Source: an uncultured Bacteroidia bacterium (lineage in GTDB: Bacteria; Bacteroidota; Bacteroidia; NS11-12g; UBA9320). Taken from it: a stretch of DNA of 58,342 nucleotides. This document shows positions 1-58,342 of the stretch, piece by piece. Both the position numbers and the translations under genes were made by a program. A model generated the notes under the pieces. That model did not search any database, was not told the DNA's origin, and was given only the letters and a program-made list of their open reading frames with translations. Location: assembly GCA_905478335.1 (NCBI GenBank), contig CAJQIC010000023.1, positions 1 to 58,342 on the forward strand. The letters run 5' to 3'. The first letter of the stretch is position 1. Each line of letters starts with the position of its first letter.

Positions 1-480
1 AGGGGTTAGCACCCCTATAACCCGCTTTTCATTTTTTTCTTGATAAAAAAACGAAACAAACGTGTCCGCCTGCCGGCGGAAAAATCAAGACTTGAGAAGT
101 TTTCTTTGAACTCTACGAAAGTCTTTTCTTTCCCTCAGCCAAAGCCGCTGCGCTTTTCTGCCAGCTTAGCGCAAGGCCTACACACAAAAGCCTTCCTCGA
201 TTTCTACAGAAAACTTCAAAGGTCATCTCAAATCATGCACAATTTAAGGTGCCTCGGCCTACCAAAAATGCGGGGGACGCGCTGGCCGGTGTGTAAGGGA
301 GCATATTTTTGGTAAGACTTTTTGTTTCGTTTTTGGTCTCAAAAATGAAAATCGGTTATAGGCTGATAAGCCTAATGGAAGAAAAGAAGGCTGATAAGCC
401 TTAGCGAAGAAACTTCGACCGCGAAAGCCTAAGCGAAGAAAGAAGGCTGATAAGCCTAATGGAAAAAGGTTATAGAGCTT
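1..480. repeat. Dispersed hairpin repeat element, copy 1
   Basis: Non-coding repeat. It opens with the hairpin AGGGGTTAGCACCCCT (1-16), followed by a T-rich arm and a stretch ending in the palindromic CCGCCTGCCGGCGG (about 66-79). The right part (about 255-360) carries a second arm that is an approximate inverted copy of the first: a GGTTATAG end, TTTCGTTTTT and an AAAATGAAAA core. Hairpins of the form AGGCTGATAAGCCT follow at 360-373, 387-402 and about 443-456. Related copies lie at 4337-4976, 26281-26486 and 57464-58300. An open frame at 40-315 is only the repeat read through; a similar frame occurs in the last copy. Confidence 0.8.
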
Positions 481-704
481 GTCCGACCACTGGCGGACTG
501 ATAAGCCTAAACCAAGAATCTACATACGTTAAAAGGCCTCTAGTTAAACTTCAACTTAAAACCTATTTATTCAAATAATCATCAATGTTTCCTTCGACAC
601 CCCAAAAATGGCTTGGGTTATGCTGTGATTCTTGACTTTTGAAAAGAACGCATTCATCGTGGGTCAAGTTAGTTTTTTAAATTGAAACTGTTTCTGATCG
701 TACC
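481..704. other. Intergenic stretch, no clear gene
   Basis: No gene is supported. On the minus strand a 36-codon frame without a start codon, ending at 563, reads like the tail of a protein (NPSHFWGVEGNIDDYLNK then stop). It is preceded by a stop and is in a different frame from the neighbouring lipoprotein. It may be a gene remnant, but the evidence is weak. Confidence 0.3.
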
Positions 705-1106
705 CTATTCGAAGTAGGCGGAGTACAACGGCAAATGATTTTTAAACGTTGTAGCTCCCTGTTTACATGTAGCTAGGTCATCGGATTCAAGCATGGTAAA
801 CATCTTCTTCATCGGAAATAAAAAGCTGTGTAATTGATTGTGGGCTTCGCCTTCCATGGTGCACTGTTTGAAAATCATTTTAAATTCTGATTGACGACTA
901 TCCGACAAACCATTGTACGATTTGGTGTCGTCACTTTCTACAAAGGCATCCATGAGCCGTGTCATATTGGCTACACCTTGAGTCGTTTCTATGTTTGCCT
1001 TCCAGCGCTGCCCATTGTTTAGGCTTAAGTTGGTTTCTGGTGTTTTTTTACATGCACTGATGCATACGACCAATGAAATGATTGCAATTGCTAATGTGTT
1101 TCTCAT
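705..1106 (-). CDS. Small predicted lipoprotein of unknown function
   Basis: About 133 residues. I chose the ATG at 1106 because it gives a clean lipoprotein signal: MRN, a hydrophobic core, then the lipobox VCISAC followed by two lysines. A longer in-frame start at 1196 would put 30 unsuitable residues in front and overlap the upstream gene. The mature part is polar, with no domain I recognise. It lies 40 bp downstream of the serine hydrolase gene on the same strand and may be co-transcribed with it. It is probably anchored in the inner or outer membrane facing the periplasm. Confidence 0.65.
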   Translation of the reverse strand: MRNTLAIAIISLVVCISACKKTPETNLSLNNGQRWKANIETTQGVANMTRLMDAFVESDDTKSYNGLSDSRQSEFKMIFKQCTMEGEAHNQLHSFLFPMKKMFTMLESDDLATCKQGATTFKNHLPLYSAYFE

Positions 1107-1146
1107 ACTGCCAATAATAAGTTGTTGTTTTTGACTGAGCCCAAAT

Positions 1147-2706
1147 TTACTTGACCCTTTTAAGATTAAGGTCATGAAAATCAAAACTGAAATCAATATT
1201 TGGGGAAATACCTTTCATATCAATCGATTGTGCCTTACCGTTTTCGTCCAATGAGAAAATGGCAAATGCATCACAGTCCATATCACGATAAGTCCATTTA
1301 ATTGCAAAAGTGTTGGCTTGGTAGTACGACATTTTACCACTTAACTTAGGGCTGCGTTTTGATGTAAACCATAGCTCCTTATCTTTTAGGGTAATGTCCA
1401 CGTCTCCAAACCATGAATCGTTGTATGTTCCAACAAAGTCTTCCAAAACAAGGTGCTTCGTTTTCGCTTTATCTACGGTTTCCCACACGGCATTAACCAC
1501 CGAGTCAGCTTGTCCGCCACTGCGCTCGATATAATTTTTCATTATGGTTACCCAGTCACGACCATTAACACCAATTATGGCGTCTTCTATTTCCCTTGTA
1601 ACCGAAATGAAGCTGTAGCCTCCTGGAGCAGCATTCGTTAATACAACAACACCAGCATTAAGTTCTGGGATCATGAGTACTTGTGAAAGCATACCTGGCA
1701 TACCTCCAGTGTGTGAAACGGTTGTGTATCCATTTTTGTCGGCCAACTTCCATCCCAAACCATACGCTTCGTAATGTTGTCGATAGGGTTGTGGGGGAGT
1801 GGCATTAAAATAGATATTGGTATGCGCCTTCCACATTTCTCTTCTGTTTTTCGCGGATATGAAAGTTGTACTGTCGTTTATCTTTCCACCGTCTAAGTGC
1901 ATCAACATCCAATTGCTTAAATCTGCAACGCTGGAATAGATTCCACCTGCCGCGCCAATTGCCCTGTTTTCGTCGTATGCTTCAATTTGTATGACTTTCC
2001 CATCTTCAACTTTATGCGCTTCAGCAATATTTTCTTTTGACTTAAGATTGTGATAAATCCCCGCAGACCGGTCCATGTGTAGTGGTTTCATAATGTGGTT
2101 TTCGACATAATTCGCCCATGGTTCGCCGCTAATGCGATGTATAACTTCTCCTGCCACCATATACAGCAAATTGTCATAGTCATATTTGGTGCGAAATGCA
2201 GAAACGGGTGTTTGGTACTGGAAGCTCTTGATGATATCGTCTATGGTGTAATCGCCGCCAGAAGGAATAAACATTAAATCACCGGCACCCAAACCAAGTC
2301 CGCTGCGGTGCGTCAGCAAGTCCTGGATATTGAAATTTTCCGTTACATATGAATCATACATCTTAAATTCTGGGATGTAATCCACTACTTTATCCTTCCA
2401 ATTGAGTTTGCCTTCATCTACTAGTAAGCCTAACGCCATTGTTGTGAACGCCTTAGAATTAGATGCAATAGAGAACAACGTGTTTTCGTCAACTTTTGCT
2501 TTGGTTTCCACCGACGCTATACCGTACCCCTTTGATAAGACTACTTTTCCATCCTGGATAACCGCTACTGCAACACCAGCTTGAGGAATCATGTCCATAG
2601 ATTTTTGAACAATCGAGTCTACGAATCCTTCAGTGATGGTTTGCGCAGTGGCTATTTGGGCAATGCAAAAGGTTATGGCTAGGAGTTTTATTCGGATGTT
2701 TTTCAT
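1147..2706 (-). CDS. Secreted serine hydrolase, class C beta-lactamase / penicillin-binding family
   Basis: 519 residues with an N-terminal signal peptide ending near Ala-Gln at position 22. The three active-site motifs of the family are visible: SxxK as SNSK (82-85), YxN as YDN (177-179) and the HTG motif as HTGG (332-335). The catalytic domain spans roughly 25-385. The remaining ~130 residues form a beta-rich C-terminal domain of the DUF3471 type often found in these proteins. Members include beta-lactamases, DD-peptidases and esterases, so the substrate cannot be read from the sequence. Location should be periplasmic. No T9SS sorting domain is present. Confidence 0.9.
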   Translation of the reverse strand: MKNIRIKLLAITFCIAQIATAQTITEGFVDSIVQKSMDMIPQAGVAVAVIQDGKVVLSKGYGIASVETKAKVDENTLFSIASNSKAFTTMALGLLVDEGKLNWKDKVVDYIPEFKMYDSYVTENFNIQDLLTHRSGLGLGAGDLMFIPSGGDYTIDDIIKSFQYQTPVSAFRTKYDYDNLLYMVAGEVIHRISGEPWANYVENHIMKPLHMDRSAGIYHNLKSKENIAEAHKVEDGKVIQIEAYDENRAIGAAGGIYSSVADLSNWMLMHLDGGKINDSTTFISAKNRREMWKAHTNIYFNATPPQPYRQHYEAYGLGWKLADKNGYTTVSHTGGMPGMLSQVLMIPELNAGVVVLTNAAPGGYSFISVTREIEDAIIGVNGRDWVTIMKNYIERSGGQADSVVNAVWETVDKAKTKHLVLEDFVGTYNDSWFGDVDITLKDKELWFTSKRSPKLSGKMSYYQANTFAIKWTYRDMDCDAFAIFSLDENGKAQSIDMKGISPNIDFSFDFHDLNLKRVK

Positions 2707-3034
2707 TTTCGAATTTTTGAATTTTTGAAAAACGAATATAGCAGAGGGAAGTGGAAAGTTGATAATTGAAAGTTGATAGTTGAGAACGATCCATTTAAAC
2801 GGTTCCAGATTCAGTTCAACTTTAGCTTCTTCTGGCGGTTGGCTAATAGCTGTTAGCCTTTTGCTAAAAATGCATAAGTAAATACTGGTTAGGTGAAGTC
2901 AAGGATGAGCAGACCGCACTTTTACATTTCACATTTCGGCCGCAGGCCGACTTCTTCAACTTACTTCAGATTCTTCTTATCCAGAGGGAAATTAAAATTA
3001 TCAATTATCAGCTATCAATTATAAACTATCAATT
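2707..3034. repeat. Intergenic region with degenerate heptamer repeats
   Basis: About 330 bp without a gene. Short 7-bp-period runs occur at both ends: variants of TTGATAA/TTGAAAG at about 2757-2787, and variants of ATCAATT/CTATCAA at about 2996-3036. A small GC-rich inverted repeat, CGGCCGCAGGCCG, lies near 2938. Nothing in between looks coding. Confidence 0.6.
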
Positions 3035-4315
3035 CTAATAACCATACTTCTCTTTCCAATACGCTTGCATGCGCTTACGTGTTTCATTTTCTCTTGGATT
3101 GTTGCTGGGTTCATACAGCTTAGTGCCCTTAATCGCATCAGGAAGAAATTCAAGATCTGCAAAGCCACCATGATCATGGGCGTATTTATACCCAACGCCA
3201 TAGTCTAACTCTTTCATCAGTTTTGTCGGGGCGTTGCGAAGAGGCAGTGGAACTTCTAAGTTACCAGTTTCGCTTACTAACTTTTGTGCAGCACCTATTG
3301 CCTTGTAGGTAGAGTTACTTTTTGGAGAAGTCGCCAAATAGACCGCAACCTGTGAGAGGATAATACGACACTCTGGATACCCGATGGCCTGAGCTGCTTG
3401 TAAACCATTTGTCGCTAAAACCAAAGCGGTTGGGTTTGCGTTTCCAATGTCTTCGCTAGCTAATATGAGCATTCGACGTGCAATGAAAATGGGATCTTCT
3501 CCTCCTTCAATCATTCTTGCCAAATAATACACCGCAGCATTGGGGTCACTGCCACGCATAGATTTAATAAAGGCCGATATGACGTCATAATGTTGTTCCC
3601 CTGATTTGTCGTAAACCAATCTTTTTTGTTGAACGGTTTTCTCAACAAGATCGTTGGTAATGGTTATTTGTTTGGCATCCGATTTCGAGTTAATAACCAA
3701 CTCAAGTGTGTTCAACACACGTCGGGCATCGCCGCCAGATAGCATCATGAGTGCATCTAATTCCTTAAGTTTTATTTTCTTTTTCTGAAGTTCGAAGTCC
3801 TGTTTGATTGCACGTTCAATGACCTCCTTCAGCTCATCGGCATTTAAGTTTTTCAGTACATATACTTCACTTCTGCTAAGAAGTGCTGCATTCACCTCAA
3901 ACGATGGATTTTCTGTAGTGGCACCTATCAGCGTTATCACACCTTGCTCTACGGCGCCCAATAAACTGTCTTGCTGCGATTTGTTGAAACGATGTATCTC
4001 ATCAATAAAGAGTACGGCGTTTTGAGTACCCATAAATTGTGATTTGTGGGCTTTTTCTATGACTTCTCGTACCTGTTTGACACCGCTTTCGGTAGCGCTT
4101 AACACGAAGAAAGGCCGTTTAAGCTCTTGCGAAATAATGTGGGCTAGCGTGGTTTTGCCAACCCCGGGTGGTCCCCAAAATATCATGGAAGGTAATGCTC
4201 CAGATTTTATGGCGTTGTACAATGGCTTTTCTTCACCAATGATGTGTTTTTGACCAATGTATTCGTCTAATGATTTAGGTCGAACACGTTCTGCTAGTGG
4301 AGCGCTTGAGAGCAT
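3035..4315 (-). CDS. rarA: Replication-associated recombination protein A (RarA/MgsA) AAA+ ATPase
   Basis: 426 residues, close to the usual family length. An AAA+ ATPase of the clamp-loader clade that acts at stalled replication forks. The Walker A motif GPPGVGKTT is at 48-56, Walker B with the sensor stretch [10 protein letters not shown] is at 101-110, and a sensor 1 region [11 protein letters not shown] follows at 131-141. The C-terminal half contains the lid and tetramerisation region typical of RarA, with a conserved [14 protein letters not shown] stretch. Transcribed alone; the ATG at 4315 follows a -7-like box by only a few bases, so the mRNA may have almost no leader. Confidence is high because motif order and length both fit. 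Confidence 0.96.
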
Positions 4316-4319
4316 TTTT

Positions 4320-4327
4320 CAAATTTA
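4320..4327 (-). promoter_or_regulatory. Candidate -7 box (TAAATTTG) of rarA
   Basis: Read on the minus strand, TAAATTTG matches the Bacteroidota consensus TAnnTTTG. It ends only 4 bp before the rarA ATG, which would predict a leaderless or nearly leaderless transcript. No clear -33 element is visible. Confidence 0.4.
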
Positions 4328-4336
4328 TGGATTCTT

Positions 4337-4976
4337 TTAGGGGTTAGCACCCGTTTATTGTGGTTTTCCTTTTTTCTTGCTTAGGGGTTGCCACCCCTAT
4401 GACCCGGCTTTCATTTTTTTCGTTGCTTAGGGGTTAGCACCCCTATAACCCGCTTTTCATTTTTTTCTTGATGGTCGCGAAGGGCTTTCCAGCCTTCTGT
4501 TCTTCGCTTAGGCTTATCAGCCTATAACCGATTTTCATTTTTGAGACCAAAAACGAAACAAAAAGTCTCCCCAAAAATATGCTCCCAATGCACAGGCCAG
4601 CGCGTCCCCCGCATTTTTGGTAGGCCAAGGCTCAAGTACTGTGTCGGACAAATACTGCAACAATGCGAAGCGCGAGTGGCCAAAAATAATCGGCGGTGTG
4701 CGATGTGGGGTTTTGGTGGCCTAGATGACGTGGAGGGTTAAGCGCACCAAAACGAAGGGTTTATTATTTTTAAGGCTTTTCTTGTTTCGTTCTTTTTGCC
4801 TAAAAAGAATGAAATCGGGTTATAGGGCGGAAGCCCTAAGCAGAGAAAAGCATTTCGTAGAGTTCAAAGAAAACTTCTGAAGTCTTGATTTTTCCGCCGG
4901 CAGGCGGACACGTTTGTTTCTTTTTTTTATCAAGAAAAAATGAAATCCGTGGTTATAGGGCGGAAGCCCTAAATCA
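4337..4976. repeat. Dispersed hairpin repeat element, copy 2 (composite)
   Basis: About 640 bp with no supportable gene. The left part holds tandem copies of a hairpin-plus-T-rich unit: GGGGTTAGCACCC near 4339, GGGGTTGCCACCCC near 4384, GGGGTTAGCACCCC near 4430. An AGGCTTATCAGCCT hairpin (about 4511) then starts the second arm with a GCATTTTTGGTAGGCC stretch. The right end (about 4858-4975) is the reverse complement of the left arm of copy 1, including CCGCCGGCAGGCGG, and closes with AGGGCGGAAGCCCT hairpins (about 4825 and 4957). The copy thus has inverted ends around a variable centre. Confidence 0.75.
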
Positions 4977-4987
4977 ACAACTATCAA

Positions 4988-7900
4988 TTACCTTAAAATC
5001 GTAACCATCCCCCGATGCTTCGCCTTCACGTTGTTAAAGTCGATAATGTCAACAAGAACGAGGTACTGACCCGATAAAACTGTCTTGCCTGCAAAAGTTC
5101 CATCCCACCCTTTTGAAGGGTCTTCAGTTTCGAAAAGCAGGTTGCCCCATCGGTTATAGATACTCAAGTGGTAGTCTTTTACAAATCGTACACCTAGCGG
5201 TTTAAATTCATCATTGAGGCCATCAGCATTTGGTGAAAATGACGTCGGAACATGAAGAGTAGCGTCTGGGAAAATGAAAATGGATTTGACTACGCTGTCT
5301 CTACAACCGTCCGTATTTTCAACCCATAACATGACATCAAAGGTGCCGGTATCGGTAAACGTGTGATTATAAGACTGGCCTGATCCAACTCCCATATTGT
5401 CTACATACCACGACCAGGAGATACCTGTTCCACCTGTTTCGGTGAATTGCATCTCGGTATTATTCTCAAAGGAACTTATTTTCTCTGAAGTGAAATCAGC
5501 TGAAGGTTTGGCATTGATTATGGCAGTAGTTTTGTCAATTAATGAGTCTACGCATCCTTGGTCGCTAACCACAACAAGTTTAACTTCATAGGTGCCACTG
5601 TTTGCATAGATGCGCGTTGGCTGTTCCAATGTTGAAGTTTCGCCGTCACCGAAATTCCAGGCGTACCTATCGTTAGTGCCAGATGATATTGTGGAGTTAT
5701 TGTTAAACTGTATTGGGTCTCCGATGCAACCCATGCCTCCTGTAAAAGCTACTTCTGGACTCGGGTTGATTACAATATTTTGTTTAAAAGTATCAGCGCA
5801 GTTTTGATTCGTATTCACCACCAGTGATATTTCGTAGTTACCTGCTGAAGCATAATTGAAGTCTGGTGCAGACGCACTAGTCAATGTGTTGCCGTCGCCA
5901 AAGTTCCAATTGTAGCTTGTAATTGCTCCACTTGTAATCGTACTCAACTCGGTTAAAGCAATATTGTGATTGTTAAAACACTGTATGGTGTCATTCACTG
6001 TGAAACCACTGGTTGGGCTAGCATATACATTAACCAATGTAGACATGGTGTCTTTGCATCCCGAGTTGCTTTCGACGATTAGCTCAACATTAAATCCACC
6101 TGTACTGTTATAAGAAACGGCGAAATTATCCACGTTACTCGAGGTGGTGCCATTACCAAAATCCCAATTGTTAGAGAATATTATGCCTGTTGCAATTGTA
6201 CTGCTATTTGTAAAATCGAATGCATTATTTTTAAAACAGCTATCTACTGAAAACACATCAAATCCGGCTACTGGACTTGGAGAAACAACGGCTTCCAAAA
6301 CAATAGTATCTGCACAATTGTGATTAGATGTAGCAATGAGCTGAACATCAAAAGTGTCGGCCGTGGCATACGACTGCGATGTATTATTTGAATTTGCCGT
6401 ATTCCCGTTTCCTAAATCCCAAGCATATGTCATTCCGCCCCCCGATATGTTAGACGCATTGGTAAACACAAAGTTATTTCCTGTCAGACATTGTGGAGAT
6501 GCACTAATGTTAAAATTCGCCTTCGGGCTTGGTGATACATGGACATCAAGGTAGGCAGTGTCTGTACAATTCTTCTGAGAGTTTACGGCTAGCCGGACTG
6601 TGTATGACCCAGTGTCTGAATACGTATGGGTTGGTGTCAAAATACTAGAAGAAGACCCATCACCAAAATCCCAACTATAATTCATGCTGCCTCCGTTTAA
6701 TGTGGAGCTATTCGTGAATTCGAAACTATTGGTTCCCAAACAAGAATCTACGGCGTTAAGGGCAAATACCGCTTTAGGAACGGGATAAATAGATATGTTA
6801 ATTACGTTGCTAGTCGCCTTGCATCCATTATATTCAATCGTTGAATAGTATTGGCCTGAGTCTGCTTGTAATACTGAGCCTAGCGTAATTATAGAATCGT
6901 CGAGCGTTGGCATTTGGCTGCCGTTGTGAAACCACTCAAACGTGCCCAATTTTTTGTCTGTTGTATTTTTTAACCGCAATGATTCTTCTTCGCAGGCTAC
7001 GGTGCTGCCCGAAACAAAAGCTAAGTTGGCAGTAGGGTAGGGTGCGACATAAACAATCGAATCAATCCTTTTGGATACGATACTGTCATTTAATACCAGT
7101 TCAGCGTACCACCAACCTGTGTCGGGTAAAATGTAGTTGACTGGGCCGCTTGCATCGGTTTTGTAAGTTAGCAAGCCATACTTACTCATGTACCACCGTC
7201 TTTTATACACTGGGCCTGTACTTGAGTCAAACAAGGTTACTTGGTCGTTGACACAAATCCGATTGGTATCAATGCCAAAATGCGGTGTAGGGATGCTAGC
7301 ATCCAGGATGACACCATAGTCTTCGGTTTGACCATAGTTTAATGTGTCGCACGGGCCTTTAAGCGTGTTATAGTCGCTCATTACCCGCATCCGCAACAAT
7401 ACATTTGTAACGGCCGTGCTTGGTATTTTTATAGTATCCGTATGCGTTGGTTTTTCATATGTGTCGTATACCAGTTCACCCGCATCCAGCAGATCACCAT
7501 CGTTGTTAAAGTCGATGTAAATTCTGACGTATTCTTTGTAATTCTTGCCAGTAGTAACTTCGGTGATGTAGAAGGTGTCTGTTTTTAGTTCTAGTACTTC
7601 GGTACAACCCATATCGATATACGTGCCGTCGTCTCGAGTTCCACTTGATGTGTAGCTGTACTGATCAAGCTTTAAACCAAAAATGCCAATACCAGCACTA
7701 CTGTTTGGATTGTTGACAACAGGTTCGCACGGTGCAGCCTTTATAGACTGTAACACTTCCACCAATCCGGTTTTTTCTATAGAGTCATAACCAATACAAT
7801 TCTCAGCGTACATTTTGACGGAGTAGGTCCCCGTTGCGTTGAATACCACTTGCGGGTTTTGACTACAACTGTCTGTCCCGTTGACGTAGCTTACTGTATT

Positions 7901-10405
7901 TGGGGTAAACCTCCAGAGCCAATTGGTCGGCAAATTCTCAGATGTGTCTGTGAATACAACAGCTTGACCTTGACAGGTTTTTACAGATTCTTCAATAAAT
8001 CCAGCCACAGGTGTTATTTGGTCTTCGTCGTACAGCGGCGAACGCCAATTACCACGTCCGTAGGTCGCACAAATTACATGACTTTGGCTTCTTCCATTCG
8101 GGCTGTGATATATTTCAATATCGCGCACTCTTGTATTGATTGGCATATTGTCGTTATACCAAACCCAGCTCGACATGGTCGTGTCTTTATAAAACACGCC
8201 CATATACGTTCCGGCATACATGCCTTGGTATTTGCTGCTTGAATCGAATACCAACGACAGAATTGGAATATTTGGAAGTCCAGTCGATATATTATTCCAA
8301 CTTGATCCGCCATTATCTGATTGATAGACCTTGTTGGATTGACAAATCCAAAGCCTGTTTTGAAACTTAGGGTGTGATTCTATCCATAGAACGCTTGAGT
8401 TGTTTAGCAAACTCGATGTCAGGTCGGTCCAGCTTGGTGTGGCTGCATTCACGTCCGTAGATTTGAAAAATTTGTTACCACTTCTCGATACATACAGGAT
8501 GTCGGAATTGGCCGTAGCATTTTCCAAATAGGTGATGTTAGCTGTATTCGATCCAGCTACGTTGTTGGATATTTTTGTCCAAGTTACGCTGTTTACACTT
8601 GCCGCTTGAATGTTGGTCGAGCGCCAAATGTTTTTGTATCCCACAAACATAGTAGACGGTGTACCTTCGCGCAATACGTATGGCGTTACCCAGCCACCTG
8701 CTTCCGTAATCCCGTTCTTCCCATTTTTTGCAATTGTGCCTTGGCTGTATCCATTTTTTACGCGTCGTACATCGCCGTAATACAGCGCGCTGTATGCAAA
8801 GTTTTCGTTGGTTGGGTCAATGACACAATCCATTCCATCGCCACCAACTACCGTATACCATTTGCTGTTTTCGTACCAACCGGTACCGTTGTCTTGGTAG
8901 CCGTTTATAACGTAATTTTTTTGTGTTTGACTTTGCCCTAATCGGTAAATTTGAGATATACCCATGCCTTCACTGATGTCGGTCCAGTTCTTACCCAAGT
9001 CTTTTGTAAAATATACGCCGCCATCGTTACCAGAATACAAGGTATTGGTGTTTGGTTGATACTCCATCACGTGGTTGTCGGCATGCACCGCGGGTGCACC
9101 TCCACTGCCAACCCAATGGGCGTTTATTTTCCATGTGGTCCCACTGTCTTTGCTTTGAAAGATATTGACTCCACAAACGTTTACGATCGTTTTGTCGGAA
9201 GGGTCTGCTGCGATATCAAGATCGTACCACGCTTGTCCACTTGTTCCGGTTCCAAGGTGAGAATAATCCATGATGTTTGGGCTATTGCTCATTTGCGTAA
9301 ATGACCCGCCACGATTGGTAGACAGATAAAGCCCCTGAAAAGTACGTTGATTGGTAACCACAACATAAACAAAGTTGGAGTCTGCCGGAGTTACGGCTAT
9401 GGCCAAACGACTTTTTCCTGTTGGTAAGCCATTAGTGACTTGGCTAAAGTTTACACCATTGTCTGTGCTCTTGTACAATCGCGCTGAGGTTCGTGCTGCA
9501 AAAACGATGTTTGTGTTCACTGCATCAAATACAAGGTCTTTGTAGTTGCCTGTTATTCTTCGTGTCCAGCTAGACCCGCCGTCAGTAGTTCTATATATCC
9601 CACTAGACGTGGCAGCAATTAATATTTGTGTATTGTTTGGGTCGATGAGGAGTTTGCCCACAGTAACATTGCCCATTCCAGAATTGAATTGAATCCATGT
9701 TTGACCTCCGTCGGTTGATTTGAATATGCCTCTTCCGTATGAATCGTTCGCGTCCCGATCACCGGTTCCTAAATAAATGGTGTCTGGATATTGTGGGTCA
9801 ATTGCAATAGATGAAACGCCTAATGTTGCAAGAGAATCAGTGTTTGTTGTCCAGGTTTGTCCACCATCTTTTGTGATCCAAACACCACCAGCAGGTGCTC
9901 CAGCATATATAATGTTAGAATCTGATGGGTGAAAAGCCACTGCGTTTATTCTGCCAATTCCGTTTGGTTGACCTGTTCTATTTCCAGGCAAATAATCGGG
10001 GCCTATTTCTTTCCAGTCCCCAGTTATTTGGCACGTAGCTGATCCGTTTCCTATGGTTCCTCCAATTCCTATTCCACCACCTGGTCCCCAGCCTGGCGCT
10101 CGTGTCTTAAGGTAATTTTCTACGACTGTTTCTAAGCTTCCTGGTGCGGGAATGTTTCCGTTCGCGTCAATGATCTGCGACATATTGTACTCCCAGCGTT
10201 TAAATGGTTTGTATCCGCTTCCCTTTTCAATCGCCCTTCCTGTCCAGTATAAATTGAATGCACGTTGCGTTTGAAAAAAGTTAACATTTGGGTTTGCCAT
10301 CATATCAATCCAATACGGATTGTCCATGGTGTCTTGTGTAGTTTGAGAAAACGAGAACGAAATGGATAAAATGGAAAAAATAAGAAAGCCGAGGAATCGT
10401 TTCAT
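4988..10405 (-). CDS. Giant T9SS-secreted surface protein: Asp-box repeats, GEVED, PKD domains, type B sorting domain
   Basis: 1805 residues with a signal peptide ending near Phe-Ser-Gln at position 21. Domains in order: Asp-box/BNR repeats of a sortilin-like beta-propeller (about 150-770; motifs such as TKDGGQTW, STDGGQTW, TTDGGSSW, SKDSGTTW); a PKD-like unit (about 790-880); a GEVED-type domain (about 920-1035, with IDFNNDGDLLDAGELV and YGQTEDYG); Ig-like segments; at least five PKD domains (about 1220-1690, core WDFGDG or WNFGDG); and a gliding-motility-associated C-terminal domain (about 1718-1805; PTSFSPNADGLND, IYNRWG). The last is the type B signal for T9SS export. Likely an adhesive or matrix-binding surface protein. 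Transcribed alone. Confidence 0.93.
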   Translation of the reverse strand: MKRFLGFLIFSILSISFSFSQTTQDTMDNPYWIDMMANPNVNFFQTQRAFNLYWTGRAIEKGSGYKPFKRWEYNMSQIIDANGNIPAPGSLETVVENYLKTRAPGWGPGGGIGIGGTIGNGSATCQITGDWKEIGPDYLPGNRTGQPNGIGRINAVAFHPSDSNIIYAGAPAGGVWITKDGGQTWTTNTDSLATLGVSSIAIDPQYPDTIYLGTGDRDANDSYGRGIFKSTDGGQTWIQFNSGMGNVTVGKLLIDPNNTQILIAATSSGIYRTTDGGSSWTRRITGNYKDLVFDAVNTNIVFAARTSARLYKSTDNGVNFSQVTNGLPTGKSRLAIAVTPADSNFVYVVVTNQRTFQGLYLSTNRGGSFTQMSNSPNIMDYSHLGTGTSGQAWYDLDIAADPSDKTIVNVCGVNIFQSKDSGTTWKINAHWVGSGGAPAVHADNHVMEYQPNTNTLYSGNDGGVYFTKDLGKNWTDISEGMGISQIYRLGQSQTQKNYVINGYQDNGTGWYENSKWYTVVGGDGMDCVIDPTNENFAYSALYYGDVRRVKNGYSQGTIAKNGKNGITEAGGWVTPYVLREGTPSTMFVGYKNIWRSTNIQAASVNSVTWTKISNNVAGSNTANITYLENATANSDILYVSRSGNKFFKSTDVNAATPSWTDLTSSLLNNSSVLWIESHPKFQNRLWICQSNKVYQSDNGGSSWNNISTGLPNIPILSLVFDSSSKYQGMYAGTYMGVFYKDTTMSSWVWYNDNMPINTRVRDIEIYHSPNGRSQSHVICATYGRGNWRSPLYDEDQITPVAGFIEESVKTCQGQAVVFTDTSENLPTNWLWRFTPNTVSYVNGTDSCSQNPQVVFNATGTYSVKMYAENCIGYDSIEKTGLVEVLQSIKAAPCEPVVNNPNSSAGIGIFGLKLDQYSYTSSGTRDDGTYIDMGCTEVLELKTDTFYITEVTTGKNYKEYVRIYIDFNNDGDLLDAGELVYDTYEKPTHTDTIKIPSTAVTNVLLRMRVMSDYNTLKGPCDTLNYGQTEDYGVILDASIPTPHFGIDTNRICVNDQVTLFDSSTGPVYKRRWYMSKYGLLTYKTDASGPVNYILPDTGWWYAELVLNDSIVSKRIDSIVYVAPYPTANLAFVSGSTVACEEESLRLKNTTDKKLGTFEWFHNGSQMPTLDDSIITLGSVLQADSGQYYSTIEYNGCKATSNVINISIYPVPKAVFALNAVDSCLGTNSFEFTNSSTLNGGSMNYSWDFGDGSSSSILTPTHTYSDTGSYTVRLAVNSQKNCTDTAYLDVHVSPSPKANFNISASPQCLTGNNFVFTNASNISGGGMTYAWDLGNGNTANSNNTSQSYATADTFDVQLIATSNHNCADTIVLEAVVSPSPVAGFDVFSVDSCFKNNAFDFTNSSTIATGIIFSNNWDFGNGTTSSNVDNFAVSYNSTGGFNVELIVESNSGCKDTMSTLVNVYASPTSGFTVNDTIQCFNNHNIALTELSTITSGAITSYNWNFGDGNTLTSASAPDFNYASAGNYEISLVVNTNQNCADTFKQNIVINPSPEVAFTGGMGCIGDPIQFNNNSTISSGTNDRYAWNFGDGETSTLEQPTRIYANSGTYEVKLVVVSDQGCVDSLIDKTTAIINAKPSADFTSEKISSFENNTEMQFTETGGTGISWSWYVDNMGVGSGQSYNHTFTDTGTFDVMLWVENTDGCRDSVVKSIFIFPDATLHVPTSFSPNADGLNDEFKPLGVRFVKDYHLSIYNRWGNLLFETEDPSKGWDGTFAGKTVLSGQYLVLVDIIDFNNVKAKHRGMVTILR

Positions 10406-10468
10406 TCGTATTACAGTAGATTAGGGTTAACGAAGATAAGAAATGACGTTCGCAAATCCTAGCTAGAG

Positions 10469-12175
10469 TCAAGCTATGACAGGGCTTTTACCTTTGTTTC
10501 GACTTATTTTTTGAACAGTATATGATAAGACGAAGACCAAAACGGCGGCGATTAAATTGTACCATAGATATCCAACAGAAATGTTGAACCCGATAAATTC
10601 ACTAATGTTCTTGTCGAAGAAATATAAAATCAGCACCACTGCTTCTGAGATTATAGCAGCGATAAAAACGGCATTTCCGCGAATTTTTTTGGCATAAAAA
10701 CCGACTAAGAATACGCCCAGAACGGTGCCATAAAACAACGATCCTAAAATGTTTACGGCTTCCACTAAGCTATCCAGGAATTGAGCCATCAACGCAAATG
10801 CTATGGCAAAAAGACCCCAACCCGCCGTCATCCATTTACTTACACGAACAATGTTTTTCTGTTTCGTCTCAGGAGTTAAATTTTTGTAATAGTCAACAAC
10901 TGTAGTGGTAGCCAAGGCGTTGAGTTCAGCTGCTGTTGACGACATAGCTGCAGAAAATATGACTGCCATGAGCAAGCCAATTAAGCCAATTGGTAAATAA
11001 TCCAATACAAAGGTGATAAACACAAAGTCACTTTCCTTCTCTACCGGAGCATTGTAACCGGATTGTTTAATAACTGCATTTATCTCTGAATTAATGGTGT
11101 TTTTTTCCTCATCAAAGAAGTCCTTTTGAGCGGTGTACGAGTCAAAATCACTTTCCATTAGCTCTTTCTGTGTTTCAAACAACGCGTTTTTACGCATTGT
11201 GAGTTCTTCAAACTGTGTACTGTAGTCAGACGATTGTACGTGAGTGATGGCAAGCTCGTCAAAATGAACGGGCGGCTTATTCACTTGGTAAAAAACAAAA
11301 ACAAATACACCGAGCAACAAGATGAAAAACTGCATGGGTATTTTGAGAATGGCATTAAAGTATAAGCCAGTTCGAATCTCTTTTATTGATTTACCTGAAA
11401 TGTACCGCTGTACTTGGCTCTGGTCAGTGCCGAAATACGATAACATGAGAAATGTGCCAGCAATTAATCCTGACCAAATGTTATACTTTTCGTGCATGTC
11501 AAATTTCCAATCGATTGCATTTAATCTGCCGCCAACTGATGCAACTTCCATGATTTCTCCGCCTGTGAGGTGCTCAGAGAGTCCTCGATAAAGGAAGACA
11601 AACGCAATTATCAACCCAGCGAAAATGACGGCCATTTGCTGCTTGTGGGTTTGTGTTACGGCGTTTGTGCCCCCAGAAACCGTATATAAAATGACCAGAA
11701 TACCGATGACGAGAATATTGATGTGAAGCGGTAACCCAAGTATCTGACTGAGAATGATCGAAGGTGCGTAGATTGTGATGCCTGCGGCCAACCCGCGTTG
11801 CACCAAGAACAAAGAGGCCGTTAGTAATCGCGTTTTGCCATCAAACCGTTGTTCCAAATACTCATACGCCGTATAGATCTTTAGCTTGTGGTATAAGGGT
11901 ACAAATGCAAATGCAATGATGACCATGGCAATAGGTAGTCCGAAGTAAAACTGGACAAACTCTAAGCCGGTTTGATAGCCTAATCCCGGTGTGGACAGAA
12001 AGGTTATGGCACTGGCTTGTGTTGCCATAATAGACAGACCAATCGCCCACCAAGGTGTGTTTTTGTCAGAAGCTAAATAACCTGCTTCGTTTTTGATTCC
12101 ACGTGTTTTGTAGATACCGTAAACGGTGATGAAAACCAATGTGCCAAAAAGAACGGACCAGTCTATCCAATGCAT
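10469..12175 (-). CDS. Sodium:solute symporter (SSS family)
   Basis: 568 residues, an inner-membrane protein with about 12-14 hydrophobic helices. The N-terminal half has the family pattern, including ASAITFLSTPG, a region involved in sodium and substrate binding in SSS transporters, and AMSSTAAELNALATTTVVDYY in the middle. A polar insertion of about 80 residues (roughly 285-365) lies between membrane segments. The substrate cannot be told from the sequence; Bacteroidota relatives are often assigned to sugars, sialic acid or amino acids. The start lies 1 bp after the stop of the DUF4340 gene upstream, so the two are probably translationally coupled. Confidence 0.9.
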   Translation of the reverse strand: MHWIDWSVLFGTLVFITVYGIYKTRGIKNEAGYLASDKNTPWWAIGLSIMATQASAITFLSTPGLGYQTGLEFVQFYFGLPIAMVIIAFAFVPLYHKLKIYTAYEYLEQRFDGKTRLLTASLFLVQRGLAAGITIYAPSIILSQILGLPLHINILVIGILVILYTVSGGTNAVTQTHKQQMAVIFAGLIIAFVFLYRGLSEHLTGGEIMEVASVGGRLNAIDWKFDMHEKYNIWSGLIAGTFLMLSYFGTDQSQVQRYISGKSIKEIRTGLYFNAILKIPMQFFILLLGVFVFVFYQVNKPPVHFDELAITHVQSSDYSTQFEELTMRKNALFETQKELMESDFDSYTAQKDFFDEEKNTINSEINAVIKQSGYNAPVEKESDFVFITFVLDYLPIGLIGLLMAVIFSAAMSSTAAELNALATTTVVDYYKNLTPETKQKNIVRVSKWMTAGWGLFAIAFALMAQFLDSLVEAVNILGSLFYGTVLGVFLVGFYAKKIRGNAVFIAAIISEAVVLILYFFDKNISEFIGFNISVGYLWYNLIAAVLVFVLSYTVQKISRNKGKSPVIA

Positions 12176-12176
12176 T

Positions 12177-13229
12177 TTAATTGGTTCTATTAATGAAGTC
12201 TTCTGCTGTTTTTAAAACCTTGTTAAACGTGTAATCTTGTACAATTAACACGCGATCAATTTTGTTGTACAACGCGTAATATCGAGAGGGATCTTGAGCC
12301 AAAGCGTTTCCGTCTTTGTCGTACAAACCATGCATTTTTTCGTTTGATTCTTTGTAGTAAAACTGTAGTTCGTCCATTCCTCGATTGCTGCTTTTGACAC
12401 GGATGGTGCAGAAAGGGGTGGCCGTTCTAAGGGAATCTATGAGCGAATCACTTGTTGTAAAAACGAAGGTTTCGTAGTTCAGCTTTTCAAATAAGGTCAT
12501 GTACGATTTAATGGCACCCGTGTTCTTGTTTTCTTCTGAGATCACTTCAGAGGTCATGGCAAATTTATCGTTCGGTTTGGATTCAATCTGGAAACTTTTT
12601 GAAGACTCTGGGTAGGTAACTTCAATCTGTTCAATCTCGGATTTTGGGCTACCGAATACAGTTGGACTCACCCACTCATCTTCCTCCAGCTCATACCGAG
12701 AGTTTACAAAGCCGTTAAATCCTGGTATTTGCATTATCATTGGCTTGCTTTCGCCTGGAAACTTGAAGTAAGTGCCCAATTGGGTTGGGGTGGTATTGCC
12801 AACGATATATACTTTGCTCGGTTCAGGTTGGTTGTTCCGATATACTTCAACCTTAATCCCATTAATGCTCATATACTTTAGTATGTTGGGTACAGCCGCT
12901 TTGGGTGCCGGGCCTTGAACTTCGACTTTGGCCATAGTCTCGTTTAGCAGAAAGTTTACCTTTTTTTGCCATGCAGGATGTTTGTCATTGATTGTCCATG
13001 AATCATCTGCTTGTTTTCTTAAAAAGATTTGTTTGTCGCCAGATTGATTCGTCATGAAAATCATGGTGACTTCATTCGTTTGATCAACAGCAAAATCTTG
13101 GTAATCTCCTGGCGTATTGCCTGTTTTTGGTTGCTTTTTTAGAAAATATAGACCACCCAATATGGCCAATAGAGCTATAAAAATGAGGACGTAACGTTTC
13201 GATTGCATAAATCTATTTAAGTGAGACAA
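12177..13229 (-). CDS. DUF4340 domain protein, membrane-anchored
   Basis: 350 residues. One N-terminal membrane segment (about 13-30) is followed by a large beta-rich extracytoplasmic region resembling DUF4340: an early stretch on whether the residues are bound to a peptide-like ligand (IFLRKQADDSWTIND) and repeated short sheet segments. DUF4340 proteins are often encoded near ABC transporters of the GldFG type; here the partner is an SSS symporter instead. A second ATG at 13208 would also give a plausible anchor. Function unknown; probably faces the periplasm. Confidence 0.7.
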   Translation of the reverse strand: MSHLNRFMQSKRYVLIFIALLAILGGLYFLKKQPKTGNTPGDYQDFAVDQTNEVTMIFMTNQSGDKQIFLRKQADDSWTINDKHPAWQKKVNFLLNETMAKVEVQGPAPKAAVPNILKYMSINGIKVEVYRNNQPEPSKVYIVGNTTPTQLGTYFKFPGESKPMIMQIPGFNGFVNSRYELEEDEWVSPTVFGSPKSEIEQIEVTYPESSKSFQIESKPNDKFAMTSEVISEENKNTGAIKSYMTLFEKLNYETFVFTTSDSLIDSLRTATPFCTIRVKSSNRGMDELQFYYKESNEKMHGLYDKDGNALAQDPSRYYALYNKIDRVLIVQDYTFNKVLKTAEDFINRTN

Positions 13230-13315
13230 ATGTAATGGCTAATTGTTTACAGAAGTAGCTCAATTGACTAACGGAAAAGTTGGTTTAACCATCGCGGAAT
13301 AAATCAATCAAATGG

Positions 13316-14005
13316 CTACATCAAACCTTCATCAGCGAAGCTGAAATGACTGACTTGGGTTACGATGATATGGTCTAACACCTGTATGTCAAGTAGTTTA
13401 CCTGCAGAGGTCAATTTGGTGGTAAGGCTTATGTCAGCTTGACTAGGCTTGAGTTGTCCACTGGGGTGATTGTGCGCAAGAATAATGGCCGAGGCCTTAT
13501 GTTGGAGCGCTGCGTTAAACACCAATTTGGGGTCAACGATTGTTTGAGACATGCCTCCTTTGCTTATGCATAAGGACCGAATAATGTGGTTGGCTCTGTT
13601 GAGTAATACAACATGAAATTCCTCGTGACTCAAGTCTGCAATTTTGTGGGATAGGAAATCGTAAACGTCTTGGCTTGAGGTTATTTTTTGGGCAATGACC
13701 ACAGCTTGGGCTGTTCTTCTTGTACCGAGTTCAAGTGCACTGATAATCATTATGGCTTTTGCTGGTCCTATACCGTCTATGGAGCATATCTCGTTCAATG
13801 GTAGCTTTACCAATTGGTTAAGGTCATTTTTAGCCATGTACAGTAATTCACGCGCTAAGTCGACGGCTGATTTGTTTTTGGTTCCGGTAGAAAGTAATAT
13901 TCCAATAAGTTCTGCGGTGCTTAGGCTTGATTTGCCTTGGTTAAGAAGTTTTTCTCGTGGACGTTCATCCACAGCTCGGTTTTTAATGGCTATGTAGTTT
14001 GACAT
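13316..14005 (-). CDS. radC: RadC family JAB/MPN+ protein
   Basis: 229 residues from the ATG at 14005; a TTG start four codons upstream would sit against the terminator and is not favoured. The N-terminal part has a helix-hairpin-helix (about 74-85, CSIDGIGPAKA). The C-terminal RadC domain has the JAMM metal site: Glu in SHEEFHVV (about 128) and HNHPSG with a following Asp (178-190). Traditionally called a DNA repair protein, but its true role is unsettled. It lies downstream of rpsT, separated by a strong terminator, so it probably relies on readthrough or its own promoter. Confidence 0.93.
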   Translation of the reverse strand: MSNYIAIKNRAVDERPREKLLNQGKSSLSTAELIGILLSTGTKNKSAVDLARELLYMAKNDLNQLVKLPLNEICSIDGIGPAKAIMIISALELGTRRTAQAVVIAQKITSSQDVYDFLSHKIADLSHEEFHVVLLNRANHIIRSLCISKGGMSQTIVDPKLVFNAALQHKASAIILAHNHPSGQLKPSQADISLTTKLTSAGKLLDIQVLDHIIVTQVSHFSFADEGLM

Positions 14006-14015
14006 AGCACAAAAC

Positions 14016-14050
14016 AAAAAGGCTCTTGACGTAATGCCAAGAGCCTTTTT
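14016..14050. terminator. Bidirectional intrinsic terminator between rpsT and radC
   Basis: A perfect 13-bp inverted repeat (AAAAAGGCTCTTG ... CAAGAGCCTTTTT) with a 9-bp loop. Runs of T occur on both strands. It ends transcription of rpsT on the minus strand, 24 bp after its stop codon. Confidence 0.9.
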
Positions 14051-14073
14051 TAAATGTATCTTTAGTTAATGGC

Positions 14074-14325
14074 CTATAAACCGTTAACGTGCTTAGTTAA
14101 GCTACTTTTTAAGTTAGCCACTTTGTTTTTGTGAATGATATTCTTTTTAGCCAATTTGTCCATCATTGAAAAAGTCTCTTTCAATAATCCTTCAGCTTCC
14201 TTTTTTTCAGTAGCCGCGCGAAGTCTTTTGATCCAAGTACGCGTAGTTTTATGCTGGTACTTGTTACGTTCGTTTTTCGCCTCGTTGCTTCTAATTCTCT
14301 TTAGTGCGCTTTTGTGATTCGCCAT
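14074..14325 (-). CDS. rpsT: Small ribosomal subunit protein bS20
   Basis: 83 residues, very basic, the expected size. It begins MANHKSALKRIRSNEAKNER, the typical N-terminus of S20, and is helical throughout with a conserved AAKKNIIHKNKVA-like region. It binds 16S rRNA early in 30S assembly. Transcribed alone, with a -7 box at 14345-14352 and an intrinsic terminator downstream. Confidence 0.97.
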   Translation of the reverse strand: MANHKSALKRIRSNEAKNERNKYQHKTTRTWIKRLRAATEKKEAEGLLKETFSMMDKLAKKNIIHKNKVANLKSSLTKHVNGL

Positions 14326-14344
14326 TGTAATTTTTTAAGGATTG

Positions 14345-14352
14345 CAAAGGTA
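14345..14352 (-). promoter_or_regulatory. Candidate -7 box (TACCTTTG) of rpsT
   Basis: On the minus strand TACCTTTG matches TAnnTTTG, 19 bp upstream of the rpsT ATG, preceded by a very AT-rich stretch. This is a good placement for the promoter of a ribosomal protein gene in Bacteroidota. Confidence 0.6.
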
Positions 14353-14399
14353 TTATTAATAATTAAAAATGGAAAAGTTTTTTGAATAGTTTTTTAAGT

Positions 14400-14963
14400 C
14401 TACGCAAAGCCTTTTTTAGGATAGGATTCTTGTGCTGAACTTGTACGCTTTACTACAACATTACTAGGCACCTCAGTGCTGATGTTGCAACCCGCGCCAA
14501 TCGTCACGTTGTTGCCAATTCGGGCGCCTGGAACAATGCTGCAATTTGCCCCTATCCAAACATCGTTTCCGATGGTTACACCCTTTGATTCACCAATTTT
14601 TGTATGGTCATTTTGGGCATGATTTGTTGTTGCAATTATGGTGTTGGGCCCAATAATCACATTACTCCCAATTTTTAAACCTCCCGAAGCATTGATGTAG
14701 CATCCGATGCTACCGCCAGGATAAGACGATTTGTCCTTTTCTATTCGATTCCAATTGATTATTTGTGATCTAAAATCGACAGGCCAAGGTACCGACCCAT
14801 TAATCCTTAATATTTTTTGAAAGAAGAAGTATCGTTTGAATAATTGAAAGTAGTACACATCGTTCTCATACAAGTTTTGAAAACTTGGGTATGCAAGCCC
14901 CATAATTGATTTAAACACAATACGGTCTAACTTGATGAAGATATATTTAAGCACCTTTTTCAA
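14400..14963 (-). CDS. Left-handed beta-helix acyltransferase (hexapeptide family)
   Basis: 187 residues. The C-terminal two thirds are hexapeptide repeats ([IV]G-x4 rhythm: IGSNVIIGPNTII, IGNDVWIGANCSI, IGNNVTIGAGCNI) as in serine O-acetyltransferase and WecJ/MaoC-type sugar O-acetyltransferases. A His in the TTNHAQND loop (about 114) is a likely catalytic residue. The N-terminal ~65 residues are basic and aromatic. It overlaps the flippase gene by 4 bp, so the pair is translationally coupled. It probably acetylates a polysaccharide or its precursor. Confidence 0.85.
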   Translation of the reverse strand: MKKVLKYIFIKLDRIVFKSIMGLAYPSFQNLYENDVYYFQLFKRYFFFQKILRINGSVPWPVDFRSQIINWNRIEKDKSSYPGGSIGCYINASGGLKIGSNVIIGPNTIIATTNHAQNDHTKIGESKGVTIGNDVWIGANCSIVPGARIGNNVTIGAGCNISTEVPSNVVVKRTSSAQESYPKKGFA

Positions 14964-16351
14964 AATATCCAGTAACGCAAAGTAAAGCCAACGACCAAAC
15001 TTATAGCAATAATAAATATCCCCGCTAAAAGTTTGAAAATTGGATTATGGCCAATAAGTCTAAAGCAGGCGGTCAGCATGCCGAGTCGAACCAGTATGCC
15101 AACTACGGCAAAAACCATCAAGCCCATATAGATGTCATTCGTGTAATGAAAGGTGATTAACAGTGCCGTGCCAGTCAGTAACGCAAACAGACTTGTAAAT
15201 ACAAATTGCAATTTGAGTCGATTGTACACTTCAAAGGCAACCGCAAAAGGACTTGATATGTACATGGCAAAACAGAACAGGACCATGATTTGAGTCATAA
15301 CACCAGAAACTTCCCAGCCTTCGCCTAAAATGAACGGAGTGATTACGTCGCCCCAAACAACCATTACCACAACAGGGATTAATGCCAGAAAGAATAAAAA
15401 GTAGAGGATGTTATAACCCAGCTTAATGGCTTCTGATGTATTGTCCTTAATTCTAGCTAAACGTTCAAATAAAACCTGGCTAATGGCATAACTTACTGCT
15501 GTCAGAGGCAAATAGGTAAGCTTCATAGCATTTCCATAATGACCGTTTGATTCTCGGTCGAAAAAGAACAGGATGAGAAATACAGGGATTTGAGCACCTA
15601 TTACGTTGATCAAACTCCCAGGCATTGCCCAGTTTCTGAAAGATTTATACTTGTGCCATAATGCTTTGATTTGGTCTACTTCAATGGAGGCGTTTTCTTT
15701 TATACGTTTAGGTAAGAACAAGACCACACTGAGTAATTGTCCAAGGCTATGGCCTACAATTAGGCCGTTTGGGCCATTAAATTTTAAGGCACCATGAAGC
15801 AGTTTGTAGCCTGAACTACCAACAAAGGTCGCAATACGATTGCCGCTTAGCTTTTTGTATTTTTTTTCTCGATTCCACCACACATTTAATATATCCACCA
15901 TTGCGGTAAGAAAAATGGTGATGGGTACTAGATATAACCAGCTTGGCGGCTTTGTGAAACCCAGATAAGTCGAAAATGGGTTTTGTAGTAGAAGTAATAT
16001 GATGTACGAAATAATCAGAAAAGAGACGTTGATGATTACCGAAAGTTTGACCAAAGACTTGGCTTTGTTTCGGTCGTCTTCAACCATTATAGATTGATCG
16101 TATTTTAGGGTAAAAAAGGCTGCGCCAACAGCCATTAAAGACATGAATAGTGTCATGTCGCCATGGACCCCAGGGTCTGGGAAAAGTCTTGTTAAGGCAG
16201 GAACAACCACAACCAATGAAATGAGTTGGGTTATGCTTGAGCTGCCAAATAGCATCCCAGCGTTTTTTAAGAAGTCACTTTTTAGAAATGAAGTTAACGA
16301 CACCGTGGCGAAGTACGTATTTCTTTTAGACTTAAAAAATTGGTTTGACAC
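14960..16351 (-). CDS. Wzx-like polysaccharide flippase / MOP-superfamily transporter
   Basis: 463 residues with about 12-14 hydrophobic helices, typical in size for the polysaccharide-transport branch of the MOP superfamily. Such proteins flip lipid-linked oligosaccharides across the inner membrane. Coupled to an O-acetyltransferase, but no glycosyltransferases lie beside it, so the rest of the pathway must be elsewhere. The start at 16351 is 32 bp from the divergent sensor kinase gene. Confidence 0.85.
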   Translation of the reverse strand: MSNQFFKSKRNTYFATVSLTSFLKSDFLKNAGMLFGSSSITQLISLVVVVPALTRLFPDPGVHGDMTLFMSLMAVGAAFFTLKYDQSIMVEDDRNKAKSLVKLSVIINVSFLIISYIILLLLQNPFSTYLGFTKPPSWLYLVPITIFLTAMVDILNVWWNREKKYKKLSGNRIATFVGSSGYKLLHGALKFNGPNGLIVGHSLGQLLSVVLFLPKRIKENASIEVDQIKALWHKYKSFRNWAMPGSLINVIGAQIPVFLILFFFDRESNGHYGNAMKLTYLPLTAVSYAISQVLFERLARIKDNTSEAIKLGYNILYFLFFLALIPVVVMVVWGDVITPFILGEGWEVSGVMTQIMVLFCFAMYISSPFAVAFEVYNRLKLQFVFTSLFALLTGTALLITFHYTNDIYMGLMVFAVVGILVRLGMLTACFRLIGHNPIFKLLAGIFIIAISLVVGFTLRYWIF

Positions 16352-16383
16352 GACATAGGCCTTTAATTTGAAGTTCTTGTCGT

Positions 16384-18133
16384 ATGAGAACAGTCCAAAC
16401 CAAAGCCTTTGTACTCATTAGTTTTATACTATTGAGTGTACAGGCAAAATCACAAGTCAAAGATTCACTGCTTATCACGCAGTTGGGTGCGCAATCGCTT
16501 AATGTGGTTTATGGGGACGCGGATTCGGCAAAACTCCTCATCGACCAAGCCATGGCCCTATCCATCGCCACAGAGCATGATGGTTTGTTGGGCCTACCAT
16601 AAGGCTGTAGATTATGCAAAACGACAAAAGAATAAAAAGACAATGGCGGCGACTTACAACAATATTGGGTTGCTCCATTGGAATTTAAATCAGTTGACAG
16701 ATGCCTCAGAAAACTTCTTTGAAGCAGCCAAAATATATGAGTCGATTGGTGATGAAAAAGGTTTGGCCAATGCCTATAGCAACATTGCTCTAATATTCGA
16801 AGACCAGCAACGACCAGATGATGCGTTAGCCTATGCACGTAAATCATTGAACATTAGGACTAAAATTAGGGACTCCCTAAACATTGGGCGTTCCTATGCT
16901 AACATTGGAATATTTATTAGTCAGAAAGGCGATCATGATTCTGGGATTTATTATAACAACTTGGCGTTGCCTTATTTTCAAAGTGTAGGTAATAGTTATG
17001 GTATTAGTCTTTGCTTACACAATATGGGAACGGATTTTCATTTACTGAATGCAACGGATAGCGCGCTGGTGTACGCACGAAAAGCGCTCGACCTTAGATT
17101 AGAACTTGGCAATAAGAAATACATAGCCGCCAGTTATAGTCTTTTAGGGAGTATTTACAGAACAAGAAAAGATTACGAGCAGAGCGATAAAGCATATCGA
17201 GAAGCTGGGGCTATTTACGAAAGATATAATGTGCAAGGTGAGCTCTGGAAAACGTACAACCGATTGGCATTTGTTAACGAAAAAATGGGGGAAAGGGATT
17301 CTGCATTAAAGTTTCTAAAAGCGCGTGTATCCATTACAGATACCTTACATAGTGAAGCTAAAATTGCCAAGCTGTACGAAATTGAAGAAAAGTATGAGTC
17401 AGAAAAAACCAAACGTGAGCTTGCTGAGACCAATGGTAAGTTGGCCGTAAAAAAACAGCAAAGTCAATTCTTGATTTTCATTATTGTCTTGGGCATTTTG
17501 CTGGCGCTCATTATCGGGTATTTGGTCTTGCAGCGTATGGCTAAAAATCGCGAAGCAAAAGAAAAAGAGTTGCTGCTACAAAAGCTTGAAATTTCTCGAG
17601 AGCTGCACGACAATATTGGGTCTCAGCTTACCTATCTTAATGTCAAATTGGAACAACTCAAAGGAGAAAATATCGTCGATAATTTACCTGAAGTTAAGCA
17701 TTTCGCTAAAAACACGATTACAGATTTGCGCTCAGCCATTTGGGGGCTAAGCAAAGACATCACTGTTAAGGATTTTGAGATGAAAATTGCAAGTGAAGTC
17801 CAGAAGGCACAAAGCAAAAACCTACAGGTAGTGTTAGACTTTACATCGAGTTATCACGGTAAGCTCAATTCGATAACGGCGGTAAACGCGTTGCGCATTT
17901 GCCAAGAGGCACTGCAAAATGCAGTTAAGCACGCAGAGGCGAGTCTCATAAACATTGTCATCTCGATAGGTGAGTTTAATTTGGTAGCCACAATTACCGA
18001 TAATGGCAAAGGCATTGATGGCTCAAAAAGTGGTTTTGGCAGGCGGTCGATGGAGCAACGGGCAGAGAAAATGGGGGCAACTCTTAGCATAACAACTGGT
18101 AAAAACGGGACGTCTGTCCGGTTGGATAAATAG
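16384..18133 (+). pseudogene. TPR sensor histidine kinase (HisKA_3 type), frameshifted
   Basis: Two frames together make one protein. The first (from 16384) gives a signal peptide and the start of a TPR region and stops at 16602. The reading continues one base to the right from about 16590 (AYHKAVDYAK). Removing one G from the GGG run at 16590-16592 restores a continuous protein of about 580 residues. The downstream part has TPR repeats, a coiled stretch, one membrane helix, the DHp motif ELHDNIGSQL with the phospho-acceptor His, and a HATPase domain (N-box EALQNAVKHA, G-box DNGKGI). NarL-type kinases of this build pair with LuxR-type regulators, as the next gene is. Sequencing error in the homopolymer is the main alternative. 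Confidence 0.8.
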
Positions 18134-18181
18134 GGCAAATGACTTATGTTATAATTTCTTAATGAGAAGCAATATTGTAGG

Positions 18182-18823
18182 ATGATAAAAGTAGCGCTAG
18201 CAGAAGACAATGTGTTTCTTGGTCAAAATATGATGGACCAGTTAACCGCCAATCCCGACATTCAGTTTAAGTTTTGGGCACAAAACGGAAAATCTTTGTT
18301 GGAAAGTTTGGCAACAGGAGAACTGGTTGATTTGGTGATTATGGATATTGAGATGCCTGTTATGAATGGGATTGAGGCCACGTCGATAATAAATCAGCAA
18401 TATCCACACATCAAGATAATGATGTCGACCGTATTTGATGACGACGAGAATCTCTTTAATGCTATAAAAGCAGGAGCAAGCGGTTACTTGCTGAAAGACG
18501 AACCGTTTGAAAAGGTATTAGAAAGTATAAAAGAAGTAATGACTGGCGGAGCGCCTATGACAGCCAGTATCGCCATGTAAACGTTGAAGCTGCTTCGATC
18601 AAACCCAATAGATGTAGAGCCTTCAAAAGATTTTAATCTGACTAGTCGCTAGACGGAAATATTGGAGCAGTTGTGTCAAGGGTTGAGTTATAATCAAATC
18701 GCCGACAATCTTATTATCAGCCCTAAAACGGTACGTAAACACATAGAAAATGTGTACGGAAAACTCAATGTGCATTCCAAAGTGGAGGCGCTTAAAGTCG
18801 CGCAGAAGAACAGATTGGTCTAG
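18182..18823 (+). pseudogene. NarL/LuxR-type response regulator with two in-frame stops
   Basis: The receiver domain is intact (Asp55 in MDIEMP, Lys in LLKDEP). It ends at a TAA (18578-18580), giving 132 residues. The same frame continues without a shift: TLKLLRSNP, then LTSR, a TAG (18650-18652), and TEILEQL..GLSYNQIADNL..SPKTVRKHIENVYGKLNVHSK, a standard LuxR helix-turn-helix ending at TAG 18821-18823. The TAG stands where nearly all relatives have Glu (LTxRE), a single-base change from GAG. A stand-alone receiver could still be made, but the DNA-binding half cannot be. It lies 48 bp after the broken kinase. Confidence 0.88.
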
Positions 18824-18891
18824 ATATACGGCATTTGTCGTATAGTCTTTCTTCTAGGTGCTGTCGTTCTTTGAATCAAAATAGAATGACA

Positions 18892-20991
18892 ATGAAAAAG
18901 CACTTACTAATTTTAATTATCGCTGGAATGGCAACCAGCACATCAGCACAGTTTTTGTCAACCAATGGGCCAAAAATGGAGTCTATTGTTGGCTTTGTCT
19001 GGGGATCAGGCGATACAGCTTTTGTAACCAAAGACAAAAACCTATACCGGACGTTTAACGGCGGGACCAAATGGACGGTGATGGCAAACGGCTTGCCCGA
19101 CGAAGTCGATCCTCGCTGTATCACAGTTGCTAATAATTTAGTGTATGTGGGTACAAATGATAAAGCCAGAATATACGTATCAAAGGATTGGGGAGATTCT
19201 TGGGAATCAGAAACGGATGGAAGTTCAGTATTATGGAAACCAACACATTTAACAAGTAACGGCATAGTTGTGTTGATTGGAGGGACTTTGTTTCCGCCAC
19301 ATTATTTTGATGCGACACAAAAAAAGTGGATTTCATCAGGCTTAAGTGGCACAACACATGGCCTTAGATATGTTGATGACAAAACGGTAATCTGCAATGT
19401 CGGCAGTCCTTCAAAAGGCTTGACTCACATCTCTACAGATGGCGGTAAGACTTGGACACAGACAGGTGATGAACCATCAGCCTCTAATTTAGATATCAAA
19501 GCCAAAACATATGACTATGCTAAAGTTGGCAACAGGATAATTTGTACACCAAGTATGAATGGTTATCAGCCACAATACTCCGACGACAATGGTGCTACCT
19601 GGACCGAAGGAACTGGCGCGGCGATGTCGAATCTTCCATATTACGGCAGAAAACTAAACGTTAGGGCTGACGGTACAATCTTATTGAGCAAAACAGGTGT
19701 GTTGTATGAATCGAAAGACAGTGGAGCAACATGGACGACTAATAACACGTGGTTAGGTGCCGATTTTACTTTTTGGAAATCAGAAGACATCCTAGCAAGT
19801 TTGGGAGATATAGACGAGAATGGGAGTACAAAATTTGGTTTCATAACAAGTGCCAACAATTTACTAGATATTAATGGCACACTCTATACTGAGGCTCAAT
19901 ATTATGGCTGCAACTACAAAAGTGGTTCATGGTCTTACGACAGTATAATTAATAATAAAAATTCAGGACGTTTTGGGACAGTGAACAAAATTGCATTGGT
20001 TGACGACTCGGTTTATTTCTGTACCACAAGCGGATTATTTGGTTCTAAATCGGGTAGTGAGTTTGTCTCTAATATTTGGGTAGAATTTGGACGTGCTAAC
20101 GTCGGGTCATTCTTCAAATCAGGTAATATGTATGTAATTGGAACCATTTCTAGCAGGGGAAACGTAGAGCCAAAGATTTATTATTCTTCAGATAAGAACG
20201 CCTGGACAGAAGCTACGTTCAGCAATAAAATAGGATTTGGTGCAGGTGGCGTTGCCAATCGCGTAGATAATTTCTTTAATCATGGTGGTAAGCTTTATGC
20301 GGATCTTCAAGGAGGTTATGCCGTGTCGAGCGACAATGGGAAGAACTGGACATGGAAAGGTGGTTCAACACTTGGAAATGTAGTGTCGAATGGATCTGTA
20401 ATTGTGCGGGTCAATGACGACATATTTACTTCGAAAAAAATTGAAATGTCGGCGGACGGTGATACATGGGAAACCGTAATGACAGGACTTCCAGGATATG
20501 CTAGTCAATCGAATTTTAGAGATTTTGGTGATGTGTACAGTGTTGGTGGAATAATTTATGCAGAGTCGTTTGGAGACAGTAAAAGAGTATTGGTTCAGTT
20601 AGACGTTGCCAATAAAAAATGGGTAGCTACAGATGATAACTCCGCGTTGCCAGCTGTTGGTGCACTAACCGATTTAGTGATGGTGAACAAGATTATATAT
20701 GCAGCAATTGCAAACGATGGTGTTTATGCCCTGGATGATGATCTTGGGTTCGCAAGAATTTCAAATCCTCAGATTAAATTATACCCAAATCCAGCTACTA
20801 GTCAACTAAGATTTGACGCTGGCTTACATATAAACTCAATTCAAGTATATACGTTGACTGGTGAGGTTGTGAAGTCTCAAAATGTTGAAGGTGTTGCTGC
20901 TATAGAAATTAGCGAGCTGCCAGCCGGCCATTATATTGTCGTTCTGGAGTCGGGGCAACAGCAATACCGCTCACGCTTTGTGAAGCAATAG
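18892..20991 (+). CDS. T9SS type A secreted protein with Asp-box-like repeats
   Basis: About 699 residues from the ATG at 18892, which begins a good signal peptide ending Thr-Ser-Ala-Gln; the upstream in-frame ATG adds a non-signal leader. The body carries sialidase/Asp-box-like motifs (STDGGKTWTQ, SDDNGATWTE, SKDSGATWTT, SSDNGKNWTW), suggesting a beta-propeller. The last ~75 residues are a type A T9SS signal (KLYPNPATSQLRF ... ELPAGHYIVVLESG). Secreted or surface-attached; function unknown. Its stop abuts the stop of the convergent MOSC gene with no spacer (TAGCTA). Confidence 0.88.
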   Translation: MKKHLLILIIAGMATSTSAQFLSTNGPKMESIVGFVWGSGDTAFVTKDKNLYRTFNGGTKWTVMANGLPDEVDPRCITVANNLVYVGTNDKARIYVSKDWGDSWESETDGSSVLWKPTHLTSNGIVVLIGGTLFPPHYFDATQKKWISSGLSGTTHGLRYVDDKTVICNVGSPSKGLTHISTDGGKTWTQTGDEPSASNLDIKAKTYDYAKVGNRIICTPSMNGYQPQYSDDNGATWTEGTGAAMSNLPYYGRKLNVRADGTILLSKTGVLYESKDSGATWTTNNTWLGADFTFWKSEDILASLGDIDENGSTKFGFITSANNLLDINGTLYTEAQYYGCNYKSGSWSYDSIINNKNSGRFGTVNKIALVDDSVYFCTTSGLFGSKSGSEFVSNIWVEFGRANVGSFFKSGNMYVIGTISSRGNVEPKIYYSSDKNAWTEATFSNKIGFGAGGVANRVDNFFNHGGKLYADLQGGYAVSSDNGKNWTWKGGSTLGNVVSNGSVIVRVNDDIFTSKKIEMSADGDTWETVMTGLPGYASQSNFRDFGDVYSVGGIIYAESFGDSKRVLVQLDVANKKWVATDDNSALPAVGALTDLVMVNKIIYAAIANDGVYALDDDLGFARISNPQIKLYPNPATSQLRFDAGLHINSIQVYTLTGEVVKSQNVEGVAAIEISELPAGHYIVVLESGQQQYRSRFVKQ

Positions 20992-21540
20992 CTACACACA
21001 AACTAGCGGTCGAAAAGGTTCGGGTGGATATTCCACTCGAATCTCGTCGTTTTTAGAGACTTTGCCGCCTTTTGTGACGACCGACATCACACCTGTTTTT
21101 CTAAATATGTTGCCTTCGGAATCTTTAGATATCACGGCTTTTAGCAATCCGCGTTGTACGTCGTTTAGCTGTTTACATGGTTCGCGCAAACCTGTAATCC
21201 GAACCTTTGCTTCGTTACCTAGGTGTAGAATTGTATCGGTTGGAAGGTGTAACAAATCGATGCCTTGTGTGGTTATGTTCTCACCAATCATCCCAGGCTC
21301 AATGTTGAAGCCTTCTTCCGCTAGTTCTTCAAATAATTCACTATGAACCAAATGCACTTGACGCAAATTTGGCGCGTCACGTTTTTTCAAAACAAGATAC
21401 CTGTGTTTCACAGTTTTGCCAGCATGCACGTCTCCTTCAATTCCAAAGTCTTCGATTAGTTCCACCGATTCTTGATTATGCTTACCCATGCTGTGGGTGT
21501 CGCTTTTACTTAATGCAATAATTTTTGGTAGGTCAGTCAT
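20992..21540 (-). CDS. MOSC domain protein
   Basis: 182 residues from the ATG at 21540; an upstream start would add 27 residues that look non-native. MOSC domains occur in molybdenum-cofactor sulfurases and in YiiM/MOSC detoxification proteins. Visible features: GIEGDVHAGK near the start, GMIGENITTQGIDL in the middle and the conserved Cys in GLREPCKQLND, the likely sulfur-carrying residue. Small single-domain members are thought to transfer or reduce sulfur or N-hydroxyl groups. A gene transcribed alone, divergent from the next lipoprotein. Confidence 0.88.
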   Translation of the reverse strand: MTDLPKIIALSKSDTHSMGKHNQESVELIEDFGIEGDVHAGKTVKHRYLVLKKRDAPNLRQVHLVHSELFEELAEEGFNIEPGMIGENITTQGIDLLHLPTDTILHLGNEAKVRITGLREPCKQLNDVQRGLLKAVISKDSEGNIFRKTGVMSVVTKGGKVSKNDEIRVEYPPEPFRPLVCV

Positions 21541-21653
21541 ACACGCAAATTTTAGATACTTTTTTCGGTTTTTAGTCAAAACAGCTTCATATCTGTCAAG
21601 AAATGTAGCTCCAGCCGACAACCCGAAGTATATTGCATCATCAGCTCATGGTT

Positions 21654-22472
21654 ATGAAAAAAATAGTTTTGATACTTACGGTCTCTGCATTGTTTCTGGT
21701 AGCTTGTAAAGAGGAGCCTCCTCCAGTAGATAAAACGGACAATACGGTTAAAACTGAAGAACTAGCAGTACCAGCAGTTGATACCAAGTATCGACCATTC
21801 TTGCATTTTTTTACCAGCATCCATTGTGGCGGTTGTGGCCGGTTTGGCATTCCTGTTTCTAATAAGGTAGCCGACGAAATGGGTGATAGCATTTTTATGC
21901 TGCCAACACACTTTAAGTACAATGACGTGTTTATCAATAACTCAACATTAGCTATTGAAAAAGCATTGGTGGTTACGTATCATTCTCCTCAACTTTGGGT
22001 AAATAAAAAAGAGCACACGTATGACATCATCAGCATGTCGCATGAAAAAGCCGCTGATTATTTGAAGACTGAGCTGAGAAAGGAATTGGATACTGACCCT
22101 GGATTGCATCTAGGTTTAGACTATAAACTTAAGGAGAATGGCAGACTAGAAGTTGTAGTCGCTGCAGAGAATGCAAGTGCGGAATCTGCTACCTATCATT
22201 TTGAAGTATATGGTATGGAAGATGGTTTAAATGAAGTGCAAGCTGGGAATGATCCTTACCGTAAAGATCATAATAGGGTAAATAGAGGCGGACAATTCGG
22301 TGGCATGGGCAAGATGCATACGTTTGCAGCCAACGAACAAGTTGTTGAACGATTCGAATATATTCCATGTTTAGGCTGTACTCCAGAAAAACTTTACTTC
22401 TCGGTCATAGCCTGGAAAGACCTTGGTAATGGAAGGTTTGAGTATGTAAATGGGTATGTGTTTAGGAAGTAG
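21654..22472 (+). CDS. Lipoprotein with a thioredoxin-like CxxC motif (Omp28-like)
   Basis: 272 residues from the ATG at 21654, chosen because it places a lipobox (LFLVAC) at the end of the signal peptide. Just after a short linker is FFTSIHCGGCGRFG, a CxxC in the position of a thioredoxin-fold active site, resembling Omp28-type proteins of Bacteroidota. Two more Cys occur near the end (PCLGCTPEK). It may act in periplasmic thiol chemistry or be structural; the resemblance is not strong enough to name it. A TATATTGC box at 21629-21636 could be its promoter. Confidence 0.7.
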   Translation: MKKIVLILTVSALFLVACKEEPPPVDKTDNTVKTEELAVPAVDTKYRPFLHFFTSIHCGGCGRFGIPVSNKVADEMGDSIFMLPTHFKYNDVFINNSTLAIEKALVVTYHSPQLWVNKKEHTYDIISMSHEKAADYLKTELRKELDTDPGLHLGLDYKLKENGRLEVVVAAENASAESATYHFEVYGMEDGLNEVQAGNDPYRKDHNRVNRGGQFGGMGKMHTFAANEQVVERFEYIPCLGCTPEKLYFSVIAWKDLGNGRFEYVNGYVFRK

Positions 22473-22760
22473 GCACTAGCCATTAGCGGTTAGACTTTAG
22501 GAGTTAGCCATTAGCCCAAAAAGAACAGAGAATAAAGAGAATAGAAAATAGACCCTAGTTGGGGCATAATTTTGTTGCTCAGTATTTAATTTGCCAATAG
22601 CCAATAGCCAATAGCCAATAGCCAATGGCGATTAGTGAGTTTAGACTATAGAGAATAGAATAAAGAGGATAGGCTATTGATGCTTTTTATTCAATCCTTC
22701 AGTCCTTCAATCCCTCATTCCTTCACACATTAGGCCAACAATCTTCAGAACATATTCTTC
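22473..22760. repeat. Intergenic region with perfect heptamer tandem repeat GCCAATA
   Basis: At 22593-22627 GCCAATA is repeated five times with one base changed in the last unit. Around it are related degenerate runs: TTAGCCATTAGCC at about 22503 and TTCAATCC/CTTCAGTC variants at about 22691-22730. No gene is seen. The pattern resembles heptanucleotide STRR repeats known from cyanobacteria. Confidence 0.8.
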
Positions 22761-22770
22761 TTGTGACTGT

Positions 22771-22778
22771 TAACTTTG
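22771..22778 (+). promoter_or_regulatory. Candidate -7 box (TAACTTTG)
   Basis: An exact match to TAnnTTTG, 25 bp upstream of the ATG at 22804. No -33 box is clear. Confidence 0.5.
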
Positions 22779-22803
22779 TAGAAATACACATAAATCTTAG
22801 CGC

Positions 22804-23661
22804 ATGAAAACGAGAATATCATCTTTAGTCACGTTACTACTCATTGGGTCAATGTCTTTTGCCGGAAATGCTGGACAAAAGAAAGATTCAACTGAACACA
22901 GTATAAAATTTAGCGGAGTTGCGGAAATTGGATTTTTGGCAGTGTTAAAACACAACGTTCAGTTTAGCAGCGCAGGCACGTACATCAATTATGTGAAAGA
23001 CGGCGGGCAAGATGTGTTATTCCCAGTGAATAGAATGTCGCTCGAATTGGAAGTAAATAAAAAGCATATCTGGACGTTCTTATATCAACCGTTACGATTA
23101 GAATCTACAGCACTTCTCAGTCGCGACTTGATCGTGGATGATTTGACATTCCCTGCTGGAACAGGAGTTAACTTCCTATACAACTTTCCATTTTTTCGTT
23201 TGAGTTACATGAAAGAATTTAGACCTAATGACGAGAAATTTAATTTCGCTTTTGGTGGTTCGCTGCAAATTAGAAATGCGACCATCGCATTTGAATCAAC
23301 CGATGGAAGTTTGTTCCGTTCCAATAGAGATATCGGCCCAGTGCCAGTTTTGAAGTTTCGGACACGCTATAGTCCAAATAAAAAAACATATTCGGAATTT
23401 GAAGCAGATGGTTTTTATGCACCGATTAGTTACTTGAATGGAAGTGATAATGAAGTTGTTGGGGCGATTTTAGATGCAAGCTTTCGTCAAGGACTTGTGA
23501 TCAACAAAGAAGTGAATGCGTTTTTAAATCTGCGTTACTTAGGTGGTGGTGCAGTAGGAAGTTCGGACGATGATCCAGGACCAGGTGATGGTTACGTTAA
23601 AAATTGGTTGCACTTCTCAACTGTTACAGCTGGCTTTGTTTATACGTTTCCTCGGTTTTAA
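22804..23661 (+). CDS. Outer-membrane beta-barrel protein of unknown function
   Basis: 285 residues with a signal peptide ending near Ser-Phe-Ala-Gly. The mature chain alternates polar and aromatic residues in short strands and ends in Phe (YTFPRF), the usual C-terminal signature for BAM-inserted barrels. An acidic Asp/Gly/Pro-rich loop, SSDDDPGPGDG, lies near 255. No family was recognised. Transcribed alone. Confidence 0.7.
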   Translation: MKTRISSLVTLLLIGSMSFAGNAGQKKDSTEHSIKFSGVAEIGFLAVLKHNVQFSSAGTYINYVKDGGQDVLFPVNRMSLELEVNKKHIWTFLYQPLRLESTALLSRDLIVDDLTFPAGTGVNFLYNFPFFRLSYMKEFRPNDEKFNFAFGGSLQIRNATIAFESTDGSLFRSNRDIGPVPVLKFRTRYSPNKKTYSEFEADGFYAPISYLNGSDNEVVGAILDASFRQGLVINKEVNAFLNLRYLGGGAVGSSDDDPGPGDGYVKNWLHFSTVTAGFVYTFPRF

Positions 23662-23861
23662 ATATATGGTGGGATTTAAGGATTGAATGGTGAGATTTTT
23701 GATTTCAGAATCCAGATTTCGCTATACGTCATTCAGAGCGCAGCGAAGAATCGTTTTTGTGATTCTTCAATCCTTCAATACTTTAGTCCTTCAGACATTA
23801 GTAATGAGATGGCTCAGACTATATGGAATAGAGCAAAGAGAATGACCTCGTTTGATTTTTC

Positions 23862-26009
23862 TTACCTTAAGACAATTAGTCTGCCATTTGTCGATTGTTT
23901 CATATGAAATCCAGATATCATTGCGGTGTATCTTGCAATGTATATGTAGGTTCCAGAAGGTATAGCTTTATTTAGGTAAGTCATATCCCACTTTTGATTG
24001 ATATCGGTTGATTGATATACTTTTTGCCCCCAACGGTTGTAAATTTCAATAGTGTATTCGATTAACTTATCACAATTGGACACTGGCCCAAAAGTTTCAT
24101 TAAGCCCATCATAATTTGGTGAAACGGCATTTGGGAAGATCAAATCGCAAGCACACTCTTTAAGCTCAATTTCTATTTGTGCAGAATCTGAACCACATAC
24201 GTTTTTAGCTTCCACATTTAGACTGCCACTATAATCTTTAATCGTAAAATTTTTCGCACGAAGATTTCCATTCCAAATCACCTCGGCATTGTCTATGTCA
24301 GATTTTAAGACGTATTCCTCTTTGTCACATAGCAGAAAATTTTGTGGTAAGTTAAACACGGGTTTAGCAAGACCGTGAATATTGATAGAGTCAATGTTAG
24401 AGCAGTGTTCTCTACTTGTTTTAAACCAATAAGTTCCTGGCTCAGTTAAAAACTTCGTATTGTTGGTTTCACCTGTGCTCCATAAATATGTATATGGCCC
24501 ATTGATCAAAACCTTTTTCAGAATAGTGTCGCCTTGACATAGGATTGTGTCTTGTCCAAGATTAAATGGTTCGATAGTTAATTCTTTTACGGAGATTTCC
24601 TCAAAGGCAATACCGCACATATTTTGACCAGTAATGGTATTCGTTTGGGTGGTGCTCACATATCGGTTTGTCGCGGTGAAGCCATCTGACCAAACGATAG
24701 GCTGTCCATTTGGCTTAGCCTGAACGATCAGTAGAAGTGAATCTCCTGTACAAAATGTTCTGCCATCACTTACATGAATACTTGGAGGGCTTAGTGTTTC
24801 AACTTTTATGGTATCTGACGTAAAACATTCTGATCCGTTCCATGTCTTTACCCAATATGTCCCATCGTTTGATACTTGTCTTTTAGCAGATTTTGAGCCA
24901 TTCTCCCACACTATTTTGTCAAATTGTCCTTTGACAGCTAAAGGCACCATCTGTCCTTTGCATACCAATGTGTCTTTTCCCAAATCATAAACAGCTGGTG
25001 AACTGTTAACAATGACATGTGTCGTGTCAGTAATTTTTATGCCGCACTTGTCTTTATATGTTACAGTGTAAATTGTGCTTTCTGTGGCGTAAGACTTTGG
25101 GTTGCGTATCGTTGATTTGCTCAAATTAAAGGTAGGCAGCCAGGCGTAGACATTGTCTTGACTTTCTCTCGCATTTAACAGTGCTTCCTCGCCTTTGCAC
25201 ATGTGTATAGAGTCAGGAATGATTATATCATTTCTGAGACAAGCTATTTGTGCATTATACTCTCCTCCGGTTGCCGAGGTGAAGCCCCAGTAAACTTGCT
25301 GTTGACCTTTAAATATGTTGTTGACTATGTCGTACGATTTAGTCAGTCTAAGGCTGCAGTCAAACCACACGCTAATTGTTTTTGTTGCCTCATCCCATTT
25401 GATTCTTACAAGATGATCCTTCCCATCTTCTATATTCTCTCCTGAGGCGTTAGCATTTACCGGGCCTGCTAAACTATTTGCACCATTGTGGTTGATTTCT
25501 CCGTCTTTCAATATGCCAATGTGGTCATTTGCTAAATCACCTAAGTGTGAATTATTGTAATCGTCAAATTCGATGCCTAGACTTGGGGAAAAGCCTTGAT
25601 AGCCCAAACCTCCACCAGGCGCACCAAGTGCTTTAGTGCCGACGGTTTGTAAAACGAAAACAATTCCATCAGCACCTTGGTTCCTATTCCCAAAGTTTAA
25701 ATTGAATTCAAGATCGAAATTCTTGCTGAGGTCTAACTTTTCTGCATACCACACGGAACCGTTTTTCCCTGTTGATGCAGGGGTCAATTGGTAACACTGA
25801 CCGCCTGTAGATTTTGCAGAACCATTTGTGAAGTAACTTTGGCTTAGTGCTGGAGAAATAAAACAGCACATAGCTAATACGAAGCTTAACTTAATCAAGC
25901 CATATAAACTTTGAAACAACTGGGTGTTTAATGTCAATGATGTTTTGCCTAATTGGTAGACTAAATCAAATATACTGTTCTCGGTTCTCATATGGCAAAG
26001 GTGATTCAA
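23862..26009 (-). CDS. T9SS type B secreted protein with an L-type lectin domain
   Basis: 715 residues. Two starts are possible: 26009, or 25991 (MRTENSI). Both leave an unusually long polar stretch before the hydrophobic signal segment (about 38-57, ending PALSQS). Next comes an L-type (legume-like) lectin domain (about 60-265; NQGADGIVFVLQ, GIEFDDYNNS, the metal and sugar site of the fold). Then come several Ig-like or SprB-like segments with paired Cys, and a type B T9SS signal (last ~90; FPNAVSPNYDGLNE, IYNRWG). Likely a sugar-binding adhesin. It ends only 200 bp from the convergent barrel gene. Confidence 0.88.
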   Translation of the reverse strand: MNHLCHMRTENSIFDLVYQLGKTSLTLNTQLFQSLYGLIKLSFVLAMCCFISPALSQSYFTNGSAKSTGGQCYQLTPASTGKNGSVWYAEKLDLSKNFDLEFNLNFGNRNQGADGIVFVLQTVGTKALGAPGGGLGYQGFSPSLGIEFDDYNNSHLGDLANDHIGILKDGEINHNGANSLAGPVNANASGENIEDGKDHLVRIKWDEATKTISVWFDCSLRLTKSYDIVNNIFKGQQQVYWGFTSATGGEYNAQIACLRNDIIIPDSIHMCKGEEALLNARESQDNVYAWLPTFNLSKSTIRNPKSYATESTIYTVTYKDKCGIKITDTTHVIVNSSPAVYDLGKDTLVCKGQMVPLAVKGQFDKIVWENGSKSAKRQVSNDGTYWVKTWNGSECFTSDTIKVETLSPPSIHVSDGRTFCTGDSLLLIVQAKPNGQPIVWSDGFTATNRYVSTTQTNTITGQNMCGIAFEEISVKELTIEPFNLGQDTILCQGDTILKKVLINGPYTYLWSTGETNNTKFLTEPGTYWFKTSREHCSNIDSINIHGLAKPVFNLPQNFLLCDKEEYVLKSDIDNAEVIWNGNLRAKNFTIKDYSGSLNVEAKNVCGSDSAQIEIELKECACDLIFPNAVSPNYDGLNETFGPVSNCDKLIEYTIEIYNRWGQKVYQSTDINQKWDMTYLNKAIPSGTYIYIARYTAMISGFHMKQSTNGRLIVLR

Positions 26010-26280
26010 CTTGAGCCGTCACAATAATTCAATAAATAAGGCGTGAATTAAATTCACGGCATAATTACACATTTAGTCACTCTAGCTTATGCTATAAGCC
26101 ATATTTAATATAAGGAGTGCATTTTGTTCCAATATGTGGGCATATTCGATAAAATAGCATCATTAAAATGCATATTTATTAAATTGTAATAAACATGAAA
26201 TACGGTTTAGTGCTTTGCTATAGCTGTTGTCGCCGGATGCAAGGGTCTAAAACACATCAAATAAGTCACATGTCTTTTAG

Positions 26281-26486
26281 CCTGTGCTTAGGTTTAAAAT
26301 ATGCAGGATCTAAAAAGCGACGGACTGCCAAAAATGCGGGGGAGGTGATGGACTGTGTTGAGGAGCATATTTTTGACAAGACTTTCCGTCGGCAGACTGA
26401 CACGTTTGTTTCGTTTTTTCATCAAAGAAAAAAGTGAAAACCGGGTTATAGGGTTGGTAAACCCTACACTAAGAACATTGGCCGGA
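26281..26486. repeat. Dispersed hairpin repeat element, copy 3 (divergent)
   Basis: Part of a ~530-bp gap without a gene (26010-26539). Diverged but recognisable: the core CCAAAAATGCGGGGGA near 26330, GAGCATATTTTTG near 26362, the GACACGTTTGTTTCG arm near 26399 and a closing GGGTTATAGGG with the hairpin AGGGTTGGTAAACCCT near 26450. The hairpin differs in sequence from those of other copies but keeps the same shape. Confidence 0.65.
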
Positions 26487-26512
26487 TGGGTAAGCCCTTA
26501 GAAAGAAAATAG

Positions 26513-26520
26513 TAGCTTTG
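26513..26520 (+). promoter_or_regulatory. Candidate -7 box (TAGCTTTG) of glyS
   Basis: An exact match to TAnnTTTG, 19 bp before the glycyl-tRNA synthetase ATG, and just outside the repeat element, so the promoter is not part of the repeat. Confidence 0.55.
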
Positions 26521-26539
26521 CCCCTTCAATAAAATTTGA

Positions 26540-28075
26540 ATGTCTGAAGAACAATTCAAGAACGTAATATCCCATGCCAAAGAGTATGGATTCGTCTTTC
26601 AATCGAGTGAAATATATGATGGTTTGTCTGCCGTTTATGACTATGGTCAGAACGGTGTAGAGCTGAAGAAAAACATCAGAGAATACTGGTGGAAAAGCAT
26701 GGTGCAGCTCCACGACAATATCGTAGGTGTTGATGCGGCAATCTTTATGGCGCCAAAAGTGTGGAAAGCCAGTGGTCACGTTGATGGTTTTAGCGACCCG
26801 ATGATAGACAACAAGGATTCTAACAAACGATATCGCGCTGATGTTTTAATCGAAGACTATCAGGAAAAATATAGGGTTAAAAACCAAAAAGAAATCACCA
26901 AAGCGAAAAAACGATTTGGTGATGATTTCGACGAGGAACAGTTTGTAGCCACTAATCCTAACATCGCACGAAACAATGCAAAAATCGCAGAAATAGACCA
27001 ACGATTAAGCGAAGGTTTAGAGTCTGGTGAATTACATAAAGTCAAAGAACTTATTGAGGACTTAGGCATTGCTTGCCCGGTGTCTGGTAGTAAGAACTGG
27101 ACGGATGTACGTCAGTTTAATTTGATGTACAGTACACAAATGAGCGCCACCGACGGAGAGAGTCAGATTTATCTCAGACCAGAAACGGCGCAAGGGATTT
27201 TTGTGAATTACCTCAATATCCAAAAGACGGGTCGAATGAAACTTCCATTTGGTATTGCTCAAACGGGTAAGGCATTCAGAAACGAAATTGTAGCACGTCA
27301 ATTCATCATGCGGATGAAAGAGTTTGAACAAATGGAGATGCAATTCTTTGTTCAGCCTGGAACCGAAATGAAGTGGTACGATTACTGGAAGTCGCACCGA
27401 TTGAAGTGGCACCAAAATTTAGGAATAGATTCTGAAAAATATCGATACCACGATCACGTTAAGTTGGCACATTATGCTAACGCTGCGGTTGATATTGAAT
27501 TTGATTTTCCTTTCGGATTTAAAGAAGTTGAAGGTATTCACTCTCGAACAGATTTTGACCTTAAACAACACGAAGCGTTTACCGGTAAGAAGCTGCGATA
27601 CTTCGACAATGAGTCGAATGAAAGTTATGTGCCTTACGTGGTTGAAACATCTATTGGTTTAGATAGAATGTTTTTGGTGTTGATGACTAACGCCCTACAA
27701 AATGAGGACCTAGGAGAAGGAAAATCTAGAACGGTACTTCGCTTACCAGCAGCCTTAGCACCGTATCAATGTGCAATTTTACCAGTGGTGAAAAAAGATG
27801 GTTTACCAGAATTGTCAAAGAAAATAATGGATACGCTAAAACTTGACTTCAATTGCTATTACGAAGAGAAAGATAGTATTGGGAAAAGGTACCGAAGACA
27901 AGATGCTATCGGAACACCCATCTGTATTACAGTAGATCACGAGAGCTTGGAAGACAACGCAGTTACCATCCGCTTCAGAGATTCAATGGATCAGAAACGC
28001 GTCGCCATTAATGAGTTAGAAGGCATCATTTCGAAAGAGGTGAGCATGAAAGCGTTGCTTCAGGGATTGATCTAG
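26540..28075 (+). CDS. glyS: Glycyl-tRNA synthetase, homodimeric class II type
   Basis: 511 residues, the alpha2 (eukaryote- and archaea-like) form found in Bacteroidota rather than the two-subunit bacterial form. Class II motifs are visible: RPETAQGIFVNY, motif 2 with AFRNEI and the following RMKEFEQMEMQFF (about 247-275), and motif 3 around ETSIGLDRM. The C-terminal anticodon-binding domain covers roughly the last 100 residues. It charges tRNA-Gly in the cytoplasm. Transcribed alone from a box at 26513. Confidence 0.96.
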   Translation: MSEEQFKNVISHAKEYGFVFQSSEIYDGLSAVYDYGQNGVELKKNIREYWWKSMVQLHDNIVGVDAAIFMAPKVWKASGHVDGFSDPMIDNKDSNKRYRADVLIEDYQEKYRVKNQKEITKAKKRFGDDFDEEQFVATNPNIARNNAKIAEIDQRLSEGLESGELHKVKELIEDLGIACPVSGSKNWTDVRQFNLMYSTQMSATDGESQIYLRPETAQGIFVNYLNIQKTGRMKLPFGIAQTGKAFRNEIVARQFIMRMKEFEQMEMQFFVQPGTEMKWYDYWKSHRLKWHQNLGIDSEKYRYHDHVKLAHYANAAVDIEFDFPFGFKEVEGIHSRTDFDLKQHEAFTGKKLRYFDNESNESYVPYVVETSIGLDRMFLVLMTNALQNEDLGEGKSRTVLRLPAALAPYQCAILPVVKKDGLPELSKKIMDTLKLDFNCYYEEKDSIGKRYRRQDAIGTPICITVDHESLEDNAVTIRFRDSMDQKRVAINELEGIISKEVSMKALLQGLI

Positions 28076-28390
28076 TTGAGAGTTGATAATTGAGAGTTGA
28101 AAGTTGAAAATGGCTAGTTCATGATTTTGGGTCTAAATTCAATTTGTCTTCTGTCATTCAGTCTTATATCAACAAGTCTTGAGTCAACCAGTCTGACGTC
28201 AATACACTCTATTAAACATTAAGAATTAAAAATTGAAAATTGAAAGTTGAAAATGGCTAGTTCATGATTTTGGATCTAAAATTCAATCGTCTTTAGTCCT
28301 GAGTCAATCAGTCTTGGATCAACAAGTCTTGAGTCAGCTAGTCTTACATCAATAAACTCAATTAAACATTAAGCATTAAACATTAAAAAT
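28076..28390. repeat. Tandem duplication of a ~143-bp unit with heptamer repeats
   Basis: No gene. Two head-to-tail copies with a period of 143 bp (for example AAATGGCTAGTTCATGATTT starts at about 28108 and again at about 28251). Each begins with TTGAAAG-type heptamers and contains AGTCTTGAGTCAACC-type 15-bp variants. The copies have drifted in sequence. Confidence 0.8.
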
Positions 28391-28392
28391 TG

Positions 28393-29016
28393 TTACCGCT
28401 TCTTAAACCTACAGAAAGTAAAATTCTGCACGGTGTCGAATGGTGTATTATGATCCACATTGGCACATTCGATTTTAACGAAATTGTCGGCGAACGTTCG
28501 TACCATACTCTGCTGTGAATATTGTGTTATTTCGATGCCGCTGCATTTTAATGGGCCGTTTTCTGAAAACGTCCCAACAATCAAAGAACCAAATGTTTGT
28601 AAAGCTTGATTGGCAGTCGAAACATAACGTTTAATGTCTTCAGGCTTCGTTAAGAAATGGAAAGCCGCACGATCGTGCCAAACATCATACTGTCTTGTAG
28701 GTACAAAGCTGTTAACATCCTCAACAATCCAATGTACATGGTTTGCAAGGTCACCTAGTCTGTCTTTGGCGCGGTTAATCGCCGCTTCCGAAATATCCAA
28801 AACAGTAATGTTGGTGTATCCGGCTTTTAATAAATGGTCAACCAAAAAACTGTCTCCACCGCCAATGTCTATGATGGCTGAATCCAAATTCAATTGAAGC
28901 GCACCAATGAATTCTAACGAAATTTCTGGCGTTGGCTGATACCAACTAACATCCTCTAACGATTTCGTTGTGTAGATTTTCTCCCAATGTTCTTTTGAAT
29001 CAAATTCAGTTGTCAT
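28393..29016 (-). CDS. Class I SAM-dependent methyltransferase
   Basis: 207 residues. The SAM-binding motif I is IIDIGGGDSFL (48-58), followed by TVLDISEAAINRAKDRL (motif Post I) and an acidic VEDVNSF segment. The overall pattern (EHWEKIYTTKSLEDVSWYQ at the start) is that of the TehB-like/thiopurine-methyltransferase-like group. Substrate unknown. It lacks the cysteines of arsenite methyltransferase ArsM, so it should not be taken for the missing enzyme of the arsenosugar pathway. Its start overlaps the end of the upstream membrane protein gene by 11 bp, the last gene of a three-gene set. Confidence 0.88.
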   Translation of the reverse strand: MTTEFDSKEHWEKIYTTKSLEDVSWYQPTPEISLEFIGALQLNLDSAIIDIGGGDSFLVDHLLKAGYTNITVLDISEAAINRAKDRLGDLANHVHWIVEDVNSFVPTRQYDVWHDRAAFHFLTKPEDIKRYVSTANQALQTFGSLIVGTFSENGPLKCSGIEITQYSQQSMVRTFADNFVKIECANVDHNTPFDTVQNFTFCRFKKR

Positions 29017-29689
29017 ACCTCGTTGGCTGGTTTTTAGATTCGTCTAATTCTGGCGTCACATAGTCGTCTTCTTGCAGTCGATTTATTCTTGGTTGTAAAA
29101 TCCAAACACCTATGAAATAAAACCAGATGAGGAAAAATTCTCCAATAAATTCAGGCTTTCGCTGCGTATTTCCTTTTTCTACCAATTTGATTGTTTTTGC
29201 CGTGTGATAGTAGGTGTATATAGAGCATCCTACAGACAAAAATACCAAAGGAAATATGAGGAAGAATTGGCCAATCCACGTAGGCATTTCTTCTAGTTCT
29301 CCCTGTGTTTCGACCAAGTGAAAAACCTCGTTAACGATATTGGACAAACTATAAAAAATGGCGATTAGAATGAGTATGGGCAGAATAATACACCATTTGA
29401 ATAAGGTTAAATTAAGGCCATGACCGTGAGGGAGTTTTTTGTGTAAGCCAACCGATATTGACCACAGCCAACCCGCAAAACCAAGGACACTTGGTATGAT
29501 AATAATGGGCAGCCATTTAAATAGACTTTTTACCATTCCTATGATTACTTCAGGTTCTGGTTCATGGTCGATATGAAGCGGAAATGTACTGAGGAATCCA
29601 CCTATAGCAACAAATTGCATGACAAAAGGGAAGGCGAAAAATAACAGAAAAAGCTGCCAGTGCTTGGCACGTAGAAATAGGTGTATCAT
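29006..29689 (-). CDS. Integral membrane protein of unknown function
   Basis: 227 residues from the ATG at 29689, which gives a 4-bp ATGA overlap with the upstream gene; a start four codons earlier is possible but less likely. Five hydrophobic segments; a central conserved-looking AWIGWLWSISVGLHKKLP-like region and a charged C-terminal tail. No family recognised. Middle gene of a three-gene overlapping set. Confidence 0.6.
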   Translation of the reverse strand: MIHLFLRAKHWQLFLLFFAFPFVMQFVAIGGFLSTFPLHIDHEPEPEVIIGMVKSLFKWLPIIIIPSVLGFAGWLWSISVGLHKKLPHGHGLNLTLFKWCIILPILILIAIFYSLSNIVNEVFHLVETQGELEEMPTWIGQFFLIFPLVFLSVGCSIYTYYHTAKTIKLVEKGNTQRKPEFIGEFFLIWFYFIGVWILQPRINRLQEDDYVTPELDESKNQPTRYDN

Positions 29690-30069
29690 TTGGTTAACCA
29701 ATTATTTTCTTGATAAAGGTGGACGGCTTTGTCCGTTAATTCTTGAAGATTTTGTTCAATTTTAGGTGTTAGAAATTTTACATGGAAACAAGTCTTCCCT
29801 TTTAAAAACTTTCTTGTGTCGTCGTTCAGTAACGGGTCTACTTGTTCTTTATGTGTATACAACGGAAAGAAGTAAAAACGTACGTCTTTTGCTTTAGGGA
29901 CCACACTGGCAAAGTAAATGCCTTCTACTTTTTTCTTTCCTTGCATGGTGGGAATTGTTCCGCTAACCTCAAAGTTCTCTGGTTTTTCGGAGGTAACACG
30001 AAACACGTTATTGTGTTTTGTCAATATCCCTTTAAGCTTCTGAGCAATTGTTTCTAAATCTTTTGTCAA
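29686..30069 (-). CDS. Small soluble protein, possibly DUF1801-like
   Basis: 127 residues, no signal or membrane segment. The pattern FASVVPKAKDVRFYFFPLYTH ... LKGKTCFHVKFL resembles DUF1801/YdhG-like proteins, in which a phenylalanine- and lysine-rich sheet ends with a conserved GKxCFH segment. I am not sure of the assignment. First gene of the set with the membrane protein and methyltransferase. Confidence 0.5.
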   Translation of the reverse strand: MTKDLETIAQKLKGILTKHNNVFRVTSEKPENFEVSGTIPTMQGKKKVEGIYFASVVPKAKDVRFYFFPLYTHKEQVDPLLNDDTRKFLKGKTCFHVKFLTPKIEQNLQELTDKAVHLYQENNWLTK

Positions 30070-30137
30070 TTTTCTGGATTAAGCACAAAGATTAATACAA
30101 ATTATCCAATTAATCATGAAGTGAGCAGACAGAAAAA

Positions 30138-30164
30138 GAGCTCGGTTTCTCCCGAACCGAGCTC
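30138..30164 (-). terminator. Intrinsic terminator of the SDR/Lacal_2735/SRPBCC operon
   Basis: A perfect 10-bp stem (GAGCTCGGTT / AACCGAGCTC) with a 7-base loop, followed on the minus strand by TTTTTCT. It lies 47 bp after the SRPBCC stop codon. Confidence 0.88.
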
Positions 30165-30210
30165 AAAGTAACAAATTGTATGAAAAAATTTTAGTAGATA
30201 TCGATTAGCA

Positions 30211-30681
30211 CTAATCAATTTTTTGAGGAAACTTGTTTTCCATAGCTTTACGCCTGTACTCAAAAATTTCGTTTAAGTTTTTTTTGATAAATAAGCCGTT
30301 TGCAATGCGACCTAAAAAACCCATTGGAGGGGTATAGGTTATGATGTCGTGCATCAAAGTTTCATTACCTACAGCTTCTATATGGTGCTGGTGATGCCAC
30401 ATGGCGTAAGGGCCAACACGTTGCTCGTCGACGAAAAATGATTTGTCAGCAACATTCTTAATTTCAGTCACCCAGTTCATTTTAATGCCCAGTAATGGGC
30501 TCACTTTATAGCTAATAATCATCCCAGGATACATCTTGTCCGGCACGTCGCCAGAAGTGATGTCAAACCCCATATGGTCGGGTGTAATTTCTTTCAAATT
30601 GGCAGGTGATGAAATGAAATCCCATACATCATCAATTGGTGCATGCACGTGCTGGCTTCTCTTAAACTGGTAGGTAGCCAT
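30211..30681 (-). CDS. SRPBCC (START-like) family protein
   Basis: 156 residues with the helix-grip start VHAPIDDVWDFISSPANLKEITP, typical of SRPBCC ligand-binding proteins, and a C-terminal helix (about 125-150). Such proteins bind hydrophobic ligands. It follows the Lacal_2735 gene by a 1-bp gap. In flavobacteria such genes occur with SDR and photolyase genes; no photolyase is present here. Confidence 0.88.
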   Translation of the reverse strand: MATYQFKRSQHVHAPIDDVWDFISSPANLKEITPDHMGFDITSGDVPDKMYPGMIISYKVSPLLGIKMNWVTEIKNVADKSFFVDEQRVGPYAMWHHQHHIEAVGNETLMHDIITYTPPMGFLGRIANGLFIKKNLNEIFEYRRKAMENKFPQKID

Positions 30682-30682
30682 A

Positions 30683-30859
30683 TTATTTAGATTGTTGTAT
30701 CAAAGCTTCAATTTCTTTGTTCACTTCGTCAGCCAGTGCATATTTTTGATCACTTGCCGCTCTGTTTACAGTTGAAAGACTGTGCGCTTCCTTCATGAGT
30801 TGATCATACTTTTTTTGAAGCTTGTCTATGCGCGATTTCTTTTTGAAAATGGAAAACAT
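30683..30859 (-). CDS. Lacal_2735 family small protein
   Basis: 58 residues, easily missed because of its length. Starts MFSIFKKKSRIDKLQKKYDQ and is entirely helical and charged, the pattern of the flavobacterial Lacal_2735 family. ATG at 30859, stop at 30683-30685. It lies between an SDR gene (8-bp gap) and an SRPBCC gene (1-bp gap) in one operon. Function unknown; may form a short coiled coil. Confidence 0.85.
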   Translation of the reverse strand: MFSIFKKKSRIDKLQKKYDQLMKEAHSLSTVNRAASDQKYALADEVNKEIEALIQQSK

Positions 30860-30867
30860 TGTTGTAA

Positions 30868-31560
30868 TTATTTTAGGGTTGAAATACCTCCGTCAAGTTT
30901 GATGACTTGTCCAGTCATCCACGAAGACTTATCTGTTAATAAAAAGTATGCAAGATTTGCCACGTCACCGGCAGTCCCGATTTTGTTTAGTGGATGCCGT
31001 TTTGCATTCGCTTCAATTTTATCTTCTGTACTGAGCAGTCTGTCAGTAAGGCTCGTTTGTGTAATTGAGGGGGCAATCGCGTTTACTCGAATTTTTGGAG
31101 CAAACTCAGCTGCTAAGGCGCGTGTCAAACCTTCTATTGCACCTTTGCTGGCAGATACGGCACTATGAAACGTAAATCCCGTTTGAACAGCTACCGTAGA
31201 GAACAACACAATACTTGGGTCATAAGATTTCTTTAGCCTAGGCAGCACTTGCTGGATAACATCAATTGCGCCAAGAACTTGTACTTCATAATCTTCAGCA
31301 AAGTCTGAGGTGCTGATACGATGAAATGGTTTTAGGTGAATCCGGCCAGGACAATACACAACACCATCAAGCACTTCTGGTAAATCGGTAAGTTGAGTGT
31401 TTGGGTCCTGAACGTCGTAGTGGATGTATTTTATTCCTGCGTTATCGTTCTTCTCAGATTTGTTGTACGTTGCCGTAATGTCATATCCACTTGCTTTGAG
31501 CTGTTGAACAAGGGCTGCCCCAATTCCCGATGATCCGCCGATTATTAAATATTGTTTCAC
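30868..31560 (-). CDS. SDR-family protein with an altered active site
   Basis: 230 residues with the Rossmann motif GGSSGIG (8-14) and a C-terminal WMTGQVIKLDGG typical of short-chain dehydrogenases. The active-site Ser is present (FSTVA, about 121) and Lys139 is present, but the catalytic Tyr is replaced by Val135 (VSASKG instead of YxxSK). It may therefore bind a nucleotide without normal oxidoreductase chemistry, or use another residue. First gene of an operon with Lacal_2735 and SRPBCC genes. Confidence 0.85.
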   Translation of the reverse strand: MKQYLIIGGSSGIGAALVQQLKASGYDITATYNKSEKNDNAGIKYIHYDVQDPNTQLTDLPEVLDGVVYCPGRIHLKPFHRISTSDFAEDYEVQVLGAIDVIQQVLPRLKKSYDPSIVLFSTVAVQTGFTFHSAVSASKGAIEGLTRALAAEFAPKIRVNAIAPSITQTSLTDRLLSTEDKIEANAKRHPLNKIGTAGDVANLAYFLLTDKSSWMTGQVIKLDGGISTLK

Positions 31561-31742
31561 GTTTTTGCCTTTTCGTTAAACAAAACGCCAAACAGAACAA
31601 ATTGTTCATCCAAAAATAAATTGGTTGAAATAGTATAATAGTGCAGATTAAACGGAACGTAAATTAAGTAAGCAGAAGTTTTTTAATGAAGTCTATGGTG
31701 AAAACTGAAGCACTTCAGGCAACGCAAGGGGTTATTCTAAAG

Positions 31743-32774
31743 TCAATCCGTTTGTTGTATACAGATCTTCCCAACAAAGTGCCCACCTTCTGGTGTTTAC
31801 ACTTTTAAATGATACAGTACATTTGATAGGCTATTGGTATGAATGTAGTTTTGAGAAGATTCGCCTACAATTTGTCCAAGGCTATTGACCAACTCAATTC
31901 GAGCCACACTGATATTAGCGACATGAACTATATCCGACGTCGGGTTTGGGTATATCCGAATATTATTCCTGTTGATTGACCCAACATTAGCTATGGGTGA
32001 AACGTCCACTTCTACTTTCCCAAAGACAGCACCAGCGTCTTTAGCGGTTGCGACAACATCTATTAGTCCAGATTTATTGGCAGTTAAATGTCCGTTCTGA
32101 TCTATAGTTGCTCCTCCACCTTTAGATGTTATGGTCCATTGTACGGTACAATTTGTAGGATTTGTAGGGGATAATGTAGCAACCATCTGCAATTGTTCTC
32201 CATTTGTATTCACTATTTAATTCCCCGATCTTGATGTTACCTGTATGCTTACAACCGGTATTTCAACGACATTCCGAAGGTCGCCAGCCATAACTGAGTC
32301 ACCTGGGTTCTGACTAAAGCCGAAACTATGCACAACTATGCTGTCAGCAGAAATATAAGATACCTCCATCCAACCATAGTAATATGGTGAGGCTCCTGAT
32401 ACTTTATATCGTAGACCAATATATTTATTCGTTGCTCCTACATCAGATGTTCCAAAGTCCTTGCTGGATTTTAAATAGGAAAAGGTAGAAGTGTCGGATA
32501 TCATTTGATTCTTGCTCAACACGTCAACGTTGCCTTTGCTGTTCAGAAGGTAATCAATAAATCCAAGATTGGAAAACGATTGATCATAGCGTAAATCGCC
32601 AAATACTGAACCTGGAGTTACACGCAAATCTGTTTCACCGTTTCCGTCTAAATCAAAGGAGTATTTCGTTTCACTATTACAAGCGACATCTTCTCAAAGG
32701 CTTGTATACCTGGTTTGAGCTTGTACAACAATGGTGTTAAGTGCAAAAGCGAGTAAGAAAACAACTTTGTTCAT
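31743..32774 (-). pseudogene. T9SS type A secreted protein broken by three in-frame stops
   Basis: A single frame runs from ATG 32774 to TGA 31743-31745 (344 codons) with stops at 32694-32696 (TGA), 32217-32219 (TAA) and 31797-31799 (TAA). The reading is coherent across each stop: a signal peptide ending VVQAQ, a DLDGNGETDL stretch, a beta-rich body, a bacterial Ig-like domain (LQMVATLSPTN ... GLIDVVATAKDAG) and a type A T9SS signal (IRIYPNPTSDIVHV ... YHLKV-stop-TPEGGHFVGKI). No frameshift is present. The gene cannot make its full product; the fragments would be unexported. Confidence 0.85.
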
Positions 32775-32922
32775 AATGATAATTCGATGAGTGGATATTC
32801 AATAATAACGCAAATGTTTTAAATCATTCGTTTTTAACTCACAACTCACAACTCACGAGAGACATAGGCTTCCTGCAGGTTTGCACTAATTAGAGAGGCT
32901 ATTATTGCTAAGCATTCCTAGA

Positions 32923-33138
32923 TCATTTCTTCAGACGCAGCAATAGTGAAACTACCAATAAAACAAAAGGACTGCCGTGCATAATAAAGTCGAACCAGTC
33001 CATCGGTGACATGCCATTGGCACCTCCTAAAACCCATTTGATTTTACCCCAAATATGTGGTTCTGGCACGAAAGGAGCAAGACCCAAAGTCAGAGACGCT
33101 AACAGAAAAAGTCTAGTATTATTTCTTATCTTTTTCAT
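32923..33138 (-). CDS. Small membrane protein with two hydrophobic segments
   Basis: 71 residues with two hydrophobic segments (about 9-25 and 52-67) joined by a region with PEPHIWGKIKWVLGGANGMSPMDWFD. I recall close relatives in many Bacteroidota, sometimes labelled as transporter components, but no function is established. It lies 24 bp after the membrane protein gene upstream, in the leftward arm of the putative Crp/Fnr regulon. Confidence 0.65.
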   Translation of the reverse strand: MKKIRNNTRLFLLASLTLGLAPFVPEPHIWGKIKWVLGGANGMSPMDWFDFIMHGSPFVLLVVSLLLRLKK

Positions 33139-33162
33139 TCTAGAATAATGAGCAAGATGCTA

Positions 33163-33843
33163 TCATTCTGGCATTTGTATTCCTTTGGTGAGTATATAAA
33201 CTCCCATTACTGCTAACCAAAGTGCTTTTACATGAAACAATGGTTTGTAGATTTCAAAATTTACCGGAATAAATAGTATGACACACATAGCTACTAGACC
33301 AAAAATAATGGTAAACCAACCAAGCCAAGAACTTACTATTTTCCATTTGACAAATGCTGAACCTAAAAGTATAAATCCAACGCCAGAAAATATTCTTCCA
33401 AACCGAGTAAAGCAGGTTACATACTGATTTGTAAACCAAGTGCCATTTATGTATTCCTCCATTTGTTCTGGAGTCATACCAGCTGTTCTGCCTACACCCT
33501 CAGCACCAAAATTGTAATAAAATGCAGCAGCTATGGCTAAGGTAAATGTTCCAACTACAATCATACCTGCTCCAGGCAGTACGAGAATACGGTGTGGACT
33601 CCGTGCCGTCATAGATACGAGGGCGAAGATGGATATACCCATGGTAACCCATCCAAAAATATGAACACGATACATCCAAATCCAAAACCACACATTTTCA
33701 CCAATTTTAGCGAAGTCTCCAGCTTCTATATATTCCCCAATGTGATGTGGCATTATCACCCAACCTAGCCATAGAAGTAGTGATGCTACTATAAAGGCCC
33801 ATCCAGTAAAAGAGGTTTCGAAATCTTTTTTAGTTACGTACAT
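33163..33843 (-). CDS. Six-helix integral membrane protein of unknown function
   Basis: 226 residues with about six membrane helices and two aromatic-rich loops (MPHHIGEYIEAGDFAKIGENVWFW and EEYINGTWFTNQYVTCF). Several histidines (MPHH, RVHIFGW, FHVKALW) could bind haem or metal, but this is a guess. It is transcribed away from sorA and shares the palindrome at 33892-33905; a TACACTTG box at 33863-33870 fits its promoter. Confidence 0.65.
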   Translation of the reverse strand: MYVTKKDFETSFTGWAFIVASLLLWLGWVIMPHHIGEYIEAGDFAKIGENVWFWIWMYRVHIFGWVTMGISIFALVSMTARSPHRILVLPGAGMIVVGTFTLAIAAAFYYNFGAEGVGRTAGMTPEQMEEYINGTWFTNQYVTCFTRFGRIFSGVGFILLGSAFVKWKIVSSWLGWFTIIFGLVAMCVILFIPVNFEIYKPLFHVKALWLAVMGVYILTKGIQMPE

Positions 33844-33891
33844 AATTTAAATAAATAATATGCAAGTGTAGGGAGTTCATTATTTCTGAAT

Positions 33892-33905
33892 GTAACAATC
33901 GTTAC
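33892..33905. promoter_or_regulatory. Operator palindrome GTAAC-aatc-GTTAC between divergent promoters
   Basis: A perfect 5-bp inverted repeat with a 4-bp spacer. Its centre (33898.5) is 29.5 bp before the TATATTGC box (33928) of the rightward sorA gene and 28.5 bp from the TACACTTG box of the leftward membrane protein gene. The same motif occurs at 43380-43395 and 48091-48106. A Crp/Fnr-type site at about -41 is the natural reading. Confidence 0.75.
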
Positions 33906-33969
33906 TTTAGGCTTTTTTACCTACTCGTATATTGCACTGTTTTTATTTACATTTAAAACCAAAAAAATA

Positions 33970-35190
33970 GTGGAGCGGAGAAAATTCATAAAACAAGCAG
34001 CATTAAGTTCATTTGCAACGCTTATTGGAACCGAGATTGTTTTTGGTTCTAAGTTACTAGACGGGTATGAGCCTCTTGCTATGCAAAATCCGGATCCTTT
34101 CACCTTATTCAGTAAGGATAAAGGTATGGTTGTTTTGAATGATAAGCCTTGGAATATCGAAGCCACGGCACATTTATTGGATGATAAGGTAACGCCTAAC
34201 TCTTCTATGTTTATTAGAAATAATGGGAAGGTACCAGAAGAGTTAGATGCCAGTACCTGGACGCTCACTATAGATGGAGAATCGGTAAGTACCAAGAAGA
34301 CATACACATTAGCAGATTTAAAATCCAAATTTCAGCAACACACGTATCAATTGGCTATAGAATGTGGAGGTAATGGTCGCAAGGAATTTGATCCGCCGGC
34401 CAAAGGGAACCAATGGGGAGTAGGAGCTATACACTGTGCTTCATGGACAGGAGTGCGACTTCGCGATGTGTTAAAAGACGCAGGAATTAAAGACGATGCA
34501 GTTTATATTGGTTTTCATGCTGTGGATGTTCACTTAAGTGGAGACCCCGAGAAAGAACCTATTTCTAGAGGTTGCCCAATGTCTAAAGCTTTGCAGGATG
34601 AAACAATACTTGCATTCAAAATGAATGGTAAAAATATTCCTAAGATTCATGGATATCCATTGCGACTAGTTGCTGGAGGATGGCCAGCTTCTGTGTCTGG
34701 AAAGTGGATTAACAGAATCAGTATTAGAAACAAGGTTCACGACGGCACAAAAATGAATGGGAAAGCTTACAGAGTTCCTTGTAAACCTATAGCGCCTGGG
34801 GATAAGGTGAAGGATGAAGATATGTGCATCATCGAGTCTATGCCTGTTAAATCATTGATAACTTACCCTAAGAGTGGCGCAATGTTAAAAAAAGGAAAGA
34901 CGTTAAAAATTAGAGGTCATGCTTGGGCAGGGGAGTTAGAAGTTGCTAAAATGGAATATTCAATAGATTTTGGTTCAACATGGAATGCATGTACGCTAGA
35001 AAAGCCGGTAAATCGATTGGCTTGGCAACATTTTACTTCTGAGATTGAATTACCAAAAACGGGTTATTATGAAGTTTGGGCTAGGGCCACAGATTCTAAT
35101 GGAGTAGCTCAGCCGATGATTTTGCCGGGATGGAACCCGAAAGGATATTTGAATAATGCTTGCCATAGAATTGCCTTGAAAGTGACTTAG
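33970..35190 (+). CDS. sorA: Molybdenum sulfite dehydrogenase catalytic subunit (SorA-like)
   Basis: 406 residues. A GTG start at 33970 is used because the frame has no closer ATG and it begins a twin-arginine signal (ERRKFIKQAAL). The sulfite oxidase fold follows: molybdopterin-binding domain with the metal ligand Cys132 in IECGGNGRKEF, an RGCPMSKAL segment, and a C-terminal dimerisation domain (WAGELEVAKMEYSIDFGSTW). It oxidises sulfite to sulfate in the periplasm, passing electrons to cytochrome c. The cytochrome gene starts 1 bp after its stop. Substrate is inferred from the family. Confidence 0.88.
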   Translation: MERRKFIKQAALSSFATLIGTEIVFGSKLLDGYEPLAMQNPDPFTLFSKDKGMVVLNDKPWNIEATAHLLDDKVTPNSSMFIRNNGKVPEELDASTWTLTIDGESVSTKKTYTLADLKSKFQQHTYQLAIECGGNGRKEFDPPAKGNQWGVGAIHCASWTGVRLRDVLKDAGIKDDAVYIGFHAVDVHLSGDPEKEPISRGCPMSKALQDETILAFKMNGKNIPKIHGYPLRLVAGGWPASVSGKWINRISIRNKVHDGTKMNGKAYRVPCKPIAPGDKVKDEDMCIIESMPVKSLITYPKSGAMLKKGKTLKIRGHAWAGELEVAKMEYSIDFGSTWNACTLEKPVNRLAWQHFTSEIELPKTGYYEVWARATDSNGVAQPMILPGWNPKGYLNNACHRIALKVT

Positions 35191-35191
35191 T

Positions 35192-35671
35192 ATGAAGGGT
35201 GAAACGAACACAAGCATACACGTTACTAAACTGATCCGCTTAATCAGGCTGTCAGTAGTACTTTTATTCGCCTTTATTGGCAGTATGATATTTTTTGTGT
35301 TTAGTCTTTCTTTCAATTCTAATCCTCAACCCATAGAAACAGCTGTATCAACAGAAGTATTGGATGACGCAGATTGGGATAAGATAGAAAATGGTATACA
35401 TGTGAGGACAGGATTGATAGATTCTGAAGGTTTGATGGCGGTCGTGTCTAATTGTACCAACTGTCACTCAGCAAAACTGCTGACTCAAAACAGGATGTCT
35501 GCTGACCAATGGAATGAGACAATAAAATGGATGCAAGAAACGCAGAACTTGTGGGATCTTGGCGGTAACCAAGAAATTATAGTAAAATATTTAACAACCA
35601 ATTATCCATATAAAAAGAAGGGTAGGCGTGCAATTTTGTCGAATATAGAGTGGTATGAATTGGAAGATTAG
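35192..35671 (+). CDS. sorB: Membrane-anchored monohaem cytochrome c (SorB-like)
   Basis: 159 residues. One N-terminal membrane helix (about 16-40) and a periplasmic domain with a single CxxCH haem site (Cys88, Cys91, His92). A Met in MSADQW or MQETQ downstream may be the sixth ligand. Its position 1 bp after sorA makes it the electron acceptor of the sulfite dehydrogenase. Confidence 0.88.
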   Translation: MKGETNTSIHVTKLIRLIRLSVVLLFAFIGSMIFFVFSLSFNSNPQPIETAVSTEVLDDADWDKIENGIHVRTGLIDSEGLMAVVSNCTNCHSAKLLTQNRMSADQWNETIKWMQETQNLWDLGGNQEIIVKYLTTNYPYKKKGRRAILSNIEWYELED

Positions 35672-35891
35672 CAAAATACATGTGGTAGTCTTTTTCTTAG
35701 CTTGTAAACTTAAAGCAGTTAAGAAATGTACTCGAGTATCAAGTTCTTATCTCATGGAATCAGAAGATTTGTTCCCTCTAGCAATACTCAAGACTACCCA
35801 TAGAGGCATGATGGCTCTTGGGCGGAGTGAGGCTGCTTTGTTGGGGTGCTCTTTGAAAAAGACAGTATAACAAAACATTAAATAAACGTAA

Positions 35892-36764
35892 ATGAATAAA
35901 TATCTTGACGCATTTGTAAATGCATTTAAAGGCACAGTAGATTGGACTTGGAAATCCATCATTTTTGAGGTTCCCATGTACACCAACTATTTTTGGGGTT
36001 TAATAATTATCTCGGTTGCTGTCTGGTTGTTAGAAATAGCTTACCCCTGGAGAAAAGAACAATCAATAATCAGAAAAGATTTTTGGTTAGATGTTTTTTA
36101 TATGTTCTTTAACTTCTTCATATTTTCAATAATAATCAGTGGCGTATACACAACCTTGGGCCTTCTCTTTGCTGAGGTAAATATCACGGCTAAAAGTTTC
36201 GCAATTATCAATATTTCTGCGTGGTCACAGTGGTTACAGCTATTTGTATTCTTTATTATTTTAGATTTTGTGCAGTGGTTTACGCACGTATTGCTACACA
36301 AATATCCTTTCCTTTGGAAGTATCACAAAGTACACCACAGTGTAAAAGAAATGGGATTTGCAGCTCACTTGAGATATCACTGGATGGAAAATGTGCTTTA
36401 CAAACCATTAAAGACATTCGGGGTAATGATTCTAGGAGGTTTCGAACCAGAACAGGCATACATTGTTCACTTCATCACTATTACCATAGGTCATTTAAAC
36501 CATGCTAATATTAAATTGTCTTGGGGTCCGCTTAAATATATATTTAACAATCCAGTAATGCACTTGTATCACCACGCTTACACGCTGCCAGAGGGCAAGT
36601 ATGGTGTAAATTATGGTATTAGTCTAAGTCTTTGGGATTATATCTTTAAGACAGCATATGTGCCTGAAGACAGTGGAACAATAGAAATAGGATTTAAAGG
36701 AGATGACAAGTTTCCTCAGGATTTTATAGGTCAAAGTATCTATGGTTTTGGAAAGGATAAATAG
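35892..36764 (+). CDS. Sterol desaturase / fatty acid hydroxylase superfamily protein
   Basis: 290 residues with about four membrane helices and the histidine clusters of the di-iron family: HVLLH (near 138), HKVHH (about 150), HFITITIGHLNH and HLYHH near the end. These enzymes oxidise lipids. It lies 220 bp after sorB on the same strand and may be read through from it. In this setting it could modify a lipid, but the substrate is not known. Confidence 0.88.
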   Translation: MNKYLDAFVNAFKGTVDWTWKSIIFEVPMYTNYFWGLIIISVAVWLLEIAYPWRKEQSIIRKDFWLDVFYMFFNFFIFSIIISGVYTTLGLLFAEVNITAKSFAIINISAWSQWLQLFVFFIILDFVQWFTHVLLHKYPFLWKYHKVHHSVKEMGFAAHLRYHWMENVLYKPLKTFGVMILGGFEPEQAYIVHFITITIGHLNHANIKLSWGPLKYIFNNPVMHLYHHAYTLPEGKYGVNYGISLSLWDYIFKTAYVPEDSGTIEIGFKGDDKFPQDFIGQSIYGFGKDK

Positions 36765-36781
36765 TTCCTTCCGATAGATTG

Positions 36782-36818
36782 AAAACCTGACTTAGCCACT
36801 GATTAAGTCAGGTTTTTT
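36782..36818 (+). terminator. Intrinsic terminator after the sterol desaturase gene
   Basis: AACCTGACTTA ... TAAGTCAGGTT with a 9-base loop and eight T's. It also encodes the last codons of the convergent GT87-like gene. Confidence 0.88.
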
Positions 36819-38149
36819 TTTATGCATGTACTAGTAGAAAATACTTCGTAAAAGAATACAGAATAGACAATCCCGTATTCTATGAGTAAAACCCAATAAC
36901 TATTAATATTTGAGTCATTTGCGTACGTATAATAGCTAAGGAAAATGACCAAACTCCAAACCAAGGTAAATTTATATCTTGTGAATAAAGAAAGAAATAG
37001 AGGTGTAGCCAAATACCAAGGATGCATAGTAGTGGTAGTGAAAAAATAAGACACTAGCACAAATAACATACAGATTATTAGTCCTTTAGTAGTTTCATTC
37101 TTTTTTGAAAAGGCTGCAAGTAGTACAAAGAGCAGCACAGTAAAAGATAAAATTTTACCAATGGTCGCAATCTCATTATAGCCCCTGTAGCTGTAGCCTA
37201 TTTCTCTTATCAAGTAATAAATACTTGCGTTAAATTCAAACTTTTGAAACCAAAGCGCTACTGTATTGGTATAGTTATGGACGAATTCTATAGATAAAAA
37301 TGGTGCAAACAAAAGTACTGATGTGAAACCTACTATAGCGCAGAACAATATCCATTTCTTAAAACCTAATTTCTTAAAAAACAGCGGTAAGAAAATAAGA
37401 GGGATAAGCTTAATGGATATAGATATAGCAAGGACTAGCGCCGCCATTTTCCATTTGCTTTTGTGCAGTAGATACAGACTTAGAATAAGGAAAAAAATCA
37501 TCACGGACTCAAAATGAAGATTGCCTGTAAGTTCTATGATTACAAAAGGGTTTAGGATATACCAAAAGATTCTAGAAGTAGGGATTTGGAGGCTTTTAAG
37601 TAATTTTTTACCTACGAGTAATGTTCCGACATCCGCTATAATAATAAGCACCCTCATTACAATCACAGCACCCGATATGCTGCTGCCTGAAAACAAACCC
37701 GCTATCACAAAGCATAGCTGATTCAGAGGTGGATAGTTGGTGTGATTTCCAGCACTAAGATGTCCCATTCCTTGGAATAACTCATGGGCTTGATGAATCG
37801 GGTATTTCCCTATATCGATAAATGATCCAGGTGTGTAGAGGTATGGATTAAGTCCTTCCAAAATCATTCTGCCATCCCAAATAAATCGGTAAAAATCTTG
37901 AGACAAATTAGGGATTGCAACTATTAAAGTAACCCTAAACAGAATAGCGAGAAGAGTAAGTGATTTGAAATCATCTTTGAAATAATGTACAAGTAAGAAG
38001 AATAAGCCAAATAAAACGGTATAAAGAATTCCGAGTTGTGCCAAATCCGTTCGCACATAGTGGTACGCAAAAAAATAGTACGCGATGCAGCTAATTAAAC
38101 CAATCAGAAATAATAAGAAGCCTCTTTTATTTTTCCAAGCTGACATCAT
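36803..38149 (-). CDS. GT87-like polyprenyl-phosphate sugar mannosyltransferase
   Basis: 448 residues, around 11 membrane helices. The conserved SQDFYRFIWDGRMILEGLNPYLY (about 74-97) is the lumenal loop with the catalytic Asp seen in the GT-C mannosyltransferases. It uses lipid-linked sugars on the outer face of the inner membrane. Last gene of the five-gene minus-strand operon that begins at 43337. Confidence 0.83.
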   Translation of the reverse strand: MMSAWKNKRGFLLFLIGLISCIAYYFFAYHYVRTDLAQLGILYTVLFGLFFLLVHYFKDDFKSLTLLAILFRVTLIVAIPNLSQDFYRFIWDGRMILEGLNPYLYTPGSFIDIGKYPIHQAHELFQGMGHLSAGNHTNYPPLNQLCFVIAGLFSGSSISGAVIVMRVLIIIADVGTLLVGKKLLKSLQIPTSRIFWYILNPFVIIELTGNLHFESVMIFFLILSLYLLHKSKWKMAALVLAISISIKLIPLIFLPLFFKKLGFKKWILFCAIVGFTSVLLFAPFLSIEFVHNYTNTVALWFQKFEFNASIYYLIREIGYSYRGYNEIATIGKILSFTVLLFVLLAAFSKKNETTKGLIICMLFVLVSYFFTTTTMHPWYLATPLFLSLFTRYKFTLVWSLVIFLSYYTYANDSNINSYWVLLIEYGIVYSVFFYEVFSTSTCIKKNLT

Positions 38150-38171
38150 TGTCTTAAAGGAATCAATGGCA

Positions 38172-39656
38172 TTAAATACGTGAGGTTATTGAAAGTGCAA
38201 ATACATATCCGAACCCAACAAAAAGTAATACGTGAAAAGGAAACAATCCGAAATTGTCTAGGACAAAAGCCGCATACATCCCAAACCCAAAGTAGAGTGT
38301 CATTAAGCCCTCAAATAGAACGCTTGGCGATATTTTTTTGGAAAGATATTTGTTCTCTTTCCAGTTTTTATTTTTGGCATTCAGATTAAACTTAGGAGTT
38401 CTTACGAAATCACTTTTCTTGCCTATGTGTCCTTCTAAAACAGCTATAGAATTATGCAGGGCAAAGCCCATAGCTACCGTCAAAAAGCTAAAGAACATCC
38501 CTACGTACGATACAAATATTTTCAATCCTTTTCCATTGATGGTCTTATACATAAACCAAAATGAGACAAAATAGGAAAGCGTAGTAGCCAAGAACAAAAT
38601 CATACCGAAAGAGGATACTTGAAGTTCTGTATGTTGGTTTTGGATGTACAACATCGGAATGCTGAGAATGGCTACTATTAAGACATTCAAAAACATAGTA
38701 CTGTTCAGTAAATGAAATAATCCAAAAATTTTGGTTTTCAGAGAAAGACCCTTCTTTGTTAGAAGTTTCTTACTAAATTTTTGGAAATTTTCAGCACCAC
38801 CTTTATTCCATCTAAATTGCTGTGATTTAGCGGCGCTCATAGCTAAAGGGAGTTCAGAAGGTGTTACAACATCTTCTAAGAATACAAACTCCCAATTTTT
38901 CAATTGAGCCCTATAACTCAGATCTAGGTCTTCTGTCAAAGTATCTCCTTCCCAGTTTCCAGCGTCTAATATGCAAGTTTTTCGCCAAATTCCTGCCGTA
39001 CCGTTGAAGTTGATAAAATGCCCTTGAGAATTACGTCCCACTTGCTCTAATGTAAAATGGATATCCAGCGCAAATGCTTGAACCTTTGTAAGAAGTGAAT
39101 GATTTCGGTTGGTATGGCCCCATCTGGTCTGGATAACTCCGATGTTCTCATTGCTGAAATATGGTAGTGTGTTTAGTAACCAATCTTTTTGTGGAAGAAA
39201 ATCAGCATCAAAAATGGCAATATATGCTCCTTTTGCTATCGCAAGACCTTCTTTTAGAGCACCTGCTTTAAAACCTGTTCTATTTGTTCTGTGAATGTGT
39301 TCTATATCGAAGCCTTTGGCTTTTAATTTTTCGACATATTGCTTGGTAATAGCTAAAGATTCATCAGTAGAATCATCGAGTACTTGAATTTCTAACTTGT
39401 CTTTTGGATAATTTAAATGACCAATGTTTTCTAACAAAGATCCCATTACATAAAGCTCATTATAAACAGGCAACTGAATAGTCACCAATGGGTAACCGCC
39501 TTTTAATGAATCTAAGTCTATTTTAGGAGTGGTTTTTGTTCTTTTTTTTGCCAAGACGTAGTTAATCACCAAACTCAGCTCAGCCACGGCGTATAAAAAC
39601 ATAATTACAATAGCTATTACATATGTTACTACGATAACGTAATCTAATACTGTCAT
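38172..39656 (-). CDS. Cellulose-synthase-like family 2 glycosyltransferase
   Basis: 494 residues. An N-terminal membrane helix is followed by a GT2 catalytic domain (DDSTDES, IFDADFLPQ, TEDLDLSYR, QQFRWNKG: the D, DxD, TED and QxxRW motifs) and a C-terminal block of four or more helices. It is processive or lipid-linked-sugar type. It overlaps the previous gene by 4 bp and is followed by the GT87-like gene. Confidence 0.92.
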   Translation of the reverse strand: MTVLDYVIVVTYVIAIVIMFLYAVAELSLVINYVLAKKRTKTTPKIDLDSLKGGYPLVTIQLPVYNELYVMGSLLENIGHLNYPKDKLEIQVLDDSTDESLAITKQYVEKLKAKGFDIEHIHRTNRTGFKAGALKEGLAIAKGAYIAIFDADFLPQKDWLLNTLPYFSNENIGVIQTRWGHTNRNHSLLTKVQAFALDIHFTLEQVGRNSQGHFINFNGTAGIWRKTCILDAGNWEGDTLTEDLDLSYRAQLKNWEFVFLEDVVTPSELPLAMSAAKSQQFRWNKGGAENFQKFSKKLLTKKGLSLKTKIFGLFHLLNSTMFLNVLIVAILSIPMLYIQNQHTELQVSSFGMILFLATTLSYFVSFWFMYKTINGKGLKIFVSYVGMFFSFLTVAMGFALHNSIAVLEGHIGKKSDFVRTPKFNLNAKNKNWKENKYLSKKISPSVLFEGLMTLYFGFGMYAAFVLDNFGLFPFHVLLFVGFGYVFALSITSRI

Positions 39657-40381
39657 TTAAAACTATACTTAAATATCCAAGTTAATATTTTTACACCTGC
39701 CATGATAGAACCGACTACCGTGCCTGAGACTTTAGAAACCCCAATTCTCTTTTTATATCTCACCGGAATTTCTGTGTAGCTTACATTGGCTTTTAGTGCT
39801 TTTAGCTGCATCTCGACGGTCCACCCGTATGTTTTATCTTCCATATTTAGCGCAACAAGTTTGTCGTATTTTATAGCTCTAAAAGGGCCTAAGTCTGTAA
39901 ATTTAGCCTTAAAAATGATAGCCATAAGCGAAGTCGCCAGCCAATTTCCAAATATTTGTTGCGGTGTCATAGATCCGTCCTCTCTGAGTCGTTTTACCCT
40001 AGAACCGATTACGAAATCTACATCACCCTCTACTATAGGTTGCACGATCTTGGTTAGTTCTTCTGGGTAGTCGCTATAATCGCCATCTAGGAAAACAACA
40101 ATGTCGGGCGTATTTTTAGATCGTGCGATATAGTCTAAACCTTTGAGGCAGGCATAGCCATAACCTTTTCTATTTTCCGATAGTACGGTGGCACCTGCTT
40201 TTGACGCATTCAGAGCCGTTTCGTCTGTGGAATTATTATCGACCACAATAACCTCCGATACCACTTTGGGTATTTCTTTCAATACAAAATCGATTGAATC
40301 CGCTTCATTGAACGCAGGAATTATTACGCTAATGGTCTTTTGCTTCTTTTTGATTACACCCTGCTCCCCAGACATTTTCAC
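39653..40381 (-). CDS. Family 2 glycosyltransferase (DPM1-like)
   Basis: 242 residues. N-terminal SVIIPAFNEADSIDFVLKE and DNNSTDETA, then FLDGDYSDYPEE, the metal-binding part. The C-terminal stretch is short and hydrophobic, so the protein likely sits at the inner membrane. Dolichol-/polyprenyl-phosphate sugar synthase activity is likely. It starts 8 bp after the Fe-S protein gene and overlaps the next by 4 bp. Confidence 0.9.
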   Translation of the reverse strand: MKMSGEQGVIKKKQKTISVIIPAFNEADSIDFVLKEIPKVVSEVIVVDNNSTDETALNASKAGATVLSENRKGYGYACLKGLDYIARSKNTPDIVVFLDGDYSDYPEELTKIVQPIVEGDVDFVIGSRVKRLREDGSMTPQQIFGNWLATSLMAIIFKAKFTDLGPFRAIKYDKLVALNMEDKTYGWTVEMQLKALKANVSYTEIPVRYKKRIGVSKVSGTVVGSIMAGVKILTWIFKYSFK

Positions 40382-40389
40382 TCAGATTG

Positions 40390-41991
40390 TTACTCGCTTT
40401 TATTTTCTGCGAATTTGGTGACATCCATGTTATTACCCAAGAGGATATCTCTAGAATTTATCCTGCCTTCTAAGCTACCATTTTCCAACTTTAAAACTCC
40501 ACGAGGACATACCGCAGCACACACTCCACATCCCACACAACTAGATCGTACAATATTTTCGCCTTTTTGAGCGTAGGCACGTACATCTATTCCCATTTCA
40601 CAGTAAGTCGAACAGTTACCACATGATATGCATTGACCACCGTTCGTTGTAATTCTAAACTTTGAAAATAATCGCTGTTGAAAGCCCAAAACAGCAGCCA
40701 TTGGACAACCATATCTGCACCAGACTCTGTTACCCAAAATAGGATAAAACCCTGTGCCTATCACTCCAGAGAATATTGATCCAATGTAAAAACCATAAGC
40801 TGAGCGCAGTGTACCGGAACTTATAAAAAGTAAATCAGAACTTCCCCCAAATGTGTAAAGAGCGAATAGTGATAGTATTACTACAAAAAACCCGATGGCA
40901 CCGTATCGTGCATCTTTGCCTAATTCTTGGCGTTTAAAGACCATAGTTAAGGTAAAAACAAGAGTCAAAACAGCCGCTACAAAAATTAAAAACACCTTTC
41001 TAGTTAGCCAATAAGCCGTAGCATCATCTCCTAAATAAGTACCAACAACGGCAGTAGTCATCAGAATAGAAAATACCAAAACAATATGCACTAGCCATCT
41101 TTCTACTTTCCAAGAGGACAATTTTTTGCTGCTGAGTTGTCTGAAAGAATCACCTGCAGTCTCTGCCAATCCGCCACAACCACAGACCCAAGAACAATAC
41201 CAACGTTTGCCATATTTGTAGGTAAGGATTGGTGAAATTACAAAAATGGATAACACGCCAAATATTAAAAGTGCCAAACCAATATTTCCAGCCTGTATAA
41301 ATTCATCTACGCTATATTGATCGAAGTAATCGTAGCTGAGTGGCCACATATTTTTTAAGTCGTAAGACGGGATTGTAAAAGAATTAGAGTTTAATCTAGC
41401 CATAAACTCAGGGATTAAAAATGCAAATCCCAATTGAAAAAGCATTACTGAAAATGTGCGAAATTGCTGATATCTATTGCCTCTGTATTTTAGAATAAAT
41501 TTATATCCAAACAGCAGAATAGCAAGTGTATAGAGTGTGCCGTACACAAACCATTGACTGGCGTCATTTCCGTTTAATAAGCTACTCAACGGATCAAAAA
41601 GGGCCACCAAACCAGAATTGGGTTGGCCGTCGATACCAAGACCAAGTAGCTTTGGATAAAAGTACAAAACCACATAGAAAGTGGTTAAAACTACACCTGT
41701 AACCCACCCAATAGTACCTCTGGATGAAATTGACTTAAACCAAACGCCGTTGTTTTTAATACCATCTTGTTTGTTGATATAAAGACCGTTAGCATATAAA
41801 AAAACACCAATACTAATTAGTGATATTGCTACAATAAGAAGCCCCCCTTGGCTAGAAAGCCCGATGTTAAATAATGCCAATACCAGAAGAAGTAAACCAA
41901 CACAGCCTAATGTTAAAGCTACTTTTAGTTTAGAAGACAAAGTGCCATCTGGTCTTGCCAAAGACAAGGATATTTCTGTAGAATCTTTCAA
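40390..41991 (-). CDS. Multi-helix membrane protein with two 4Fe-4S clusters (NapH/NosR-like)
   Basis: 533 residues with about nine or ten membrane helices. Cytoplasmic Cys motifs are present: CSWVCGCGGLAE, CRYGCPMAAVLGF, and two ferredoxin-type sets CISCGNCSTYCEMG (about 450) and CVGCGVCAAVCPRG (about 483). NapH/NosR-type proteins pass electrons from quinol to a periplasmic enzyme. Coupled to the flavoprotein upstream (ATGA overlap), suggesting an electron-transfer pair. Target unknown. Confidence 0.87.
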   Translation of the reverse strand: MKDSTEISLSLARPDGTLSSKLKVALTLGCVGLLLLVLALFNIGLSSQGGLLIVAISLISIGVFLYANGLYINKQDGIKNNGVWFKSISSRGTIGWVTGVVLTTFYVVLYFYPKLLGLGIDGQPNSGLVALFDPLSSLLNGNDASQWFVYGTLYTLAILLFGYKFILKYRGNRYQQFRTFSVMLFQLGFAFLIPEFMARLNSNSFTIPSYDLKNMWPLSYDYFDQYSVDEFIQAGNIGLALLIFGVLSIFVISPILTYKYGKRWYCSWVCGCGGLAETAGDSFRQLSSKKLSSWKVERWLVHIVLVFSILMTTAVVGTYLGDDATAYWLTRKVFLIFVAAVLTLVFTLTMVFKRQELGKDARYGAIGFFVVILSLFALYTFGGSSDLLFISSGTLRSAYGFYIGSIFSGVIGTGFYPILGNRVWCRYGCPMAAVLGFQQRLFSKFRITTNGGQCISCGNCSTYCEMGIDVRAYAQKGENIVRSSCVGCGVCAAVCPRGVLKLENGSLEGRINSRDILLGNNMDVTKFAENKSE

Positions 41992-43337
41992 GTATTTAAA
42001 GTGCTTAGTTGTTTATTGTATTTAGCAAGTATGTCGTTTTCATATCGCTGATAAAACTCAGGGTCAAAATTGGCCTTTGGTAAATTGTGAATCACATAAT
42101 TAACATCTCTTTTTTCCGTCAACCAAGTATCAAAAATGTCGTGTCGCATACGTATGCCAAAAGTGTTTATACCAATAAATTCAAGGGTGTCTTTGTTGTA
42201 CTCTAAGGTGATACACTTGTCTTCGTTTGGATTTTTCCACTGAAAGTGTTGGTGCGTGCCAATTGGTACAGCGCTGACCCAGCCGTAGGTTTGGTATTCT
42301 ATTTTTAGAAATTTGGCTGAGTTGAACCAGTGGCCGGGTTCGTATTCTACTTTTTGGCCACAAATAGTTTGGGCTAAAGTTTCGCCCATTATTCTACCAG
42401 TGTGCCACATTGCTTCTATGTTACTTCTGCCTTCTTTGGAGTTACGTAGCTCTGCACAATCGCCTATGGCGAAAACATCAGGAATGTTAGTTTCTAAAAA
42501 CCGGCTCACCAACACACCCTTGTTGGTTTCTATGTCAGTAGATTCTATAAATGCCACGTTGGGTGAAACCCCCGCGGTAAGTCCGACAAGATTGCAGGGT
42601 ATTTCTTCGTCGGTTTCTTTTATTACTATAGATTTAACCGATCCATTCTCACCTCCCTTTATCTCTTTTAGATTTGCCCCTAGTCTTAAATCAATGTTGT
42701 TGTTTGCAATATGATTGTTTAGCATCTCGCTTTCCTGTAACGGTAAGACATGGTTCCAAAAACTTGTTTCTCTTACTAAAAACGTGACGGGAATATTCCT
42801 CGAAGTCAGCATCTCAGCTAGCTCTATTCCTATGAGTCCGCCACCTATAATTACAGCTCTCTTGCATACTTCATTATTTTGAGCGGTTTTTTCTAGGCTT
42901 TCTAAATCTTGCAAGTGATACAAGCCTTGGACTCCTTTTAGATTTTCCCCAGGCCATCCAAATTTATTGGGTTTGCTTCCAGTAGCTATGACGAGTTTGT
43001 CGTATTTAAGTTCGTCACTATTCTCAAGGATTACGCATTTATGATTAGTGTTTACAGCAATCACCTTGCCGTTTACCAGTTCTATTTTATTCTTATCCCA
43101 AAACCAATCTTCATAAGGTTTGGTATGCTCAAACTTCATATGTCCCATATAAATGTACATTAGAGCCGTTCGAGAAAAGAAATGATTTGATTCGTTAGAG
43201 ACTACAGTAATTCGTTTGCTAGACAGTTTGCGGACATGCCTAGCGAGCGTGATACCCGAAATACCGTTTCCAATTATAATTACATGCTCTTCAGACATTT
43301 GATACAATGTGCTCAAATTTGGTGAAAATTTTCCCAT
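41988..43337 (-). CDS. FAD/NAD(P)-dependent oxidoreductase
   Basis: 449 residues with two nucleotide folds: GNGISG (23-28) and GGGLIGIELAEML (about 165-177), and the DVFAIGDCAEL signature near 290. It resembles nitrite-reductase-like or ferredoxin reductase flavoproteins. An alternative start at 43298 (MSEEHVII) would be closer to the fold. It is the first gene of the operon and reads from a promoter that shares the palindrome at 43380-43395. Confidence 0.9.
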   Translation of the reverse strand: MGKFSPNLSTLYQMSEEHVIIIGNGISGITLARHVRKLSSKRITVVSNESNHFFSRTALMYIYMGHMKFEHTKPYEDWFWDKNKIELVNGKVIAVNTNHKCVILENSDELKYDKLVIATGSKPNKFGWPGENLKGVQGLYHLQDLESLEKTAQNNEVCKRAVIIGGGLIGIELAEMLTSRNIPVTFLVRETSFWNHVLPLQESEMLNNHIANNNIDLRLGANLKEIKGGENGSVKSIVIKETDEEIPCNLVGLTAGVSPNVAFIESTDIETNKGVLVSRFLETNIPDVFAIGDCAELRNSKEGRSNIEAMWHTGRIMGETLAQTICGQKVEYEPGHWFNSAKFLKIEYQTYGWVSAVPIGTHQHFQWKNPNEDKCITLEYNKDTLEFIGINTFGIRMRHDIFDTWLTEKRDVNYVIHNLPKANFDPEFYQRYENDILAKYNKQLSTLNT

Positions 43338-43379
43338 TATTTGAAAGGGAGCAAAATACTTTAATAAGTCTCACTTATA

Positions 43380-43395
43380 AGTAACCTATGTTTCT
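43380..43395. promoter_or_regulatory. Operator palindrome AGTAAC-ctat-GTTTCT between divergent operons
   Basis: A near-perfect copy of the 33892 site with one changed base in the right arm. The centre (43387.5) is exactly 29.5 bp before the box TAGATTCG (43417) of the rightward arsenosugar operon and 29.5 bp from the box TATTTTGC (43358, minus strand) of the leftward flavoprotein operon. Both directions therefore fit the same regulatory geometry. Confidence 0.72.
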
Positions 43396-43440
43396 TTTGC
43401 TCAATGGAATAAATTGTAGATTCGTTCATTAAAACAGAAT

Positions 43441-43776
43441 ATGTCTAAAACCTACTACAATCCAGATGATTTAAGAAAATTTGGTAAAATAACGGAGTGG
43501 AGCGAAGAACTGGGAGAAAAGTTTTTTGATTACTACGGTAAAGTATTTGAAGAAGGGGCCCTTACTGCCAGAGAAAAATCACTGATTGCTTTAGCTGTTT
43601 CGCATGTGGTAAAATGTCCTTATTGCATAGATGCCTACACCAAGGATGGGCTGCAAAAGGCAATAACTAAGGAAGAAATGATGGAAGCGGTACACGTAGG
43701 AGCGGCAATTGAGAGCGGAGCTACTTTAGTGCATGGAGTTCAGATGATGAACAAATACGAAAAGCTGTCTATGTAA
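43441..43776 (+). CDS. AhpD/carboxymuconolactone decarboxylase-like protein of the arsenosugar cluster
   Basis: 111 residues. The active-site-like CxxC is CPYC (59-62) followed by IDAYTKDG; AhpD-like proteins are peroxidase partners that use this pair. A family of this length accompanies ArsS in many arsenosugar gene sets. Its stop TAA is directly followed by the ArsS ATG. The exact role in arsenic metabolism is unproven. Confidence 0.88.
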   Translation: MSKTYYNPDDLRKFGKITEWSEELGEKFFDYYGKVFEEGALTAREKSLIALAVSHVVKCPYCIDAYTKDGLQKAITKEEMMEAVHVGAAIESGATLVHGVQMMNKYEKLSM

Positions 43777-44832
43777 ATGATAAAGGAGTCATTACATAAA
43801 AGGGAAAGTAGTCTTTCTAAGTCTCAAAAACAGTTAGAATATTTAGCCAACGGCATTTTTAAAAGTGGTGATTTACCCACCTTTAAAGCTAAAGTCAATA
43901 AATCGGGTCAGCACCCTTTACGCGCTAAGAAGCTAGAAATTTTGCAGCTCAATCTGGGGTATATGTGTAATCAGGTGTGTGAGCATTGTCATGTAGATGC
44001 AGGCCCTGATCGAAAAGAGATCATGACTAAGGAAACTATGTCTCAATGCCTTGAAGTCATTAAAAGATCGGGTGTACATACACTGGATTTAACAGGAGGA
44101 GCACCCGAAATGAATCCAAATTTTAGATGGTTTGTAGAAGAAGCTTCCACCTTAGGTGTTAAAGATTTCATTGTGCGTTCTAATCTTACCATCATCAGAG
44201 CAAATAAAAAATATTACGACCTCCCTCAGTTTTACAAAAAGTACAACATACATGTGGTTTCTTCTATGCCACATTGGACAAAGGATAAAACAGATAAGCA
44301 ACGTGGGGATGGCGTTTTTGAGAAATCTATACAGGCTTTACAGGACTTAAATGCGGTGGGCTATGGTATGCCAGGCAGCCATCTAGAATTGGATTTAGTT
44401 TATAATCCTTCAGGCGCATTTTTACCCGCAGATCAAACTTCGCTGGAGAACGAATACAAAAAGTCATTGTTACATGAATTTGGCATTCAATTCCATAAAT
44501 TGTTTGCTATCACCAATCTGCCGATTAGTAGGTTCTTGGATTATTTGATCATGTCAGACAATTATGAGGACTACATGTACAGCCTTGTAGAGGCATTTAA
44601 TCCCGGGACTTTGTCAGGCGTTATGTGTACGAATACACTATCTGTTAGTTGGGATGGGTGGTTATACGATTGTGACTTTAATCAAATGCTAGAGCTAAAA
44701 GTAAAAAGTAAGGTGAAGCATATTCGAGATTACAACAGCAAAGAGTTAGCTGATAGAGAAATTGTGGTTTCGCAACATTGTTATGGTTGCACGGCTGGAG
44801 CAGGGAGCAGCTGCCAAGGTACGATGCAATAG
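43777..44832 (+). CDS. arsS: Arsenosugar biosynthesis radical SAM protein ArsS
   Basis: 351 residues. The radical SAM iron-sulfur motif is CNQVCEHC (C64, C68, C71), followed by DLTGGAPEMNP. The C-terminus has CYGCTAGAGSSCQG with three Cys; related ArsS proteins may carry selenocysteine in this tail, whereas this one has cysteine. ArsS is known to add the SAM-derived 5'-deoxyadenosyl group to dimethylarsenite, giving the precursor of arsenosugars. It starts immediately after the AhpD-like gene's stop. Assignment is by recall of the family. Confidence 0.92.
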   Translation: MIKESLHKRESSLSKSQKQLEYLANGIFKSGDLPTFKAKVNKSGQHPLRAKKLEILQLNLGYMCNQVCEHCHVDAGPDRKEIMTKETMSQCLEVIKRSGVHTLDLTGGAPEMNPNFRWFVEEASTLGVKDFIVRSNLTIIRANKKYYDLPQFYKKYNIHVVSSMPHWTKDKTDKQRGDGVFEKSIQALQDLNAVGYGMPGSHLELDLVYNPSGAFLPADQTSLENEYKKSLLHEFGIQFHKLFAITNLPISRFLDYLIMSDNYEDYMYSLVEAFNPGTLSGVMCTNTLSVSWDGWLYDCDFNQMLELKVKSKVKHIRDYNSKELADREIVVSQHCYGCTAGAGSSCQGTMQ

Positions 44833-44844
44833 GAGTGTCAAAAG

Positions 44845-45465
44845 ATGGGAGGAACTAAAAAATTACTAATGGTATTTGTGAAAAATATTGTCGAAGGAAA
44901 CGTAAAAACACGTTTAGCTTCTACCATAGGAAATGACGATGCCATTGACGTATATAATCAGTTGCTTGACATTACCGAGTCAGCTACCAAAACGCTAAAA
45001 GTAGATAGACAAATTATTTATTCTGATTGTATAGAAGATGCTAGGTGGACATCGGATATCAAAGGAGTTCAACAAGGAAAAGACTTGGGAGAGCGAATGA
45101 AAAATGCTTTTAGAGATGGTTTTTCAAACGGTTATGATCAACTGATTTTGATTGGTTCGGATTTGCCCGATATTTCACAAGAACTCATAGAAGAAGCCTT
45201 TGTAAAGCTGGAAAATAAGAATGTTGTTTTCGGACCAGCGCAAGATGGAGGCTATTATTTAGTGGGATTGGGCACTTTTTATTCATCTATCTTTGAGGAT
45301 AAACCTTGGAGTCAGTCTAGTTTATTAAATACTACCCTAGATGAATTGAAAGAACAAAAAGTAGACTTTGATTTGTTGGATAGTTTTAATGACGTGGACA
45401 CGTATGAAGATCTGAAGAATTCGTCAATGTTCAGCGAATATGAGAATAGAAAATCACCAGTGTAA
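44845..45465 (+). CDS. TIGR04282 family glycosyltransferase (DUF2064)
   Basis: 206 residues, nucleotide-sugar transferase type fold: LMVFVKNIVEGNVKTRLA at the start, LIGSDLPDIS with the DxD-like residues and GPAQDGGYYLVG. It belongs to the group named for arsenosugar biosynthesis and may attach a sugar or alcohol to the arsenosugar. It starts 12 bp after arsS. Confidence 0.9.
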   Translation: MGGTKKLLMVFVKNIVEGNVKTRLASTIGNDDAIDVYNQLLDITESATKTLKVDRQIIYSDCIEDARWTSDIKGVQQGKDLGERMKNAFRDGFSNGYDQLILIGSDLPDISQELIEEAFVKLENKNVVFGPAQDGGYYLVGLGTFYSSIFEDKPWSQSSLLNTTLDELKEQKVDFDLLDSFNDVDTYEDLKNSSMFSEYENRKSPV

Positions 45466-46279
45466 TTTGATTGACTTAATAGAAAAAGCCACGGCTTACA
45501 TAGAGGAACAAGGAATAACAAACCCCGAAATAGGTGTTGTTCTTGGAACAGGATTAAGTAAGCTTGTTGATGCGATAGAAGTAATTCAGGAAATAGGCTA
45601 TTCAGATATTCCTCATTTTTCAGAATCTACGGTAGAATATCACGCCGGGAAACTCGTTTTTGGAGAATTAGCAGGGAAAAGTATAGTGGTAATGCAAGGT
45701 CGTTTCCACCTATATGAAGGGTATACATTGCAAGAAGTCACATTTCCAGTAAGAGTGCTGAAAGCATTGGGGATTCAAACCTTATTGGTGTCCAATGCCG
45801 CTGGAGCAGTTAATCTATCCTTTAAAAAAGGAGCGCTAATGCTTATAGAAGATCATATAAACTTACAAGGCAGTTCTCCATTGGCATTTAATGGATGCGA
45901 GGACCTAGGCGAGCGTTTTGTAGATATGAGTGAGCCATATGATATTTCGCTTATCGAGAACTTAGAATCGATTGCCCAAGAGAAAGAAATTACCCTGCAT
46001 AAAGGCGTATACGCCAGTGTAGTTGGTCCTCAGCTAGAAACAAGGGCGGAATACAGAATGCTTAAAATATTAGGAGCAGATGCAGTGGGAATGAGCACTG
46101 CACCTGAAGTAATAGTGGCTAAGCAATTGGGTTTAAAAACAGCGGCTATTTCTGTGCTAACAGATGAGTGTGACCCAAATGATTTAAAACCCATTAACAT
46201 CCCAGAGATTATGGAAATCATAGGAAAAGCAGAGCCAAAGATGGTATCATTATTCTCAGAATTAATAAAAAGACTATAA
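45440..46279 (+). CDS. Purine-nucleoside phosphorylase
   Basis: 279 residues. VVLGTGLSKLVDAI (33-46), MQGRFHLYEGY (85-95), a phosphate-binding GTGL start and SVLTDECDPNDL near the end are all typical. It cleaves the ribosidic bond of purine nucleosides. In this operon it probably removes adenine from the adenosyl product of ArsS to release the arsenoribose. It overlaps the previous gene by 26 bp. Confidence 0.9.
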   Translation: MRIENHQCNLIDLIEKATAYIEEQGITNPEIGVVLGTGLSKLVDAIEVIQEIGYSDIPHFSESTVEYHAGKLVFGELAGKSIVVMQGRFHLYEGYTLQEVTFPVRVLKALGIQTLLVSNAAGAVNLSFKKGALMLIEDHINLQGSSPLAFNGCEDLGERFVDMSEPYDISLIENLESIAQEKEITLHKGVYASVVGPQLETRAEYRMLKILGADAVGMSTAPEVIVAKQLGLKTAAISVLTDECDPNDLKPINIPEIMEIIGKAEPKMVSLFSELIKRL

Positions 46280-46628
46280 GTCCCATATCTGAAGTCAACT
46301 AGTAATTGGAAAAGCGGGACCAGCAATAAAAAAGTACGTAAATCCAATCAGCAAACATTTGGATTCGTGCTTTCAGACAATCTTATGTCACCTAAATTAG
46401 GCCTCTTTTTCGGCATTCGTTTATGTATACTGGTGCTATACTTTATCGTCAATAGCATTGGACCTACGCCAATTTTAAATAGGTAAGTCAATAGAGAAAA
46501 TAATTCAAAACTATCGTTTAACAGAAAATGGACGTTGAAGAATGGCTAGAAGATTTTGAGGACATTCCAAAACGCGAGAATTCAAATATGATACCTGTTG
46601 GTCACTGATGTTGTCAGCGTTTTACAAT
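46280..46628. other. Intergenic region, nothing clear
   Basis: About 350 bp between convergent genes. The only notable frame is a 26-codon ORF on the plus strand (46528-46608, beginning MDVEEWLEDFEDIPK); it is too short to support. A pseudogene fragment is possible. No terminator hairpin was obvious. Confidence 0.35.
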
Positions 46629-48005
46629 TTATTTATGGTCGTGGTGTTCTGAATGTAAAGATGCTGCAAAGTTGAAATTGGCTACAAGGTTTAGCTGGCT
46701 AAAATTCAACGAATTAATTTGATCTGAAAGAGGAATATCGTTGTCCAGTGCTCTTCTGTAGATATATAGAAAACGGAGATCTAACCCATCTAACTTGTTT
46801 TCAAAAGAGTAAGTGCAATCCAGATTAATCTGGTCGTAAGAATGCTGTAAATATTTGTTAAACGAAGCTCTATCGTCCGTAATCGTTCGGTTCCAATCTA
46901 GTTTTATCTCAAAGGCTTTTACTTTCTTCAAGCCTGAAATTCCAAAACTGTTGGCGTTTCCCAAACCTTCTAACTGGTTTCTAGGAAGATATGTGTAGCT
47001 AGGGTCTACTCCAAATTCTCTAGGAAACAAATACCTGCCCGAATTAAATATATGGGTGAAATTAGACTGAACATCACAAAATCTAAAATGGTAGCCCATT
47101 CTAGCACTCGATAAGTTAGTCTGTTCCGTGTTTGGATGATAGATTTGATTTGTATTATTGTCTCCGTTATTTACTGGTGTTTGGAACAGGTATAGCAGTC
47201 CTACATACAAACCAGTATCACGATCAGCATCTAGTTTGATTAATGAACTATTCGAGATATTATCTAAATAGTAGGTCCAAAGGTTAAGTTGAATGGTAGG
47301 TTTCGGGTTTAGTTCAAAACCTAAAATCCCGAGACCATTAGAAGAAACTTGTTTGTGATAGTCTGCTAATTGTCCATTTGCATCAAATCCATTGTTGTAC
47401 AACCCTATAGCCTGTGATATGGTGTACCAATGTGTGGTGGAACGAGGAGAAGATTTATTAAACCAAGCACCGGTCAGTATATGCGATTTGTGATGAGCCT
47501 CCATTTTAAAACCTGAAAATACTTTTGGTTTCATTCGCCCATCATGCAGACGAACCAATGGACTTTCTACTTCCATTTTGCCATACATTAGGGTTATTTT
47601 TTTAGTTTCATATTTGAGATACAGCTCTTCTAGTCGGTCCAGATCAGTATAATTACCTCGGTGTTCTACATCAAAAAGTTGAATCTCATACCTTGAATTG
47701 GAATTAGCAATAGAGTCTATCGCAAGAAGATCATTAGAAAAAGTACGGTAAACAAAAATGCCATTGAGTCCTACAGAAATACCTTTATACGGAAGAGTTT
47801 CATAATGTATAGAAGCTCCAATGGCGTTGGCATAATAATCTCGCAATGAGCCAGCATTTATGGTGGTCATAGTGTAATCTCTTATTTGCCCAGTGAAATG
47901 ACCGTTCGAGAAATAGTACACCAGCTTTTTTGGTTCTTCCTTGTGATCTTGAGCAAAGAGCGGTGATATAGCATGACTAAAAATAAGAAAACAAAGAATT
48001 CTCAT
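46629..48005 (-). CDS. Outer-membrane porin, OprD-like
   Basis: 458 residues from the ATG at 48005, chosen because it begins a signal peptide (MRILCFLIFSHAISPLFAQ); the longer start has 31 non-signal residues in front. The chain alternates in beta-strand pattern and is the size of a large barrel. It resembles OprD-type porins of Bacteroidota. The C-terminus is His-rich (HSEHHDHK) and may bind metal. The operator at 48091-48106 and a CAACTTTG box (48062-48069) control it. Confidence 0.72.
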   Translation of the reverse strand: MRILCFLIFSHAISPLFAQDHKEEPKKLVYYFSNGHFTGQIRDYTMTTINAGSLRDYYANAIGASIHYETLPYKGISVGLNGIFVYRTFSNDLLAIDSIANSNSRYEIQLFDVEHRGNYTDLDRLEELYLKYETKKITLMYGKMEVESPLVRLHDGRMKPKVFSGFKMEAHHKSHILTGAWFNKSSPRSTTHWYTISQAIGLYNNGFDANGQLADYHKQVSSNGLGILGFELNPKPTIQLNLWTYYLDNISNSSLIKLDADRDTGLYVGLLYLFQTPVNNGDNNTNQIYHPNTEQTNLSSARMGYHFRFCDVQSNFTHIFNSGRYLFPREFGVDPSYTYLPRNQLEGLGNANSFGISGLKKVKAFEIKLDWNRTITDDRASFNKYLQHSYDQINLDCTYSFENKLDGLDLRFLYIYRRALDNDIPLSDQINSLNFSQLNLVANFNFAASLHSEHHDHK

Positions 48006-48090
48006 TATGCTACGTTTGTATAATTCGAGATTGAAATGCATTGGTAGTCTTATTGCATTAACAAAGTTGAACTTACCAGTGCATTTAGTA

Positions 48091-48106
48091 AGTAACACGG
48101 GTTACT
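48091..48106. promoter_or_regulatory. Operator palindrome AGTAAC-acgg-GTTACT upstream of the porin gene
   Basis: A perfect 6-bp inverted repeat with a 4-bp spacer. The centre (48098.5) is 29.5 bp from the first base of the minus-strand box CAACTTTG (48069). It is the best copy of the motif and lies 66 bp from the end of the Crp/Fnr gene. Confidence 0.78.
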
Positions 48107-48171
48107 TTACGCATTAAATTGATGTATGGATAAGAGGAGAACTATACGAGAATAAGGTTGCTATAAGCTGA

Positions 48172-48816
48172 TTACAGCTCCAACAGTTCTATTTTATTTC
48201 TTTTTAACCTAACAATTTTCTTCTTTTCTAATTTTTTAAGCAACCGGGATATGACTACTCTTGATGAGTGCATATCATATGCGATGTCTTGATGACTAAT
48301 TTCCAAAAGTGTTGATTTTTTTATAAGAACCTGACTTTTTAAGTACTTCTGGATCCTTACTTGCATATTTTCAAATGCTAATTCGTCTACAGAGTTTAAG
48401 AGTTCAGAAAACCTATGTGTATAGTTGTCAAAAACAAACTTAAGCCAGCCATCATACTTCTGAATCCATCTTTTGTTGTTTTCCGCAGGTATAGCAATGA
48501 AAACAACGTCTGTTTCCGAAATAGCTCTAATAGTGGAATTTTTTTCGTTTAGGCAACAAGTAACCGTCATTGAGCATGTGTCACCTCTTTCTAGATAGTA
48601 CAATGCAAGCTCATCACCATTAGAATCTTGTCTAAGAATTTTAATAGCACCACTTAAAAGTAAGGGCATGCTATCTATTTTTTCGCCATAATCCATGATC
48701 ACCTTGTTAGCGGCAATGGAACGATAAGTCCCTAGCTGTTTAATTTCCGCTATTAATTCTGGTTCGAATAAAAACCCGTAACATTCTATTAGTTCTTTGT
48801 AATTATTTTCCTCCAT
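48172..48816 (-). CDS. Crp/Fnr-family transcriptional regulator with a Cys-x5-Cys-Cys motif
   Basis: 214 residues: a cyclic-nucleotide-like beta-roll (about 20-130), a long helix, and a C-terminal winged helix-turn-helix with SSRVVISRLLKKL as recognition helix. Inside the beta-roll is GDTCSMTVTCCLN (C81, C87, C88), with no cNMP-binding Arg seen. Such cysteines could sense a metal, metalloid or reactive sulfur. It is the only regulator in the 32.9-48.8 kb region and is the natural candidate to bind the GTAAC-N4-GTTAC palindrome. No copy of the motif was seen in front of the gene itself. Confidence 0.88.
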   Translation of the reverse strand: MEENNYKELIECYGFLFEPELIAEIKQLGTYRSIAANKVIMDYGEKIDSMPLLLSGAIKILRQDSNGDELALYYLERGDTCSMTVTCCLNEKNSTIRAISETDVVFIAIPAENNKRWIQKYDGWLKFVFDNYTHRFSELLNSVDELAFENMQVRIQKYLKSQVLIKKSTLLEISHQDIAYDMHSSRVVISRLLKKLEKKKIVRLKRNKIELLEL

Positions 48817-49061
48817 TTTAGAAAGTTATCAAATATAGGTTAAAGGGCATATATACTTTTTTGCCGTCATTTTAGTTGGTCAACTTCCTTTGGTGTTAGT
48901 CCTTAGAACCCTTGTGCTGGGCATTTTCTAGCGTATATGGGTGTGGGAACTGATTAGTAAGATTTGAGGCGATGTGCATATTGTTCGCATGTTTCGCGAG
49001 TTGCGCTGCATCGGTTTCCTCTAGTGGTCTTAGTCTTATGTTCATCGTCTCTTAGTTTTTT

Positions 49062-49095
49062 GGGAAAAAAAATCCCGACGAAACCGCCGGGATTT
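49062..49095 (-). terminator. Intrinsic terminator of the cysteine-repeat lipoprotein
   Basis: An AAATCCCG ... CGGGATTT stem with one mismatch above it and a short AAAC loop; the minus strand continues with a run of T's. It is 20 bp after the lipoprotein stop. Confidence 0.82.
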
Positions 49096-49114
49096 GTTAA
49101 AATTCTTTTTTGGT

Positions 49115-49939
49115 TTATTTACCCCGGGTTTGGCATTTACAGTCTTTATCAACAACTCCAGTTGCTCCAGAAGCAGTGACACACTTGTCGCCGATATTCT
49201 TCTTCAAGTCTTTGCAATCGTAAGTAGGTGTATTACTTGACGTCTCACATTTACAATCCTTATTGATTTTGCCAACAGCGCCAGTTGCAGTTTTGCATTT
49301 GTCGCCAATGTTCATTTTTATTTTTTCGCAATCATACTTTGGTGTGTTGTCTTTGCCTTCGCACTTACAATCTTTTGTTACAACACCAACCGTACCTGCA
49401 GCCGTTCTGCACTTGTCACCAACATTCTTTTTGATTTTCTCACAATCGAATTTAGGTGTGTTGTCTTTGGCTTCACACTTACAGTCTTTTGTTATAACAC
49501 CGTACTTGCCAGTGGCAGTTTTACATCTATCACCAATATTCTTTTTGATTTTCTCACAATCGTACTTTGGTGTATTGTCTTTGGTTTCACACTTGCAATC
49601 TTTCGTTACAACGCCAACCTTTCCGGCTGCTGTTTTGCACTTGTCACCAACATTCTTTTTGATTTTTTCGCAATCGTATTTAGGTGCATCAGTCTTTGTT
49701 ACACAATCACAATTTTTGTCTACGTAACCAACCTTGCCTGTTTTGGTTTTGCACTTGTCTTTGAAGTTTAGTTTCAGTTTAGGACAGTCGTACTTCTTGT
49801 CATTGTCTTTTTTGCGTTGTTCTTTTTTCTGCTTAAGAATTTTGCGAATTGTATCGCGATCAGAATCATCTTTACACGCTGTTAAAGTGAATAACGATGC
49901 CGTTAAAAGAATAGCAACTAGTTTAAAAGTGTACTTCAT
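49115..49939 (-). CDS. Lipoprotein made of six cysteine-rich 38-residue repeats
   Basis: 274 residues. The signal peptide ends with lipobox LFTLTAC and is followed by a basic, charged linker (about 26-50). The rest is six tandem units of about 38 residues, each with four cysteines in the pattern DC-x9-KC-x11-DCxC (unit type YDCEKIKKNVGDKCKTAAGK). Units 2-5 are nearly identical, pointing to recent duplication. The cysteine spacing recalls DC..N.GD.C repeats of other Bacteroidota surface proteins. Function unknown; the repeats may be disulfide-bonded or bind metal. Confidence 0.85.
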   Translation of the reverse strand: MKYTFKLVAILLTASLFTLTACKDDSDRDTIRKILKQKKEQRKKDNDKKYDCPKLKLNFKDKCKTKTGKVGYVDKNCDCVTKTDAPKYDCEKIKKNVGDKCKTAAGKVGVVTKDCKCETKDNTPKYDCEKIKKNIGDRCKTATGKYGVITKDCKCEAKDNTPKFDCEKIKKNVGDKCRTAAGTVGVVTKDCKCEGKDNTPKYDCEKIKMNIGDKCKTATGAVGKINKDCKCETSSNTPTYDCKDLKKNIGDKCVTASGATGVVDKDCKCQTRGK

Positions 49940-50035
49940 TTCTAGATTTTTGGAGCGGCTAAGATATGAATTCTCAGAGATTTAGATTCTTTAATCCGTC
50001 AACCATTTGTCAGAATTGCGCAGAGGTAGCTACTT

Positions 50036-50650
50036 CTAACTATTGAACCATTTGCTTTTTTTGATTGGGATGTTACGGTTTATCTTGCGAACATGGAAAA
50101 ATGAAGGAACGTCTGTAGTCCATTTTTTGAGCGACAAGATCTTGAGTAATATTTCGATGCGACTGACAAGACCTAAACCAATGCAGATCCAGTAGAGCCA
50201 AAAACTCTCATGATTCAAACAGAGGTCGATAAGGAAGAGTAGGAGGGTGGCTGTCCATAACTTAGCTAAGATTGAATGGGTTGCGATGGGTTTTTTGAAG
50301 CGCACAAAACTAACCAGATAGGTCAACGCTTCCAGACCAATGACCACGCCAATTATAATCAAGTTACTTTTTAGAAATGTGGCATTAATTAAAAAAATAC
50401 AGGCTATCGCTGAGAGCCAAAACACCTGATCGGCGTTTGAATCCCAGATGCGCAGTTTCTCGGAAGACACACCCCATTTTCTTGCTAAAACACCATCGAA
50501 AAAATCTGAAACAATTCCACCAAGCATAAGCGCCACAATCCATTGATCACGCATCGGAAACTCTATAAAGCAAAACAGGATAAACAAACCGGCACTCACA
50601 ATTCTGCTGTACACCAAGTAAAACGGAATCTGATTTCGGAATGATTTCAC
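50036..50650 (-). CDS. CDP-alcohol phosphatidyltransferase family protein
   Basis: 204 residues with about five membrane helices. The motif D-x2-DG-x2-AR is present (D49, D52, G53, A56, R57) and D70-x3-D74 completes it, but the usual Gly four residues before D70 is Leu66. The family transfers a phosphoalcohol to make phospholipids such as phosphatidylglycerol phosphate. The substrate is not determined. The stop is 9 bp away from the GNAT remnant upstream. Confidence 0.88.
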   Translation of the reverse strand: MKSFRNQIPFYLVYSRIVSAGLFILFCFIEFPMRDQWIVALMLGGIVSDFFDGVLARKWGVSSEKLRIWDSNADQVFWLSAIACIFLINATFLKSNLIIIGVVIGLEALTYLVSFVRFKKPIATHSILAKLWTATLLLFLIDLCLNHESFWLYWICIGLGLVSRIEILLKILSLKKWTTDVPSFFHVRKINRNIPIKKSKWFNS

Positions 50651-50659
50651 AATAGCAAT

Positions 50660-50821
50660 TTACGACAGTTGCTTTGAATACAAACAAAGAGTCTCATCAC
50701 TGGGCTGAATGTGTTCCTTAAAAGTGAAACCTAGTTTGGTCAATAACTGGATGCTTCTTTCGTTTTTTTCAATCGTTACGGCTTGCCTAATCAGCAGACG
50801 ATCTGTTTCGATAATGTACAT
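50660..50821 (-). pseudogene. GNAT acetyltransferase remnant with a large internal deletion
   Basis: A 53-codon frame. It begins MYIIETDRLLIRQ, the usual N-terminus of RimJ/RimL-type GNAT enzymes, and jumps at once to NERSIQLLTKLGFTFKEH ... LCLYSKQL, their usual C-terminus. About 100 residues holding the acetyl-CoA site are missing, with the frame kept. It is read as the debris of a GNAT gene, not a working enzyme. Confidence 0.72.
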
Positions 50822-50836
50822 CGGGTCATTTCAATA

Positions 50837-51313
50837 TCAAAGAGCTACCTCAAAGTACCTCGAGACCCTGGTTTGATTAATGAAACTGGCGTAACCAAAA
50901 GACGTATCCATTGCTGTACTTGTCCCCTCAATTACGGTTGCAATGTCAAGGTATGTACTTTGCGGTGTAAACGTTGCTGTTCTAAAATGTTGCTTGAGTT
51001 CGTCAGAAGTCGAACAGAACTTCTGTTCCAAAGAATAGGCAAATACAAGATGTCCCAAGCTACTGTCACCAATTAACTCGAGAATCATGGTGTCACTGTT
51101 CATATCTATCGGCACAGAAAAAAGATTTCCACCGTAACCAAATACCGTGTCACCATTACCTGATGCATTAATAAATAATATGCCCAATGTGTCGTTTGGG
51201 TTGGTCTTGAATTCAAGGCTAGGTTCGCTTGCAAATCCATCACAATCGACCACTGGGTCGTCACTACAACCACTCATAAACATGAAACATGAAAGAATGA
51301 TGAACTGCTTCAT
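50837..51313 (-). CDS. Small predicted lipoprotein
   Basis: 158 residues with lipobox MFMSGC. The rest is beta-rich with no recognised domain; two further cysteines occur (Cys of VVDCDG and KFCSTS). It overlaps the barrel gene upstream by 4 bp (ATGA), so the two are coupled. Confidence 0.65.
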   Translation of the reverse strand: MKQFIILSCFMFMSGCSDDPVVDCDGFASEPSLEFKTNPNDTLGILFINASGNGDTVFGYGGNLFSVPIDMNSDTMILELIGDSSLGHLVFAYSLEQKFCSTSDELKQHFRTATFTPQSTYLDIATVIEGTSTAMDTSFGYASFINQTRVSRYFEVAL

Positions 51314-51993
51314 TTCTTTTTCTTTTTAATTTGATTCAACACAATGTGGACGCCAAACCCAGGGTTAAACGAGCCATTTCTCGTAACACCAATCGCTGGT
51401 ATATATTGATGGTCGAGCAAAGTTTGTTCTATGATGGAATGGTTGGTGAATTGTACAGGATAGATGTCGAAACGTATAACACGATCTAAAATCACCTCGT
51501 ATCCCAGTCGGAAGATGGTATATTGATAGGGCACATTTTCTTCTGAAATCTGGCCAGAAAAACTAGGGTAATAATTGCCCGGAAATTCTTTTTCACCTAA
51601 AAAGTGAAGCGTGCCCAAACCCATACTGAAAGAGGCTACAAACCCATGCTGGAGTCTATACGTCTTAACCGGTTTGTAATAATTCGTTGATAAAAATGAA
51701 ACGCCAATTCCAGCATATCTCCCCGTAGTCTTAGTGGTCGAGAAACCCATTAAATTGTAGTGCGTATGGTCTGCAGTGCCTCCTTCTACTTTAATCTCAG
51801 TGTGTGGGATGCCCCTAAAATTATATTCCAACATATAGGCATATCGACTTCTTACTTGAATGCCGGCCGTATGCATTGTGTAGGGTTTGTATGGTAGAAA
51901 CGTGTCTGACGCTATAGAATCTGTTACAGGTTTAGACTGACCAACCGTAATTGTCGAAAGTAATAAGAGCGGTATGATAATCAGTTTAAACAC
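51310..51993 (-). CDS. Predicted outer-membrane barrel protein
   Basis: 227 residues with a signal peptide ending around Val-Gly-Gln-Ser. The body has an alternating strand pattern (GIQVRSRYAYMLEYNFRG, FRLGYEVILDRVIRFDIYPVQF). It ends with a lysine-rich tail rather than an aromatic residue. No family was recognised. First gene of a pair with the lipoprotein. Confidence 0.6.
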   Translation of the reverse strand: MFKLIIIPLLLLSTITVGQSKPVTDSIASDTFLPYKPYTMHTAGIQVRSRYAYMLEYNFRGIPHTEIKVEGGTADHTHYNLMGFSTTKTTGRYAGIGVSFLSTNYYKPVKTYRLQHGFVASFSMGLGTLHFLGEKEFPGNYYPSFSGQISEENVPYQYTIFRLGYEVILDRVIRFDIYPVQFTNHSIIEQTLLDHQYIPAIGVTRNGSFNPGFGVHIVLNQIKKKKK

Positions 51994-52124
51994 AAAGCGA
52001 AATTACAAAACCATCTGAAATGGATAAATTATAACTGCCTGATTTATAGGACAGAAGAAAAAAGTTTAATTTCACACCAACCATAAGTAATCTCAATCCG
52101 TAATGGTTAGTAAAATTGATTCAA

Positions 52125-53732
52125 ATGAAAAAAATAGTACCCTTTTTAACCCTGTTGGTTGGGATTTTAGGATTTAACACAGTTCAAGCACAATGCAAGG
52201 CCGACTTTTCGTTTTACACGAATGGCAACGGCACCTTTGTATTTGTCGATTCTTCTGGAAATAGATATACGACAGAAGACTGGACTTTTGGAGATGGGAC
52301 AGGATCCAGAAACAATTCGGGGCAAGTAAGCCATTCGTACAACGCCACTGGCAATTATACTGTTTGCAGAACAGTTTGGGATTCGATGAGTTCGTGTCGT
52401 GATACGTTCTGCACACAAATTACCTATACAACATCAAATTGTAAAGCAGATTTCAAGGCCGCTGTGTCTGGTGATACGGTTCAATTTCGTGACGCGAGTA
52501 ATGGAGCAGTTTATTATTCGTGGGATTTTGGCGACAACAAATCGTCGACTTCAGCTAACCCACAGCATGTTTATGCAAAATCTGGAACATACAGGGTGTG
52601 CTTGACCATTGTTGATAGTGCGAGAACATGTATCGATACCTATTGCGCAACGGTTAAAATTGGCTCTGGTTGCGATGCCAGCTGGACGGCCGGTAGTCAA
52701 AACTTGAGTGTTGGCTTCAGACTCAACAATTCTGCAACAGGTCGAATTTCATACAGTTGGAGTTTCGGTAACGGAGGTTCGTCTGCTCAAGCTAACCCTG
52801 TTTACACCTATTCTACACCGGGTACTTATTTAGTATGTCTTGATTTATACGATTCTACGCTAAATTGTTCAGATCGCTATTGTGATTCTGTTACTGTTGA
52901 TACGTCTAACAACACTGGATGTCGTGCTGTTTTTACAGCTCAAGTAACAAGAGATACCGTAGTGCAACTCACCAACTGGTCGCAAGGTTTTACCAATTTT
53001 AAGTGGTACTTCCCTAACGGGAATACGTCTACCAACAGACACGAGAATATTACCATAAACAAACCAGGTACGTATACAATTTGTCTTTTTGCAGAAGACA
53101 GCGTTTCTGGCTGCCAAGATTCAGTTTGTCAGACCGTTACTATTGATTCAGCTCGCGGTGGAGGATGCCGAGCGGCGTTTAGAGTTGCTGTTGATACATC
53201 TCAAAAATTCAAGTTATTCCTAATCAATGGCTCATCTAATAAATCGACTCATACTTATTCTTGGTCGTTTGGAGATGGCGGAACCAGCACAAAAAGAAAC
53301 CCAACCCATAAGTACAGAGCTTTTGGAAGCTATTGGGTATGTTTAACGATTGCGGACTCAACTTTAAACTGTACCTCAACCTATTGTGATTCACTGGGTC
53401 TTGACTCTACAGGGAGGTTGTTGAAAGCAGATGGATTTGAACTTGAGGTAATAGAGGATTTTGTTTCTGTTCCAGAGACAAAGAAGGTGAATTACAACCT
53501 TTATCCAAACCCTACATCAGATGAGGTTACCGTACAACTAGATAATAATGCAGGTGAAAATGCACACATAAGCGTATACAACTTACAAGGAAGATTAGTT
53601 GCTACATCCACTTTTGGTCTAAACTTTAAGGCAAAGGTTAACTTAATGGATGAAGTAGATGGGTTGTATTTGGTACGCATATTTGATGGTAATGACTACA
53701 CACAAACCAAGATCATGAAAATGAGTAAATAG
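52125..53732 (+). CDS. T9SS type A secreted protein with five PKD-like repeats
   Basis: 535 residues from the ATG at 52125, which starts a signal peptide ending VQAQ. Five PKD-like units follow (WTFGDGTGS, WDFGDNKSS, WSFGNGGSS, WYFPNGNTS, WSFGDGGTS), each ending in C-rich patterns (YTVCRTVWDS, YRVCLTIVDS). The last 80 residues are a type A T9SS signal (YNLYPNPTSDEVTV ... VDGLYLVRIF). The PKD units are likely stabilised by Cys pairs. A terminator follows and then, 8 bp later, a sigma factor gene. Confidence 0.9.
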   Translation: MKKIVPFLTLLVGILGFNTVQAQCKADFSFYTNGNGTFVFVDSSGNRYTTEDWTFGDGTGSRNNSGQVSHSYNATGNYTVCRTVWDSMSSCRDTFCTQITYTTSNCKADFKAAVSGDTVQFRDASNGAVYYSWDFGDNKSSTSANPQHVYAKSGTYRVCLTIVDSARTCIDTYCATVKIGSGCDASWTAGSQNLSVGFRLNNSATGRISYSWSFGNGGSSAQANPVYTYSTPGTYLVCLDLYDSTLNCSDRYCDSVTVDTSNNTGCRAVFTAQVTRDTVVQLTNWSQGFTNFKWYFPNGNTSTNRHENITINKPGTYTICLFAEDSVSGCQDSVCQTVTIDSARGGGCRAAFRVAVDTSQKFKLFLINGSSNKSTHTYSWSFGDGGTSTKRNPTHKYRAFGSYWVCLTIADSTLNCTSTYCDSLGLDSTGRLLKADGFELEVIEDFVSVPETKKVNYNLYPNPTSDEVTVQLDNNAGENAHISVYNLQGRLVATSTFGLNFKAKVNLMDEVDGLYLVRIFDGNDYTQTKIMKMSK

Positions 53733-53750
53733 AGAATTCATTCTAACATC

Positions 53751-53778
53751 AAACGGGGTTAGCAATAACCCCGTTTTT
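53751..53778 (+). terminator. Intrinsic terminator between the PKD protein and the sigma factor
   Basis: AAACGGGGTTA / TAACCCCGTTT, an 11-bp perfect stem with loop GCAA and two more T's after the stem. The sigma factor ATG (53786) begins 8 bp later, leaving no space for a separate promoter. Confidence 0.9.
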
Positions 53779-53785
53779 GCCTTTT

Positions 53786-54346
53786 ATGGCCATAGATAAA
53801 AAGCTGATTAAAAACTGTTTGAAGAACGACAGACGTTCTCAGAACGAACTCTACAAAGAGTTGTTTAGCTTTTTAATGAATATATGTATCCGATATAAAA
53901 ACAACTATGATGACGCGGGAGCAGCGTTAAATACAATATACCTGAAGGTGCTTAAAGGGTTAGAAACGTATCAAGATGATAAGGCGATGTTGCCATGGGT
54001 AAAAACGATAGCTGTGCGGCACTTGATAGATGAATATCGGTCAGACAAACGCCATGAAGCCATCGCACTTGATGCCGTCCCAAACCAAAGGGTGAATGGG
54101 TACAGTGTCAGTCATGATAAGTTAAACGTTGATGATATTTTGACCATGTTAACCAAGCTCCCTATCAACTCACGGAATGTTTTTAACCTGTATGTTTTGG
54201 ATGGGTATAAACACAGAGAAATTGCAGATATGTTGGGTATGAGTGAAGGAAATTCAAAATGGCATTTAAACCAAGCTAGAACCCAGCTACAACAAATGAT
54301 TAAGCATGAGCAAAATCGAACAGAGAAAATAAGATTGGCACAATGA
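53786..54346 (+). CDS. ECF-type sigma-70 family sigma factor
   Basis: 186 residues from the ATG at 53786; the TTG three codons upstream falls in the terminator. A short region 2 with LNTIYLKVLKGLETYQDDKAMLPWVKTIAVRHLIDEYRSDKR and a region 4 with LPINSRNVFNLYVLDGYKHREIADMLGMSEGNSKWHLNQAR (helix-turn-helix). It overlaps the next gene by 4 bp, the likely anti-sigma. It must be transcribed either by readthrough of the terminator or from inside the PKD gene. Confidence 0.93.
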   Translation: MAIDKKLIKNCLKNDRRSQNELYKELFSFLMNICIRYKNNYDDAGAALNTIYLKVLKGLETYQDDKAMLPWVKTIAVRHLIDEYRSDKRHEAIALDAVPNQRVNGYSVSHDKLNVDDILTMLTKLPINSRNVFNLYVLDGYKHREIADMLGMSEGNSKWHLNQARTQLQQMIKHEQNRTEKIRLAQ

Positions 54347-55767
54347 GCGATTTGAAAAATATAGACGAAATATTCAAAAATGGGGCAGAGAAGCAATACC
54401 CTGTAGATGAAATTCTATGGGCTGAGGCTTCGTCACAACTTGATGCCGTCTATCCTGTTCGTAAAGCAAATAAAGGTTGGATATACATAAGCTTAGCACT
54501 GCTTGTGAGCGTTGGTATTATTTATGGTATATCGTCATTGATGAAAAAGGATAACAGCGTTAGCGAATCTGTTTCTCAAACCGAAATAAAGAATACACAG
54601 GCGGCTAACAGCAACAAGGCTGAGATAGCATCCGATGATGTATTAGACCATGCGTCATCACAAGAAATTGTGTTTGCTGAGTTGGACGAATCACCAATAA
54701 ACAAAGCCAAAACCCAAAGCCAGACTTCTGAACCGAAACAACATGTAAAAGACGAAGAATCTAACCCTGAACTCCGAACTCAAACAGTAGCGACAATGGA
54801 ACCAGATGCCAAGGAAATTAAGGCAGTTCAAGATGCTCCTTTAAGAGATATGTCAAGCCAACCTATGGTTGAGTCTCAGCCAATCCGCAATAAAGAAGAT
54901 AAGGGCGAAACGAATAAGGAAATCAATACCGAAAACAAGAATACACCAACCTACGCACCAGTACCAGATATCAAAGCAAGTGCGGTGACAGAAGTCGAGT
55001 TGGTGAACAAAGACCAAGATGTAGGCGCAGAAAATCAGTCATCATATGTTGTAAACCCTCGATTGTCTAATTGGTTTGTTACCCTAAATACTGGCTATTC
55101 ACATATCACAAACAATACATCGGCTAATCCGATTGTTGAAAACGGTTTGTGGCATACACAAAAGGGTGGTTTTTCTTTTGGTGTAAGTGGTGGATGTCGA
55201 CTAGACAGATTCAGCCTTTCTGCTGGTCTGGGGCAAGCGACCTTCAACAGTACTTATGAAGCAATGATAGCGCCCGAGCCAAGGCTTGATACAATTTCGA
55301 GTTACTATGCGTTAGTGACTAATGAATTTTTGTTCAACGAAAAAGTAGTTTCTTTAATTGAAAGACGCTACAACACAGAATTGGTGTTGGACAGTAATGC
55401 AACCTCTGAATCGATTATAGGCAAATCAAAAATAAGTTACGTCACTATTCCTGTTCAGATCGGTTATACACTTCCTTTGGAAAGATTTGAGGTGACTGCT
55501 TTGGTCAGTTCAACGTTTATGGTTAAGCCAAAATTTACGCATTCAGCGCCATCAAATTTTGCTTCAATTATGAAGCAGAATGAACAGGCCATTAGGCCCA
55601 GCCTTGTAAGACCAGCAATCCACCTAGGGCTCGGGTATCGTTTGACAACCAATTTTAGCGTCCATGCCGAAATCAATGCGGCAACCACGAACCAATCAAT
55701 GCTAACAACAGAAGGAGAGCGTGTGAACACCATAGGATTTAAAATGGGAATAATGACCCGGTTTTAG
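54343..55767 (+). CDS. Dual-membrane anti-sigma protein with C-terminal beta-barrel (Dma-like)
   Basis: 474 residues. A cytoplasmic N-terminus (1-44) is followed by one membrane helix (about 46-66), a long polar disordered linker (about 70-240; rich in Lys, Glu, Gln, Thr), and a C-terminal outer-membrane barrel domain (about 241-474) that ends in Phe. The chain would thus cross both the inner and outer membranes. This is the architecture of the dual membrane-spanning anti-sigma (Dma) factors described in Bacteroides thetaiotaomicron. It is coupled to the sigma factor by an ATGA overlap. Function by architecture only. Confidence 0.82.
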   Translation: MSDLKNIDEIFKNGAEKQYPVDEILWAEASSQLDAVYPVRKANKGWIYISLALLVSVGIIYGISSLMKKDNSVSESVSQTEIKNTQAANSNKAEIASDDVLDHASSQEIVFAELDESPINKAKTQSQTSEPKQHVKDEESNPELRTQTVATMEPDAKEIKAVQDAPLRDMSSQPMVESQPIRNKEDKGETNKEINTENKNTPTYAPVPDIKASAVTEVELVNKDQDVGAENQSSYVVNPRLSNWFVTLNTGYSHITNNTSANPIVENGLWHTQKGGFSFGVSGGCRLDRFSLSAGLGQATFNSTYEAMIAPEPRLDTISSYYALVTNEFLFNEKVVSLIERRYNTELVLDSNATSESIIGKSKISYVTIPVQIGYTLPLERFEVTALVSSTFMVKPKFTHSAPSNFASIMKQNEQAIRPSLVRPAIHLGLGYRLTTNFSVHAEINAATTNQSMLTTEGERVNTIGFKMGIMTRF

Positions 55768-55791
55768 CCTAAGTTAATCCCAATTCTTCCT

Positions 55792-55799
55792 TACTTTTG
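55792..55799 (+). promoter_or_regulatory. Candidate -7 box (TACTTTTG) of the aldehyde dehydrogenase
   Basis: An exact match to TAnnTTTG, 17 bp before the ATG at 55817. Confidence 0.5.
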
Positions 55800-55816
55800 A
55801 CCTGAAATTCAGCAAT

Positions 55817-57259
55817 ATGCTTCAGCTCAAAAACTATATTAATGGCGCCTTAGTTGCTCCGGCTTCTGGTGCTTATATCGACAACTACGAACCGGCAACG
55901 GGCAAGGTTTATAGTCATATTCCAAGGTCAAATACAGCAGATGTAGATTTGGCGGTAGATGCAGCCAAAAAAGCATTTCCAGCTTGGAGTGCTATGCGTA
56001 TCGAACAAAGAAGTGCCATCATCATGAAGCTGTCGGACTTAATCGACAAGAATTTAGATAGACTGGCAGAAGCCGAAAGTAGAGACAATGGTAAACCTTT
56101 ATGGTTGGCTAAATCTGTCGATATTCCAAGAGCTCGTGATAATTTTGGATTTTTTGGTACGGCAATCAAACACTTTGCAAGTGAAAGTCATAGAACATCA
56201 GACGGACTTATAAATTTTACAACACGTACGCCAATAGGTGTGGCAGGTTGCGTGTCTCCTTGGAATTTACCGTTATACCTGTTTAGTTGGAAGGTTGCTC
56301 CTGCATTAGCTGCGGGTAATACCGTTGTGGCCAAGCCGAGTGAGGTGACGCCTATGACCGCTTTCCTTTTGTCGGAACTCTGTATCGAAGCAGGATTTCC
56401 TAAAGGTGTGTTCAATATCGTTCACGGTTTAGGTGGAGAAGCGGGCAATGCCATTGTAGAACATCCAGATGTGCCGATAATATCCTTTACAGGTGGTACG
56501 TCGACAGGTGCGCACATCGCGCGCACAGCTGCGCCGATGTTTAAGAAGTTAAGCTTAGAACTTGGGGGTAAAAACCCCAATATCATCTTTGATGATTGTG
56601 ACTTTGATAAGGCACTAAAAACAACATTGAATTCGTCTTTTGCGAATCAAGGTCAAATATGCCTTTGTGGGTCAAGAATTTATATCCAAAGAGATATTTA
56701 CGAAAAATTTAGGGATGCTTTTGTTGAGAAAGTCTCGAAGTTTAAGGTGGGCAACCCGATGGAGGACGACAGCAGAATGGGGGCGATCGTTTCAGAACCA
56801 CATTTCGAGAAAGTGAAAAGCTATATTGAGTTGGCTAAAGAAGAAGGCGGCATAATTTTGACAGGAGGAGAGTCTGTTCAGTTGGAAGGAGAATTTAAGG
56901 ACGGTTGGTACTTACGACCTACTATTATTGAAGGACTCGACGAGAATTGTAGAACAAATCAAGAGGAAATTTTTGGGCCTGTAGTAACGATTCAACCATT
57001 TGATACAGAAGAAGAAGCACTGGCTTTAGCGAATTCAACAGGATACGGATTGGCTTCTACCATTTGGACGCAGGACATCTCAAAAGCCCATCGATTTGCG
57101 GATAGAATTAAAGCGGGAATTGTATGGGTAAATTGTTGGTTGGTGCGTGATTTAAGAACCCCGTTTGGTGGTATGAAAAATTCCGGCGTAGGCCGTGAAG
57201 GCGGATGGGAAGCGCTTAAGTTTTTTACGGAAGCGAAGAATATTTGTATTAAGTTTTAG
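55817..57259 (+). CDS. NAD(P)-dependent aldehyde dehydrogenase
   Basis: 480 residues, full length. The family residues are in place: SPWNLPLYL (about 147-155), SFTGGTSTG (223-231), the Glu of LELGGKNP (248), and the catalytic Cys282 in GQICLCGSR. The closest types by recall are 2-hydroxymuconate or 2-aminomuconate semialdehyde dehydrogenases, which would suit tryptophan or aromatic degradation, but no partner genes lie alongside. Transcribed alone. Confidence 0.93.
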   Translation: MLQLKNYINGALVAPASGAYIDNYEPATGKVYSHIPRSNTADVDLAVDAAKKAFPAWSAMRIEQRSAIIMKLSDLIDKNLDRLAEAESRDNGKPLWLAKSVDIPRARDNFGFFGTAIKHFASESHRTSDGLINFTTRTPIGVAGCVSPWNLPLYLFSWKVAPALAAGNTVVAKPSEVTPMTAFLLSELCIEAGFPKGVFNIVHGLGGEAGNAIVEHPDVPIISFTGGTSTGAHIARTAAPMFKKLSLELGGKNPNIIFDDCDFDKALKTTLNSSFANQGQICLCGSRIYIQRDIYEKFRDAFVEKVSKFKVGNPMEDDSRMGAIVSEPHFEKVKSYIELAKEEGGIILTGGESVQLEGEFKDGWYLRPTIIEGLDENCRTNQEEIFGPVVTIQPFDTEEEALALANSTGYGLASTIWTQDISKAHRFADRIKAGIVWVNCWLVRDLRTPFGGMKNSGVGREGGWEALKFFTEAKNICIKF

Positions 57260-57297
57260 TTGGTAATTGTGGATGTGTTTGTTGACGTAGGACTGAT

Positions 57298-57425
57298 TGA
57301 CTCACGACACATGACTGGTCAAGTTTCAATTCTCAATTCTTAGCTATCAATTCTCCGCTATCAATTCTCAATTATCAGCTATCAATACTCAACTATCAAC
57401 TCAACAATCCGATTAACATTCAACA
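57298..57425. repeat. Degenerate heptamer repeat tract
   Basis: Variants of TCAATTC, CTATCAA and CTCAATT tile at a 7-bp period, for example TCAATTCTTAGCTATCAATT. No gene. A similar tract occurs at 57655-57740 and 58068-58130. Confidence 0.7.
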
Positions 57426-57463
57426 TTTAGAATTTTACATTCTACCTTTCCCTACGCGTCATT

Positions 57464-57665
57464 CAGGGCTTCCGCCCTAAAACCCTGGCTTTTTCTTCCA
57501 TTAGGCTTATCAGCCTATAACCGATTTTCATTTTTGAGACCAAAAACGAAACAAAAAGTCTTTCCAAAAATATGCTCCCCAACACAGGCCAGCGCGTCCC
57601 CCGCATTTTTGGTGGGCCGAGGCTCATTAACCCATGCATGATTTAGGACGACCTTTTAATTTTCA
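57464..57665. repeat. Dispersed hairpin repeat element, copy 4
   Basis: Starts with the hairpin AGGGCTTCCGCCCT, then AGGCTTATCAGCCT, then the arm with GAGACCAAAAACGAAACAAA and the conserved core GGCCAGCGCGTCCCCCGCAT. The segment 57501-57665 is repeated almost exactly 634 bp downstream (58135 onward). Confidence 0.82.
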
Positions 57666-57744
57666 ACTTTCAACTTTCAATTCTTAGCTTTCAATTCTCC
57701 GCTATCAGCTATCAATTCTCAATTATCAGCTATCAACCTTTCAA

Positions 57745-58300
57745 CTTTCTTCGATTAGGCTTATCAGTCCGCCGGTAGTCGGACAAGCTCTATAACCTTG
57801 ACTTTTTCTTTGCTTAGGGGTTGCCACCCCTATAACCCGGCTTTCATTTTTTTCTTGATAAAAAAACGAAACAAACGTGTCCGCCTGCCGGCGGAAAAAT
57901 CAAGACTTCAGAAGTTTTCTTTGAAATCTACGAAAGGCTTTTCTTTCCCTCAGCCCACACCGCTGCGCTTTCCTGCCTGCTTAGCGCAAGGCCTGCACAC
58001 AAAAGCCTTCCTCGTTTTCTACGGAAAACTTCAAAGGTCATTTTCAATCGTGCATGACTTAGGACGACCTTTTAATTTTCAATTCTCAACTCTCAATTCT
58101 CCGCTATCAGCTATCAGCTATCAACTTTCTTCCATTAGGCTTATCAGCCTATAACCGATTTTCATTTTTGAGACCAAAAACGAAACAAAAAGTCTTCCCA
58201 AAAATATGCTCCCCAACACAGGCCAGCGCGTCCCCCGCATTTTTGGTGGGCCGAGGCTCATTGACGCATGCATGATTTAGGACGACCTTTTAATTTTCAA
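57745..58300. repeat. Dispersed hairpin repeat element, copy 5 (composite)
   Basis: Contains the left arm with hairpin GGGGTTGCCACCCC (about 57817) and CCGCCTGCCGGCGG (near 57880), then the second arm from 58135 with AGGCTTATCAGCCT. The first part matches copy 1 (1-250) at high identity. A read-through frame at 57798-58154 is not a gene. The element also carries heptamer tracts between its arms. Confidence 0.8.
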
Positions 58301-58304
58301 TTTT

Positions 58305-58342
58305 CAACTATCAACTATCAACTATCAACTATCAACTATCAA
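58305..58342. repeat. Perfect heptamer tandem repeat CAACTAT, running off the window
   Basis: CAACTAT is repeated five times with a partial sixth at the window end. It is the cleanest example of the heptamer family here and its true length cannot be seen. Confidence 0.9.

Follow-up and report, generated by a model that had tools for sequence, protein, structure and literature searches.

Introduction

In classical cell-surface signalling, the FecR periplasmic domain of an anti-sigma factor contacts a separate TonB receptor. Dual-membrane anti-sigma factors form a class that the available accounts describe as present in, and confined to, Bacteroidota (PMC9308784, PMC13114119, PMC13088901). EcfO-Reo, in which the sigma factor activates surface proteins and on which NigD surface lipoproteins depend, was characterised first in Bacteroides fragilis (PMC13114119), and a pair from Phocaeicola vulgatus was described in 2022 as spanning to an outer-membrane barrel (PMC9308784). 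The name Dma comes from Bacteroides thetaiotaomicron. According to the available text of that study, a Dma protein is defined by an N-terminal anti-sigma domain, a transmembrane helix, a disordered tether and a barrel, and its gene adjoins that of an ECF21 sigma factor; the Dma2 operon runs in the order sigma, Dma, DUF4943, DUF4858, and das2 and bt_1557 rise by 4.5-6 log2 units when dma2 is deleted (PMC13088901).

Two further systems link ECF sigma factors with T9SS. In Porphyromonas gingivalis, the T9SS CTD surface protein PorA is reported to feed an ECF sigma pathway (PMC7712824), and in Flavobacterium psychrophilum a CGT-box ECF promoter class, SM6, is reported to cover T9SS genes together with one sigma/anti-sigma pair (PMC9723704). 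Here we describe an ECF sigma/anti-sigma locus from an uncultured Bacteroidia bacterium, analysed within a window of 58,342 nucleotides (contig CAJQIC010000023.1, assembly GCA_905478335.1), and compare it with these systems.

Organization of the locus

A sequence-only reading of the window had proposed a sigma/anti-sigma pair at 53786-55767, directly after the gene of a T9SS surface protein. The open reading frames and Pfam agree with the pair, and the preceding gene carries a PF18962 sorting domain, so that both proposals stand. The features of the locus are as follows.

52077..52102, + strand: putative ECF-type promoter CCAACC-N16-CGTA before the cargo gene (CAAC at 52078, CGT at 52099; conserved boxes)
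52125..53732, + strand: predicted T9SS type A cargo with PKD domains (likely start ATG 52125; the longest ORF begins at TTG 52116)
53751..53776, + strand: terminator-like hairpin in the gap between cargo and sigma genes (11 pairs, 5 with a compensatory change among four genus members)
53786..54346, + strand: ECF sigma factor, 186 aa (ATG 53786; Pfam Sigma70_r2 and Sigma70_r4_2 above cut-offs; placed in the sigma tree)
54343..55767, + strand: anti-sigma factor, 474 aa (ORF, AlphaFold2 model, profile-profile comparison of both ends)
54343..54471, + strand: predicted cytoplasmic anti-sigma domain, aa 1-43 (two helices around conserved Trp26; model and profile match)
54472..54543, + strand: predicted inner-membrane helix, aa 44-67 (AlphaFold2 model, hydropathy peak)
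54544..55071, + strand: predicted disordered periplasmic tether, aa 68-243 (pLDDT mostly 35-47; composition)
55072..55764, + strand: predicted C-terminal outer-membrane beta-barrel, aa 244-474 (model, structural alignment, homology to Dma-type barrels)
55282..55386, + strand: predicted extra beta-hairpin in barrel loop 2, aa 314-348 (window model against short-loop model; loop lengths)

The start of the anti-sigma ORF overlaps the sigma stop by 4 nt. Anti-sigma homologues with the same neighbours recur in three other members of the genus (G001, G002 and G003), so the arrangement is not a product of chance.

The surroundings of the operon held several separate observations. A divergent gene pair at 50837-51993 on the minus strand, encoding proteins of 227 aa and 158 aa, the latter lipoprotein-like, lies beside the operon in G001, G002 and G003 as well, and neither protein has a Pfam match. 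At 49115-49939, also on the minus strand, the window encodes a lipoprotein-like protein with about six Cys-containing repeats (YDCEKIKKNVGDKCKTA...KDCKCET), which is found in G001 too. In a further genus member (locus L046, G004:C5, match 63982-64230) all that survives is a C-terminal anti-sigma fragment interrupted by a stop codon. It lies close to the aldehyde dehydrogenase gene found after the operon in other genomes, with no adjoining sigma factor or T9SS partner, which looks like loss of the system in that genome.

Predicted anatomy of the anti-sigma factor

We modelled the anti-sigma factor with AlphaFold2 from a 38-row alignment of the window protein and 37 relatives (mean pLDDT 65.3). 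The N-terminus is predicted to form helices at 4-18 and 23-36, followed by a single transmembrane helix at 44-67 that coincides with the hydropathy peak. Residues ~70-239 are mostly modelled as unstructured, at pLDDT 35-47, and the linker as a whole counts 176 residues (68-243). Strands then run from 244 to 473, most blocks at pLDDT 73-96, and the last residue is Phe. The sequence-only reading had assigned the protein a cytoplasmic end, one inner-membrane helix, a linker of ~170 residues and a C-terminal outer-membrane barrel ending in Phe, and the model bears out each of these; the barrel, which it had placed at 241-474, is predicted, with its start shifted to near 244.

When the barrel was compared by VIA-align and Foldseek with known outer-membrane barrels, solved structures among them, the VIA-align Z scores were 17.7 for an Escherichia coli OmpA model, 16.8 for NspA, 15.9 for OprF and OmpA and 15.6 for OmpW. 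The Pfam family OMP_b-brl matched the barrel at E 3.8e-5 and 24.4 bits, below its curated cut-off of 28.7, and Pfam gave no other strong family match for the anti-sigma factor. A single uninterrupted reading frame is kept throughout the clade, with both ends conserved. The model thus confirms a predicted composite of cytoplasmic helices, one transmembrane helix, a disordered tether and an OmpA/OmpW-like barrel. Signalling of the classical FecR type was considered and rejected, as Pfam and NCBIfam returned no FecR match and the barrel is fused to the anti-sigma factor.

Relation to Dma and Reo proteins

For comparison we assembled 18 loci from NigD-bearing genomes, found with the window-clade sigma profile (one of them, L178, without a detected sigma ORF), and aligned 14 of their anti-sigma factors for profile-profile comparison. 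The barrel of the window group matched these Bacteroidales Dma/Reo-type rows with a probability of 98.9 (E 1e-17) and the N-terminal domain with a probability of 98.1 (hhalign, E 1.2e-13). Two of the 14 rows (L187 and L188) lie in the order sigma, anti-sigma, DUF4943, with DUF4858 next in L187; since this matches the published order of the Dma2 operon, we take these rows to be its orthologues. In G345 and G337 the best sigma-profile matches are the sigma factors of the Dma2-like operons, which would be expected if these sigma factors formed one group, and the window sigma factor is typed as ECF by Pfam. A NigD gene adjoins the anti-sigma pair in L173 and L174.

From its anatomy and the homology of both end domains, the window anti-sigma factor is a Dma/Reo-type protein, as the sequence-only reading had suggested from resemblance. 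That reading had also proposed a sigma-binding N-terminus, with which the two modelled helices and their homology to Bacteroidales Dma-type N-termini agree; sigma binding is a prediction from sequence. Other parts of it need correcting. It had credited the type to B. thetaiotaomicron, which gave only the Dma name, the B. fragilis EcfO-Reo pair having been characterised first (PMC13114119). It had also presented the different lineage as news; a same-strand downstream gene with an early transmembrane helix is found at 118 of 137 sigma loci (the window, the order-wide matches and 80 named contigs, counted before duplicate loci were removed), and the named contigs span Flavobacteriales, Saprospiraceae, Sphingobacteriaceae, Crocinitomicaceae, Chitinophagales and others. 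The architecture is phylum-wide, and a Dma protein in another lineage is not in itself new.

The locus resembles Dma1/Dma2-Das1/Das2 of B. thetaiotaomicron in the parts of its anti-sigma factor (anti-sigma domain, transmembrane helix, disordered tether, barrel), in the position of the anti-sigma gene directly after that of the ECF sigma factor, and in having operon partners that are surface or lipoprotein-like, which in B. thetaiotaomicron are reported to be induced with the sigma factor (PMC13088901). It differs in that the partner here is a PKD-bearing T9SS cargo that lies before the sigma gene, behind a putative ECF promoter, in that loop 2 of the barrel is larger, in that its own genome is without NigD, and in a promoter motif unlike that of the Bacteroidales loci. 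As described for EcfO-Reo of B. fragilis and P. vulgatus, the anti-sigma factor would reach from the cytoplasm to the outer surface (PMC9308784, PMC13114119); unlike EcfO-Reo, the locus has a T9SS cargo where that system has NigD lipoproteins.

A T9SS surface protein is a conserved partner

The upstream protein matches PF18962 (Por_Secre_tail) at 51.3 bits against a cut-off of 27 and PKD_4 at 170 bits, with five PKD stretches recognised by Pfam, and its hydrophobic N-terminus (MKKIVPFLTLLV) is a putative signal peptide. The genome encodes the SprA translocon and 98 T9SS sorting domains. With a sorting domain, a hydrophobic N-terminus and T9SS in the genome, the protein is predicted to be a type A cargo.

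To follow this neighbour, we searched 108 genomes of the order with eight sigma factors as queries. A top group of 21 matches stood at E 1e-61 or better, with the next step down to 2e-56. In this closest group, a same-strand upstream gene with Por_Secre_tail and PKD domains was present by Pfam at all 20 readable loci (a count that includes both L049 and L050, which are near-identical copies), while among 37 weaker ECF matches Por_Secre_tail was found in 2 of 36 upstream genes (L069 and L071). The three-gene order also occurs in named contigs outside the 21, for example L094, L095 and L096, and in a cultured relative, Phaeodactylibacter luteus (L129). Sigma matches at 1e-45 are found in 50 of 395 genomes of the phylum. 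Within the cargo proteins, the last PKD module and the segment that follows it are conserved, and the N-terminal part consists of PKD repeats or of another, unnamed region.

A tree of 129 sigma factors groups that of the window with 23 others (support 85/85, branch not starred); in this clade of 24, the T9SS gene is present at 23 loci and the remaining one, L057, ends at a contig edge. Over the whole tree the T9SS label changes 10 times, where shuffles give 32, and well supported branches force at least 5 of the 10 changes; the link has therefore been gained or lost several times. It holds where sigma factors are only 35-40% identical and other neighbours differ.

T9SS genes lie at position -1 in 43 of 132 loci (duplicates included) and at other positions mostly in 1-9% of loci, with 18 of 96 (19%) at +3. 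PKD proteins, counted with duplicates removed, lie at -1 in 31 of 127 loci and at +2, just after the anti-sigma gene, in 35 of 112; most other positions have 0-4 loci, and +3 has 7 of 91. Six duplicate loci were left out of the sigma tree, the PKD position counts and the promoter counts: L093, L123, L132, L137 and L116 (copies of L043, L062, L059, L064 and L057) and L050, nearly identical to L049. T9SS labels in the named contigs, the position counts, the tree and the promoter counts come from our own iterated profile, and neighbour Pfam cut-offs were applied to the 20 readable loci of the closest group, the 36 weaker-match loci, selected own-genome and L127 loci, and the Dma2-like loci. The cargo proteins themselves supplied the sequences for the PKD profile, which detects PKD domains generally; among the downstream PKD proteins, L127 alone was checked with Pfam.

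The upstream T9SS/PKD gene is thus a conserved partner of the sigma/anti-sigma pair. The operon is the new part of the finding, and the T9SS neighbour, marginal in the sequence-only reading, proved to be the important one. Searches of the open-licence literature returned no paper on PKD domains together with anti-sigma factors and either T9SS or sigma factors, and none for the combination of ECF sigma factor, anti-sigma factor and outer-membrane beta-barrel in Bacteroidetes; given that scope, these are weak absences.

PorA offers a precedent, by analogy, for a T9SS protein that is linked with an ECF sigma pathway and could serve as its input. Unlike the window, the PorA route uses a two-component system, with PorX binding SigP, and the available text describes no barrel anti-sigma factor; PorA has a FimH-like domain, with no PKD mentioned there (PMC7712824), whereas the window cargo has PKD domains.

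A promoter-like motif precedes the cargo gene

When the region before the cargo gene was aligned among four genus members, two conserved boxes stood out from an unconserved spacer. In 25 loci of the clade, the form CAAC-N17-CGT occurs before the cargo gene in 22 and before the sigma gene in none. To arrive at these 25 loci, L057 was dropped from the 24 of the tree clade for want of sequence ahead of its sigma gene, and L097 and L071 were included on account of their T9SS gene and loop; of these two, L097 carries the motif and L071, which lies outside the tree clade, does not. In 12 other T9SS-linked loci the motif is found before the cargo gene in 8 and before the sigma gene in none, and is absent from 4. 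Where no T9SS gene is adjacent, it precedes the sigma gene in 65 of 94 loci, and of 56 preceding genes on the same strand it stands before 1. With the spacer set to eight other lengths between 13 and 21, each cell held 0-3 occurrences. The 131 promoter loci are not a random sample: they comprise the best 41 sigma matches of the order, the own-genome ECF matches that passed, and the 80 named contigs.

Since the motif stands before the cargo gene in T9SS-linked loci and before the sigma gene otherwise, it marks the first gene of the operon. A promoter motif before a sigma factor's own gene is the usual sign of self-activation. Given 22 of 25 before the cargo and 0 of 25 before the sigma gene, against 65 of 94 before the sigma gene elsewhere, the operon probably activates itself and begins with the gene of the surface protein. 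Because the motif precedes so many sigma genes of the group, we infer that the linked sigma factor, and not another, reads it.

The motif gives no basis for a larger regulon, a possibility we rejected, as the strict form CCAACC-N16-CGTA has 5 matches in the genome against 10 for a reversed control. The copy at 52077 is the only one of the 5 before a gene start, and the other four lie inside, or antisense to, longer ORFs. At other sigma/anti-sigma pairs of the genome the motif precedes the sigma gene in 1 of 7. In Bacteroidales Das-type loci, AAC-N17-CGT occurs in 3 of 17 and AAC-N18-CGT in 4 of 17, so the motif is not shared. A sigma-70 promoter scan returned 10 matches against 9.4 in shuffles, without excess. 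A comparable CGT-box ECF promoter is reported for F. psychrophilum SM6, which is described as controlling T9SS machinery genes, where the window has a dedicated cargo within the sigma operon (PMC9723704).

Between the cargo and sigma genes, a hairpin with a T-rich tail is found in 13 of 25 clade gaps under a looser criterion. By its sequence, the hairpin likely attenuates read-through into the sigma gene, and cargo transcripts would then outnumber regulator transcripts.

An enlarged loop in the barrel

A control model of the short-loop relative L108 is an eight-strand barrel; the window model has the same eight strands plus a hairpin (residues 314-348) inserted after the third of them. Measured from the TG to the IP motif, loop 2 has ~66-74 residues in the clade against ~37-41 outside it where cleanly measured; lengths were taken partly by eye, as automatic measurement erred for rows such as L095, L059 and many outside the clade, and 37 of 91 outside rows have no length. 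T9SS-linked loci outside the clade (L128, L135 and L158) have a short loop 2, so the large loop is a feature of the window clade and does not accompany every T9SS link. If the N-terminus of the barrel lies in the periplasm, loop 2 would face outwards, which makes the enlarged loop a candidate docking site.

Other ECF-linked loci

Further ECF-linked loci were noted during this survey. L034:5601-6890 (G000:C20, ~49600-50892), L091 and L092 encode anti-sigma-like proteins with an N-terminal transmembrane helix, a PKD domain and a C-terminal T9SS type B sorting domain (for the L034-type protein, CHU_C at 48.6 bits against a cut-off of 27, with weak matches to TIGR04131). By sequence, this type of anti-sigma factor might be threaded towards T9SS instead of carrying its own barrel. 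At L031, L032 and L035 (own-genome contigs C45, C20 and C19), a T9SS type A gene directly follows the anti-sigma gene, overlapping or touching its stop, and because of these three loci the genome has the T9SS link in two gene orders. L029:6425-8953 (contig C49) has, after an ECF sigma gene, an 843-aa gene whose product has a transmembrane helix near the N-terminus and a von Willebrand/YfbK C-terminal part. In other clades the +2 gene, as at L127:7903-9030 and further named loci, often encodes a PKD protein that begins like a lipoprotein and lies after a barrel anti-sigma gene, and a T9SS gene is often next. A separate sigma clade (L066-L068, L070, L072-L080, L041) is adjoined in several genomes by an enoyl-ACP reductase gene, and its anti-sigma factors end in a tail rich in Gly and Ser that holds a conserved SFPGIK/SFPGLK-like motif.

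A model for the operon and its alternatives

Building on the computed anatomy, the Dma/Reo-type homology, the conserved order of the three genes and the place where the promoter-like motif lies, we consider it probable that the locus is a three-gene operon, in which an ECF promoter drives the cargo gene and, through the hairpin, the sigma factor and its dual-membrane anti-sigma factor, and in which a surface change frees the sigma factor so that the operon activates itself. The ECF-type promoter CAAC-N17-CGT would drive production of the T9SS-exported PKD surface protein, and partial read-through of the hairpin would yield smaller amounts of sigma and anti-sigma factor. At rest, the N-terminus of the anti-sigma factor would hold the sigma factor at the inner membrane, with the tether spanning the periplasm to the outer-membrane barrel. 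Some change in the outer membrane or at the surface of the cell would be passed along the tether and free the sigma factor, presumably by conformational change or proteolysis, and the freed sigma factor would transcribe the cargo-sigma-anti-sigma operon. Precedents for such an output are das2 and bt_1557, which rise on deletion of dma2 (PMC13088901), and the NigD lipoproteins that depend on EcfO-Reo (PMC13114119).

What the barrel responds to is a separate matter. The conserved PKD tail and the enlarged loop 2 make docking of the cargo on the barrel plausible, and the loop may sense the surface protein, its loss or its failed export. A tentative proposal, which we rate as possible without counting it likely, is that the T9SS-exported PKD protein docks on loop 2, and that when cargo is missing, shed or unexported the sigma factor is freed and cargo, sigma factor and brake are remade.

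The strongest alternative, to which we give almost an even chance, is an ordinary Reo/Dma-type envelope-stress module, in which damage to the outer membrane, or folding stress, is what the barrel detects, and the T9SS protein serves as an output that protects or coats the surface and never as a ligand. The P. vulgatus pair is reported to respond to a membrane toxin with a protective regulon (PMC9308784), and EcfO-Reo is proposed to be an outer-membrane stress sensor (PMC13114119); the promoter position requires no more than an output, and other T9SS-linked clades (L128, L135, L158) have the short loop. Alone, however, such a module leaves unexplained why the cargo preserves a particular C-terminal PKD module with its following segment yet exchanges its N-terminal part, and why the enlargement of loop 2 is confined to the clade.

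It is unlikely that the anti-sigma factor fails to span both membranes in the cell, its tether being cleaved so that the halves act apart, or its barrel half never inserting. A disordered tether of 176 residues is open to proteolysis, and cleavage could itself be the signal; against this, the single frame is kept over the clade with both ends conserved, and homologues are described as reaching the surface (PMC13114119).

Slightly less probable still is a vesicle regulator, whose loss would raise outer-membrane vesiculation. The anti-sigma factor does resemble Dma1 and Dma2 of B. thetaiotaomicron, mutants of which are reported to hypervesiculate, but Dma1 is described as working via NigD1 and Dma2 via another route (PMC13088901); the genome of the window has 0 matches to NigD_C, and the putative regulon here is a T9SS cargo operon. 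The sequence-only reading had carried the vesicle link over from B. thetaiotaomicron, where it is a mutant phenotype that does not transfer with the architecture; nothing in our analysis bears on vesicles, and vesicle control as the main function was rejected for want of evidence at this locus.

That the T9SS gene is an incidental neighbour kept through slow decay of gene order is highly improbable: synteny at genus level does reach other genes, such as the divergent pair at 50837-51993, and T9SS genes are common in this genome (98 sorting domains), but the link persists at 35-40% sigma identity with differing other neighbours, the promoter lies before the cargo and not before the sigma gene, and T9SS genes at other positions near sigma genes occur mostly in 1-9% of loci (19% at +3).

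Implications

Our best reading of the operon is a Dma-type circuit rewired to control, and perhaps to sense, a dedicated T9SS surface protein, for which the role of ligand is suggested by its conserved tail and the candidate docking loop. The Dma/Reo class is known mainly from gut Bacteroides and from vesicles, and the present reading widens it. Across the phylum, its partners are surface proteins (T9SS/PKD proteins, PKD lipoprotein-like proteins, NigD and DUF4943), and the partner may hint at what is sensed. If the cargo does dock on loop 2, a single protein would wire the surface to RNA polymerase, reporting T9SS output or the pull on a PKD adhesin, and circuits built on this principle would be found elsewhere in Bacteroidota with different partners, such as PKD lipoproteins and NigD. 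Little is known of how Bacteroidota with T9SS verify that their surface proteins have reached the outside; P. gingivalis uses PorA, PorXY and SigP. The operon described here suggests a simpler circuit, with a surface protein, a sigma factor and a brake that reaches the outer membrane encoded together, the surface protein being the first target of the motif; the cell may use this switch to monitor or maintain its own outer coat.
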